A DNA stretch of 50,608 nt from Prolixibacteraceae bacterium (GTDB lineage: Bacteria; Bacteroidota; Bacteroidia; Bacteroidales; Prolixibacteraceae). The position numbers and the translations under genes were made by a program. The stretch lies in the NCBI GenBank assembly GCA_016931385.1, contig JAFGEV010000204.1, positions 1 through 50,608 on the forward strand. Direction: 5' to 3'. Shown here piece after piece: positions 1 through 50,608 of the stretch. Within the stretch, counting starts at the first letter, position 1; every line of letters begins with the position of its first letter. The notes beneath the pieces were generated by a model, which saw nothing but the letters and a program-made list of their open reading frames with translations, was not told the origin of the DNA and made no database searches.

Positions 1-3140
<3,140 letters not shown>

Positions 3141-3217
3141 TTAAAACACCTGATACATTGAAAGTCATAAGTCCGTTGGTTATTAAATAACTTTTTATTT
3201 TCACTGATTATTTGCTC

Positions 3218-3670
3218 CTAAAACAATGAAGCTATTTTTTTACAAAGTGATTCAAGAAGCATGACATCCTGATTTGAAAACGGGGCATATGCATGTGAAT
3301 CAATATCGATTTCGGCCACAAAAACATTATCTTTTAAAACAGGCACCACAATTTCCGATTGCACTTCAAGGCTGCACGCGATATAACTCCCTATTTTTGA
3401 TACATCCTGAACAACCATGGTTTTTTTGCTTTCGGCAACCTGTCCACAAACCCCTTTTCCCAAAGGTATCTCAGTATGCTCAGTAGGCTTTCCTTCATAG
3501 GGGCCAAGTTTTAAACAATTACCTGCCTGATCGAACAAATAAAAGCCAACCCAATCGTAATACTGGACTTCTTCTTTTAAGAGTTTGCAAACTTCAAGTA
3601 GAATTTCGTCTCTTTCAGTGAATGAAGCCAAAATATCATCGGCCTTATTAAGAATATTATCCAACAGCAT
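3218..3670 (-). CDS. GAF-domain free methionine-(R)-sulfoxide reductase-like protein
   Basis: A 150-residue single GAF-domain protein of the fRMsr (MsrC/YebR) family, which reduces free methionine-R-sulfoxide in the cytoplasm. Family signatures are WVGFYL (residues 40-45), LGPYEG, IPLGKGVCG with Cys75, and IACSLEVQSEIVVPV with Cys99, followed by the IDIDS strand. Cys75 and Cys99 correspond to Cys94 and the catalytic Cys118 of the E. coli enzyme. The position of E. coli Cys84, just before IPLGKG, is His/Thr here (TEHTEIPLGKG). Cys28 and Cys52 are present elsewhere but are not family positions. The gene follows pyrI after 22 bases on the same strand and is probably its co-transcribed neighbour. 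The fold is certain; activity depends on whether two cysteines are enough. Confidence 0.82.
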   Translation of the reverse strand: MLLDNILNKADDILASFTERDEILLEVCKLLKEEVQYYDWVGFYLFDQAGNCLKLGPYEGKPTEHTEIPLGKGVCGQVAESKKTMVVQDVSKIGSYIACSLEVQSEIVVPVLKDNVFVAEIDIDSHAYAPFSNQDVMLLESLCKKIASLF

Positions 3671-3692
3671 AATCCTTCAAACAATAAAAATA

Positions 3693-4145
3693 TCAAGTAA
3701 TTACAACCTCCTTTTCGTGGGTGATTTTTTCACAGAAATGACATTTCAATTCAATCGGATCTTGATTAACAACTAAAAAACGGGTTTTAACGGGTTCATT
3801 GTTGGTAATGCATTTTGGATTGAAACATTTTACAATGGAAATAATCTCATCGGGAATTTCAACCACCCTTTTTTCAATTACTTCATAATTTTTTATAATA
3901 TTTAATTTTGCGTGTGGTGCAATTAAAGCAATTTTATCAATTTCCTGCCCCTGGAAGAAACGGTTTGCAACTTTTATAATACCCTTTTTGCCAAGATGTT
4001 TGCTATCGAGGTTTGTCCCAAATGTAATCATATCGTTGCTATTGTACAGGCCCAAAATGTTTATAACGTCAAAAAGCCTGTCGGCGGGAATGTGGTCAAT
4101 TACAGTACCATCCTTTATCGCGCTAACTTGCAATGCTTTATCCAT
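3693..4145 (-). CDS. pyrI: Aspartate carbamoyltransferase regulatory subunit
   Basis: A 150-residue PyrI, full length for the family. The N-terminal allosteric domain binds nucleotides (ALQVSAIKDGTVIDHIPA at the start). The C-terminal zinc domain has all four ligands: Cys107 and Cys112 (CFNPKC), Cys135 and Cys138 (CHFC). It assembles with PyrB into the dodecameric enzyme that makes carbamoyl-aspartate, giving ATP/CTP feedback control. It starts 10 bases after the pyrB stop, so the two are translated from one message. Confidence 0.97.
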   Translation of the reverse strand: MDKALQVSAIKDGTVIDHIPADRLFDVINILGLYNSNDMITFGTNLDSKHLGKKGIIKVANRFFQGQEIDKIALIAPHAKLNIIKNYEVIEKRVVEIPDEIISIVKCFNPKCITNNEPVKTRFLVVNQDPIELKCHFCEKITHEKEVVIT

Positions 4146-4155
4146 GTTTATTTTT

Positions 4156-5067
4156 TTAAATTAAACCCATTAAATGAGAAATAATCGCCTGCCGGGTGTA
4201 TACACCGTTTTCAGCCTGTGTAAAATAGTATGCCTTTGGATTTTCATCAACATCGGCATTAATTTCATTAACCCTTGGTAACGGGTGAAGAATTTTCATC
4301 GTTGGTTTCGTGTTATTTAACATTTTATTCCGAAGAATATAGACATTTTTCACCTTTTCGTATTCAATGGGGTCATTAAACCGTTCTTTCTGAACACGGG
4401 TCATGTATATGATATCAGCTTCAGAGATAATACTTGTAAACTCACGATGCTCGAAGAACCGGATGCCTTTTGAAGTTAAAAATCGTTTGTATTCATCGGG
4501 CATGGCCAACTCGGGAGGTGCAACAAAGTTAAAAATCGGGTTGTCGAATTCTGAAAGTGCCATAAGCAGGGAATGTACTGTACGCCCATATTTCAGGTCA
4601 CCAACCATAAAAATGTTGATATCATCGAGCCTTCCCTGTGTTTTAATTATCGAGTACATATCAAGAAGAGTTTGCGTAGGATGCTGGTTAGCGCCGTCTC
4701 CGGCGTTTATTACCGGCACTTTTGAAACTTCGCTTGCATAACGCGCGCTTCCCTCGAGTGGGTGCCTCATCACGATTAAATCGGCGTAATTGCTTACCAT
4801 GCGTATGGTGTCGTGAAGGGTTTCCCCTTTGGTAACACTTGACGATGAAGAATCGCTAAAGCCAATTATTTTTCCACCAAGCCTGTTTATGGCGGTTTCA
4901 AAGCTCAAACGTGTTCGTGTTGAAGGTTCGTAAAAAAGTGTTGCCACTACTTTCCCCTTTAAAAGGTCCTGGTTCGGCTTTTCCTCAAAACCTTTAGCCA
5001 ATTCCATAATCCTCAGATATTCTTCCTTGTCGAAATCTGTAATTGAAATCAAATCTCTTTTTTGCAT
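4156..5067 (-). CDS. pyrB: Aspartate carbamoyltransferase catalytic subunit
   Basis: A 303-residue PyrB that joins carbamoyl phosphate and aspartate in the first committed step of pyrimidine synthesis. The carbamoyl-phosphate loop STRTR is at residues 49-53, HPTQTLLD begins at 129, and the aspartate-domain motif HPLPRVNEI lies near 262. Length is usual for the pyrI-associated class of about 305-310 residues. First gene of a pyrB-pyrI-fRMsr run. The 210-base upstream gap holds a small ORF and a terminator-like hairpin that may make expression depend on pyrimidine supply (see those entries). Confidence 0.98.
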
Positions 5068-5098
5068 CGAAATCTTTTTATCAAATTCACTTTTTTAA

Positions 5099-5135
5099 TA
5101 AAAAATAAAAAACCAATAGAATAAATCCATTGGTT
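5099..5135 (-). terminator. Terminator or attenuator hairpin in the pyrB leader
   Basis: On the minus strand AACCAAT pairs with ATTGGTT (7 bp, 11-base loop), followed directly by TTTTTTATTTTTTATT. It lies 31 bases upstream of the pyrB start region and about 140 bases after the yigZ stop. It could end yigZ transcription or act as a pyrB attenuator. The stem is AT-rich, so strength is uncertain. Confidence 0.5.
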
Positions 5136-5147
5136 CAAATAGCAATT

Positions 5148-5222
5148 TCATAAATCGGATAAATGGGTTATCGAAACAACACACCCAATATTACCTTTTT
5201 CAATAATTTTTCTGATTTTCAT
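5148..5222 (-). CDS. Possible 24-residue leader peptide of pyrBI
   Basis: A short ORF (MKIRKIIEK... ending in HLSDL, stop TGA) precedes the hairpin at 5099-5135. The stop codon is 12 bases before the hairpin's first arm, so a ribosome finishing this ORF would cover that arm. The organisation is like the E. coli pyrBI leader, where translation of a leader peptide close behind the polymerase prevents termination when UTP is low. A 24-codon ORF can occur by chance in 210 bases and no clear promoter was found, so this is a candidate only. Confidence 0.35.
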   Translation of the reverse strand: MKIRKIIEKGNIGCVVSITHLSDL

Positions 5223-5278
5223 TAAAGCATAAATTTAATAGATTTTGTTAACTAATGCTATACATAAGTATGCTTTTT

Positions 5279-5890
5279 TTATTCTTTTCTATATTTTACA
5301 ATCAGGCCGTCAACTTCATTCAATATTGAAATTGTTTCATTGACCATGGTTAACTTTACCGAAATTAAATACTTGCAATTTATTCCGTAATTTTCTTTTA
5401 AAATGCTTGCATTACAATCCTTAATAATCCTGTTTACAGTATTTTGCAAAGTATAATCAAACTCAAGGGTGTATTTTTCTTCAATTGTCCTTATAACAAT
5501 TTCAGCATTTTGAAGAGCATTTGCTGAAGCTTGTTTATACGCATTTGCCAGGCCACTAACCCCCAATAATGTTCCTCCAAAATAACGGACAACAACCAGC
5601 AATACATCCGACACATTATTACTGCATAACTGGCCGTAAATTTGCCTACCGGCAGTACCTGGTGGCTCACCATCATCGTTCATACGGTAATCTTCGCCAG
5701 ATGGCCCGATTCGGTATGCATAGCAATGATGCCTGGCCGAATGATGCTCTTTTTTTAATGTGGCTATATACTCCTTAACCTCAATCTCACTTCTAACCGG
5801 GTATGCAAAGGAAAAGAATTTGCTTCCTTTTTCCTTGTATAAACCTTCTACCGCTTGTTTAATGGTTTGATATGAATCAACAATTTCCAT
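5279..5890 (-). CDS. YigZ/IMPACT family protein
   Basis: A 203-residue protein of the UPF0029/IMPACT family. The N-terminal domain carries the family signature: KGSKFFSFAYPV, HHSARHHCYAYRIG, NDDGEPPGTAGRQI and VVVRYFGGTLLGVSGL. The C-terminal 70 residues are the DUF1949 ferredoxin-like domain. E. coli YigZ and eukaryotic IMPACT have been linked to translation and stress control, but the bacterial function is not settled. It follows dnaA on the same strand, with a good terminator between them, so it is expressed partly or wholly on its own. Confidence 0.9.
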   Translation of the reverse strand: MEIVDSYQTIKQAVEGLYKEKGSKFFSFAYPVRSEIEVKEYIATLKKEHHSARHHCYAYRIGPSGEDYRMNDDGEPPGTAGRQIYGQLCSNNVSDVLLVVVRYFGGTLLGVSGLANAYKQASANALQNAEIVIRTIEEKYTLEFDYTLQNTVNRIIKDCNASILKENYGINCKYLISVKLTMVNETISILNEVDGLIVKYRKE

Positions 5891-5903
5891 TAAATTGAAT
5901 CAT

Positions 5904-5932
5904 AAAAAAGGCAGATCGTTTGACCTGCCTTT
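5904..5932 (-). terminator. Rho-independent terminator after dnaA
   Basis: On the minus strand AAAGGCAG (10-base loop) CTGCCTTT, followed by a run of T. It sits directly after the dnaA stop and before yigZ. Confidence 0.8.
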
Positions 5933-5935
5933 CAT

Positions 5936-7363
5936 TTATACTTTTAAACGCTTTTCAATTTCTTCAACATCATACCTGAATTGCTTATCGGTGTCGATCA
6001 GGTTATTTACTGTTTTGCAGGCATGAAGCACTGTTGCATGATCTTTATTTCCAATTTGTGATCCGATAGACGCCAATGACGATTTGGTCAACGATTTTGA
6101 AAAGAACATTGCAATTTGTCGGGCCTGCACAACTTCCCTTTTTCTGGTTTTCGACTGCAGGGAGTCAACGGGCATATTAAAATAATCACAAACAATTTTT
6201 TGAATGTAATCGATTGTAATTTCATGCTTGCTTTGTTTAACGATCTTGTTGATCATATCGATAGCAAGCTCAATGGTTATTTCCCGCTTATTAAGCGTTG
6301 ACTGGGCAAGCAGAGAAATCATTGCGCCCTCGAGTTCCCTGACGTTAGTTGAAATATTTTGTGCAATATATTCCAGGACTTTTTCAGGCATTTGAAGGCC
6401 ATCCTTATAGGTTTTTTTCTGAAGAATCTTCAAACGGGTTTCATAATCAGGTGTTTGAAGGTCGGTTGTTAACCCCCACTTGAAACGAGACAATAAACGT
6501 TGTTCAATTCCTTTTATTTCGATGGGTGCCTTATCGGAAGTCAATATCAGTTGCTTCCCAAGCTGATGTAAATGGTTGAAAATATGAAAAAAGGTTTCCT
6601 GGGTTTTTTCTTTCCCGGCAAATTCCTGTACATCGTCTAAAATAAGTACATCAATCATTTGGTAAAAATGCAGGAAATCGTTGCGTGTATTGTTTCGTGT
6701 CGATTCAGTATATTGTGTTTGAAATTTATTTGAGTTTACATATAAAACAACTTTGTCGGGAAACCGCTCTTTCACTTCAATTCCAATTGCCTGAGCAAGA
6801 TGTGTTTTTCCCAAACCACTTTCACCATATATAAAAAGAGGATTAAATGATGTACCTCCCGGATTCTGTGCCACTGCATAACCAGCTGACCTTGCCAATC
6901 GATTGCATTCCCCTTCAATAAAATTATCAAAAGTATTTTCCTTTTTTAATTGTGGGTCGATATGCAGTTTTTGTATACCAGGTATGATAAAGGGGTTTTT
7001 TATTGTTGTGACGTTATTATTGATTAACGCGTTGACTGGTTTGTTGTTTAATTTTGAATTGTTATTTGTAGGATAGTTTACTGTAAGCGAGTCGGATTTA
7101 AACTGGGAATTGCTCATCACAACATTGTACTCAAGCTTTGCATTTACACCAATGACCTTACGTAAGGTTTTTTTCAGAATATCAATATATTGCTCCTCTA
7201 AATATTCATAAAAAAATGGACTGGGCACCTGTATTGTCAACACTTCACTTTCAAATTTAAGTGGCTTAATAGGCTCGAACCATGTCCTAAAACTAACAGG
7301 CTGAATGTTATCTTTAATGATTGACAGACAATCATTCCAAATTTGGTGGTGGCTCTTAAGCAT
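5936..7363 (-). CDS. dnaA: Chromosomal replication initiator protein DnaA
   Basis: A 475-residue DnaA with all four domains. Domain I (1-80) contains the W-x-x-CL helix region; a low-complexity Asn/Lys linker spans about 85-125. The AAA+ domain has Walker A GESGLGKT at 180-187 and Walker B ILDDVQ at 241-246. The C-terminal helix-turn-helix has the DnaA signature KDHATVLHACKTV. It binds DnaA boxes and melts the origin, with ATP as the switch. The start is the only ATG giving a complete domain I. Upstream is an extremely AT-rich 530-base gap; downstream is a strong terminator. Confidence 0.99.
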   Translation of the reverse strand: MLKSHHQIWNDCLSIIKDNIQPVSFRTWFEPIKPLKFESEVLTIQVPSPFFYEYLEEQYIDILKKTLRKVIGVNAKLEYNVVMSNSQFKSDSLTVNYPTNNNSKLNNKPVNALINNNVTTIKNPFIIPGIQKLHIDPQLKKENTFDNFIEGECNRLARSAGYAVAQNPGGTSFNPLFIYGESGLGKTHLAQAIGIEVKERFPDKVVLYVNSNKFQTQYTESTRNNTRNDFLHFYQMIDVLILDDVQEFAGKEKTQETFFHIFNHLHQLGKQLILTSDKAPIEIKGIEQRLLSRFKWGLTTDLQTPDYETRLKILQKKTYKDGLQMPEKVLEYIAQNISTNVRELEGAMISLLAQSTLNKREITIELAIDMINKIVKQSKHEITIDYIQKIVCDYFNMPVDSLQSKTRKREVVQARQIAMFFSKSLTKSSLASIGSQIGNKDHATVLHACKTVNNLIDTDKQFRYDVEEIEKRLKV

Positions 7364-7895
7364 TTTAGGCGTTTAATTTAAATTAGCGTTTCTTAAAAAA
7401 TCTTGAGTCCATAATTACTTGTTATTGCAAAAATGTGAAAAAAATTTCTTAAAAAAAATAGCTTGATCACTTGTTTTTTATTTTTTTTCATAAATGTTTG
7501 TTTTTCAATCATTCAAAAATAAAGATTATATTTTCATTCTTATAATTCTATTTATTAGTCATTTACACAAATTTACGATTATGTTAATAATCATAAGGGG
7601 AAAATATTTAATGAATTAAAATATTGAACATTTTTAATTTGTTTAAAACGCATATTTTTTATGTTTAATGTCAATCATTATTTATTTATTATATCTATTT
7701 ATATATATTTAAATCTATAAATTTTATCCTTTCAGCAACAGCCTGCAACTTATGCTATTTTTAAACTTTCAAGACATTAATCTTTTTTTAATGTTTTTTT
7801 AATTGAAACTTAATTCTTTTTTTTGGTTACAAATAATTATTAAAAACTCATTTTTAATTAAAATATTTTATACGAGTTTCTGATTAATGAGAATG
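7364..7895. other. Extremely AT-rich gap upstream of dnaA
   Basis: More than 500 bases without a gene, with very few G or C residues and long A and T runs. It must contain the dnaA promoter, but no clean TAnnTTTG/TTTG pair is visible. The only DnaA-box-like 9-mer I found is TGTGAAAAA at 7434 (one mismatch to TTATnCACA on the minus strand). The base composition would suit a DNA-unwinding element, but a box cluster is missing, so origin function is not supported. Confidence 0.6.
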
Positions 7896-7926
7896 AAAAA
7901 ATAAATGAATTAAAAAATTCATTTAT
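7896..7926 (-). terminator. AT-rich terminator after the amidase gene
   Basis: A perfect 11-bp inverted repeat, ATAAATGAATT / AATTCATTTAT with a 4-base loop, followed on the minus strand by TTTTT. It lies 47 bases after the amidase stop. The stem has only one G-C pair per arm. Confidence 0.55.
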
Positions 7927-7972
7927 ACATAGCAAATCAATGTTTATATGTTGTAAAAAATAAAAAAAGAAA

Positions 7973-9079
7973 TTACTCGAACTTAACCTTCACCCCATTT
8001 TGAATTTTGATTGGAAAACAATCGCCGAAGAGTTGTTTCGCATTTGGCAAAGATTTAAGAGTACTATCTTTCTCCTGCTCTACATGAATAATGTATTTGT
8101 AGATATCATTCTCTTTTAAATAGCAGACAGGTTTTATGGATTTAAACCTGACATCGTTGAAACCGAATTCTTGTTTTGAGGCAAAAATCTGAATCCCATA
8201 GAATGTACCTTTTATCATGTTTAAATTTGTTTGTGAATCAGGGTTAAAAAAAGGTGTCTTCAATTCCTTGCCATCTCCGTTTGTATATACTGCCAGATTT
8301 TTCTCATCAAAACGAAGTTTGTATTCAGCAAAAGCTTCATAAATTGAGTGTGCCAGGTCGTTTTGCCCTTTAAATGATTTTAAATATTTCAATTCTTCCT
8401 GATTACTTAAAAACCCCAGCTCGACCAGTACGCCTGGCATACTGGTTCTTCGCAAAACCAAAAAGCCTGCCTGCCGTACACCCCTGTCGTGGCGTTTTGC
8501 CTTGTCGGTAAAACTTGTTTGCAATTTTTCGGCGAAAAGCCTGCTTTGCTCCAGAAACTGGTTTTGAAGCATCTCGAACATGATATACGATTCGGCCGAA
8601 GTGGGGTCAAACCCCTCATAACGTGTGGTATAATCTTCCTCTAACAAAATCACAGAATTTTCCATCTTCGCTACTTCAAGGTTTTCTTCGCTACGGTGTT
8701 GACCTAATATATAGGTTTCGGCGCCTCTGACCCTTTCGGTTGAGCAATAATTTACATGAATCGAAATAAAAAGGTCGGCTTTTTCTTTATTGGCAATATC
8801 AGCCCGCTCCGATAAAGGCACGAAAACATCTTTATCGCGCGTAAAAACTACTTTTACATCTGGAAAATTGCGCTTGATTAACTGGCCTGCTTTTAGTGCA
8901 ACCTGTAACACAATATCCTTTTCGTACAATATTCCAATATTGGCACCCGGGTCGATACCTCCATGCCCTGGGTCAATAATCACTGTTTTAAGCGTAAAGT
9001 TTTGTTCCTGACCGTAAAACCTGAAGCAAAAAATCAGTATAAAAATAATAAGCGTAATTAATTTTTTGTCTGTTAACAT
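7973..9079 (-). CDS. N-acetylmuramoyl-L-alanine amidase (Amidase_3) with SPOR-like tail
   Basis: A 368-residue exported zinc amidase that cuts the bond between MurNAc and the stem peptide. It has a signal peptide (residues 1-23) and an Amidase_3 domain at about 32-255. Zinc ligands are His39 (DPGHGG), Glu53 and His108 (SIHVN); the catalytic Glu220 is in VLVELGFLSN. Residues 290-365 (YGIQIFAS...YIIHVEQEKD...) resemble a diverged SPOR peptidoglycan-binding domain, which would direct it to denuded septal glycan. It is divergent to lptD across a 145-base gap. The activity call is secure; the SPOR call is from pattern only. Confidence 0.93.
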   Translation of the reverse strand: MLTDKKLITLIIFILIFCFRFYGQEQNFTLKTVIIDPGHGGIDPGANIGILYEKDIVLQVALKAGQLIKRNFPDVKVVFTRDKDVFVPLSERADIANKEKADLFISIHVNYCSTERVRGAETYILGQHRSEENLEVAKMENSVILLEEDYTTRYEGFDPTSAESYIMFEMLQNQFLEQSRLFAEKLQTSFTDKAKRHDRGVRQAGFLVLRRTSMPGVLVELGFLSNQEELKYLKSFKGQNDLAHSIYEAFAEYKLRFDEKNLAVYTNGDGKELKTPFFNPDSQTNLNMIKGTFYGIQIFASKQEFGFNDVRFKSIKPVCYLKENDIYKYIIHVEQEKDSTLKSLPNAKQLFGDCFPIKIQNGVKVKFE

Positions 9080-9224
9080 TTTTTGACGCAGTTTTTATAA
9101 TAATCAATAGTCGATAAAGTTAATTCTAAACAGCGAAAGGTAACTAGTTATTTTTTTCTGAACAAGCGATCTTTCTTTAAAATAGGGTTCATTCTTACGA
9201 ACGAACCATTTTTTTAATTTATTT

Positions 9225-11966
9225 TTGAGCGACTTTAAAATTTTTAATTTGGCCTACATTCGAAACATACTTATTCTACACCTGTTAATTCATTTATGCA
9301 CAATTGCCTATACTCAAAACGAGGGGCAAGTTCCCCTTGCTATTGACTCAGTAGCCCAAAAAATTATTAGCGACACTACCATATACCCGATCGACTTTCA
9401 ATCAGGAATAGACTCACTTTCAATTCCTGATTCCCTTATGGCTATTAGCGACTCACTGTTGCAGGACAGTATAAAAAGCCAAAAAACATTTATCGATTCA
9501 CCTATCGATTACAATTCTACCGATTCAATGTCTATCTCGATTGAAGACGGAGAGCAGATTGTATACCTTTTTGGAGGGGCAGACATAAAATATGGCAGCA
9601 TTGAATTAACCGCAGAATACATAGCTGTTAATTTTAACAAGCGTGAAATTTTTGCCAGTGGCATAGCCGATTCAACCGGCAAATTAATTGGAAAACCACA
9701 TTTTAAAGAAGGACAGGAAGAATTTGATTGCGAAACCCTCAGATACAATTTTGAATCGGGGAAAGGTTTTGCCGAGAACGTTGTAACCGAGCAGCAGGAT
9801 GGCAAAGTACACAGCGCCAAGGCAAAAATGCTAAGCAAAGATATCTTTTGCATGGCCGACGGGAAATACTCTACCTGTGATGCCGAACACCCTCATTTCT
9901 ATCTGAATATTACAAAAGGAAAAATAGTTGGCAAAAAAGCTATAATTGCCGGCCCTTCGTATTTGGTACTGGAAGATTTCCCTATTTACTTTCCTCTGTT
10001 GCCCTATGGGTATATACCAACATTTAACAAAACTTACAGCTCTGGAATCATCTTACCTAAATACGGTGAAGAAAAAACATGGGGCTTTTACCTTAAAGAC
10101 GGAGGATTTTACTGGGCGGCATCCGATTATTTCGATGTGAGGATAACCGGCGACATTTATTCAAAGGGAACATGGGGCGTGAATGTAAATTCAAGATATA
10201 AGCTCAGGTATAAATTTTCAGGAAGTTTTGGTTTTAATATTAAAAACAATGTAACCGGGGAAAAAGGGATAAACCAGAATGTAAGCAAAAACTTCTCAAT
10301 ACAGTGGAGCCACAGCCAGGACGCCAAAGCAAACCCATCTTTCAAATTTTCAGCAAATGTGAATTTCTCTACCAGCGGTTACGATCAGATGAATGAATAC
10401 GACAACCACGAAAACTACCTTACAAACAGCAAATCGTCGAGCATTTCATTAAGCAAAGACTTCATGGGCACACCATTCAGGATGTCGGCCAACCTCCGTC
10501 ATTCGCAAAATTCAAAAGATTCAACCATTGCCCTTTCACTTCCTGAAATAACTTTTAGCATGCGCACCATTTACCCTTTCAGGAGCAAAAACAGGGTCGG
10601 GAAGAAAAAGTTCTGGGAAGATATTTCGTTTTCATATACCATGAACATGAAGAACACCATAAAAACAAAGGAATCAGAACTCTTTACTACGCCCCTATCG
10701 GAGTGGCAAAATGGCGTTAACCATTCTATTCCAATTACCCTGCCTTCATTCAGGCTGTTTAACCACATTAACTTCACCCCTTCAATAAACTATCGCGAAA
10801 CCTGGTTTTTTGAACACAAAGAAAAATATTGGGTTGACGGATACTTTGTTACCAACAATGAAACAGGGCTGCAAAAATGGGTTTCGGGTCATGTACAGGA
10901 AAACACCATCGACGGATTTAAGCGCAATTACGAATTTTCTGGCGGAGTTGGAGCCAGTACTATCCTCTATGGTCTTTATCAGATGAAAAATCCTAATTCG
11001 AAGATACAGGCAATCAGGCATAAAATGAGCCCGACAATTGGTTTTAACTACCATCCCGATTTTGGTGATCCGGCTTATGGCTTTTATGAATGGGTGCAGG
11101 TCGATTCTTTAGGCAATCTTCAACAATACAATATTTTTGAAGGCGGGGTATACGCTTCAACATCGAGAGGTGAAAGTGGCTCGGTAAGTTTCGGGCTTAA
11201 CAACAATATTGAAATGAAAGTGCTGAACGACAAGGATACAACCTCAACAGAGAAATTCAAAAAAATCCCAATATTCGATAACATCGGGTTCAGCGGGTCA
11301 TACAACCTTGCTGCCGACTCGATGAACCTTTCAACCATCAGCCTGAACGCCCGCACAAAAATTGCAGGAACCGTACTTAACATTAACGGCACCCTTGACC
11401 CATATGCCCTCGACAACAGGGGAAACCGCACAAAGGAATACATGTGGAACCAGGCTACCGGACTTGCCCGGCTTGGACGCATCACCAACCTGGGCACTGG
11501 CTTTGGCTTTAATTTCAGTTCCGATAAAATGAAGAAAAACAGGGAAGAAAAAGAAAAAAAGGCAGGAAAACAAGGTTCAGAAAAAAAAGAGGGCATGTTA
11601 TCGGAAAACCCCTCAGATGAAGAATTACAGTATCAGAAATTCGATATGCCCTGGCGTTTTAGTTTTAATTACAATATAAGCTATACGAATTACAGGGGCG
11701 ACCCAAAAATCAACCAAACCCTTAGCTTTAACGGGGGCATTGATTTTACCGACAAATGGAAAGCAACCTTTTCATCGGGTTTTGACCTTGAGGCCTTTAA
11801 GTTTACCCATACCCAGGTAACGGTAACCCGCAACCTTCATTGCTGGAGCATGTCGTTCGATTTTTCTCCTTTTGGGTTAAGGCCCTATTATTCTTTCAGG
11901 ATAAGCGCAAATGCAAGCATGTTACAAGACCTGATGCTGGAGAAAAAATCATACGATTTTCAATAA
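9225..11966 (+). CDS. lptD: LPS assembly outer-membrane protein LptD (OstA-like)
   Basis: A 913-residue protein of the Bacteroidota LptD type. A hydrophobic export signal ends near AYTQ (about residue 31), followed by an acidic Ser/Asp-rich stretch (40-95). The N-terminal OstA beta-jellyroll spans about 100-240 (FGGADIKYGSIELTAEYIAVNF...). The large C-terminal beta-barrel begins at the FPIYFPLLPYGYIP motif and contains a Lys/Glu-rich insertion near 765-795. It delivers LPS to the outer leaflet. No ATG exists before residue 73, and the signal peptide requires the TTG at 9225 or another non-ATG start in the frame, which is open from 9186. Tandem repeats begin at the stop codon. Confidence 0.9.
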   Translation: MSDFKIFNLAYIRNILILHLLIHLCTIAYTQNEGQVPLAIDSVAQKIISDTTIYPIDFQSGIDSLSIPDSLMAISDSLLQDSIKSQKTFIDSPIDYNSTDSMSISIEDGEQIVYLFGGADIKYGSIELTAEYIAVNFNKREIFASGIADSTGKLIGKPHFKEGQEEFDCETLRYNFESGKGFAENVVTEQQDGKVHSAKAKMLSKDIFCMADGKYSTCDAEHPHFYLNITKGKIVGKKAIIAGPSYLVLEDFPIYFPLLPYGYIPTFNKTYSSGIILPKYGEEKTWGFYLKDGGFYWAASDYFDVRITGDIYSKGTWGVNVNSRYKLRYKFSGSFGFNIKNNVTGEKGINQNVSKNFSIQWSHSQDAKANPSFKFSANVNFSTSGYDQMNEYDNHENYLTNSKSSSISLSKDFMGTPFRMSANLRHSQNSKDSTIALSLPEITFSMRTIYPFRSKNRVGKKKFWEDISFSYTMNMKNTIKTKESELFTTPLSEWQNGVNHSIPITLPSFRLFNHINFTPSINYRETWFFEHKEKYWVDGYFVTNNETGLQKWVSGHVQENTIDGFKRNYEFSGGVGASTILYGLYQMKNPNSKIQAIRHKMSPTIGFNYHPDFGDPAYGFYEWVQVDSLGNLQQYNIFEGGVYASTSRGESGSVSFGLNNNIEMKVLNDKDTTSTEKFKKIPIFDNIGFSGSYNLAADSMNLSTISLNARTKIAGTVLNINGTLDPYALDNRGNRTKEYMWNQATGLARLGRITNLGTGFGFNFSSDKMKKNREEKEKKAGKQGSEKKEGMLSENPSDEELQYQKFDMPWRFSFNYNISYTNYRGDPKINQTLSFNGGIDFTDKWKATFSSGFDLEAFKFTHTQVTVTRNLHCWSMSFDFSPFGLRPYYSFRISANASMLQDLMLEKKSYDFQ

Positions 11967-12079
11967 ACAGGCAGAAGGCATAAGATAAACAGGCAGAAGG
12001 CAGAAGATAAAGAGGCAGAAGGCAGAAGATAAAGAGGCAGTAGATAAGACCATTCGTCAGTAGTCAGTAGTCAGTAGTC
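11965..12079. repeat. Tandem repeats between lptD and ridA (22-nt and 7-nt units)
   Basis: Three near-identical 22-base units built from AGGCAGA, AGGCAGA and an 8-base AGATAAAs block, plus a fourth partial unit. These are followed by three copies of GTCAGTA. The repeats start within the lptD stop and end 30 bases before ridA. They belong to the 7-nt repeat set described in the findings. Confidence 0.85.
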
Positions 12080-12110
12080 TTCAGGCGAGGACAGTCAATT
12101 GTCAGTAACA

Positions 12111-12503
12111 ATGAATAAAATGAAAAAAATCGTCACAACACAGGAAGCTCCATCAGCTATTGGCCCTTACAGCCAGGCTGTGGAGATTAACGGAATGCTT
12201 TTCATTTCGGGGCAGGTTCCCATCGACCCTGATTCAGGAAAAATTGTTGAAGGGGGAATAACCGAACAAACCATGCAGGTAATGAAAAACATTGGTGCAA
12301 TATTAAATGCAGCAGGTTACCAATTTCAGGATGTAGTAAAAAGCACTTGTTTTTTAAGCGATATGACCAACTTCAAAGCCATGAATGAAGTATATGGCAG
12401 GTATTATCCTGAAAATCCACCTGCACGTGCTGCCTTTGCTGTTAAAGAGCTTCCGCTGGGGGCGTTGGTCGAGATTGAAACCATTGCTGTAAAACAGAAA
12501 TAA
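12111..12503 (+). CDS. ridA: RidA family reactive-intermediate deaminase
   Basis: A RidA/YjgF/UK114 protein of about 130 residues. It hydrolyses reactive 2-aminoacrylate and related enamines made by threonine/serine dehydratases, protecting PLP enzymes and branched-chain amino-acid synthesis. Signatures are AIGPYSQAVEINGMLFISGQVP, the substrate-carboxylate Arg in NPPARAAFAV, and the C-terminal Glu in LVEIETIAV. The track start (TTG 12099) is unlikely. The ATG at 12111 or, better by family comparison, the one at 12120 (MKKIVTTQ) is the probable start. It stands alone between repeat tracts. Confidence 0.95.
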   Translation: MNKMKKIVTTQEAPSAIGPYSQAVEINGMLFISGQVPIDPDSGKIVEGGITEQTMQVMKNIGAILNAAGYQFQDVVKSTCFLSDMTNFKAMNEVYGRYYPENPPARAAFAVKELPLGALVEIETIAVKQK

Positions 12504-12572
12504 TCTGACATGTTTTTCCGGTAATCTCCATTCCGGATATCCCGAAGGAGGAAGCAATTCTCCTTTGCGATG

Positions 12573-12647
12573 AGCTTCGGCGATAAACCCGCCTTCGCTA
12601 AAAGCTTCGGCGATAAACCCGCCTTCGCTAAAGCTTCGGCGGCTAAA
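12573..12647. repeat. Tandem 30-nt GC-rich repeat, 2.5 copies
   Basis: The unit begins AGCTTCGGCG and contains ACCCGCCTTCGCT. Copies start at 12573, 12603 and 12632, the last one truncated. Within each unit AGC..GGCG can pair with CGCC..GCT around a 3x3 internal loop. It lies between ridA and the rplI terminator and is much richer in G+C than its surroundings. Confidence 0.85.
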
Positions 12648-12648
12648 T

Positions 12649-12678
12649 AAAAAAATCCACCCCGCATAGAGGTGGATT
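12649..12678 (-). terminator. Rho-independent terminator of rpsF-rpsR-rplI
   Basis: A perfect 8-bp stem, AATCCACC / GGTGGATT, followed on the minus strand by seven T. It is 38 bases after the rplI stop. Confidence 0.87.
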
Positions 12679-12716
12679 CGTATCTGTTTGAAAATATGTA
12701 CTGTAATTAATACTAG

Positions 12717-13163
12717 TTATTCTGAAACCACATCGAATTCAAAATCGATGATAACTTCTTTGTGCAACTTGATTTTGGCAGTGTGTTTACCAACTTCTTT
12801 CACTCCTTCTTTCGGAATTGTAATATGTTTGCGGTCAATCTCAATTCCCTTTTCGGCAAATGCCTCTGCAAGTTGAATGTTATTAACCGAACCGAAGATT
12901 TTACCGGTCGTACTGGTTTTTGCACCAATTGTAATTTCCAGGGCATTAATTTTTTCGGCAATAACAAGAGCCTCATCTTTAAGTTTGGCTTCTTTGTGCG
13001 CCCGTTGCCGGATGTTTTCGGCCAATACTTTTTTTGCCGATTCGTTGGCAACAATTGCCAACCCCTGCGGAATTAAATAATTGCGCCCATAACCATCTTT
13101 TACGTTAACGATATCGTCCTTCGAACCTAGTCGCTGAACGTCTTGTTTTAAAATTACTTCCAT
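12717..13163 (-). CDS. rplI: 50S ribosomal protein L9
   Basis: A 148-residue L9: the N-terminal rRNA-binding domain begins MEVILKQDVQRLGSKDDIVNVKDGYGRNYLIPQG..., a long charged helix follows (about 40-75), then the C-terminal domain. It binds 23S rRNA at the base of the L1 stalk. Last gene of the rpsF-rpsR-rplI operon, with its terminator directly after. Full length. Confidence 0.98.
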   Translation of the reverse strand: MEVILKQDVQRLGSKDDIVNVKDGYGRNYLIPQGLAIVANESAKKVLAENIRQRAHKEAKLKDEALVIAEKINALEITIGAKTSTTGKIFGSVNNIQLAEAFAEKGIEIDRKHITIPKEGVKEVGKHTAKIKLHKEVIIDFEFDVVSE

Positions 13164-13179
13164 CTGTAAGTCCTCCTCC

Positions 13180-13449
13180 TTATTTCATTAAATCGGTTAC
13201 ATACGGCAGCAATGCGATATGGCGGGCACGTTTTACTGCTTGTGAAACTTTGCGCTGGTACTTTAACGATGTACCTGTAATGCGGCGGGGAAGAATTTTT
13301 CCCTGCTCGTTCAAAAACTTCTTAAGGAACTCAGGATCCTTATAATCGACATACTTGATCCCGTTCTTTTTAAAACGGCAGTATTTCTTTTTCTTAATCT
13401 CTACTGATGGTGGAGTTAAGTACCTAATCTCCGATTGATTTGATGCCAT
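13180..13449 (-). CDS. rpsR: 30S ribosomal protein S18
   Basis: An 89-residue S18 with the conserved core [52 protein letters not shown]. It dimerises with S6 on the platform of the small subunit. The N-terminal CRFKK has one Cys, not a four-Cys zinc site, so this is a zinc-independent form. It lies 2 bases after rpsF. Confidence 0.98.
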
Positions 13450-13451
13450 GG

Positions 13452-13802
13452 TTATTTCTCCTCTGCTTTAGCTTTTACTTTGTTACGCCTTTTCTCGCTA
13501 TATTCAACAGCATGTTTATCGAGCCTGAATGTTAAAAACCTGATGATGCGTTCATCACGACGGTATTCAATTTCAAGCTTTTCAATAAAGGTTGGTTCCG
13601 CCTTAAACTCGAGCAGATGATAAAACCCGGTAGATTTCTTCTGAATGGGATAAGCCAGTTTTTTCAGCCCCCAGTCTTCCTGGTGTATGATTTCGCCTCC
13701 GTTGGAGCTTACCATTTCACCAAATTTATTTATCACCTCTTTGAATTGTGCTTCCGACAAAACCGGTGTGGCAATAAATACTGTTTCATATTGATTCAAC
13801 AT
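13452..13802 (-). CDS. rpsF: 30S ribosomal protein S6
   Basis: A 116-residue S6: [15 protein letters not shown] at the N-terminus, the [25 protein letters not shown] core, and [15 protein letters not shown] near the end, with a basic tail. It is the S18 partner in the 30S platform and the first gene of the operon. A clean promoter lies about 100 bases upstream, leaving a structured leader that could bind the S6:S18 complex. Confidence 0.98.
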
Positions 13803-13900
13803 AAATGTTTTACCTTTTGAAATTATTACTTTATTATTTCTCTCATAAACCCCGCGTAATCGACCGGTAAATAATCGGTTACATGGATTCAGCGGAATTC
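13803..13900 (-). promoter_or_regulatory. Structured 5' leader of rpsF, possible S6:S18 autoregulatory RNA
   Basis: The leader between the promoter and the rpsF ATG can fold into an outer CCGC/GCGG pairing enclosing GTAA/TTAC and CGAT/GTCG (one G.U), with an unpaired C beside CCG. S6:S18 leader RNAs of other bacteria show a bulged CCG. The resemblance is suggestive only. Confidence 0.3.
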
Positions 13901-13906
13901 GAGGCG

Positions 13907-13937
13907 CAAAATTAGAAATTAATTCCTTATAATCAAA
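13907..13937 (-). promoter_or_regulatory. Promoter of rpsF-rpsR-rplI
   Basis: On the minus strand TTTG (13937-13934), 19 bases, TAATTTTG (13914-13907). Both the sequence and the spacing fit the Bacteroidota consensus TTTG-N19-TAnnTTTG. Confidence 0.65.
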
Positions 13938-13970
13938 TTACCTGCTAATTTATATTCGTGAATTTAATCT

Positions 13971-14138
13971 GGATATTAGATGCTGGATGCTCGATGCTGG
14001 ATACTGGATGCTTGATCCTCGATCGTTAATCGTTAATCGTTAATCCCTAATCGTTAATCGCTAATCGTTAATCGTTAATCGCTAATCGTTAATAATAAAT
14101 CGTTAATCGTTAATCAGTATCCAATACTCGATATTCGG
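13971..14138. repeat. 24-unit heptanucleotide repeat tract
   Basis: 168 bases divide without a slip into 24 seven-base units. They start as GGATGCT variants (GGATGCT, CGATGCT, GGATACT, TGATCCT), pass through CGATCGT, and become TAATCGT variants (TAATCGT, TAATCGC, TAATCCC). The change of sequence with no change of register is the striking part. It fills the gap between the divergent rpsF and phosphatase-like genes. No ORF, no spacers, no CRISPR features. Confidence 0.92.
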
Positions 14139-14187
14139 TTTTCAATTAATGAATGGTCTGTCTTCGATCTTCTCCCTTCCCTCTTTT

Positions 14188-14222
14188 TTGAATTTGTGAT
14201 TTGGAATTTGTGATTTGGAATT
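14188..14222. repeat. Heptanucleotide repeat tract, 5 units
   Basis: TTGAATT, TGTGATT, TGGAATT, TGTGATT, TGGAATT in perfect 7-nt register, directly upstream of the phosphatase-like gene. The GGAATTTG theme recurs at 22092-22119 and 28349-28376. Confidence 0.88.
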
Positions 14223-14243
14223 TTTTTACCAATGCCAATTTTA

Positions 14244-14251
14244 TACATTTG
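14244..14251 (+). promoter_or_regulatory. Probable promoter -7 element of the phosphatase-like gene
   Basis: TACATTTG matches TAnnTTTG exactly. It lies downstream of the track start (14232), so transcription would begin near 14258 and the ATG at 14268/14271 would be the real start. Confidence 0.45.
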
Positions 14252-14267
14252 GACAAATTATTTTTGG

Positions 14268-15911
14268 ATGATGTTTTGTAAAATTACTTTCATTTCTATA
14301 CTGTTTTTTCTGTTGGCAAATGTTGGTTCAGCCCAGCGCAATGCTTTTGAGAACCGGAATGCGCCATTGATTGTTGTTGGGATTACCATTGAACAGCTAA
14401 GGCCCGATTATATTACACGTTACTGGGATTCATTCCAGCAGGGAGGGTTTAAGCGCCTGATAAACGAAGGGGCCTTCACCCTTAGCGCCAGGCTCGATAT
14501 TCACAATATCAACAGTTCATCGGTTGCTGCTTCGGTATACACAGGCACTTACCCCGCCGAACATGGCATTGTGGCCAATAAGTGGTACCGACAACTTACA
14601 GGTGAATATATCCATTCATATAAAAACGATTATTATTTAACCCTGGGCAGCGACTCAAAGGTAGGAAACGCTTCAGCAAATATGTTGAAAGCTTATACTG
14701 TAGGTGATGCATTGAAACAAAACAGCAATTTCAATTCGAAAGTTTTTTCGGTTTCGTTAACGCCCGGCCCGGCAATTTTCAGCGCCGGACATGCTGCCGA
14801 TGGCGCTTACTGGTATGACATAACATCGGGAAATATGATTTCATCATCGTATTATATCGATGCTTTTCCTGATTGGATCAGGCTTTTCAACGATAAGAAA
14901 ATACCCGACACCTACCTTGAACGGGAATGGGATTTATTATTGCCCAAAGGTAGTTACAAGAATAAATTCAACGACGATTATATCCTTGAAAAAGGATACT
15001 GGAACAAATGGAACACATTTCCATACAGCCTTCCAAAGCTTTCAACCATGGCCGGATCGAAATACGAAGTTATGTGCATCACCCCATGGGGAAACAGGTT
15101 GATCAGGGATTTCGCTGTTCAACTAATCGAACGCGAAGGACTTGGAAACGATGAAATGCCCGATTTAATGGCCATTAACTTTACCTCGCTTGGCTTTGCC
15201 AACAAATGGTTCGGCCCGGTTTCAACCGAGATGCACGACCACTATCTCAGGATAGATCAGGATATTGCTTCTTTATTAAACTATCTGGACAAAAAAATGG
15301 GCAAAGATAATTACCTGGTTTTTTTGACTGCTTCATCAACCTGCGACTATGGGATTGAATTTATGAAGGAAGAAATGAATTTCAATGCAGGCGAATTTTC
15401 ACCACAAAGCGCCATGGCATTGTTAAAGGCCTATCTTCATGCACTGTATGGCCCTGGCGAGTGGCTGGTCGGGTACAATGAAGAACAAGTGTATTTAAAC
15501 CACAACCTGATTGATGCAAAAAGTAAATCGCTTGACGAAATGCAGGATAAAGCCGCCCTTTTTCTTAACCAGTTTGAAGGGATAAAAGCAGCCCTGCCCG
15601 CGCATGTAATCGAAAAAGGGAACCTCGACAATCCACGTTTTTATGCAATTGAAAACAGCTATTGCGTACAGCGTTCGGGCGATATAATGCTGCTTCTTGA
15701 AGAAGGATGGCAGCCCTCATACAAATACAACGAAGTAGATTACAGCACATATAACCAGGCGCCTGTAATATTTTTCGGCTCGGTTGTCCGTCCAGGCGAG
15801 ATTGTTGAACCTGTTGAAATTACCGATATTGCACCTACAATTTCACGGTTTTTAAAAATATTGCCTCCTGACAATACCCGTGGAAAAATTATTCAATCGG
15901 TTTTTTGGTAA
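14268..15911 (+). CDS. Alkaline-phosphatase-fold protein with degenerate active site (PafA-like pseudoenzyme)
   Basis: An exported protein of about 547 residues with the PafA alkaline phosphatase layout: APLIVVGITIEQLRPDY, QGGFKRLINEGAF, SVYTGTYPAEHGI, WFGP...YLRIDQDIASLLNYLDKKMGKDNYLVFLTA, APVIFFG, ITDIAPTIS. In active PafA the metal ligands and nucleophile lie in VVDQMR, PTVTAIGHTS, TDYVGHNFGP, SADHG and THS. Here these read ITIEQLR, INSSSVAAS, LGFANKWFGP, TASSTC and DYSTYNQ. Every metal-binding Asp and His is lost, one becoming Glu, while the surrounding fold is kept. The start at 14268 or 14271 gives a normal signal peptide (MMFCKITFISILFFLLANVGSAQ); the track's 14232 start adds 12 residues upstream of the promoter. 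It probably has a binding or structural role in the periplasm. Confidence 0.85.
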   Translation: MMFCKITFISILFFLLANVGSAQRNAFENRNAPLIVVGITIEQLRPDYITRYWDSFQQGGFKRLINEGAFTLSARLDIHNINSSSVAASVYTGTYPAEHGIVANKWYRQLTGEYIHSYKNDYYLTLGSDSKVGNASANMLKAYTVGDALKQNSNFNSKVFSVSLTPGPAIFSAGHAADGAYWYDITSGNMISSSYYIDAFPDWIRLFNDKKIPDTYLEREWDLLLPKGSYKNKFNDDYILEKGYWNKWNTFPYSLPKLSTMAGSKYEVMCITPWGNRLIRDFAVQLIEREGLGNDEMPDLMAINFTSLGFANKWFGPVSTEMHDHYLRIDQDIASLLNYLDKKMGKDNYLVFLTASSTCDYGIEFMKEEMNFNAGEFSPQSAMALLKAYLHALYGPGEWLVGYNEEQVYLNHNLIDAKSKSLDEMQDKAALFLNQFEGIKAALPAHVIEKGNLDNPRFYAIENSYCVQRSGDIMLLLEEGWQPSYKYNEVDYSTYNQAPVIFFGSVVRPGEIVEPVEITDIAPTISRFLKILPPDNTRGKIIQSVFW

Positions 15912-15997
15912 ATTTTATCAGTAATCCTGAACATGCAACTACTACAAGTTTTCTAAATCAGCATATCGCTCATTTAACTCATAGAAAGCAATTGGAA

Positions 15998-17311
15998 TTA
16001 AACAAACAGCTTGTTAAGCTTCTGCAAAGTGGCTTTTTTGAATTCCGACTTTATCAGAATTGAAATGTTATAACGGCTGCCTCCGTATGAAATCATCCTT
16101 ACCGGTATGCCTTCAAGGGCGTTGAATACCTGCTTCGAAAATACTTTTTCACCTGCAATCATGTCGCCAACTACACATACAATGGTATAATCATTGTCAA
16201 CTTCAACATCGCCAATTTCTTTTATCTCAGAAACAATTCTTTCGATGTTTTTATTATTATCGATTGATAAAGATATCGCAACCTCTGAAGTTGTAATCAT
16301 ATCGATAGATGTTTTGTACTTCTCGAATATCTGGAAAACAGTGCGAAGGAAACCATAAGCCATCAACATCCTGTCCGAACGGATACGGATTGCGGTAATA
16401 CCGTCTTTGGCGGCTACTGCTTTCAAGCCGGCAATGGTTTTGTCGTTCGAGATCAATGTTCCTTCACCTTCGGGATTCATCGTATTTTTTAACCTTACAG
16501 GAATGTTGGCATCTTTAGCTGGCAATATGGTTAAAGGGTGCAAAATTTTCGCACCGAAATAAGCCAGTTCGGCAGCTTCAACAAATAAGAGGTTTTCGAT
16601 ACGTTTTGTCTTTTCAACAAACCGTGGATCGTTGTTGTGGATACCATCGATATCGGTCCATATCTCTACCTCTTCGGCATTTATGGCAGCGCCCAGTAAA
16701 GTTGCCGTGTAATCGCTGCCCCCTCGCTGCAGGTTGTCGATATCGCCATTGGCATTACGGCAGATGTAACCCTGGGCTATGAAAATATCCTGATCGCCGG
16801 CTTGTGCTAAAACAGGTTTTATCAATTCTTTGATCTTTTTCAAATCGGCCTGTTTTTCTTCGTCTATCCGCATAAAATCAAGCGAAGGCAACAGGGCCGT
16901 TTTAATCTTGTTCTCCTGCAAAAGGTATGTAAACAGCGCAGTTGAAATTAATTCTCCCTGTGCCAGGATAATTTGTTCTTTGATTTCTGAAAAATCACCT
17001 TCGGTTTGTTCCTTCAGCAAATCGAAATGCCGGCAAATAACATCTTGACCCTTCCCTTTGTATTCCTCGCTGGAAAATAGTTCCGTAACTACTTTTGTGT
17101 ATTTAAGCTTTAACTCTTCAATCAATGATTTTGCTGCTTCCTTATCCCCTTTGTAAAGGCAACTGCTTATATCGACCAGCGAATTTGTAGTGCCCGACAT
17201 AGCTGAAAGAACAACTACTTTCGGTTCTTTTTCGGCAGTAATAATATTCATAACTGCCCGCATATTCTCAGGAGAGCCAACTGAAGTGCCCCCAAATTTC
17301 AATACCTTCAT
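15998..17311 (-). CDS. lysC: Monofunctional aspartate kinase
   Basis: A 437-residue aspartokinase that phosphorylates aspartate, the entry to lysine, threonine and methionine synthesis. The kinase domain opens with MKVLKFGGTSVGSPENM and includes GGSDYTATLLGAAINAEEVEIWTDIDGI. Two ACT domains follow from about residue 295 (GITAIRIRSDRMLMAYGF..., and VVGDMIAGEKVFSK...). There is no fused homoserine dehydrogenase, unlike the ThrA type often found in Bacteroidota. A 10-bp inverted repeat lies about 40 bases upstream. Confidence 0.96.
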   Translation of the reverse strand: MKVLKFGGTSVGSPENMRAVMNIITAEKEPKVVVLSAMSGTTNSLVDISSCLYKGDKEAAKSLIEELKLKYTKVVTELFSSEEYKGKGQDVICRHFDLLKEQTEGDFSEIKEQIILAQGELISTALFTYLLQENKIKTALLPSLDFMRIDEEKQADLKKIKELIKPVLAQAGDQDIFIAQGYICRNANGDIDNLQRGGSDYTATLLGAAINAEEVEIWTDIDGIHNNDPRFVEKTKRIENLLFVEAAELAYFGAKILHPLTILPAKDANIPVRLKNTMNPEGEGTLISNDKTIAGLKAVAAKDGITAIRIRSDRMLMAYGFLRTVFQIFEKYKTSIDMITTSEVAISLSIDNNKNIERIVSEIKEIGDVEVDNDYTIVCVVGDMIAGEKVFSKQVFNALEGIPVRMISYGGSRYNISILIKSEFKKATLQKLNKLFV

Positions 17312-17348
17312 TTTAAAAATTTTAAAATTTTATCGTTGAAACAACTTT

Positions 17349-17388
17349 TTTGAATGAGCCACAAAGATTTAAAAAAAACTCATTCAAA
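17349..17388. repeat. Inverted repeat in the lysC leader
   Basis: TTTGAATGAG and CTCATTCAAA, a perfect 10-bp inverted repeat with a 20-base A/T-rich spacer. It starts 38 bases before the lysC ATG. It could be an operator or a long-loop RNA hairpin. I found no amino-acid-rich leader ORF beside it. Confidence 0.5.
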
Positions 17389-17423
17389 CGAAAAATGACA
17401 CATAATTTTAGGATTGAATTTAA

Positions 17424-17449
17424 TAAATGAAACATTTTTAGGTGTTTCA
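17424..17449 (-). terminator. Weak terminator after the nucleotidyltransferase gene
   Basis: On the minus strand TGAAACA (8-base loop) TGTTTCA, then TTTATT. It lies 20 bases after the stop. Short stem and broken T run. Confidence 0.38.
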
Positions 17450-17468
17450 CTTAACAATTATCACCTTT

Positions 17469-18365
17469 TCACCAAAGCCGTGAGGGGTAACTGCCTGCTT
17501 CTATTAATTTCCTGATCCTCTCTATCACCACGGGTTTATCTTCCTGGTAAGTGACGCCAAACCACGACGCTTCGCTTGTAAGTACTTTTACCTTAGCTTT
17601 TTTTGAATTTATAAGGTCGCCAACATGAACAGGAATGAAAAATTCTGACTTTAATTCATTGCCTTCCTTTTTCAGGAAATCGACAAAACCTTCTTCGAGG
17701 TGGTTGAATAAGGAAGGGTGAAAGCCCCAGAAGTTCATTGAAACAGTTTCATCCCCCTGCAATTCTTTTCGGGAATCGCCATCCAGATAATAAATTCCCT
17801 TATCATCAGTCCCGATTTTTGTCAGCTCATCAATATCGACTAAGTTCTGATTGTGGTTTGTGACACACAACCCTCTTGAAACTGTTCCGTTTTCCGAAAG
17901 GGTTTTATCAAGCCGGTATCCTACCATTGCATATGTGGTTTCATCGGCTTCAGAAGACAGAAAACCGGCAACAGTCTGGTATGCTTCAAAGCCATAGAAA
18001 TCGTCAGCGTTAATGGCAGCAAAAGGCGTACCCACCACATCACGTGCCGAGCGGATAGCATGGCCTGTGCCCCAGGGCTTAACCCTTCCTTCGGGGATAG
18101 AAAAACCTTCGGGCAAATCGGTCAGTTCCTGATACACATACTCAACATCAATTTTCCCTGATAATTTATTGTCGAAACGCAATTTAAAGGCTTCTTCAAA
18201 ATCGCGGCGTATAATAAACACCACTTTCCCAAAACCGGCCCTTATCGCATCATATAACGAGTAATCGATAATGGCCTCGCCATTGGGGCCAATTTCATCC
18301 AACTGCTTTAATCCTCCGTAACGGCTACCCATCCCGGCAGCTAAAATCACTAATGTAGGTTTCAT
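17469..18365 (-). CDS. Sugar-phosphate nucleotidyltransferase family protein
   Basis: A 298-residue NTP-transferase. The nucleotide-binding loop is LAAGMGSRYGGLKQLDEIGPNGEAIIDYSLYDAIRAGF, and INADDFYG carries the metal-binding Asp pair. Related enzymes join NTP to a sugar-1-phosphate for wall or polysaccharide precursors. The C-terminus (about 230-298) has no left-handed beta-helix repeats, so there is no acyltransferase domain. The substrate cannot be told from the sequence. It sits between lysC and the ClC gene, all on the minus strand, but a heptad repeat tract and a weak terminator separate them. Confidence 0.85.
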   Translation of the reverse strand: MKPTLVILAAGMGSRYGGLKQLDEIGPNGEAIIDYSLYDAIRAGFGKVVFIIRRDFEEAFKLRFDNKLSGKIDVEYVYQELTDLPEGFSIPEGRVKPWGTGHAIRSARDVVGTPFAAINADDFYGFEAYQTVAGFLSSEADETTYAMVGYRLDKTLSENGTVSRGLCVTNHNQNLVDIDELTKIGTDDKGIYYLDGDSRKELQGDETVSMNFWGFHPSLFNHLEEGFVDFLKKEGNELKSEFFIPVHVGDLINSKKAKVKVLTSEASWFGVTYQEDKPVVIERIRKLIEAGSYPSRLW

Positions 18366-18381
18366 ATTTTATTTATTTAAT

Positions 18382-18459
18382 GGATACTGGATGCTGGATA
18401 ATATTTCAAATATGCATGAATATGATTATAGAGCATCTAATATCTAGCATCCAGCATTC
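18382..18459. repeat. Heptanucleotide repeats in inverted orientation
   Basis: GGATACT, GGATGCT, GGATAAT on the left, then after about 30 bases AGCATCT, AATATCT, AGCATCC, AGCATTC on the right. The right arm is the reverse complement of the left theme, so the tract can fold into a hairpin. It fills the 98-base gap between the nucleotidyltransferase and ClC genes. Confidence 0.82.
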
Positions 18460-18463
18460 AATT

Positions 18464-20245
18464 TTAATCATGCGAAAAATCCTCAACATGTTTCCGGTAA
18501 TCGGAAAACACATTTGCTTTCGAAATAAACCCCAGATACTTCCCATTATTGAGAACGGCCAGATTATATCGTCCACTCGATTCAAATTTCTGGGCTACCT
18601 CGTCCATCGAATCCCGTGGCGAGATAAAATGTTCGGGCATGTACATCAATTCTTTAAGGCTGATGCTATCATACACATCCTGTTTAAAAATGAGGTGCCT
18701 GACATCGTCCATTTTAACCATTCCCAACAATGTTCCGTCATCGTCAACAATAGGGAAAAGGTTACGGTGCGAAACTGAAATCGCATTTACCAGGTCACGT
18801 AATTTTCCATCGGGTGGAAGTACTACAAAATCTTTTTCAATCAGGTCGGGCACTTTCATTATTGAAAGAATGTGTTTGTCTTTATGGTGTGTGACCAATT
18901 GTTTGCGCTGCGCCAACTGTATAGTGTAAACCGAATTTGGTGTAAGGGCGCGTACAGTTAAATATGAAAACGTGGCTGTAAGCATTAAAGGAACAAATAG
19001 TTTGTAGCCCCCTGAAATATCTGCAATCAGGAAAATGCCTGTCAGCGGTGCATGCAAAACGCCGGCAATAAGGCCTCCCATACCCATTAGCGCAAAATTC
19101 GAGGTTTCGACGTTTCCGAATTTTAAAACTTCTTTGCAAAAAAAGGCAAAAAATAAGCCTGTGTTTACACCAACGAACAAGGTTGGCGCAAAAATTCCCC
19201 CTACTCCCCCGGCGCCGAAAGTTGCAGAGGCAGCAATAACCTTTAACAAAACCACAAACACCAGCAAGATCATGGCCATGTATAGCTGATCGCCAAAAGG
19301 CACAAAAAGGCTTTTATCGAAAAGGTAACTTAAATCGCCTGCCAGGCCTTTGTTAATGGAATCGTAACCTTCGCCATACAACGATGGGAAAAAGAAGATG
19401 AGCAAACCCAGAGATAAGCCGCCAACCAGCAACCTTGTGGTTTTAGTTTTCAGTGTTGAAAAAAACTTTTCAATTTTCACGTAGGCTTTAATAAAATATG
19501 CTGAAACAAGCCCGGCAATAATTCCAAGCACGATGTAATATGGAAACCTTGAAAGTTCGAACATGCTTTTAACCTCGAAGGGATATAAAACATCCATCCC
19601 GAGAAACAGGTAAGAAATGAGCACAGCCGAAGATGAAGCCAACAATAATGGCACAAGTGAAAATGTTGTAAGGTCGATCATAATTACCTCAACGGCAAAA
19701 ACAATGGCAGCAATAGGGGCTTTAAAAATGGCAGCCATCGAGCCTGCACATGCACATGCCAGCAAAAGCATTGTGTACTTATATTCGAGCCTGAAAAAAC
19801 GGCTTAGTTGCGAACCATAGGCTGCACCGGTAGTAACCGTGGGGCCTTCGAGACCTACCGACCCGCCAAAACCTACAGTGAGCGCCGATGTCACCACCGA
19901 AGAATAAAGGTTGTGCCTGCTTAAATACCCTTTGCGCTTCGAAATACCATACAAAACATTGGGCACACCGTGCCTTACAGGCTTGCGAAGTACGAACCTG
20001 ATAAAAAGCACAGCCAAAGTGATGCCTATCAGCGGGTATATAAAATAAAGGTAGTTGTGCATTCCTTCGTTAAAAAAGCCTTCAACAAAGTTGTGGATCA
20101 GCTTTACCAGGTTTTTTATTACTACAGCCACAAAACCCGAAATAATGCCGATAACAATGCTGAGCAGCACAACAAAAGTTTTGGTGCTAAGGTGTTTGTT
20201 TCTCCACCTGTGAAATTTTTCGAGATTTTTCTGAAATCGGTTCAT
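18464..20245 (-). CDS. ClC family chloride channel/transporter with CBS domains
   Basis: A 593-residue inner-membrane ClC protein with about ten transmembrane helices (20-440) and a C-terminal pair of CBS domains (about 455-590: IEKDFVVLPPDGKLRDLV..., SLKELMYMPEHFISPRDSM...). The external gating Glu is present as Glu133 in GLEGPTV. The GxFxP motif is GGIFAPTLFVG. Two core positions differ from E. coli CLC-ec1: the internal proton Glu203 is Val187 (FAVEV against FIIEE), and the selectivity Ser107 region GSGIP reads RHGVP. Loss of Glu203 is typical of channels and uncouples protons in mutants. A good promoter precedes it. Confidence 0.92.
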   Translation of the reverse strand: MNRFQKNLEKFHRWRNKHLSTKTFVVLLSIVIGIISGFVAVVIKNLVKLIHNFVEGFFNEGMHNYLYFIYPLIGITLAVLFIRFVLRKPVRHGVPNVLYGISKRKGYLSRHNLYSSVVTSALTVGFGGSVGLEGPTVTTGAAYGSQLSRFFRLEYKYTMLLLACACAGSMAAIFKAPIAAIVFAVEVIMIDLTTFSLVPLLLASSSAVLISYLFLGMDVLYPFEVKSMFELSRFPYYIVLGIIAGLVSAYFIKAYVKIEKFFSTLKTKTTRLLVGGLSLGLLIFFFPSLYGEGYDSINKGLAGDLSYLFDKSLFVPFGDQLYMAMILLVFVVLLKVIAASATFGAGGVGGIFAPTLFVGVNTGLFFAFFCKEVLKFGNVETSNFALMGMGGLIAGVLHAPLTGIFLIADISGGYKLFVPLMLTATFSYLTVRALTPNSVYTIQLAQRKQLVTHHKDKHILSIMKVPDLIEKDFVVLPPDGKLRDLVNAISVSHRNLFPIVDDDGTLLGMVKMDDVRHLIFKQDVYDSISLKELMYMPEHFISPRDSMDEVAQKFESSGRYNLAVLNNGKYLGFISKANVFSDYRKHVEDFSHD

Positions 20246-20262
20246 CTTTTTAAAATGCAGAA

Positions 20263-20292
20263 CAAAAATATACTTTTGACATTGTGATCAAA
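20263..20292 (-). promoter_or_regulatory. Promoter of the ClC gene
   Basis: On the minus strand TTTG (20292-20289), 18 bases, TATTTTTG (20270-20263), 17 bases before the ATG. Good match to the Bacteroidota consensus. Confidence 0.58.
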
Positions 20293-20382
20293 AGAATATT
20301 CATTTTTTTATATTGTCCAGCTCAATTAATTGACCTCAATGAAAAAATGCCTTATATTGCCATCCGATAAAGTACAATAAAC

Positions 20383-21255
20383 ATGAAAATTGCACTCACA
20401 GGAGCCGGTGGTTTTATCGGACAACAATTAATTGGATATTTTACCCAGAAAGGCAATGAATGCATTATACTTGACCGTAGAGAAAGTATCGAAAAGTGGA
20501 AAGAAAAAATCTTAGCAGCCAGTGTAATTGTCAACCTGGCAGGATCACCAATTTTTGTGCGATGGAACAAAAAAAATAAAAAAATTATCCTGGAAAGCAG
20601 AATCTTAACTACCCGGAAAATTGTCTCAATTCTAAATTCATTGCCTTACGACGGGCCTCCAAAAACTTTCATTTCAGCTTCGGCCACCGGGATTTATCCC
20701 GATGACAAGTTTAAATCGTATGATGAATTTTCAACTGAAAAGGGAAGCGGTTTTCTTTCCGAAGTGGTTTCAAAATGGGAAGCCGAAGTTGACGACCTGG
20801 TCAATCCATCTGTAAGATTGGCAATAACCCGTTTTGGCATGGTAATGGATAAAAATTTTGGAGCCCTGGCATTAATGTTAAAGATTTTCAGGGCAGGGCT
20901 TGGCGGCCGTATAGCCAGCGGCAGGCAAATTACTACTTTTATCCATATAAAGGATGCATGCAGGGCCATTGAGTTTATTATCAAACAAAAAACAGCTACC
21001 GGCATTTTCAATTTAACAACCCCAAATCCTTTAACAAACAATGATTTTACTCGCATAATGGGGAAAAAACTAAAAAGACCTACTCCATTGATCATGCCAG
21101 GCTTTGTGCTTAAGATGGTTTATGGACAGGCATCGACAATCATGATAAACGGATCGACCTATTACCCCTCGCAATTGTTAAAAATGGGATTTGAATTCAG
21201 CTATCCAACTTTCGAAAACATTTTGGACAATCTTTTAAATATCAAAAAGAAATAA
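20383..21255 (+). CDS. TIGR01777-type NAD(P)-dependent epimerase/oxidoreductase
   Basis: A 290-residue extended short-chain dehydrogenase of the YfcH/SDR39U1 group. The Rossmann motif is TGAGGFIG at the N-terminus; the family landmarks [25 protein letters not shown] and the C-terminal DUF1731 region ([27 protein letters not shown]...) are all present. The substrate is unknown across the family; E. coli YfcH and plant SulA-like proteins are relatives. It is followed after 10 bases by the flavoredoxin-rubredoxin gene, so the two form an operon and may share redox chemistry. Confidence 0.9.
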
Positions 21256-21265
21256 AAAAATTACC

Positions 21266-21979
21266 ATGATTGACTTTACTTCATTTCAGAAGCTTTCATA
21301 CGGACTTTACCTGATATGCTCAGAGCACAACGGCACAAAATCGGGATATGCGGGTAATACCGGATTTCAGGTTACTTCATCGCCGCAAACCATCGCGATC
21401 AGTTGCAATAAAGATAACTTCACATGCGGGATTATCGAAAAAAGCAGAAAGTTTTCGCTTTCGGTTCTGCAACTCGAACTTGATGTTTCAATCATTGGCG
21501 ATTTCGGTTTTAAATCGACGCGTGATATCGACAAATTTGAGAAGTATTCATACAAAACCGGGAAACTGGGAATACCAGTAATAACCGACTCCTGCACAGC
21601 TATATTTGAGTGCAAGGTTATAAATCAGGTCGATTGCGGTACCCATATCCTTTTTATTGGTGAAATTGAAGTTGCAGAAAAAATCAACGATCAACCACCT
21701 TTAACCTACGATTATTATCACTCGCATTACAAGATGCTGGCTCCTAAAAATGCACCCACCTACGTCGATCCCGAAAAACTTTCAGGCGGGCGTACGTATT
21801 CAACAACACCCGAAACAACCAATTCGGATTACGTGTGCATCATATGTGGTTATACCTACGATCCTGAAGTTGGCGAACCATCGCAGGGCATACCTCCCGG
21901 AACACCTTTTGAAGAATTGCCCGAAGATTTTGAATGCCCGGTTTGCAAAGCTGCAAAAGAATACTTCAGGGAAGCGTGA
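21266..21979 (+). CDS. Flavin reductase-rubredoxin fusion (high-molecular-weight rubredoxin type)
   Basis: A 237-residue two-domain redox protein. Residues 1-160 form an FMN-binding split-barrel flavin reductase ([31 protein letters not shown], then [11 protein letters not shown]). Residues 187-233 are a rubredoxin: [41 protein letters not shown], with both Cys-x2-Cys iron ligands. Such fusions in anaerobes (Moorella Hrb) pass electrons from NAD(P)H through FMN and rubredoxin to flavo-diiron proteins that reduce oxygen or NO. No flavo-diiron gene is in the window. The domain call is secure; the partner is inferred. Confidence 0.93.
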
Positions 21980-21986
21980 ATAAGGA

Positions 21987-22119
21987 ACTGGGCTCAGGGC
22001 GCTGGCCATTGGCACCAAAAAGCCGACAGCCATCAGCAAAAAGCCCTAAACCAATAGCCTTCAGCCTTTTTAACTTCGGCCGGCAGCCTCATTGGAATTT
22101 GGATTTTGAAATTTGAAAT
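21987..22119. repeat. 19-unit heptanucleotide repeat tract
   Basis: 133 bases in continuous 7-nt register from just after the rubredoxin stop to four bases before the CDGSH stop. The theme moves from ACTGGGC-type units to GCCATCA-type (GCCGACA, GCCATCA, GCAAAAA, GCCCTAA, GCCTTCA), then through two or three degenerate units to TTGGAAT and TTGAAAT. Sequence drifts but phase does not. Confidence 0.85.
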
Positions 22120-22122
22120 TTT

Positions 22123-22359
22123 TTATAAACTCCTGTGTGTCCCGTCGCAAAAAGGCTTATTCTTTGTATGCTTGCACTGGCATAAGTAGTAGGTTTTCTT
22201 TTCAGTAACCTCAAAGGGCATAGGTGAAAATTCACTTCCCTTATGCGAACCATCGCAGAAAGGTTGGTTTTTACTTTCCCCACAGGCGCACCAAAAATAT
22301 TTTCCGGGCTCAAGTTCCATGGCGGCAGGGGCTTTCACTGCAATTTTTGGATCTTTCAT
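22123..22359 (-). CDS. Dual CDGSH iron-sulfur protein
   Basis: A 78-residue protein with two CDGSH-type 2Fe-2S sites: CACGESKNQPFCDGSH and CQCKHTKNKPFCDGTH. Each gives the three-Cys, one-His ligand set of the mitoNEET family. The two half-proteins are arranged in tandem as in other bacterial CDGSH proteins, which are thought to act in redox sensing or cluster transfer. Its ATG overlaps the stop of the upstream acyltransferase gene by four bases (ATGA), so translation is coupled. The link with lipid acylation is unexplained. Confidence 0.94.
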   Translation of the reverse strand: MKDPKIAVKAPAAMELEPGKYFWCACGESKNQPFCDGSHKGSEFSPMPFEVTEKKTYYLCQCKHTKNKPFCDGTHRSL

Positions 22360-24221
22360 TTTGATATAATTTTTGTTTTTGGTTTTTTTTGCATGTTCAC
22401 TTTTGTGTCAATTCCGGTAAGTTCACGGCTCGAATAAAACCTTTCAAGAATTGACCCGTCGTTTACCTCTTTCGAGAGTGAAACAATGGTTTGCTGCGGC
22501 ACATCATACACATCGAGGATAATTAACCCGTCGAGGCAATTGCTGAAACTCGGATCGACATTGAAGGCCAGAATTTTTGCGTTCAGGCTCAGGTACTTTT
22601 TAAGCAGCACCGGAATCCCGCTGTTCATTTTATCGATATCGCCAATCAGCCGGTCGAATTTGTTCAGGTCGGCCCCGGCGTTTTCTATTAACAGGTTCAC
22701 TTCGGGGCTTTCGCTAACAAAACGATAAGCCTTACGTGGCCTGATATATTTTGCCAAATCTCTGTTAAAATAATTTGCTGTAATAAACCTGATAATGGTA
22801 TCTTTTGAAACCGGTGAATAGTTGTTGCTTATACTCACGGGCCCAACCAGGTAGCGATACTGTGGGTTCTTTAAAAGAAAATATAGCAGCCCTTTCCACA
22901 ACATAAATAAAGGGAGGGGTTTGCGCTGGTATTCTTTAATTACAAACGACCGGCCTAGCTCAAGCGACTGTCGCAATATGTTTTTAAACCTGGGCCTGAT
23001 CCTGAAAAGGCTTTTAATATAAAAACCATTTATACCGAACTGATGTAAAATGTCGTTGCCTTTTCCAATGCGATAGGCTCCAACAATGCAATTTTCTTCG
23101 TTATCCCAAATAAACAACTGATTATAATACAGGTCATACTCGTCTATGTCGATTGACATATTTGTTCCTTCTCCAACCAGCCTGAAAGTAATCTCTCTGA
23201 GTCTTCCAATTTCATTCAGAATGCCTGGAATAAGTTTTGAAGGAGCACAATAAATTGTATAATTTTTCAGGCTGAAAAGGGTGTAATCACATTTTATTTT
23301 TTCTATCTCATTTTTAAGCGCAATCACATCAACTGCCGGAATTATTTCTTCTTGTCTGCTGATCTTCAGGGGAGGGCGTGTTTTAAAAAACTTTTTCACC
23401 TCAAAACTTTCATAAGCTCCCATGCTGTAAGTTTTAGCCCTTAAATACCGGCCAAGCTGGTGAATATCTGAAAATTTATCTATTTCGGAATGACGTATCG
23501 GTTGACTGATCCTAACTTTTATCAGCTTGTTTTTTTTGTTGAGCAATTCGCTCGGGAGTTTAATATTCTGCAATTGAGGGTTTATCATTCCCAAAAGATG
23601 AAACAACCTTGAGTTGGAGCCACTGAAATAGACAGGCAAAACCGGCACTCCCGACTTTTTTATCAACTTAAGTATAGAATACTGCCATTCGCGGTCATTC
23701 ACATTGTAATACTGGTCGTAACCCGATACTTCGCCCGCGGGAAAAATGCAAAGGCATCCACCTGATGACAAATGATTAAGCGGAAGCTTAATGTTCTTCC
23801 TCATTTTTATTGCTGCCTTTGAAGGCTCGTCATTCCCGTCGAATAAGAAAAAATCGTTCAATGGTGTAATTTTCTTCAGCAACGAACTTGCAAGTATTTT
23901 TACATCGGGCCGTTTTTCAGAAAGGATTTTAATAAGCAGCATCCCATCAAGCCCGCCAAAAGGATGGTTCGACACTGTGATAAAAGCGCCTGTTTCAGGA
24001 ATTTTTTCCAGGTCGGCGCTATCAATATCATACCTGATATCGAGTGTTTCCAATAATTTATCGATAAAACCCAAACCGCTTTCGTGCGCAAGTTCGGTGT
24101 AAAGCTTGTTCACCTTCTTCATTTGCATAAGGTGCATAACCAGCCTGGTGAATGCATCTCCCCCAAAAAACCTCGACGATCGGGTATTGGGATATAAGGT
24201 ATCGGGCGTGTTCAAATCCAT
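22356..24221 (-). CDS. Two-domain acyltransferase, OlsF-like (amino-acid lipid synthesis)
   Basis: A 621-residue fusion. Residues about 60-270 are a PlsC-type lysophospholipid acyltransferase with the H-x4-D motif in VSNHPFGGLDG and a conserved FPAGEVSGYD. Residues about 310-520 are a GNAT-like OlsB/hemolysin N-acyltransferase domain (FRLVGEGTNMSIDIDEYDLYYNQLFIWD, IVGAYRIGKG, ELGRSFV, LWKGLLYFL). This pair matches OlsF of Flavobacterium and Serratia, which makes ornithine or glycine lipids in two steps. The amino acid cannot be told from sequence; in Bacteroidota ornithine and glycine lipids both occur. It is membrane-associated in the cytoplasm. The small CDGSH gene overlaps its stop. Confidence 0.83.
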   Translation of the reverse strand: MDLNTPDTLYPNTRSSRFFGGDAFTRLVMHLMQMKKVNKLYTELAHESGLGFIDKLLETLDIRYDIDSADLEKIPETGAFITVSNHPFGGLDGMLLIKILSEKRPDVKILASSLLKKITPLNDFFLFDGNDEPSKAAIKMRKNIKLPLNHLSSGGCLCIFPAGEVSGYDQYYNVNDREWQYSILKLIKKSGVPVLPVYFSGSNSRLFHLLGMINPQLQNIKLPSELLNKKNKLIKVRISQPIRHSEIDKFSDIHQLGRYLRAKTYSMGAYESFEVKKFFKTRPPLKISRQEEIIPAVDVIALKNEIEKIKCDYTLFSLKNYTIYCAPSKLIPGILNEIGRLREITFRLVGEGTNMSIDIDEYDLYYNQLFIWDNEENCIVGAYRIGKGNDILHQFGINGFYIKSLFRIRPRFKNILRQSLELGRSFVIKEYQRKPLPLFMLWKGLLYFLLKNPQYRYLVGPVSISNNYSPVSKDTIIRFITANYFNRDLAKYIRPRKAYRFVSESPEVNLLIENAGADLNKFDRLIGDIDKMNSGIPVLLKKYLSLNAKILAFNVDPSFSNCLDGLIILDVYDVPQQTIVSLSKEVNDGSILERFYSSRELTGIDTKVNMQKKPKTKIISK

Positions 24222-24413
24222 ATTGAAATATTTATGAGGTTAAATTTAATAAACGGCGTGGAATGTTGCTATTGACCAATGATTTTTTATTGATGTCGAT
24301 TTTTAAAAAAATTGTCCACTCGATGAATACATTTGTATTATGATTTTTAAAAGAACAACAATCAATATTTCAAGGAATCACGTTAACCTGGAATATGTAT
24401 TGGAATAAATAAA

Positions 24414-24421
24414 TATATTTG
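24414..24421 (+). promoter_or_regulatory. Probable promoter -7 element of the tandem lipoprotein genes
   Basis: TATATTTG fits TAnnTTTG, 32 bases before the ATG of the first lipoprotein gene. No clear TTTG at the -33 position. Confidence 0.4.
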
Positions 24422-24453
24422 AAAATCATAAAACCTTAAACGAATCCTTATCG

Positions 24454-25206
24454 ATGAGAGCATATATGGCAATTTACTTATTCTTATTTTTAGCATTTTT
24501 CGCTTGTAAAGAAGAAAATATTGAAGTAAACCAACCCGAAAGCATTCAAGCTGGCAACAACTCCAATTTATTAGTACATTCATACGACAACCTGATCATT
24601 GGAGGTTACAACATGGAAAAATCTTTCGAACTAGACCTGGACTACGACAACAAAGCTGATTTCAGATTGACAAGCGAAATATGGGGGTCGCCCGGAATGG
24701 GGCAACATCCCGAAGTTCAATTATTAAGCCTTACACCACTCTGTTTATTAAATGGGTATAAATCATCTGATACGATATTTTATAATTTCAAAGCCGATAC
24801 AACAAACAATAACGATCAGTCAAAAGTGTACGTTAAACACACTAAAACATACTCTTGTGAGAAACTTGCTTCAGGTGATTCCATCGTATCCATTCAACCT
24901 GAGACGTTTAATTTACGTTATATAAATTCTGGCGGTAAAATATATAAATCAGATGATTATCTGGCAGGTAAATTTTCGTTAAGTGATATAACAACAGGTG
25001 ATATTGATGGCCCTTACAACTGGTATGATACTGTTATTACCTTTCGGAGCTATTATCATTTCACTTGCAATTCGGTTCCTAATGATGAAATCATTTATAT
25101 TGGAATTAAAATGAAAGATTCTATCGACGAAAAACTTGGATGGATAAAAATGGCCGTTATGCAACAATATGAAATTGCATTACTTGAAACAGCCATACAA
25201 CAGTAA
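24454..25206 (+). CDS. Lipoprotein of unknown function, first of a tandem pair
   Basis: A 250-residue lipoprotein. The signal peptide ends in a lipobox at FLAFFAC. The mature N-terminus CKEENIE matches the acidic Bacteroidota lipoprotein export signal K-(D/E)2, suggesting display on the cell surface. The body shows YDNLIIGGYNMEKSFELDLDYDNKADFRL near 65-95 and a conserved end (IYIGIKMKDSIDEKLGWIKMAVM). The FELDLDYDNKADF stretch is reminiscent of an Asp-rich calcium loop. It is paralogous to the next gene, which follows after 13 bases. No known domain recognised. Confidence 0.85.
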   Translation: MRAYMAIYLFLFLAFFACKEENIEVNQPESIQAGNNSNLLVHSYDNLIIGGYNMEKSFELDLDYDNKADFRLTSEIWGSPGMGQHPEVQLLSLTPLCLLNGYKSSDTIFYNFKADTTNNNDQSKVYVKHTKTYSCEKLASGDSIVSIQPETFNLRYINSGGKIYKSDDYLAGKFSLSDITTGDIDGPYNWYDTVITFRSYYHFTCNSVPNDEIIYIGIKMKDSIDEKLGWIKMAVMQQYEIALLETAIQQ

Positions 25207-25219
25207 AAATCATTGATCA

Positions 25220-26011
25220 ATGAAAATATTAAAACTTATTACCCTGATACCAATTCTTACAATTTTTGCTTGCGATAAAAACTGTTATGAATCTTCCCGT
25301 AATGATAACATATTTATGGGAGATATAACCAACATGTTAGTTACTCAGTACGATACGTTTATTATAGGAAATATTAATCAGGAAGCAAGCATCGAGTTCG
25401 ACATGAACAGAGATAATGTATCTGATTTTAGGTTAACCAGTAAACTAATAGGCTTGCCATACAATGCACAAAAGCCCGAAACGAAGTTTTTATGCCTTAA
25501 CTCCAACTGCAAAGTTTACGAGCAATACTCAACAGATACAATTTTTTATCGACACTACGAAGACATCTTATATAGTGATGATTGGCCGAATATTATTTCC
25601 ATCACACATCGAATTGGATTTTCATGTTACAGGATGACACATAATAATTCAGATTCCATTTTTTGTATACAACCCGCAACACTTTACCCTCACTATTTTT
25701 ATTCAACAGATGAAATTTCCAGGACGGATACATTTCTTTCTGACACCATCAACTTAAATGTAGGAAGTGATGGCTTCAATTTTGAAAATTGCCCACCAAC
25801 AGTGAATAGTGGCGGCCCTTACATCGAGAATGACATACCCGTTTATTATCAGGTTTCATATCATTACTCCTGCCATGCAATACCCAATAATGAGATTGTA
25901 TATTTGGGAATCAAATTAACAGATTCATTTGGGGAAAAATTAGGATGGATTAAACTCGCTCTAATGGACAGGTATAAATTATTAATATTCGAAACTGCCA
26001 TTCAGGAATAA
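25220..26011 (+). CDS. Lipoprotein of unknown function, second of a tandem pair
   Basis: A 263-residue lipoprotein with lipobox LTIFAC and mature start CDKNCYES. It aligns end to end with the previous protein: YDTFIIGNINQEASIEFDMNRDNVSDFRLTS, and VYLGIKLTDSFGEKLGWIKLALM. The export signal is weaker than its partner's because an extra Cys and Asn interrupt the acidic run. It has more cysteines (CLNSNC, GFSCYR, YSCHAIP), some shared with the partner. It arose by tandem duplication and substantial divergence. Function unknown. Confidence 0.85.
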   Translation: MKILKLITLIPILTIFACDKNCYESSRNDNIFMGDITNMLVTQYDTFIIGNINQEASIEFDMNRDNVSDFRLTSKLIGLPYNAQKPETKFLCLNSNCKVYEQYSTDTIFYRHYEDILYSDDWPNIISITHRIGFSCYRMTHNNSDSIFCIQPATLYPHYFYSTDEISRTDTFLSDTINLNVGSDGFNFENCPPTVNSGGPYIENDIPVYYQVSYHYSCHAIPNNEIVYLGIKLTDSFGEKLGWIKLALMDRYKLLIFETAIQE

Positions 26012-26231
26012 CACGATTTATCAGTTTAAACTGATGGCAATTCATAAGGATGATTGAAATTTATTTGATTTCGACCCTGAATTTGTATTGGCTCTGATTT
26101 GCACCAAATACAGGCACCTTTCAAAATATTAATTTTCAATTTTTCTTTGTATCAAAAGCGTTAATCTGTTAACAAAACCTGAACTATTTTTCCGAATCAA
26201 CGTTAATTTACCCCATAAACTTATATCAAAT

Positions 26232-26261
26232 TTTGATTTTTCATTTTTATTTCTACATTTG
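26232..26261 (+). promoter_or_regulatory. Promoter of the ilv operon
   Basis: TTTG (26232-26235), 18 bases, TACATTTG (26254-26261). Both elements fit the Bacteroidota consensus. Transcription would start near 26268, about 14 bases before the leader-peptide ATG. Confidence 0.7.
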
Positions 26262-26281
26262 TTCCTTCAAATAATGAAACA

Positions 26282-26359
26282 ATGAAACGTTTACTGAACA
26301 TATCCATTCTTGTCAACATCGTCCTAGTGGTGGTGCTTGTCGTCATTTCGATGAAATGA
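26282..26359 (+). CDS. ilv leader peptide (Ile/Leu/Val-rich, 25 residues)
   Basis: A 25-codon ORF too short for the track. Sixteen of 25 residues are branched-chain: 7 Val, 5 Leu, 4 Ile, with the run IVLVVVLVVI near the end. It begins about 14 bases after the predicted transcription start and ends at a TGA that is part of the antiterminator strand. As in the E. coli ilv and leu leaders, shortage of any of the three charged tRNAs should stall the ribosome inside it. The alternative, a small membrane peptide, is less likely given the RNA structures and the ilv genes downstream. Confidence 0.85.
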   Translation: MKRLLNISILVNIVLVVVLVVISMK

Positions 26360-26429
26360 GAGTGGTTTGTAACGCAGTAAATTAAAAATATTAACAGGCC
26401 ATTCTCTTAAAAGGGAATGGTTTTTTTTT
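26343..26429 (+). promoter_or_regulatory. ilv transcription attenuator: pause hairpin, antiterminator and terminator
   Basis: Three competing structures can be read. Pause hairpin: TCATTTC/GAAATGA (26343-26359), ending at the leader stop codon. Antiterminator: 26358-26370 (GAGAGTGGTTTGT) pairs with 26394-26406 (ACAGGCCATTCTC) over 13 continuous base pairs, three of them G.U. Terminator: CCATTCTC (26399-26406) with GGGAATGG (26413-26420), then nine T. A ribosome at the stop codon covers the antiterminator strand and lets the terminator form; a ribosome stalled earlier leaves it free. This is the classic logic of amino-acid attenuation. Confidence 0.87.
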
Positions 26430-26431
26430 AT

Positions 26432-26463
26432 TGAGGCCTCCCCTAACCCCTCCTGGGAGGGGA
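26432..26463 (+). repeat. GC-rich hairpin between attenuator and ilvD
   Basis: The sequence contains CCTCCCCTAACCCCTCC followed by GGGAGGGG; CCCCTC pairs with GAGGGG. It lies after the terminator and 28 bases before the ilvD ATG. It may be an intergenic repeat element or an mRNA structure affecting ilvD translation. Confidence 0.6.
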
Positions 26464-26490
26464 AAAAGTAAATTTTTAAAAACTTATAAA

Positions 26491-28311
26491 ATGAACAAGT
26501 TAAGAAGCTCAACCTCGACACAGGGCCGCAAAATGGCCGGCGCAAGGGCGCTATGGCGTGCCAACGGCATGACCGAAGAACAGTTTAACCGTCCGGTGAT
26601 TGCCATTGTCAATTCGTTTACCCAGTTTGTCCCCGGCCACGTACACCTGCACGAAATTGGTCAATACTTAAAAAAGAAAATTGAAGCAAAAGGTTGCTTT
26701 GCTGCCGAATTCAATACCATTGCCATTGACGATGGTATTGCAATGGGGCACAACGGGATGCTTTATTCCCTCCCTTCGCGCGACCTGATTGCCGACAGTG
26801 TTGAATACATGTGCAACGCCCACACGGTTGATGCCATGATCTGCATTTCGAACTGCGACAAAATCACCCCGGGAATGCTCATGGCTGCCATGCGCCTGAA
26901 CATCCCTTCAATATTTGTTTCAGGCGGTCCGATGGAAGCCGGTAAAGTTGACGGTGAAAAATACGACCTGGTTGACGCGATGGTAATGGCCGCCGACCAA
27001 AACATTTCTGATGAAAAAATCTCAAGTGTTGAACGTTCGGCCTGCCCAACATGCGGTTCTTGCTCAGGTTTGTTCACGGCAAATTCAATGAACAGCCTCG
27101 CTGAAGCTATTGGCATGGCGCTGCCCGGAAACGGCACTATCGTTGCCACACACGCCAAACGGCTGGAGCTTTTTGACGAAGCTGCCGACCGCATTGTAAA
27201 AATCACTGAAGATTTTTATTTCAATGGAAATGAAAAGGTACTCCCCCGCTCAATCGCAAGCCGCGAGGCTTTCATGAATGCCATGACCCTCGATATTGGC
27301 ATGGGCGGAAGCACCAATACCATTCTCCACCTTCTGGCCATCGCCCACGAAGCCAAAGTTGACTTCAGCATGAAAGATATTGACGCCCTGTCGCGCAAAG
27401 TACCCAACCTTTGTAAAGTAGCCCCAAGTTCACGATATCACATGGAAGATGTTAACCGTGCCGGTGGAATACTTGGCATCATGGGCGAACTCGACCGGGC
27501 AGGATTGCTCGACACTACTGTAAACCGGGCCGACCAGCTTACCCTGGCCGAAGCGCTCGACCAGTTCGACATTATGCGCGATACCGTTACCGAAAAAGCT
27601 AAACAACGATACCTAGCCGCACCGGGCAACTACAAAAACCTTGTGCTGGCATCGCAGGAAAAATATTACAAAGAAGCCGATACCGACCGTGAAAACGGGT
27701 GTATCCGCGATCTTGAACATGCTTATAACAAAGAAGGAGGGCTCGCCGTACTTTTTGGCAACATTGCCAAAAGCGGCTGCATTGTCAAAACGGCAGGGGT
27801 CGATCCATCGGTTTTCCAGTTCCATGGTACAGCAAAGGTTTTTCATTCGCAGGAAGCAGCCTGCAACGGCATTCTTGGCGATGAAGTACAGGCCGGTGAC
27901 GTGGTTTTCATCCCGTACGAAGGGCCCAAAGGCGGGCCTGGCATGCAGGAAATGCTTTATCCAACATCGTATATTAAATCGATGAAGCTTGATAAAGCCT
28001 GTGCCCTGGTTACCGACGGCCGTTTTTCAGGCGGGACATCGGGCCTTTCAATTGGCCATGTTTCGCCCGAAGCTGCTGCTGGCGGCGAGATCGGGCTTGT
28101 CCGCAACGGCGATAAAATCGAAATCGATATCCCTGCCCGAAAAATAAACGTACTTGTCAGCGATGAAGAATTGAATAACCGCCGTATAGAGGAACAAGCC
28201 AAAGGCGACAAAGCCTTCACCCCAACCCGCGACCGCAAAGTCAGCAAAGCACTGCGGGCTTATGCTGCAATGGTTACTTCATCAGACAAAGGCGCTGTAA
28301 GAGAGATATAG
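26491..28311 (+). CDS. ilvD: Dihydroxy-acid dehydratase
   Basis: A 606-residue IlvD, the iron-sulfur enzyme that dehydrates dihydroxy acids to 2-keto acids, the third common step of Ile and Val synthesis. Cluster-ligand motifs are [12 protein letters not shown] and [17 protein letters not shown]. The C-terminal swivel domain has [12 protein letters not shown] and [23 protein letters not shown]. The track start at 26431 (TTG) lies right after the terminator's T run and would add GC-hairpin residues; the ATG at 26491 ([19 protein letters not shown]) fits the family. First enzyme gene of the attenuated ilv operon. Confidence 0.98.
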
Positions 28312-28313
28312 GT

Positions 28314-28376
28314 GCTGGGAGCTGGGTACTGGGTACTGGGTTCTGGGTTCTGGAATTTGGAATTTGGAATTTGGAA
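28314..28376. repeat. Heptanucleotide repeat tract between ilvD and ilvB
   Basis: Nine units in perfect register: GCTGGGA, GCTGGGT, ACTGGGT twice, TCTGGGT, TCTGGAA, then TTTGGAA three times. It begins two bases after the ilvD stop and is transcribed within the operon. Two different themes (CTGGG and TTTGGAA) join without a phase shift. Confidence 0.92.
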
Positions 28377-28418
28377 TTTTCCTAAGTCTAATAATTAAAA
28401 ATAAATAAGAAAAAAGAT

Positions 28419-30122
28419 ATGAAAGAAAAAATAAACGGATCAGAAGCGATCATCCGCTCGATAATTGAAGAGGGGATTGATACAATTTTCGGATATCCCG
28501 GCGGTGCAATCATGCCAGTTTACGATGCCTTGTACGACAAAGGTGAAAAGTTAAAACACATATTAACACGCCACGAACAGGGAGCAATACACGCTGCACA
28601 GGGTTATGCACGGGTTTCGGGGAAAACCGCTGTATGCTTTGCCACATCGGGGCCGGGCGCAACAAACCTGCTCACCGGCATTACCGATGCAATGCTCGAC
28701 TCTACACCGGTTGTTTGCATAACCGGACAAGTAGCCTCGCCACTTTTGGGAACCGATGCTTTCCAGGAATCAGATATCCTGGGCATGTCGACCCCGGTTA
28801 CAAAATGGAACTATCAGATTACTGATGCATCTGAAATTCCGGAAGTGATGGCAAAAGCATTTTATATTGCACGTTCGGGGCGTCCGGGACCAGTACTCAT
28901 CGATGTTGCCAAAGATGTTCAGTTTGCCATGCTCGACTTCGAATACAAGAAATGCAACTGCATCAGAAGCTACATACCTTATTTGCCCATTGATGAAAAA
29001 CAGGTTAAAGCTGCTGCCGAAGCAATAAATAAGGCTCAAAAGCCCTTCTTGCTGTTTGGCCAGGGTGTATTGTTTTCACAAGCCGAAGAAGAGTTGCGGC
29101 AACTGGTTGAAAAAGCCGACATACCCGCTGCATGGACACTGCTTGGGGTATCGGCATTGCCAACCAACCACCCCCTTAACGTGGGTATGTTGGGCATGCA
29201 CGGTAATTACGGGCCAAATATAAAAACCAACGAATGCGACCTGCTTATTGCCGTTGGTATGCGTTTCGACGACCGTGTAACCGGAAAAGTTTCTGCCTAC
29301 GCCACACAGGCAAAGGTTGTTCACATTGAAGTAGACCCGGCCGAAATCAACAAAATCATTCCGGTACACTACCCGGTTTTGGGCGATGCAAAAAAAGTAT
29401 TAAGCAAACTTATCCCGCTGGTGAATGAAAACAAGCATACCGGCTGGATCAAAGAGTTTAAAGATGCTTACGAAACAGAGTTTGAAAAAGTAATTAAAAA
29501 CGACATTTACCGCAACAACGGAAAAATATCGATGGGTGAAGTGGTACGTGTTGCTTCTGAAAAAACCAATGGTGATGCCATTTGCGTTACCGATGTAGGC
29601 CAGCAACAGATGTTTGCGGCACGCTACTTCCAGTTCAACCATACCCGCAGCATGGTTACATCGGGCGGGCTTGGCACCATGGGCTTTGGCCTGCCGGCAG
29701 CCGTTGGCGCCCAAATTGGCCGACCTGACCGCACAGTGGTATCATTTATTGGAGATGGTGGTTTCCAAATGACCATGCAGGAACTGGGCACGATTGCCCA
29801 GGAAAAAATCCCGGTCAAAATCATTATCCTTAACAACAACTTTTTGGGTATGGTGCGCCAGTGGCAGGACCTGTTTTTCGAAAAACGCTACTCTTTTACC
29901 AACATTTCAGGCCCCGATTTTGTCAAACTTTCAGAGGCTTTTGGCATCCCGGCAAAACGGGTAATATCGAACAAAGACCTTGAAGGGGCCGTTAGCGAAA
30001 TGGTTGACCACGATGGCCCATACCTGCTTGAAGTAATGGTGGAAAAAGAAGACAATGTTTTCCCAATGGTACCTGCCGGGGCAAGCGTTTCAGACATTCT
30101 GCTTGAAAAACCTATAGCCTAA
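28419..30122 (+). CDS. ilvB: Acetolactate synthase large subunit
   Basis: A 567-residue thiamine-diphosphate enzyme condensing pyruvate with pyruvate or 2-ketobutyrate, the first common step of Val/Leu/Ile synthesis. The N-terminal PYR domain has FGYPGGAIMPVYDALY and the catalytic Glu in RHEQGAIHAAQGYAR. The central FAD-type domain follows. The PP domain has GDGGFQMTMQELGTIAQEKIPVKIIILNN and the FLGMVRQWQ mobile-loop motif. These features mark a true biosynthetic AHAS, not the catabolic enzyme. It is followed by its regulatory subunit. Confidence 0.98.
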   Translation: MKEKINGSEAIIRSIIEEGIDTIFGYPGGAIMPVYDALYDKGEKLKHILTRHEQGAIHAAQGYARVSGKTAVCFATSGPGATNLLTGITDAMLDSTPVVCITGQVASPLLGTDAFQESDILGMSTPVTKWNYQITDASEIPEVMAKAFYIARSGRPGPVLIDVAKDVQFAMLDFEYKKCNCIRSYIPYLPIDEKQVKAAAEAINKAQKPFLLFGQGVLFSQAEEELRQLVEKADIPAAWTLLGVSALPTNHPLNVGMLGMHGNYGPNIKTNECDLLIAVGMRFDDRVTGKVSAYATQAKVVHIEVDPAEINKIIPVHYPVLGDAKKVLSKLIPLVNENKHTGWIKEFKDAYETEFEKVIKNDIYRNNGKISMGEVVRVASEKTNGDAICVTDVGQQQMFAARYFQFNHTRSMVTSGGLGTMGFGLPAAVGAQIGRPDRTVVSFIGDGGFQMTMQELGTIAQEKIPVKIIILNNNFLGMVRQWQDLFFEKRYSFTNISGPDFVKLSEAFGIPAKRVISNKDLEGAVSEMVDHDGPYLLEVMVEKEDNVFPMVPAGASVSDILLEKPIA

Positions 30123-30165
30123 CCATAAATCAATTCAAGGTTATTTTAACTAAATAGTAAAAAAA

Positions 30166-30708
30166 ATGAAACAAGAATACATCATAACAGCATATTCTGA
30201 AAACCATATCGGGTTGTTAAACCGCATCACGATTGTTTTCACCCGGCGGAAAGTGAATATCGAAAGCCTTACCGTTTCCGAATCGGCTCACAAGGGCATA
30301 AGTAAATTCACCATTGTTGTAGAAACAACCGAAGAACAGGCCAGGAAAATTGTTCAGCAAATTGAGAAACAGGTTGAAGTACTCAAAGCTTTTTACCATA
30401 CCAACGATGAGATGATTTATCAGGAAATTGCCTTGTACAAAGTTTCAACCGACGACCTTACCGAAAGCAACAAGATTGAAATGCTTGTACGGAAACACAA
30501 TGCCCGCATTCTTGAGATCACAAAAGAGTATACCGTGATTGAAAAGACCGGGCACAAGGAAGAAACACAGGAATTTTTCAACGACCTCAATGAATTCAAG
30601 GTCATGCAGTTTATCCGCTCAGGCAGGATTGCCCTCACCCGATCACCCATTGAAAGGTTGTCGGAATTTCTGAAGGAAAGGGACGAGATTCTTTCAAAAG
30701 CTGATTGA
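30166..30708 (+). CDS. ilvN: Acetolactate synthase small (regulatory) subunit
   Basis: A 180-residue regulatory subunit. An N-terminal ACT domain (YIITAYSENHIGLLNRITIVFTRRKVNIESLTVSES) binds valine for feedback inhibition. A C-terminal ALS_ss domain follows (LYKVSTDDL...ILEITKEYTVIEKTGHKEETQEFFNDL...FIRSGRIALTR). Lengths match the IlvN/IlvH family; I use ilvN, and ilvH is equally valid. It is the last gene before a strong terminator, so ilvC and leu genes are elsewhere. Confidence 0.97.
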   Translation: MKQEYIITAYSENHIGLLNRITIVFTRRKVNIESLTVSESAHKGISKFTIVVETTEEQARKIVQQIEKQVEVLKAFYHTNDEMIYQEIALYKVSTDDLTESNKIEMLVRKHNARILEITKEYTVIEKTGHKEETQEFFNDLNEFKVMQFIRSGRIALTRSPIERLSEFLKERDEILSKAD

Positions 30709-30733
30709 ACCAAAAATATTTTTTGCAAATAAC

Positions 30734-30769
30734 GGGGGTTGTAGCCAAAAACTACAGCCCCTTTTTTTT
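30734..30769 (+). terminator. Rho-independent terminator of the ilv operon
   Basis: GGGGTTGTAG / CTACAGCCCC (one G.U pair) followed by eight T, 26 bases after the ilvN stop. Confidence 0.88.
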
Positions 30770-30967
30770 CGCGTTCAATATGTAAGTTACTGACAATATT
30801 CATCGGGCGTCAAGCCCTTTATTTTCTACTTTTGGAACAGTCTCATTTTACTACACCTGAAAGTATCGTAAATATAAATACAGGGTCATTGTTTTGTTCC
30901 GGGCAGTTTTTTTTAATTTTTTTTCTATTTTGTTGGCGAATTTATAACAAAACATAACCTTATAATA

Positions 30968-32869
30968 ATGAGAAAACCAAATTTAGAAAAGCTATTGCCT
31001 TGTATTTTAGTTGGTTTAACACTACTTCTGGCAACCTTCTCACTAAATGCCCAGGAACCAGTATCCGGGTATATTATCAGAATTAAAGAAAATAAAGTAT
31101 ACATTGACCTGACCTTCCCAAAAGTAGATATTGACACAAAAATTAATGTAATTAAAGAAGGTGAAGCCTTTATTCATCCAGTTACAAAAAAAGAAATTAA
31201 AGAAGAGGACGAGATTATTGCTCGGCTTGAAGTAAGCGATGTAAAAAGTGACTATTCAATTGCACGTGTGGTCCCGTCAAATGCCCTGAACCTGCTGAAG
31301 GAAGGTATGAAAATCACGGTCATACAAACTAAAGAAGAGGAAAAAACCTCAGATAACCTGTTTAAAAAATCGATGGCAATTGAGCCTTTAACGGTTTCGA
31401 ACATTCAGGGATTTTTAGGCCTTTATGTTGGCGATGTCCTCACCGAGAAGATGCTGGCAGAAGATCAGTTCCGTATCATCGACCGTCAGTCGCTGGGCCT
31501 TCAGATTGAAAAATATCTATTAAACCTGCAGACAGAAAACCAGGTGCTGAACACAATAAGTAACGGCAATATCGACTATATTATTTCTGGAACAATGTAT
31601 GAACCAGATGTGTCGGAAATTTCCTCAGGAATTCCGCTGCGAAATATGGTCAAGGTAGCCGGCTTCGCAGCCGAATTACTTACCGGAGAAGACCTTCATG
31701 TGGATGCCATATCGGAATTTGTTCCCAAACAGGTTGAAATGAAGAATCTGCGTTCGGTTGTGAAGGTAACGCTTAAAGTGATTGATGCTAAAACGGGAGA
31801 GATTGTCTTCCTGTGTACTGAGATGCAAGAAGCCATGGGACTGGGAGAAATTAATCTGGAAGGAGGAGTTCTAGGAGGTTTAAAATTGCAGGGAGGCGCT
31901 ACTACTTTTGCCAATACAATTACAGGTCAGGCAACTGAAAAAGCACTGACCAACCTTACCGGATATATTAATAAATTCTTTAATGGAGAAATTGGCACCA
32001 AAACTTATACCGGGAACATTATTTCATTAAGTGCGTTTTCAAAAGATAATAAACTTAAAATTATTTCCATTGAAGAAAATGATTCCGGTTTTACAGCTAC
32101 CTTAAATAAAGGCTCTCACAAAAAGAAACTTTTTAGCAATTTAAAAAAGGGAAATGCCTTTAACGTATATTGTCCAAAATACGATACCTCACTTATTTCA
32201 GGAGAAGTAAACAAATCAGGTAAAGATTTAATTGGGTTTGTAACATTGAAAGGAATCGAGCATGATCTTAGCCTTGGTAAACTTACCCTGAATCGAACAC
32301 TTCCTTTTGATCTGATAGTATCTGATAATAAACTTTTACCCAAACCAAACCATAAAAAAATTACCTTTTCGATCGGATACAATTTCCCGATATATTCAGA
32401 AACAGTTAGAAATGTAGATTTATTTGGATTTGGATTTGGTGAAGCATTAGAGATGATTTTTGAATTTGATGGTCCTGTTCGAATAAACCTGAAAGGTCTC
32501 TATCCTTTGACAAACTTTTATTCTCTTGGTCTTGGAACAGAAATTTTCTTTGATCAATCTTTGCATCTTGAAGAAAGCAGAGAAAGGATTAATCCCATAT
32601 TGTCCTGGTATATAAGCAATGAATTTTATTTGTCCCAAGGCAGATCTTGTCCATTTATTGAAGCAGGATTAGGATCGACCATTTACCGGGAGTCGACTAT
32701 TCTTGAAAGTACATTTTCGTATTACCTGGGTATTGGATATAAATACTATATCACAAGTAACTTTGGTATATTCTCGTCTTTAAAACTGGAACATCTTGGT
32801 CAAACGAATAATTATCTATTCCATCCCAATATTGATTTATTGTATTTAACATTTGGATTTTTCTTTTAA
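30968..32869 (+). CDS. CsgG/FlgT-like outer-membrane protein with C-terminal beta-barrel
   Basis: A 633-residue exported protein with a signal peptide ending LNAQ (about residue 29). Residues 30-125 resemble the FlgT C-terminal small domain (SGYIIRIKENKVYIDL...KEGEAFIHPVT...). Residues about 130-320 resemble a CsgG/FlgT assembly domain, with LTEKMLAEDQFRIIDRQSL and TLKVIDAKTGEIVFL. The last 180 residues (ITFSIGYNFPIYSE... to LTFGFFF) look like an outer-membrane beta-barrel ending in Phe. There is no lipobox, unlike CsgG. CsgG-like proteins form export pores or act in envelope assembly. No curli genes are nearby; three lipoprotein genes follow. Confidence 0.7.
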   Translation: MRKPNLEKLLPCILVGLTLLLATFSLNAQEPVSGYIIRIKENKVYIDLTFPKVDIDTKINVIKEGEAFIHPVTKKEIKEEDEIIARLEVSDVKSDYSIARVVPSNALNLLKEGMKITVIQTKEEEKTSDNLFKKSMAIEPLTVSNIQGFLGLYVGDVLTEKMLAEDQFRIIDRQSLGLQIEKYLLNLQTENQVLNTISNGNIDYIISGTMYEPDVSEISSGIPLRNMVKVAGFAAELLTGEDLHVDAISEFVPKQVEMKNLRSVVKVTLKVIDAKTGEIVFLCTEMQEAMGLGEINLEGGVLGGLKLQGGATTFANTITGQATEKALTNLTGYINKFFNGEIGTKTYTGNIISLSAFSKDNKLKIISIEENDSGFTATLNKGSHKKKLFSNLKKGNAFNVYCPKYDTSLISGEVNKSGKDLIGFVTLKGIEHDLSLGKLTLNRTLPFDLIVSDNKLLPKPNHKKITFSIGYNFPIYSETVRNVDLFGFGFGEALEMIFEFDGPVRINLKGLYPLTNFYSLGLGTEIFFDQSLHLEESRERINPILSWYISNEFYLSQGRSCPFIEAGLGSTIYRESTILESTFSYYLGIGYKYYITSNFGIFSSLKLEHLGQTNNYLFHPNIDLLYLTFGFFF

Positions 32870-33052
32870 CAGAAAGCATATCTTATGAAAAAAAATGTTT
32901 TCTATCAGGGCAATTTTTGATATTTCCTAATTCAGGAAGCAAACAGTCTATACATTAAATATTTGATAAAATATATTTTAACTTCTATCAATTATTCTAT
33001 AGCTTTATATCGATATTATTGTTTCGAAACAAATTCACAATTTGAATTTCTC

Positions 33053-34138
33053 ATGAATAGTAAAATTCCTCCGCTACGCAGTCAATTTAGGCGTTGGTAT
33101 GTTGTGGCTTTTATATTCTTCCCTACAGCCTGGCTAATCCAGTCGTGTTCAACAAGCTGCCATATTTGTGAAAAAGACAACACCAAAATCTACCAGGTTG
33201 AACTCAATGAAAAAGGTGCTGATCAGTATGGTTCCAACGAAATCATAACCTATTTCCAGCCCGATTCGCTTCAACGCGGGAGGAACAACAATTCCTTTTA
33301 CATAATTGACTGCGGCGAAGAAGAACCTTACAAGCTCCCAAAAGAAGAGTTGCAACAATTCACCGATTCAAGACGAAAAGAAATTAATGCCAGCTATGTA
33401 AAAAGAACTACCCGCACTTCCGATGCCGACCTTCCCCCTTTGTTGGTAAAACCCAATTCTGATGCTGTATGCAACCGGTACCGGCCTATAGTTAAAATTG
33501 AAGCCAGAGTTATGGGAGGTGTGAGGCTCGATGTGCCTGAATATTATTCGAAACCAGGTGCAGGCCAGATTGGCAGAGAATGGTTCGCGCTTTATGAACA
33601 AGGTGGGTTCGGGATTTTTGGCATCGAGGCTGCTGCCTTGCCCCGGATTTTCACCGTTGCTAAAAAACACAGTTTCAATATCGGCCCAATGATAGGCGCG
33701 TGGCCTGTTGACGGAGGTTTGTTTGTGCCGCTTTCTGTTCATCCGCGTTTTACTTTTCACGATATCACAAATCCCTTTAAGGGCGACTGGCTTAGCTGTA
33801 ATGCCATCTACCTGTTCGGCGATTATGGCCTTTCATTCCGAACCTTTAACATTGGGGAAAACAGCAACAATACATCCCTCAATTTCAACAATGACGGCCT
33901 GCCTGTCAATCATTTCTGGGATTTTGGCGTTGGCATCGACTTTTCGCAGTCGCCTAAAAGGAAGCATGACTTATCGTTTGATATTGGTTTCCGGCAAACA
34001 ACCCACGAGTTACCTGTTGCTCCGCTGGTATCGGATTGTATCGATGGAAGTGGAAACAGTGTAACAACAATCAATGAAAACTGCAGGACAACACGAACTG
34101 CACCCCAAGTATTTTTTAGAGTAGGAATTACCTGGTAA
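33053..34138 (+). CDS. Lipoprotein with barrel-like C-terminus, unknown function
   Basis: About 361 residues if started at the ATG at 33053, which puts a hydrophobic stretch and lipobox (AWLIQSC) near the N-terminus. The track start at 32963 adds 30 residues ahead of this signal. The mature protein begins with a Cys-rich stretch (CSTSCHIC), then a charged linker (about 40-130). From about 145 there are alternating beta strands (IEARVMGGVRLDV, FGIFGIEAAALPR, WDFGVGIDF, HDLSFDIGFRQT) ending in VFFRVGITW, like a small outer-membrane barrel. It is followed by the next lipoprotein gene after 10 bases. No family recognised. Confidence 0.72.
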   Translation: MNSKIPPLRSQFRRWYVVAFIFFPTAWLIQSCSTSCHICEKDNTKIYQVELNEKGADQYGSNEIITYFQPDSLQRGRNNNSFYIIDCGEEEPYKLPKEELQQFTDSRRKEINASYVKRTTRTSDADLPPLLVKPNSDAVCNRYRPIVKIEARVMGGVRLDVPEYYSKPGAGQIGREWFALYEQGGFGIFGIEAAALPRIFTVAKKHSFNIGPMIGAWPVDGGLFVPLSVHPRFTFHDITNPFKGDWLSCNAIYLFGDYGLSFRTFNIGENSNNTSLNFNNDGLPVNHFWDFGVGIDFSQSPKRKHDLSFDIGFRQTTHELPVAPLVSDCIDGSGNSVTTINENCRTTRTAPQVFFRVGITW

Positions 34139-34148
34139 AAGATAAGAC

Positions 34149-36566
34149 ATGAAAAAAATAAGATACAACATAAAATATTTTGCAGGAATCCTAAGTATTG
34201 GCATTGCAGTTATACTTTTCTGGACATGTACAGATGACCTGTTCAAGGAAAAGTTGCAACAGATTTGCGAAGGAGAAAGCCAGCCGGTATTAATTCAGTT
34301 TAAAGCCAAAGCTGAAAGCGTTTGCGGAACAGGCGATTCACTGGGCATTCCCCGGAATGCTGTTGTAGAATTTTCATTCGCGACACAACTTCGTACCGAT
34401 ACAGCTTTTATTTACCTCGATGAAAATGGCGAGGGACAATATGAAATTGAAGAAGGCTGCACAGGCGTTGACCTGCTTTGGATTGATGCAGGTTATGGTG
34501 AAAATTATCTGTCATGGCAAAGGGATTCATTTGGCATTCTATGCTGCCAGGAAAACCTGATCGATTCGATCTACTTCCTTTGCAGCTCCTCTGAACCAAC
34601 AGCAGTAAACTGCGATGCGTTGAATGATACCATTGTAATAGATTTTAATACAAATGGAAAAATCACTGTCCTTACTACCGGTATTCCTGTATTTGAACAG
34701 GCAATAGTATCGGGAGATACCGTAAGTGTCGATTTCACAGAATTGCTGGCTTTCACAAGCAACTATCCGCAGATTAATGTAGATTACAGGCCCGGCATTG
34801 ACCTGAACCAACCGGTTTTTGAAGTATATGAAAGAAACCCGATGATACTGAGGTTTTCGTTGGACAACTCCCAGCTTCTTGAAATTGTAAACGAAGAAAT
34901 TTTACTGAAAACAACATGTGTAAACGATCCTGACAAACAGGGAAATATTTTAATTATTATCAATGCTGTGGTTGAAGAAGTGTCGTGCAATTGCCCGTTT
35001 GAAGATAATCCAATAACCTACAACTTACCTGCTACAGGCACTGAGGAAAAAGTTCCGGTTGGCAGCAGCATTGAATACATTGATTTAACAATTGCCTGGA
35101 ATACAATGGGTCTTGATACCAGCTGTACCCTCGTGATAGAGTCGATTGTTCAGGAAACCGGCAATTCCAATGACCATCCTGAATATTGGTCAAATCCGGT
35201 AATTACACCGGCTGCAGGCAATACATTCAAAAACCAGGACATAAATGTGCGTGCAAGTTTCACACCGTTAACGCCCGGAGCCAGCAAAGCCAGCTACACA
35301 ATATCCCTTCATGTTGAAAGTGCAACCGGCACCGTTGAAGGCCCCTGTTCTTTCACGCTTGAGTGCGAAGCTGTGGGATGTGAAAATTTCTGCCCTTCAA
35401 TAACAATATTGAACTCAGGGTCAAAACTCGAAGATGGAACAAACCTGGCATTAGGAAGCAAAATCGATTTTGGCTCAGGCTCAACCATAATCAGGGAAAT
35501 GAAACATACCATAACAACCGATTGCCTCGAGGAACTTGGAAATTATGAATCAGCCAGCTTCAAAATCGGGTATGAAAACGAGTTTGCCTGCAACGACTTA
35601 AACTTTGATTATGTGGTTACCGGTGATTACCCCAACGATATAGATGTCACAATTATATCACCGAACACTTTTTTGAACGGCATCGATCCTTTAGTTATAT
35701 TTATTACCTATGAGCCAAACACCAACAGAGAGGAAGGGACATATAATTATACCCTTGAGTTAACAGCCGGTGACAGCGATGGATTTTACTGTTCACAAAT
35801 AATTCAGATAACCGGTATAGTAGAGTCGATAACCTCAAAAATCAGTACCGGCTATACCATGTCGACATTCAGCCAAATTGCAGAAGACAACAAGGCCTCA
35901 GGTGCGGCCCATGTTGCATACAAAATTGATGAATTTGATGATATTAATAAAACGTATGGCAAGCTAACTTCAGGAATCATTAATTATGTCGAAACCGGCA
36001 CATACGACTTTCCAGGTTCGGAAGCCGATTATACTTTCTACTTCGATGTTGATAACCCGAAAGACTGGGAAACGAACTTCAACCAGGAGCCTGAATTATA
36101 CCTTGTAAACAATGACCTTAACAAATTTGAATACATTACACGCTACCCGGTTGCCTATTTAAGCGGTGCCGATGATCTGGACAGCCTTTGTTCTGAAAAA
36201 GGCAATTATGAACTCATACGCCATATTTTCATGAACGATTTTTCAACTTTTGCACCTGCTGGAATAACCCCAACTACGATACATAATTTCACATACACTG
36301 AAACACCTCTGATGTGGAGCAATAGTATACCCAAATCAGGGATCAATCATCCCGATGGTATCGAATTAAGGGAAGGCGGGGTATATGTTTTGTGGGATAA
36401 CCTTGAAATTCCTTCTTTCCTCGACAACAACAAAGTATATTGTCATTTGGCTTTACTCTTCATTTATGACATAAAAACCGGGGAGGAAAATAAAACACCA
36501 CTGACCAATGAAAACGGCAGGGCAACAGTAACATTCTACGTACAGTACCCACTTGAAGTACCCTAA
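34149..36566 (+). CDS. Large lipoprotein with tandem Ig-like domains, unknown function
   Basis: An 805-residue lipoprotein: lipobox ILFWTC, mature start CTDDLFKEK, with acidic residues right after the Cys that resemble a surface-export signal. Beta-rich throughout. At least two domains of about 135 residues repeat a pattern starting with Cys pairs (CNCPFEDNPITYNLPATG..., ENFCPSITILNSGSKLEDG...) and closing with an acyl-chain-like SYTISLHV / NYTLELTA strand, typical of Ig-like folds. The C-terminal 250 residues are different. No catalytic motif is visible. It sits in an apparent operon: 10 bases after the previous gene and 8 before the next. Confidence 0.75.
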   Translation: MKKIRYNIKYFAGILSIGIAVILFWTCTDDLFKEKLQQICEGESQPVLIQFKAKAESVCGTGDSLGIPRNAVVEFSFATQLRTDTAFIYLDENGEGQYEIEEGCTGVDLLWIDAGYGENYLSWQRDSFGILCCQENLIDSIYFLCSSSEPTAVNCDALNDTIVIDFNTNGKITVLTTGIPVFEQAIVSGDTVSVDFTELLAFTSNYPQINVDYRPGIDLNQPVFEVYERNPMILRFSLDNSQLLEIVNEEILLKTTCVNDPDKQGNILIIINAVVEEVSCNCPFEDNPITYNLPATGTEEKVPVGSSIEYIDLTIAWNTMGLDTSCTLVIESIVQETGNSNDHPEYWSNPVITPAAGNTFKNQDINVRASFTPLTPGASKASYTISLHVESATGTVEGPCSFTLECEAVGCENFCPSITILNSGSKLEDGTNLALGSKIDFGSGSTIIREMKHTITTDCLEELGNYESASFKIGYENEFACNDLNFDYVVTGDYPNDIDVTIISPNTFLNGIDPLVIFITYEPNTNREEGTYNYTLELTAGDSDGFYCSQIIQITGIVESITSKISTGYTMSTFSQIAEDNKASGAAHVAYKIDEFDDINKTYGKLTSGIINYVETGTYDFPGSEADYTFYFDVDNPKDWETNFNQEPELYLVNNDLNKFEYITRYPVAYLSGADDLDSLCSEKGNYELIRHIFMNDFSTFAPAGITPTTIHNFTYTETPLMWSNSIPKSGINHPDGIELREGGVYVLWDNLEIPSFLDNNKVYCHLALLFIYDIKTGEENKTPLTNENGRATVTFYVQYPLEVP

Positions 36567-36574
36567 TTAATTAT

Positions 36575-39226
36575 ATGAAAATGAGAAAGTATCTATCATA
36601 TATCGTTTCATTAATATTGCTTGTTGCAATGTTAACTGGATGCAAATCAAAGAAAATTGCCCAGGGAACATCTCAAACCAAAGAGAATATAAAAACATCA
36701 TCATCACTTTTAAACCTGGGTTATCCAATAAATACGCCATCAGAAGAAGAGTTAAAAAGCAGCCTTTACGCTGAATCGTACTATTACCTTTTAGAAGATT
36801 CATCGCTTCAGTTTAAGGATAATGCACCTTTTATTGAATTCATCGATAAAGGGAAAAAAGAACGCATGTGGTTTGCATCAAGCCGCATCGATTCGTTTTA
36901 TGGCAAAAAGCCCACCAACCATTACCAGCAGATATATTATTCCGAAAGGGAAATTGGCGAAGGCAAATGGCCTGGTGAAGGATGGGGACAGGTAAAACGT
37001 TTCACGGTTGAAGCTGAACACCCGGTAATGAAACCTTTTATCGATTTATTTAACAGTGCAGTTAAAGGAGCGCCAACAATTGCAGATAATGTCATGGTCT
37101 TTGCCTGCGATCAGATTGATGAAGAAAAACTGGAATTATCGGAACTTAAAGACCTGTGGTTTGTTGAACGGCTTGAAGACGGAAAATTTTCAACCCCGAA
37201 AACTATCAATAAGCTGAACAATAGCCTAACCTGGGAATCACAACCTGCCTTATCTGCAAATGGAAAACACCTGCTTTTCGTTTCAAACCGGAATTTAAAT
37301 ATTGACAGTGAAGCCCCCGACCAGGCTGACCTGAATATATTTTACAGTTTCTTCGATGGTGAAAAATGGAGAGAACCAGTTGCCCTTGATAAACTGAACT
37401 CTTCGGCAATGGAAATCACCCCCCGGATATCTTCAACTGGAAACAAGGTGTATTTTTCTTCGAACAGGGACGGGAAATATTCAATTTACGAAGTACCTGT
37501 AAAATTGAACGACAAAGAAGGAGGCATGGAGATTACAGGTTATGTAAAACCATTTAATGCGCCACTGCTTGACTTAAAAAACGGGGCATCAGCAATTACA
37601 ACCCTGGCCGATGGTTCTAACCAGCAATACCCGTTATACTATTACAACACGTTCAATAAAAAAACGCCCCAGGCCTTCTTCTGGGCATCCGATTATAAAG
37701 AAGGCCTTGAAGGTACGATTGACATTTACGGGTGCAACATGCCATTTAACATCAACTATCACGTTGTGCTTGAAGATGTATGCAACATTGGCAGCCAGGA
37801 AATCATTGAACCTGTCATCGAAATTGAAGGGGACATGAATGAAATTGTTGACAGCTCATTTGCTACTTTTCATTTATATTCAGGCTTAAAATACAAGGTT
37901 ATTGGGGGATCGTTTGCCAGCACCTATTTCTGCGACATCGATTCAAGTTTTGTTATGACCGGGTATAGCAAAATCAAGAACCCGCAGAACCCTTGCCATC
38001 AATATGTCCATTCAAAAGCCATTGAAGGCGCTTCCGAAAGGTCTTTCCTTACATCAAAAAACGGAATGATACCAACATTTGAAGTCTATTCCGACACTTC
38101 AATATACGACACCATTCAAATTACAAAGGCTTGGGAGCGAAAGGAAAAGTGCCCGGTGGCTGAGGAGGTTCCAAGAAAACATGAACGGATAGCCTATTTC
38201 CAAACCGGGTACTGGGAAGTGAATACAACAGCCAATCTAAAACGTGATCTGGCCCTTTTACACGAAGGATTTGAGACGAAGCTCACAAACGATATCTACA
38301 CACCTGTTGAAGGTTTTGTCAGAAACAGAAGCGACTATAAATATTATTCATGGGGTGTCAATTTTCCGATACTTCCTAACGACGGTTACAGATACTCCAT
38401 AGCTAATGCACGCTGGATCGAACTTCATCCCAACAACCAGTACTGGGGCGACCACCCGGGTTATTCAAGCAGAATAAAAGAACGAATGGACGGGAGGCGT
38501 AACAGGATTGCACAATATCTTGATTACGCCGCCAAAGTTGATGAAAACCTGAGTTTCCTTACCGAGCGTATCGACAAGGAATATTTGAAAATGCTGGCAA
38601 AAAACAAAGAATTCCGCCCACAGCTTTTGATCGAGATTTTCGCTGTTTCTGATGAACGCGAAGTAACCAGGGGCTGGTACATTGGCGATACCGTGCAATA
38701 CAGGGCCTCAAAATACATTGAAAGAACTGACGGGTTCACCACTGAACCAGTGAAGATTGTCCCGCCGGTTGTTGACGAAAAGAATAAAGAAATAAAACAA
38801 ATCAAAGAGTGCTCAATAAACTTAAAAAGCGATGGTGATAATGGTACTATGCTGGGAATAAGCGCCACACGTACCGATGCCAATACAAACCTGTCAAAGC
38901 TCCGAGCATGGTTTGGTTATAAAGAAGTTTTAAACCACTTGAAAACAATTCCTGAATTCAATGAATTATTGGAGAATGGCAGGGTTGCCCTTCCCGAAAA
39001 TGAAATCGCCTATGATTTTGGGGAGTCAGATATTGTAATTATTACCCAGGGCCGCCGGCAGGAGGATATTGCAAATCCGAAAAGTCCATATCCCGATGCA
39101 AACAATCCCAGCGGCAACGGCTATTTCGATTACGATGACATACGCAGGATTGAAGTCAAGATCAGGTTAAGATATCCCGACGACCGAAGGATTATCCGAA
39201 AATTCTGTTGCGACCCAACGAATTAA
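36575..39226 (+). CDS. Lipoprotein with PD40/WD40-like beta-propeller repeats
   Basis: An 883-residue lipoprotein with lipobox AMLTGC and a basic mature start (CKSKKIAQ), so probably facing the periplasm. Residues about 95-330 contain PD40-type blades, for example QPALSANGKHLLFVSNR...DLNIFYSFFDG and TPRISSTGNKVYFSSNRDGKYSIYEVPV, as in TolB-like and many Bacteroidota envelope proteins. A beta domain follows (about 390-470), then a C-terminal region (600-883) with a sequence resembling an OmpA-like peptidoglycan-binding fold only weakly. Last gene of the cluster before a convergent terminator. Function unknown. Confidence 0.76.
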   Translation: MKMRKYLSYIVSLILLVAMLTGCKSKKIAQGTSQTKENIKTSSSLLNLGYPINTPSEEELKSSLYAESYYYLLEDSSLQFKDNAPFIEFIDKGKKERMWFASSRIDSFYGKKPTNHYQQIYYSEREIGEGKWPGEGWGQVKRFTVEAEHPVMKPFIDLFNSAVKGAPTIADNVMVFACDQIDEEKLELSELKDLWFVERLEDGKFSTPKTINKLNNSLTWESQPALSANGKHLLFVSNRNLNIDSEAPDQADLNIFYSFFDGEKWREPVALDKLNSSAMEITPRISSTGNKVYFSSNRDGKYSIYEVPVKLNDKEGGMEITGYVKPFNAPLLDLKNGASAITTLADGSNQQYPLYYYNTFNKKTPQAFFWASDYKEGLEGTIDIYGCNMPFNINYHVVLEDVCNIGSQEIIEPVIEIEGDMNEIVDSSFATFHLYSGLKYKVIGGSFASTYFCDIDSSFVMTGYSKIKNPQNPCHQYVHSKAIEGASERSFLTSKNGMIPTFEVYSDTSIYDTIQITKAWERKEKCPVAEEVPRKHERIAYFQTGYWEVNTTANLKRDLALLHEGFETKLTNDIYTPVEGFVRNRSDYKYYSWGVNFPILPNDGYRYSIANARWIELHPNNQYWGDHPGYSSRIKERMDGRRNRIAQYLDYAAKVDENLSFLTERIDKEYLKMLAKNKEFRPQLLIEIFAVSDEREVTRGWYIGDTVQYRASKYIERTDGFTTEPVKIVPPVVDEKNKEIKQIKECSINLKSDGDNGTMLGISATRTDANTNLSKLRAWFGYKEVLNHLKTIPEFNELLENGRVALPENEIAYDFGESDIVIITQGRRQEDIANPKSPYPDANNPSGNGYFDYDDIRRIEVKIRLRYPDDRRIIRKFCCDPTN

Positions 39227-39290
39227 CAATAGTTTGCGTTTTTGCAGTTTCCCTGAAATAATTAAAAAATAATTTCTCTGTAAAGCACAC

Positions 39291-39320
39291 TAAAAAGCCG
39301 GGCTGAAACCCGGCTTAGTC
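39291..39320. terminator. Bidirectional terminator between convergent genes
   Basis: A perfect 8-bp stem AAGCCGGG / CCCGGCTT between the stops of the propeller lipoprotein (plus) and the peroxiredoxin (minus). The T run is better on the minus strand. Confidence 0.65.
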
Positions 39321-39350
39321 ATCATAATCAATAGATTACTGATCGATATT

Positions 39351-40106
39351 TTATTCACTGATTTTTTTAAACCACATATACCATGCAAGGTTATATACAT
39401 CATCGGGGACCAAAGAAGGATTTTCTACATATTCCCGCGGAAGAGATGGGATCAACACATCATCACCCGGCCGCCAGTCAGAGGGTGTCATAACATTATC
39501 GCCGGCAACAGTTTGCAAGGCTGATACTGTACGCAAAATTTCATCCATGCTCCGTCCAATATCCATGGGATAAAATGAAACCATCTGTACAATATTTTCA
39601 GGATCAATTATGAAAACCCCACGAACCGATTTGGTTGAATTGGATGAAGGATGCAACATGCCATATTTCCTCGAAATTGCAAGGTTTTCATCAGCAACAA
39701 GCGGAAAGCTTATTTTTGCCGGTTTACGATCTTTATACGACATTCCTTCTATTGATTTCTTCCAGGGTTCGTGTGAATCAACAGGATCGACAGAAACAAC
39801 AACAAGTTCAACTCCCAGTTTTTTGAATTCATTCTGCAAATTGGCAAGCTCTAAAATTTCAGAAGTGCAAACAGGTGTGAAATCCTGTGGATGACTCAGA
39901 ATAATTTTCCAGCTATTCCCAAAGTCATTCGGAAAATTTAAAACACCTTGAGTTGATTCAGCAGAAAAAGAAGGGCATTTTTCACCAATCAATGGAATGG
40001 TTGATGAAGAGAGATTTTTGGAAGAAGTACTTTTTGAAAAAACCTGATTTGACCATAATTGAGTCATAATCAATAGAGACAAGAAAATAACTAACGATTG
40101 TTTCAT
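39351..40106 (-). CDS. Exported 1-Cys (Prx6-type) peroxiredoxin
   Basis: A 251-residue AhpC/TSA peroxiredoxin. The peroxidatic Cys is in HPQDFTPVCTSE. The long C-terminal extension (PSDWRPGDDVLIPSLPREYV...) and lack of a clear resolving Cys place it in the Prx6 class. It reduces peroxides. A hydrophobic signal peptide (MKQSLVIFLSLLIMTQLWSNQVFSK) precedes the domain, so it should work in the periplasm; most Prx6 homologues are cytoplasmic. The electron donor there is unknown. It is transcribed towards the lipoprotein cluster. Confidence 0.93.
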   Translation of the reverse strand: MKQSLVIFLSLLIMTQLWSNQVFSKSTSSKNLSSSTIPLIGEKCPSFSAESTQGVLNFPNDFGNSWKIILSHPQDFTPVCTSEILELANLQNEFKKLGVELVVVSVDPVDSHEPWKKSIEGMSYKDRKPAKISFPLVADENLAISRKYGMLHPSSNSTKSVRGVFIIDPENIVQMVSFYPMDIGRSMDEILRTVSALQTVAGDNVMTPSDWRPGDDVLIPSLPREYVENPSLVPDDVYNLAWYMWFKKISE

Positions 40107-40355
40107 TTTGATTGCTTTTAATTAATACTAATTTAGACTAAATAAACAAAAGAGACTGGTAAAGGTTTTGGATATTTACAATTATTTTAACTTGATTTTC
40201 AATTTCTTTCACTGAAGGAAATATTTTAAATTATGAAATATTGTATCGAAATGATAGCCACTTCTCTAATCTTTATACAATTGCCTGAAAAATTAAATTC
40301 AATTAAGCTTATTTAGAAAAAGTCTCAATAAGTTTTAAGCAAACGATTTCTTTCG

Positions 40356-40363
40356 TACATTTG
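40356..40363 (+). promoter_or_regulatory. Probable promoter -7 element of feoAB
   Basis: TACATTTG, a perfect consensus match, with TTTT 19 bases upstream in place of TTTG. Transcription would start within about 15 bases of the start codon, giving a nearly leaderless message. Confidence 0.47.
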
Positions 40364-40379
40364 CCGCGTTTCAAGGTTA

Positions 40380-42881
40380 TTGTTGGTGCTTACATTAGAT
40401 AAAATAAAAACAGGCGAGGTTGTGGTTGTTAAACGTGTAAACGGCCGCAGCGCATTTAAACGCCGGATTACCGAGATGGGTTTTGTAAACGGGAAAGAGG
40501 TTTTTGTAAAAAAGAACGCCCCTTTAAAAGATCCGATCGAGTACCAGATTATGGGCTATAACATTTCCCTTCGGCGCAGCGAGGCAGCGCTTATCGAAGT
40601 ATTGCCTGCCGGGCAAGCTGAAAATGATTTTACTGGCTACTATGGCACACTGTCTTTCGAAAAAAAAGTATCATCAAAAAACGGGAATTCAAATTGTCTG
40701 AATATTGTTTTCGTTGGCAACCCCAACGCGGGAAAAACCTCAATTTTCAATGCCATAACAGGTGCCCGTGAACACGTGGGCAACTACTCGGGCGTTACTG
40801 TCGATGCCAAAAAATTCACCCTTAAATACAAAGGTTTTTGCCTGAACCTGACCGACCTGCCCGGAACATATTCCCTTTCTCCCAACTCGCCCGATGAGCT
40901 TTTTGTACGCGACTATCTCCTCAAACAGCACCCCGATGTTGTGGTCAACGTGGTTGATGCTTCGAACCTTGAACGTAACCTATACCTTACCACCCAGCTT
41001 ATCGACATGGACATACAGGTAGTACTTGCCCTTAACATGTATGATGAGTTAAAGAAAAACGCCGTCAAGTTCAATATCGAACAGTTTGCTACCATCACGG
41101 GCATACCCGTAGTACCCACAATTGGAACTAAAAAAACCGGCATTAAACAACTCTTGGAAAAGATAATTGAGGTTGCCGAAAACAAAGACCCCCACCTTAG
41201 GCACATACACATTAATTATGGCTTCGAACTGGAAAAATCGATAAATGCCATACAGAAAAAGATATGGCAGGCATCGAACTACAAAAGGGAATATTCATCG
41301 CGTTATTTTGCCCTGCGCCTTCTCGAAAAAGACAAACACACCCAGGAAAACATTGACTACCTTGAAAATTCAGACGAAGTTATCCATACAGCGCTTGATG
41401 AGACCGAACGGCTTGAAAACCTATTGAAAGATGATGCCCAAACATTGATAACCAATGCCAGATATGGTTTTATTACCGGCGCTTTAAAAGAAACTTTAAA
41501 ATCATCGATACATAAAGGCACACAATCGGTATCGGATAAAATTGACCGCATCCTGACCGGGAAATATACCGGCTTTCCAATATTCCTGATCATTTTGTGG
41601 ATCATGTTTCAGGGAACATTCACACTTGGCAAATATCCTGCCGACTGGATAAATATGGGCGTAAGCCTGATTGGGACAATTCTGGGAAGAATTATTCCAA
41701 CAGGCCCGGCCAATGACCTCATTGTAGATGGAATAATAGGCGGTGTTGGCGGCGTACTGGTTTTTCTTCCCAACATCGTTATCCTGTTTTTCTTTATTTC
41801 ACTTATGGAAGATACAGGCTACATGGCCCGGGTTGCATTCATCATGGACAAACTCATGCACCTGATCGGGTTGCACGGAAAATCATTTATACCGTTAATA
41901 ATGGGTTTTGGCTGCAACGTACCAGCCATCATGTCGACAAGGACCCTGCAGAATCCCGGAGACAGGCTGTTAACCATGCTTATCATCCCGTTCATGTCGT
42001 GCAGCGCCCGCCTGCCGGTATATATACTCATTGCAGGCGCCATATTCCCCGGAAATGCAGGCACAATAATTTTTCTGGTTTATATCACTGGGATAGCATT
42101 GTCGATTTTCACAGCCCTTCTCTTAAAAAAAACGCTCTTCAGGGCGAAAGAAGCCCCTTTTGTTATGGAATTGCCGCCTTACCGGGTTCCTACCATGCGA
42201 TCGGCCCTGAGGCATATGTGGAACAAAGCACAGGAATACCTGAAAAAAATGGGCGGCATAATTTTGTGGGCTTCTGTTATTGTTTGGTTCCTGAGTTATT
42301 TCCCTCGCAGCAGTGAGAAAATTGAGAGCATGGAAAACCTGAAGGCAAAAGTTGAATATCAGATTCAGGAAATTGCTGAAGAAATGAATTCAGAAATAAA
42401 CATCGAAAAATCCGACAGCCTTTTGTTCCTGAATACTTCTTTAGCGATGCAAATACATGAAGAGCAACAATACAACTCGTACCTTGGCCGCATGGGAAGA
42501 GCTGTTGAACCGGTCATCAGCCCCATAGGCTTCGATTGGAAAATCGGGGTCAGTTTACTCTCAGGCGTAATTGCCAAAGAAATTGTGGTAAGCACCCTTG
42601 GGGTTTTGTACTCGGGCGATGATGACCAGTCGTTGAGGGACGCCATAAAAAAACAAACCCATGTGCGCGGAAAACGTGTTGGCCAAAAAATATACACCCG
42701 CCCCGTTACCCTTGCCCTGCTGGTTTTTGTATTGGTTTATATCCCCTGTATTGCTGTTATTGCCGCAATCCGAAAAGAATCGGGCAAATGGAAATGGGCA
42801 ATTTTCAATATTGTATATTCAACAACATTAGCCTGGCTTTTGGCATTTTTTGTATCGAAAATAGCCGGATTGTTTTTCTAA
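40380..42881 (+). CDS. feoB: FeoA-FeoB fusion ferrous iron transporter
   Basis: An 833-residue inner-membrane Fe(II) transporter with FeoA fused at the N-terminus (about 1-75: LDKIKTGEVVVVKRVNGRSAFKRRITEMGFVNGKEVFV...). The G-protein domain has G1 GNPNAGKTS, G3 DLPGTYS and G4 NMYD. The C-terminal membrane region (about 400-830) has the two Gate motifs and a Cys in GFGCNVPAI, typical of FeoB. The start is non-ATG: TTG at 40380 or 40383, or GTG at 40386; family comparison favours 40386. It supplies iron under reducing conditions. FeoA fusion is common in Bacteroidota. Confidence 0.97.
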   Translation: MLVLTLDKIKTGEVVVVKRVNGRSAFKRRITEMGFVNGKEVFVKKNAPLKDPIEYQIMGYNISLRRSEAALIEVLPAGQAENDFTGYYGTLSFEKKVSSKNGNSNCLNIVFVGNPNAGKTSIFNAITGAREHVGNYSGVTVDAKKFTLKYKGFCLNLTDLPGTYSLSPNSPDELFVRDYLLKQHPDVVVNVVDASNLERNLYLTTQLIDMDIQVVLALNMYDELKKNAVKFNIEQFATITGIPVVPTIGTKKTGIKQLLEKIIEVAENKDPHLRHIHINYGFELEKSINAIQKKIWQASNYKREYSSRYFALRLLEKDKHTQENIDYLENSDEVIHTALDETERLENLLKDDAQTLITNARYGFITGALKETLKSSIHKGTQSVSDKIDRILTGKYTGFPIFLIILWIMFQGTFTLGKYPADWINMGVSLIGTILGRIIPTGPANDLIVDGIIGGVGGVLVFLPNIVILFFFISLMEDTGYMARVAFIMDKLMHLIGLHGKSFIPLIMGFGCNVPAIMSTRTLQNPGDRLLTMLIIPFMSCSARLPVYILIAGAIFPGNAGTIIFLVYITGIALSIFTALLLKKTLFRAKEAPFVMELPPYRVPTMRSALRHMWNKAQEYLKKMGGIILWASVIVWFLSYFPRSSEKIESMENLKAKVEYQIQEIAEEMNSEINIEKSDSLLFLNTSLAMQIHEEQQYNSYLGRMGRAVEPVISPIGFDWKIGVSLLSGVIAKEIVVSTLGVLYSGDDDQSLRDAIKKQTHVRGKRVGQKIYTRPVTLALLVFVLVYIPCIAVIAAIRKESGKWKWAIFNIVYSTTLAWLLAFFVSKIAGLFF

Positions 42882-42958
42882 CCCGCTTTCAACTGTTTTC
42901 TATTGCTTTCCATCTCCTTCTCTTTTCAACACCATTTCTTCTTTCGGAATTAAAAATA

Positions 42959-42966
42959 TATTTTTG
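42959..42966 (+). promoter_or_regulatory. Probable promoter -7 element of prfC
   Basis: TATTTTTG fits TAnnTTTG, 26 bases before the prfC ATG. The upstream element is not clear. Confidence 0.43.
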
Positions 42967-42992
42967 CGCTCGATTTTTCAAAACTGAGGAGA

Positions 42993-44573
42993 ATGAGCTT
43001 AAAAAGCGAGATTGAACGCAGGAAAACCTTTGCCATCGTGAGCCACCCCGATGCCGGGAAAACCACCTTAACCGAGAAATTGCTTCTTTTTGGGGGGGCC
43101 ATCCATGTTGCAGGTGCGGTAAAAAGCAACAAAATTAAAAAAACGGCCACATCCGACTTCATGGAAATTGAACGCCAACGTGGCATTTCAGTTGCCACTT
43201 CGGTTATGGCTTTTGAATACAACGAATACAAGGTAAACATTTTGGATACGCCCGGCCATCAGGATTTCCAGGAAGACACCTTCAGGACCCTTACTGCTGT
43301 TGACAGTGTAATAATTGTGATAGATGCGGCAAAAGGTGTTGAACCCCAGACGAAAAAACTTATGGATGTTTGCCGTATGCGTAAAACTCCGGTCATTGTT
43401 TTTGTAAACAAGATGGACCGGCCATCGGAAGACACCTTCAACCTGCTTGAAGAAATTGAGAACCAGCTTCAAATCTCAACACGTCCTCTCAGCTGGCCAA
43501 TTAATAGTGGCCCCGGATTCAAAGGCGTATACAACATATACAGCTCAAGCCTTCAGCTTTTCAGGCCCAATGTACAGGAAATTGAAACAGGAATAAAATT
43601 CGACAATATTTATGACTCTGGACTGGAAAAACACCTGGGATCCGATGTCGAAATACTGCGCGAAGAATTGGAACTTCTCGAGGGTGTATACCCTGAATTT
43701 TCTGAAAGTGAATACCTCGCGGGAAACCTGGCACCGGTGTTTTTTGGCAGTGCATTATACAACTTTGGCGTTCAGGAACTCTTAAACACTTTTTTGAAAA
43801 TTGCCCCAACCCCCCGCCCCCGCCTGACAAATGAAAGGATTGTGAATCCGTATGAAGCAAGCTTCTCGGGCTTCGTTTTTAAAATACATGCCAACATCGA
43901 CCCAAACCACCGCAGCCGGATTGCATTTGTAAAAATATGCTCCGGAAAATTTGAACGGAACAAACCCTATACCCATACCCGTTTAAACAAAACCTTTAAG
44001 ATATCGTCGCCAACTGCATTTATGGCCGCCAAAAAAGAAGTTATCGACGAAGCATATCCAGGCGATATCGTAGGAATACCCGACAATGGAAATTTTATAA
44101 TCGGAGACACACTCACCGAAGGGGAAAACATCCACTATAAAGGCTTACCAAGTTTTTCGCCTGAAATGTTCCGATATATTGAAAATGCCGATCCTATGAA
44201 ATCGAAACAACTGGCAAAAGGAATCGACCAGTTGATGGACGAAGGTGTTGCCCAGCTTTTTACAAACCAATTTAACGGGCGCAAAATAATTGGATGCGTG
44301 GGACAGCTACAGTTCGAAGTAATCCAGTACAGGCTCGAGCATGAGTACGGAGCTAAATGCCGATTTGAACCGATACAAATGTATAAAGCCTGTTGGGTAA
44401 AAAGCAATGACAAACAGTTGCTTGAAGATTTCAGAAAACGTAAATCGCAAAGAATGGCCAAAGATAAAATTGGACGCGATGTATTTATGGCCGATTCACC
44501 TTTTATTTTGGACATGGCAAGGCAGGAATTTGAAAAAATCGATTTCCATTTTACTTCCGATTTCGACAATTAA
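42993..44573 (+). CDS. prfC: Peptide chain release factor 3
   Basis: A 526-residue translational GTPase that recycles RF1/RF2 after termination. G1 is SHPDAGKTT, followed by the RF3-specific [20 protein letters not shown]3 is DTPGHQDF and G4 NKMD. RF3 C-terminal features are [11 protein letters not shown] and [20 protein letters not shown]-like sequence (here [19 protein letters not shown]). Full length for the family. A monocistronic unit between feoAB and the cellobiose locus. Confidence 0.97.
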
Positions 44574-44870
44574 AAAGATATTGTAATCTCAATTTATTTT
44601 TTAAAACTACTTCGCTATAGATGTGAAGTGTATAGGTTACGCAATATTTTTTTATTTGAAATTAAAAAGAAACTATACAACAATAAACACCTGTATCCTG
44701 AGCACTTGCCTTTTTGCTATAAATTAACACATTCGCTTATATCATATTGAATATGTTTTCTTTTCACACGCCAACAAAAAACAAAGTGTAAAAAATACAC
44801 ATGAAGTTTTGTTTTCTAAAAAAATTTCTATCTTTACATTGTGTAACAAGTACACACAAACCTTTTTTCT
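44574..44870 (+). promoter_or_regulatory. Control region of the cellobiose locus with palindromic operators
   Basis: Two near-perfect copies of a palindrome: aGTGTA-N5-TACACa at 44785-44801 and tGTGTA-N5-TACACa at 44840-44856. A weaker copy (GTGTA-N5-TACGC) is at 44628-44642. A promoter is visible: TTTG at 44808-44811 and TATCTTTA at 44829-44836. The downstream operator covers the predicted transcription start and the upstream one lies before the promoter. This fits repression of the locus by its own regulator. Confidence 0.7.
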
Positions 44871-45605
44871 ATGTCGAAAATTATTCCAAATATTTCTGTC
44901 GATTGTGTTATCTTCGGTTTTGATTCAAACCAGTTAAACGTTCTTTTGGTTGAACGCAAACTTTTAGATGAACAAACCAGCGAAACACTCATTGATGACT
45001 GGACGCTTGCAGGATATCACATATTTGAAGAAGAAGATTTCGACACGGCGGCTGCACGTATTCTGAAACGATTATCGGGCCTCGACCACATATACCTTGA
45101 ACAGTTTTATGCTTTTGGAGGGGTTAACAGGCTGAACAAACCTAAAGACCAGTTATGGCTGAAACACCAACACGAAGGGTTCAGCGACAGGATTGTCACC
45201 GTAGGTTACTATTCGCTCATCGACAACACCTCAGTTACCCTGTCACTCAAGGAAAGAAATGTTAAATGGTTTCCCGTTTCGGAATTGCCTGAACTTGGTT
45301 TCGACCATGAGGAAATTCTGCAGAAGGCGCTTGAAAAACTTCGCACCAAATTACGCAACGAACCCATAGGTTTTGAACTGCTGCCTGAAAAATTCACCAT
45401 CTCGCAGCTTCAACGTTTGTATGAATCGATTTTAGGCCAAAGCCTCGACCGAAGGAACTTCAGGAAAAAGGTGATGCAAATGAAATACCTTATCCCGCTT
45501 AACGAAAAGCAGAAAGACGTGAAACATAAACCGGCCCAGCTCTTTTTATTCAGCAAAGATGTATACGAGCGGACCAAAAAGGAACGGTTCGATTTTACCA
45601 TGTAA
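44871..45605 (+). CDS. Nudix-domain transcriptional regulator (NrtR/AraR type)
   Basis: A 244-residue regulator: an N-terminal Nudix-like domain (about 8-140) and a C-terminal winged helix (about 160-240, KFTISQLQRLYESILGQSLDRRNFRKKVMQM). The Nudix box is degenerate: the family's R-E-x-x-E-E pattern reads RILKRLSGL, so the catalytic glutamates are gone and the domain should only bind an effector. In Bacteroidota, regulators of this build (AraR) control sugar use. Its neighbours suggest that the effector is cellobiose, glucose 1-phosphate or a related compound. Palindromic operators lie directly upstream. Confidence 0.88.
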   Translation: MSKIIPNISVDCVIFGFDSNQLNVLLVERKLLDEQTSETLIDDWTLAGYHIFEEEDFDTAAARILKRLSGLDHIYLEQFYAFGGVNRLNKPKDQLWLKHQHEGFSDRIVTVGYYSLIDNTSVTLSLKERNVKWFPVSELPELGFDHEEILQKALEKLRTKLRNEPIGFELLPEKFTISQLQRLYESILGQSLDRRNFRKKVMQMKYLIPLNEKQKDVKHKPAQLFLFSKDVYERTKKERFDFTM

Positions 45606-45678
45606 CCCAGTAGAAATATAATAACCCAGTCAATTAATTAAATAGCAATCAATTATTCACACCAGAAAAAATGCAGAG

Positions 45679-47292
45679 ATGGGAGGCGGCAACCAGAAAA
45701 TTAAAATTTTTGAAAAAATAGGTTACGCACTTGGAGATGGTGCAGCAAACATTGCATGGAGAGGCGTAGCTACTTTCCTGTTTATTTTTTATACCGATGT
45801 TTTTGGAATTAATCCTGCAGCAGTTGGCTTGCTGATGCTTATTGCCCGGTCGAGCGACGGAATAAGCGATGTGCTGATGGGCATCATCGGCGACCGCACC
45901 CATTCAAAATATGGTAAATTTCGCCCATGGGTATTATGGACAGCCATTCCGTTAGGGGTAATCCTTTCGTTATTGTTTACCGGCCCTAACCTGGGGCCTA
46001 CAGGAAAAATCATTTACGCGTACACTACCTATATCATTTTCACTTTGGTGTACACGGCCAACAATATCCCTTACGGGGCGCTGATGGCAGTGATGACAGG
46101 CGACAATAAAGAAAGGACAAGCCTGGGATCGTACCGTATGGTGGGCGCATTTGCCGGAGGAATGCTTGTACAGGGTGCACTCCTTTTCCTGGTTGTACAC
46201 TTCGGCAACATCAATCCTGAAATCAATGTCCAGCAACTTGAAGCAAAAAAGTATGAAGTCATAGTTTCAGCGCCGAAAAATGTCGAAAATGTGAACATTA
46301 AAACCGACGACAACATAGCCATGTTCACCTGGGCCGATGCGTCAATGCCCGATAGTATCAATGTGCCGACAAAAGGCAAAAGCTTTTCGATGGAAGCCAA
46401 AAAAGCTTATACATTTATCGTGACCGGTGAAGAGAACCTCAGCCCTGATGATATTACCATTATCGACCAGAAAAAAGGATACAGCAATGCAATTTATTTG
46501 CTTTCCGTTTTCCTGTCGCTTTTCCTGATAATAACCTTTCTAACAACCAGGGAACGTGTATTGCCACCAAAATCACAAAAAACTGATCTTGGCAAAGACC
46601 TGAAAGACCTGATCAAAAACCGTCCCTGGCTGGTTTTACTGATCATCGGATTATTGTTCAATATTTACAATTCCATCAAACAGGGCATTGTTGTAATATA
46701 TTTCACCCACTACGTGCATAACCAGTTAATGGCTGCTTCATTCATGGTAGGGCTGATGATTGCTTCTATTTTAGGAGCAATGGCCACAGCGCCGCTGGCA
46801 AAACGCCTGGGCAAACGAAAGTTGTTCATTTATGCGTTGATCTTTTCGGGCGCTGTAAATGCCCTTATTGCCTTTTGCAGCCCGGGGGATACAATTGGAA
46901 TTTTTGCAATAGGGCTGGTTTCAGAATTTGGCGCAGCCATATTCCCGACACTTTTCTTTGCCATGCTTGGCGACGCTGCCGATTACTCCGAATTTATTAA
47001 TAAGCGCAGGGCCACAGGGCTTGTATATTCGGCAGGTTCGTTTGCCACCAAATTTGGTGGTGGAATTGCCGGTGCAATAATAGGATTTGTGCTTGCAGCA
47101 TTCCATTACAACGGACAGGACATGGTTGCCATTGAGGGAGCAGTGCCCGGAATAAAAATGCTTATGAGCTGGATACCGACAATCATCACAGTGTTTGCTG
47201 CAGGTGTAATGACCCTCTACCCGCTCGACCAGAAAAAGATGGACGAGATAAGCATTGAACTGGGCAAGCGAAGAACAAACGAGGAAAATTGA
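45679..47292 (+). CDS. GPH-family sugar:cation symporter with periplasmic insert
   Basis: A 537-residue transporter of the glycoside-pentoside-hexuronide group (MelB relatives). N-terminal signatures are GYALGDGAANIAW and RSSDGISDVLMGIIGDRTHSKYGKFRPWVLW, with the sodium/sugar-binding Asp residues. Twelve helices are predicted. Between helix 5 (VGAFAGGMLVQGALLFLVVHF) and helix 6 (NAIYLLSVFLSLFLIITFL) lies a soluble insert of about 90 residues, longer than the short loop of MelB; topology places it in the periplasm. Flanked by a Nudix regulator and cellobiose phosphorylase, it probably imports cellobiose or short cello-oligosaccharides. Confidence 0.9.
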   Translation: MGGGNQKIKIFEKIGYALGDGAANIAWRGVATFLFIFYTDVFGINPAAVGLLMLIARSSDGISDVLMGIIGDRTHSKYGKFRPWVLWTAIPLGVILSLLFTGPNLGPTGKIIYAYTTYIIFTLVYTANNIPYGALMAVMTGDNKERTSLGSYRMVGAFAGGMLVQGALLFLVVHFGNINPEINVQQLEAKKYEVIVSAPKNVENVNIKTDDNIAMFTWADASMPDSINVPTKGKSFSMEAKKAYTFIVTGEENLSPDDITIIDQKKGYSNAIYLLSVFLSLFLIITFLTTRERVLPPKSQKTDLGKDLKDLIKNRPWLVLLIIGLLFNIYNSIKQGIVVIYFTHYVHNQLMAASFMVGLMIASILGAMATAPLAKRLGKRKLFIYALIFSGAVNALIAFCSPGDTIGIFAIGLVSEFGAAIFPTLFFAMLGDAADYSEFINKRRATGLVYSAGSFATKFGGGIAGAIIGFVLAAFHYNGQDMVAIEGAVPGIKMLMSWIPTIITVFAAGVMTLYPLDQKKMDEISIELGKRRTNEEN

Positions 47293-47348
47293 TGAAAACT
47301 TGATGAAACTTTTTTTATTGAAACATTAGAAACAGAAATTTAACAACT

Positions 47349-49787
47349 ATGAGATTTGGATATTTTGACGATTTAAACAGGGAATATGTAATTACAAATC
47401 CTCAAACACCCTGGCCATGGATCAATTACCTTGGCACTGAAGACTTTTTTTCACTGATCTCAAATACAGCAGGTGGCTATACTTTTTATCTCGATGCAAA
47501 ATTTCGCCGCCTAACACGCTATCGTTATAATAATGTGCCTATTGACAGTGGTGGCCGTTATTTTTATATTAAAGATGAAGATACTGTTTGGTCGCCCGGT
47601 TGGAAGCCATGCAAAACCCCGCTCGACAAATACGAATGTCGCCATGGCATGAATTATACCAAAATCACCGGAGAAAAAAACGGTGTAAAAGCAGAAGTTT
47701 TATTCTTTGTCCCTTTAAAAACCTGGGCCGAAGTTCAAAAGCTTACACTAACAAACAACTCTCCAGAAATTAAAAAACTGAAAATATTTTCTTTTACCGA
47801 ATGGTGCCTCTGGAATGCCGCTACCGACATGGAAAATTTCCAACGCAATTTTTCAACCGGCGAGGTTGAAATTGATGGTTCGGTATTGTACCATAAAACC
47901 GAATACAAAGAGCGCCGCAACCACTATTCATATTATTCGGTAAATACGCCGATACAAGGTTACGACACCGACCGTGAAACCTTTTTCGGGCTTTACAATG
48001 GCTTTGACGAACCACAAACCGTACTTGATGGCAAACCCCGCATGAGCGAAGCCCACGGCTGGTCGCCCATCGCATCGCATTACATCGAAGTTGAACTGCA
48101 ACCCGGCGAATCAAAGGATTTTGTTTTCCTGCTTGGATATGTTGAAAATGAACAGGATGAAAAGTGGGAATCGAAAGGAGTAATTAACAAAACCAAAGCA
48201 AGAAACACCATTGCACGGTTCAACACAAGCGAAAAGGTAGATGCTGCCTTTGCCGAACTCCGGAGCTACTGGGATAAGCTGTTAAGCATATATACCGTCG
48301 ACTCGGGCGATGAAAAGCTCGACCGAATGGTAAACATCTGGAACCAGTACCAGTGCATGATCACCTTCTGTTTCTCCCGTTCAGCTTCATTCTTCGAGAG
48401 CGGTATAGGCCGCGGTATGGGCTTCCGCGATTCGAACCAGGATTTGATCGGCTTCGTACACCAGATTCCCGAACGCGCCCGCGAGCGCATCATCGATATT
48501 GCATCGACTCAGTTCCCCGACGGAGGTTGCTATCATCAGTACCAGCCTCTCACAAAACGTGGCAACAACGATATTGGCGGCGGTTTTAACGACGATCCGA
48601 TGTGGCTCATCCTCGGAACAATCAGTTACATAAAAGAAAGCGGCGATTATGGCATTCTTGATGAAATGGTACCCTTCGACAACAACATGAGTGTTGCCCG
48701 TACACTGTTCGATCACCTTACCGTTTCGTTCGACCATGTGGTAAACAATCTTGGACCACATGGGCTACCCCTTATCGGGCGTGCCGACTGGAACGACTGC
48801 CTTAACCTGAACTGCTTTTCAAACGATCCTGATGAATCGTTCCAGACAACTGAGAACAAAACCGAAGGATCAAAGGCTGAATCTGTAATGATTGCAGGGC
48901 TGTTTGTAATATACGGCCAGGAATATGTCAGTTTATGCCATAAACTCGGGAAAAATAACGAAGCCGCACGTGCCCAGAAAGAAGTCGACAAAATGGTTGA
49001 AGCCGTGAAAAAACATGGATGGGATGGCGAATGGTTCCTGAGGGCTTACGACTATTACGGCAACAAAATTGGGAGTAACGAAAACGAAGAAGGAAAAATA
49101 TTTATCGAATCGAACGGCTGGTGCACCATGGCCGGTATTGGAAAAGATGAAGGACTGTGCAAAAGAGCGCTCGATTCGGTTAAAGAACGCCTCGACTGTG
49201 AATACGGTATTGTACTGAACAACCCCGCGTTTACAAAATATTACATTGAATATGGCGAAATCTCAAGCTATCCTAAAGGCTACAAGGAAAACGCGGGCAT
49301 TTTCTGCCACAATAACCCTTGGATTATGCTGGGGGAAATTGAAATTGGCCGTGGCGACCAGGCTTGGGAATACTTCAAAAAAATATGCCCGTCGTACCTC
49401 GAAGATATCAGCGACCTGCATAAAACCGAGCCTTACGTTTACGCTCAAATGGTAGCCGGCAAAGACGCTTTTAAGCCAGGCGAAGCAAAGAACTCGTGGT
49501 TAACAGGAACTGCATCGTGGAATTTTTATACCATCAGCCAGTACATCCTGGGCATACGCCCTGACTACGATGGCCTTAAGGTTGATCCTTGCATTCCTGA
49601 AAGCTGGGATGGTTTTAAGGTTACCCGCAAATTCAGGGGGGCAACCTACAACATCGAAGTTGTTAACCCAAACCATGTTAACAAAGGAGTGGCAAATGTT
49701 ACCATTGACGGAGAAATATACAATTCGAATAATTTACCTGTTTTCGAAGCCGGGACAACCCACTCGGTTTTAATTAAAATGGGTTGA
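47349..49787 (+). CDS. Cellobiose phosphorylase (GH94)
   Basis: An 812-residue GH94 enzyme that splits cellobiose with phosphate into glucose 1-phosphate and glucose in the cytoplasm, saving ATP. It follows the Cellulomonas gilvus enzyme along its whole length: [30 protein letters not shown], the [22 protein letters not shown] core, the catalytic Asp483 in RADWNDCLN, and GIFCHNNPW. These features separate it from cellodextrin and chitobiose phosphorylases. No signal peptide. It follows the transporter by 56 bases and is closed by a strong terminator. Confidence 0.95.
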
Positions 49788-49812
49788 TTGGATAAACCTA
49801 CTGTTCAAATTG

Positions 49813-49848
49813 AAAAGGCCTGTGAATAAAAAAGCAGGCCTTTTTCTT
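49813..49848 (+). terminator. Rho-independent terminator of the cellobiose locus
   Basis: AAAAGGCCTG / CAGGCCTTTT, a perfect 10-bp stem with a 12-base loop, then T-rich sequence, 25 bases after the phosphorylase stop. Confidence 0.88.
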
Positions 49849-49881
49849 TGCAACAATGAAAAGGCCTTACATCATTTTTAA

Positions 49882-49889
49882 TACTTTTG
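49882..49889 (+). promoter_or_regulatory. Probable promoter -7 element of the DUF2179 gene
   Basis: TACTTTTG fits TAnnTTTG, 17 bases before the ATG at 49907. It lies after the track start at 49856, which argues for the later ATG. Confidence 0.5.
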
Positions 49890-49906
49890 AAATAAAAAAT
49901 AATATC

Positions 49907-50488
49907 ATGCTCGATTTTTTAATGGAAAATAACCAGTCGGATATTTTTAAATATCTGATACTGCCCCTGATCATTTTCTTTGGCCGCATACTGGATGTAA
50001 CACTAGGAACATTCAGGATTGTTATGGTTGCAAAAGGAAATAAATTTTATGCCCCTATCCTTGGTTTTTTTGAAGTTTTGATATGGATACTCATCATAGG
50101 CAGCATTATGCAAAACCTCGACAACTGGCTCAACATTATAGCCTACGCGGCCGGGTTTGCAGCTGGCAACCTTGTTGGCCTGATCATTGAAGAACGTGTA
50201 GCCATGGGAATTGTGAGGGTACAAATCATCACGAAAAAGCCCGCCACTGAACTAATCCAAAAGTTAATTGAAAAAAAATACGGCATCACCCATCATGAAG
50301 CCGAAGGGGCCAACGGGAACGTCAACATTATTTACAGCATAATAAACCGAAAAAAACTTAAAGATTTTGTCGAGATCATACGAAGTTTTAATCCTAAAGC
50401 ATTCTATACGGTCGAAGATGTAAAATTTGTAAGCAACGATGTCACATACTATTTCTCGTTAAAACGAAGAATCAGGAAAGGGAAGTAA
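49907..50488 (+). CDS. UPF0316/DUF2179 membrane protein
   Basis: A 193-residue inner-membrane protein if started at the ATG at 49907; the track start at 49856 overlaps the promoter and follows the terminator directly. Three hydrophobic helices span about 15-110 (ILPLIIFFGRILDVTLGTFRIVMVAKGNKFYAPILGFFEVLIWILIIG..., the DUF5698 part). A cytoplasmic DUF2179 domain follows (RVQIITKKPATELIQKLIEKKYGITHHEAEGANG...), ending in a basic tail. DUF2179 domains are suspected ligand-binding modules; no function is established. Confidence 0.88.
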   Translation: MLDFLMENNQSDIFKYLILPLIIFFGRILDVTLGTFRIVMVAKGNKFYAPILGFFEVLIWILIIGSIMQNLDNWLNIIAYAAGFAAGNLVGLIIEERVAMGIVRVQIITKKPATELIQKLIEKKYGITHHEAEGANGNVNIIYSIINRKKLKDFVEIIRSFNPKAFYTVEDVKFVSNDVTYYFSLKRRIRKGK

Positions 50489-50491
50489 GTA

Positions 50492-50526
50492 ACTGGGTAC
50501 TGGGAACTGGTCGCTGGGTACTGGTC
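50492..50526. repeat. Heptanucleotide repeat tract, 5 units
   Basis: ACTGGGT, ACTGGGA, ACTGGTC, GCTGGGT, ACTGGTC in register, starting four bases after the DUF2179 stop. Same CTGGG theme as the ilvD-ilvB tract 22 kb away. The remaining 80 bases of the window contain nothing I can identify. Confidence 0.88.
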
Positions 50527-50608
50527 TGTCTATGCCTGAATAAGGTTGACCTAATTATTTAAACTATTTTGTTTATTATAATGATAATTGGCTGTTAAAA
50601 ACGGGAGA

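Follow-up and report, generated by a model that had tools for sequence, protein, structure and literature searches.

A predicted ribosome-mediated transcription attenuator upstream of ilvD-ilvB-ilvN in a Prolixibacteraceae bacterium

The window, i. e. the whole stretch of 50,608 nucleotides of Prolixibacteraceae DNA that was analysed, contains the genes ilvD, ilvB and ilvN, preceded by a promoter, a short open reading frame (ORF) and a set of alternative RNA helices (Table 1). The promoter elements TTTG and TACATTTG (TAnnTTTG) are separated by 18 nt and match the Bacteroidota -33/-7 consensus; the consensus promoter claimed by an earlier sequence-only reading of this DNA is thus present. A scan of the window with an E. 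coli-type (sigma-70) model did not see it, as expected, since this is the wrong model for Bacteroidota. In 74 of 81 ilvD loci a TAnnTTTG occurs no more than 90 nt before the leader ATG (7.6 expected), and the -33/-7 pair occurs 5' of the leader in 67 of the 81 (1.3 expected).

The ORF encodes the peptide MKRLLNISILVNIVLVVVLVVISMK, of whose 25 residues 16 are Ile, Leu or Val (7 V, 5 L, 4 I), exactly the leader that had been read from the sequence. A composite scan for ORFs of 14-32 codons that start with ATG, consist of at least 50% I/L/V and stop 15-60 nt before a terminator returned this leader as the single place on both strands of the window. The same scan of 582,690 bases of 80 other loci returned 27 places, 26 of them directly 5' of ilvD.

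Table 1. Features of the ilvD-ilvB-ilvN region, in positions of the window
Feature	Positions	Strand	Basis or remark
-33 promoter element TTTG	26232..26235	+	read from sequence
-7 promoter element TACATTTG (TAnnTTTG)	26254..26261	+	read from sequence
Leader peptide ORF, 25 codons, MKRLLNISILVNIVLVVVLVVISMK*	26282..26359	+	sequence; 82 distinct relatives
Control codons, 16 I/L/V	26291..26347	+	footprint arithmetic and conserved I/L/V codon edge
Strand 1 candidate CCATTCTTGT	26304..26313	+	pairs with strand 2 in minimum-energy fold; weakly supported in relatives
7-bp hairpin ending at stop codon, possible pause hairpin	26343..26359	+	not conserved
Strand 2, antiterminator 5' arm, begins inside stop codon	26358..26370	+	
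Strand 3, antiterminator 3' arm, common to terminator	26394..26406	+	
Terminator stem-loop, strands 3 and 4	26396..26423	+	
Nine-T tract	26421..26429	+	sequence
ilvD, dihydroxy-acid dehydratase	26491..28311	+	NCBIfam NF009103, 1049 bits; ATG at 26491
ilvB, acetolactate synthase large subunit	28419..30122	+	TIGR00118
ilvN, acetolactate synthase small subunit	30166..30708	+	TIGR00119

Between the terminator and ilvD (26434-26472) lies a G+C-rich hairpin repeat (CCTCCCCTAACCCCTCC..GGAGGGG), which is dispersed in many genomic copies. A related sequence was also seen 3' of the T tract of the leuA attenuator described below, and a similar stretch, inverted, follows the T tract of the trpE attenuator. 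Intergenic arrays of 7-bp tandem repeats with differing units occur at 28311-28379, in the ilvD-ilvB gap, and at 13979-14115 and 11969-12028.

Strands 2 and 3 form an exact 13-bp antiterminator in which three pairs are G.U, and none of 60 dinucleotide shuffles of its 5' side paired as well as the native sequence. Both this pairing, with a 5' strand that begins inside the stop codon, and the overlapping terminator with nine T had been described in the sequence-only reading and were found just as described. The same reading had proposed a pause hairpin. A hairpin TCATTTC-GAT-GAAATGA indeed has its 3' end at the stop codon (shuffle p = 0.03), but it is poorly conserved across relatives, so that this claim holds for the window and is weakly supported beyond it. 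Pairing of strand 1 with strand 2 exceeds shuffles in the window (p about 0.03), and in relatives its mean z is 0.93 against codon-permuted leaders and 0.54 against synonymous shuffles. The fold of the whole leader is 3.5 sd better than shuffles. Computed energies in the window are -16.5 kcal/mol for the antiterminator and -13.8 kcal/mol for the terminator. Naked leader RNA folds into strand 1:2 plus the terminator, RNA freed from 26356 onward folds into the antiterminator, and RNA freed from 26373 onward gives the terminator only.

The locus thus combines an I/L/V-enriched leader ORF, an intrinsic terminator before ilvD and an antiterminator that excludes this terminator, and the control codons are placed such that stalling on them would free the antiterminator strand while translation termination would mask it. 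In the mechanism that we propose, RNA polymerase would start roughly 12-15 nt ahead of the leader ATG, the start being inferred, and a ribosome would follow. With plentiful charged tRNA for Ile, Leu and Val the ribosome would reach the stop codon and cover strand 2; strand 3 would then pair with strand 4 and transcription would end at the T tract. If any one of the three were short, the ribosome would stall on one of the 16 codons at least 12 nt before strand 2, which would be free to pair with strand 3; no terminator would form, and ilvD-ilvB-ilvN would be transcribed. RNA without a ribosome would fold to the terminator. Leader translation, ribosome stalling and read-through are all inferred steps of this scheme.

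The placement of the codons can be compared with the dimensions of the ribosome. Toeprints place the leading edge of a ribosome about 12 nt beyond the first base of the codon in its A site. Among 68 ilvD leaders, I/L/V codons have a frequency of 9-24% at three codons or fewer from strand 2 (within 11 nt), 71% at four codons, 93% at five and 99% at six; a ribosome stalled at these last distances (15-20 nt) would not cover strand 2. When all loci are taken together, a step in I/L/V frequency set by strand 2 outperforms one set by the stop codon, with a gain of 80 log-likelihood units; in 13 loci strand 2 is situated well within the ORF, and there the I/L/V run tracks strand 2 and not the stop. 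The same step is found in 21 leuA leaders, in which an RNA model had placed strand 2 independently. A ribosome on the stop codon covers, by computation, a mean of 93% of strand 2. In the window, the footprint arithmetic predicts that a stall on any of the 16 I/L/V codons frees strand 2 and that a ribosome at Ser 26348 or later masks it. The last Ile codon is borderline under the footprint rule used, because RNA freed only from 26359 gives the terminator in a static fold of the complete RNA; while strand 4 is still unmade, the same RNA gives the antiterminator.

A search of 198 genomes of the order gave IlvD in 81, for the most part of the same type, and 80 named contigs also encode it; every upstream region that was available was read. 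The nearest named relative, from a Prolixibacteraceae MAG (L079), is 83% identical. By one uniform criterion, an I/L/V-rich leader plus terminator precedes ilvD in 90 of 123 loci labelled Bacteroidota and in 0 of 23 loci labelled as other phyla, which encode close IlvD homologues of the same type. The 33 Bacteroidota loci in which this combination was not detected include several threshold misses and others with a gene immediately upstream (e. g. L077). Three loci (L114, L119, L052) carry a tandem pair of I/L/V leader-terminator units before ilvD. Desulfobulbaceae and Deltaproteobacteria loci (L080-L087, L090) encode IlvD proteins about 71-75% identical to that of the window and have no leader plus terminator, which suggests that the enzyme may have been transferred between phyla without the attenuator.

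De-duplication left 82 ilvD leaders. Their peptides are unconserved in sequence apart from their richness in I/L/V (V 20.3%, L 16.5%, I 15.8%; F 1.9%, A 2.8%, W 0.4%). The antiterminator was scored as the best helix that strand 3 forms with the region of the stop codon. Its mean score in these 82 loci is 23.95; dinucleotide shuffles give 14.0 and a strand 3 swapped between species gives 17.7, and the pairing reaches p <=0.05 in 87% of loci. Where strand-3 bases lie in both helices, 629 of 656 pair in both. Opposite the same strand-3 G, a U in strand 2 coincides with a C in strand 4 in 27 cases and the reverse in 2, which indicates that the terminator is the stronger partner at such positions. 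In a MAFFT alignment of 43 sequences, two-sided changes occur in 12 of 13 antiterminator pairs and 11 of 12 terminator pairs; only sequences with an antiterminator score of 20 or more had been admitted, so that the percentage paired is inflated. The covariation in this set exceeds that of every shuffle, or of every shuffle except one, among 500, as well as that of all slid versions. The native, shuffled and swapped scores of the 82 loci and the count of 90/123 against 0/23 are less biased than this set. Hence the possibility that the leader ORF and the alternative pairing are absent in relatives, which would have spoken against attenuation, is refuted: relatives share the leader, the antiterminator and the terminator, and they show compensatory changes.

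A covariance model of strands 2 to 4, termed R1, gave a second strong match in the same genome (L160, C63:10389-10467, minus strand; also L260). Its leader, MIRSITISLISLLGILILTKLS, is rich in Leu and Ile, contains no Val and precedes leuA-leuC-leuD-orf-cimA-leuB, an operon that should make leucine and, via citramalate, isoleucine. In 21 leuA leaders L accounts for 21%, I for 20% and V for 2.3% of the residues; among I/L/V, the share of V is 4.8% there versus 38% in ilvD leaders (Fisher p = 1.6e-27). In all 17 loci whose sequence extends far enough, the gene cimA comes after leuACD. The genome also has a hisG leader with the His run MTIRNGHHHGHHFYLPWQ (L358) and a trpE leader with the Trp run MTKRTLNNWWWRTLDFPYGS (L359), each followed by a terminator, the latter matching Rfam RF01692; a leader before thrA (L355) was looked for in this genome and not found. 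Thus in four cases within one genome, ilvD, leuA, hisG and trpE, the leader residues follow the product of the operon. The contrast with the Val-poor leuA leaders supports the earlier proposal that a single sensor upstream of ilvD serves all three amino acids.

Taken together, the conservation, the two covarying helices, the placement of the codons and their match to the pathway make it very likely that the ilvD-ilvB-ilvN region is a classical ribosome-mediated transcription attenuator, a prediction drawn from comparative sequence analysis. A hydrophobic peptide with a terminator next to it might alternatively be a small membrane protein with a function of its own, whose gene is simply ended by that terminator. 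We consider this highly improbable and rejected it on residue composition and on the contrast with leuA: hydrophobic residues other than I/L/V are rare in the 82 leaders (see Phe, Ala and Trp above), there is no sequence conservation beyond I/L/V richness, the leuA leaders are as hydrophobic yet poor in Val, and both the strand 2:3 helix and a codon edge tied to strand 2 would be left unexplained. In other phyla, ilv and leu genes are controlled by T-boxes or ppGpp riboswitches, and the alternative terminator and antiterminator helices seen here would also suit control of the terminator by a ligand riboswitch, a T-box or a protein-bound leader, with the ORF being incidental. A ppGpp riboswitch case for ilv/leu genes is described in PMC10272879. 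Yet no Rfam family reaches its cut-off, the T-box and ppGpp riboswitch covariance models have no match in the window, conservation from promoter to terminator consists of the I/L/V codons and the two helices with no aptamer-like region seen, and codon content tracks the pathway, all of which leaves such control with a very small probability.

Two further alternatives accept the attenuator and concern how it works. It could sense one amino acid only, most likely Val, which is the commonest residue nearest to the edge (37 and 39 of 68 leaders at five and six codons), the other codons being neutral filler. This seems improbable to us, since permissive positions are strongly enriched in Ile and Leu too, these two occur without Val in leuA leaders, and the enzymes of the operon serve all three products. 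A stronger contender, against which we lean only slightly, is that the attenuator works by occlusion only, i. e. strand 2 is covered by a ribosome that has reached the stop codon, and strand 1 and the pause hairpin are irrelevant. It would account for the weak signals of strand 1:2 and of the stop hairpin in relatives and accords with the nearly complete cover of strand 2; however, both structures exceed shuffles in the window, and naked RNA folds into strand 1:2 plus the terminator.

In E. coli, the ilvGMEDA, ilvBN, leu, thr, his and trp operons have leader attenuators, and that of ilvGMEDA exerts multivalent control by Ile, Leu and Val. The predicted multivalent attenuator upstream of ilvD resembles these in having a leader rich in regulatory residues and a strand common to terminator and antiterminator, and ilvGMEDA in particular in its three amino acids. 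It differs in phylum, promoter type and gene order, and we claim no sequence homology; strand 1:2, part of the textbook scheme, is weak here. Another difference is that the leuA leaders contain Ile in addition to Leu, as would suit an operon with cimA. The sequence-only reading had regarded such systems as little studied experimentally in Bacteroidota; attenuation is in fact already known there from RF01692 (Bacteroid-trp), the Bacteroidete tryptophan peptide leader RNA (PMC2864571). That leader attenuator precedes trp genes; neither the ilvD nor the leuA elements are matched by it, and at its gathering cut-off of 49 bits it has no match in the window. Branched-chain-rich short ORFs with a terminator before ilv genes, with reporter evidence for regulation, have been described in other phyla, namely the Corynebacterium ilvB-II uORF of usually 15-17 codons (PMC10272879) and the Leu-responsive ilvD attenuator of Staphylococcus aureus (PMC5794164). 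The ilvB-OMG and Leptospira ilvB motifs are, like the element described here, predicted branched-chain-rich uORFs before an ilv gene (PMC10272879); neither has an Rfam match in the window, be it at the gathering score or with E as high as 5. An Rfam scan of the window at gathering and permissive thresholds returned no family for the ilv element, and our literature search found no description of an ilv attenuator in Bacteroidota, of which broad surveys of attenuation (Lopatovskaya et al. 2010, Mol Biol 44:128) may include some. It is the codon edge and the match between leader and pathway that lift the ilvD element above routine annotation.

In other Bacteroidota, R1 led to leaders before PRK00911-type ilvD, ilvE, thrA, trpE, asnA, gltB and Met/Cys genes. 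The thrA leaders are rich in Thr and Ile (L266, L273, L301-L303, L306; for example MNFTTTTTISTTTTIRSCRKACL), and an Asn-rich leader, MIRYSKANNNSNFNNNLLKREGFGVW, precedes asnA (L243). The leaders before Met/Cys genes include MKFSKPNTACKPACTCMCMCMMCT and MATSSMHMTMCMMRYFV. In L279 (Cys/Met-rich leader) and L277 (Met-rich leader) a terminator is present and the gene that follows resembles homoserine sulfhydrylases; it would be unusual for a leader peptide to sense Met or Cys. Before gltB, nine loci (L223, L226, L230, L235, L236, L237, L240, L245, L248) have attenuator-like strands 2-4, and the short ORFs end in the TGA of strand 2 with no obvious enriched residue. Many weak R1 matches outside Bacteroidales (E > about 1e-4), mostly without a sensible leader, were discarded. 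A possible interpretation, for which we see even chances, is an attenuator platform common to the Bacteroidota, with a shared strand 2/3/4 scaffold, a fixed 12-nt ruler and leader codons that alone set the specificity. The scaffold would be GAGAAAGG ... CCTTTCTC ... GAGAAAGG, its strand 2 containing the stop codon or lying close to it, and would recur upstream of ilvD, leuA-cimA, ilvE, ilvB, thrA, gltB, asnA and Met/Cys genes. If true, this platform would imply tight coupling of transcription and translation across the phylum.

Attenuation by a stalled ribosome needs a ribosome that keeps pace with RNA polymerase, and not all bacteria do so. Conserved switches in several operons are indirect evidence for transcription-translation coupling in Bacteroidota, and the predicted attenuators would be ready reporters with which to test it in species from the gut and the environment. 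Through the codon edge, 12 nt before strand 2, the footprint of the ribosome can be read from genome sequence; this quantitative signature could allow automatic annotation of leader peptides and of their specificity. For the organisms themselves, the Leu/Ile leader of leuACD-cimA-leuB predicts that isoleucine is made through citramalate.
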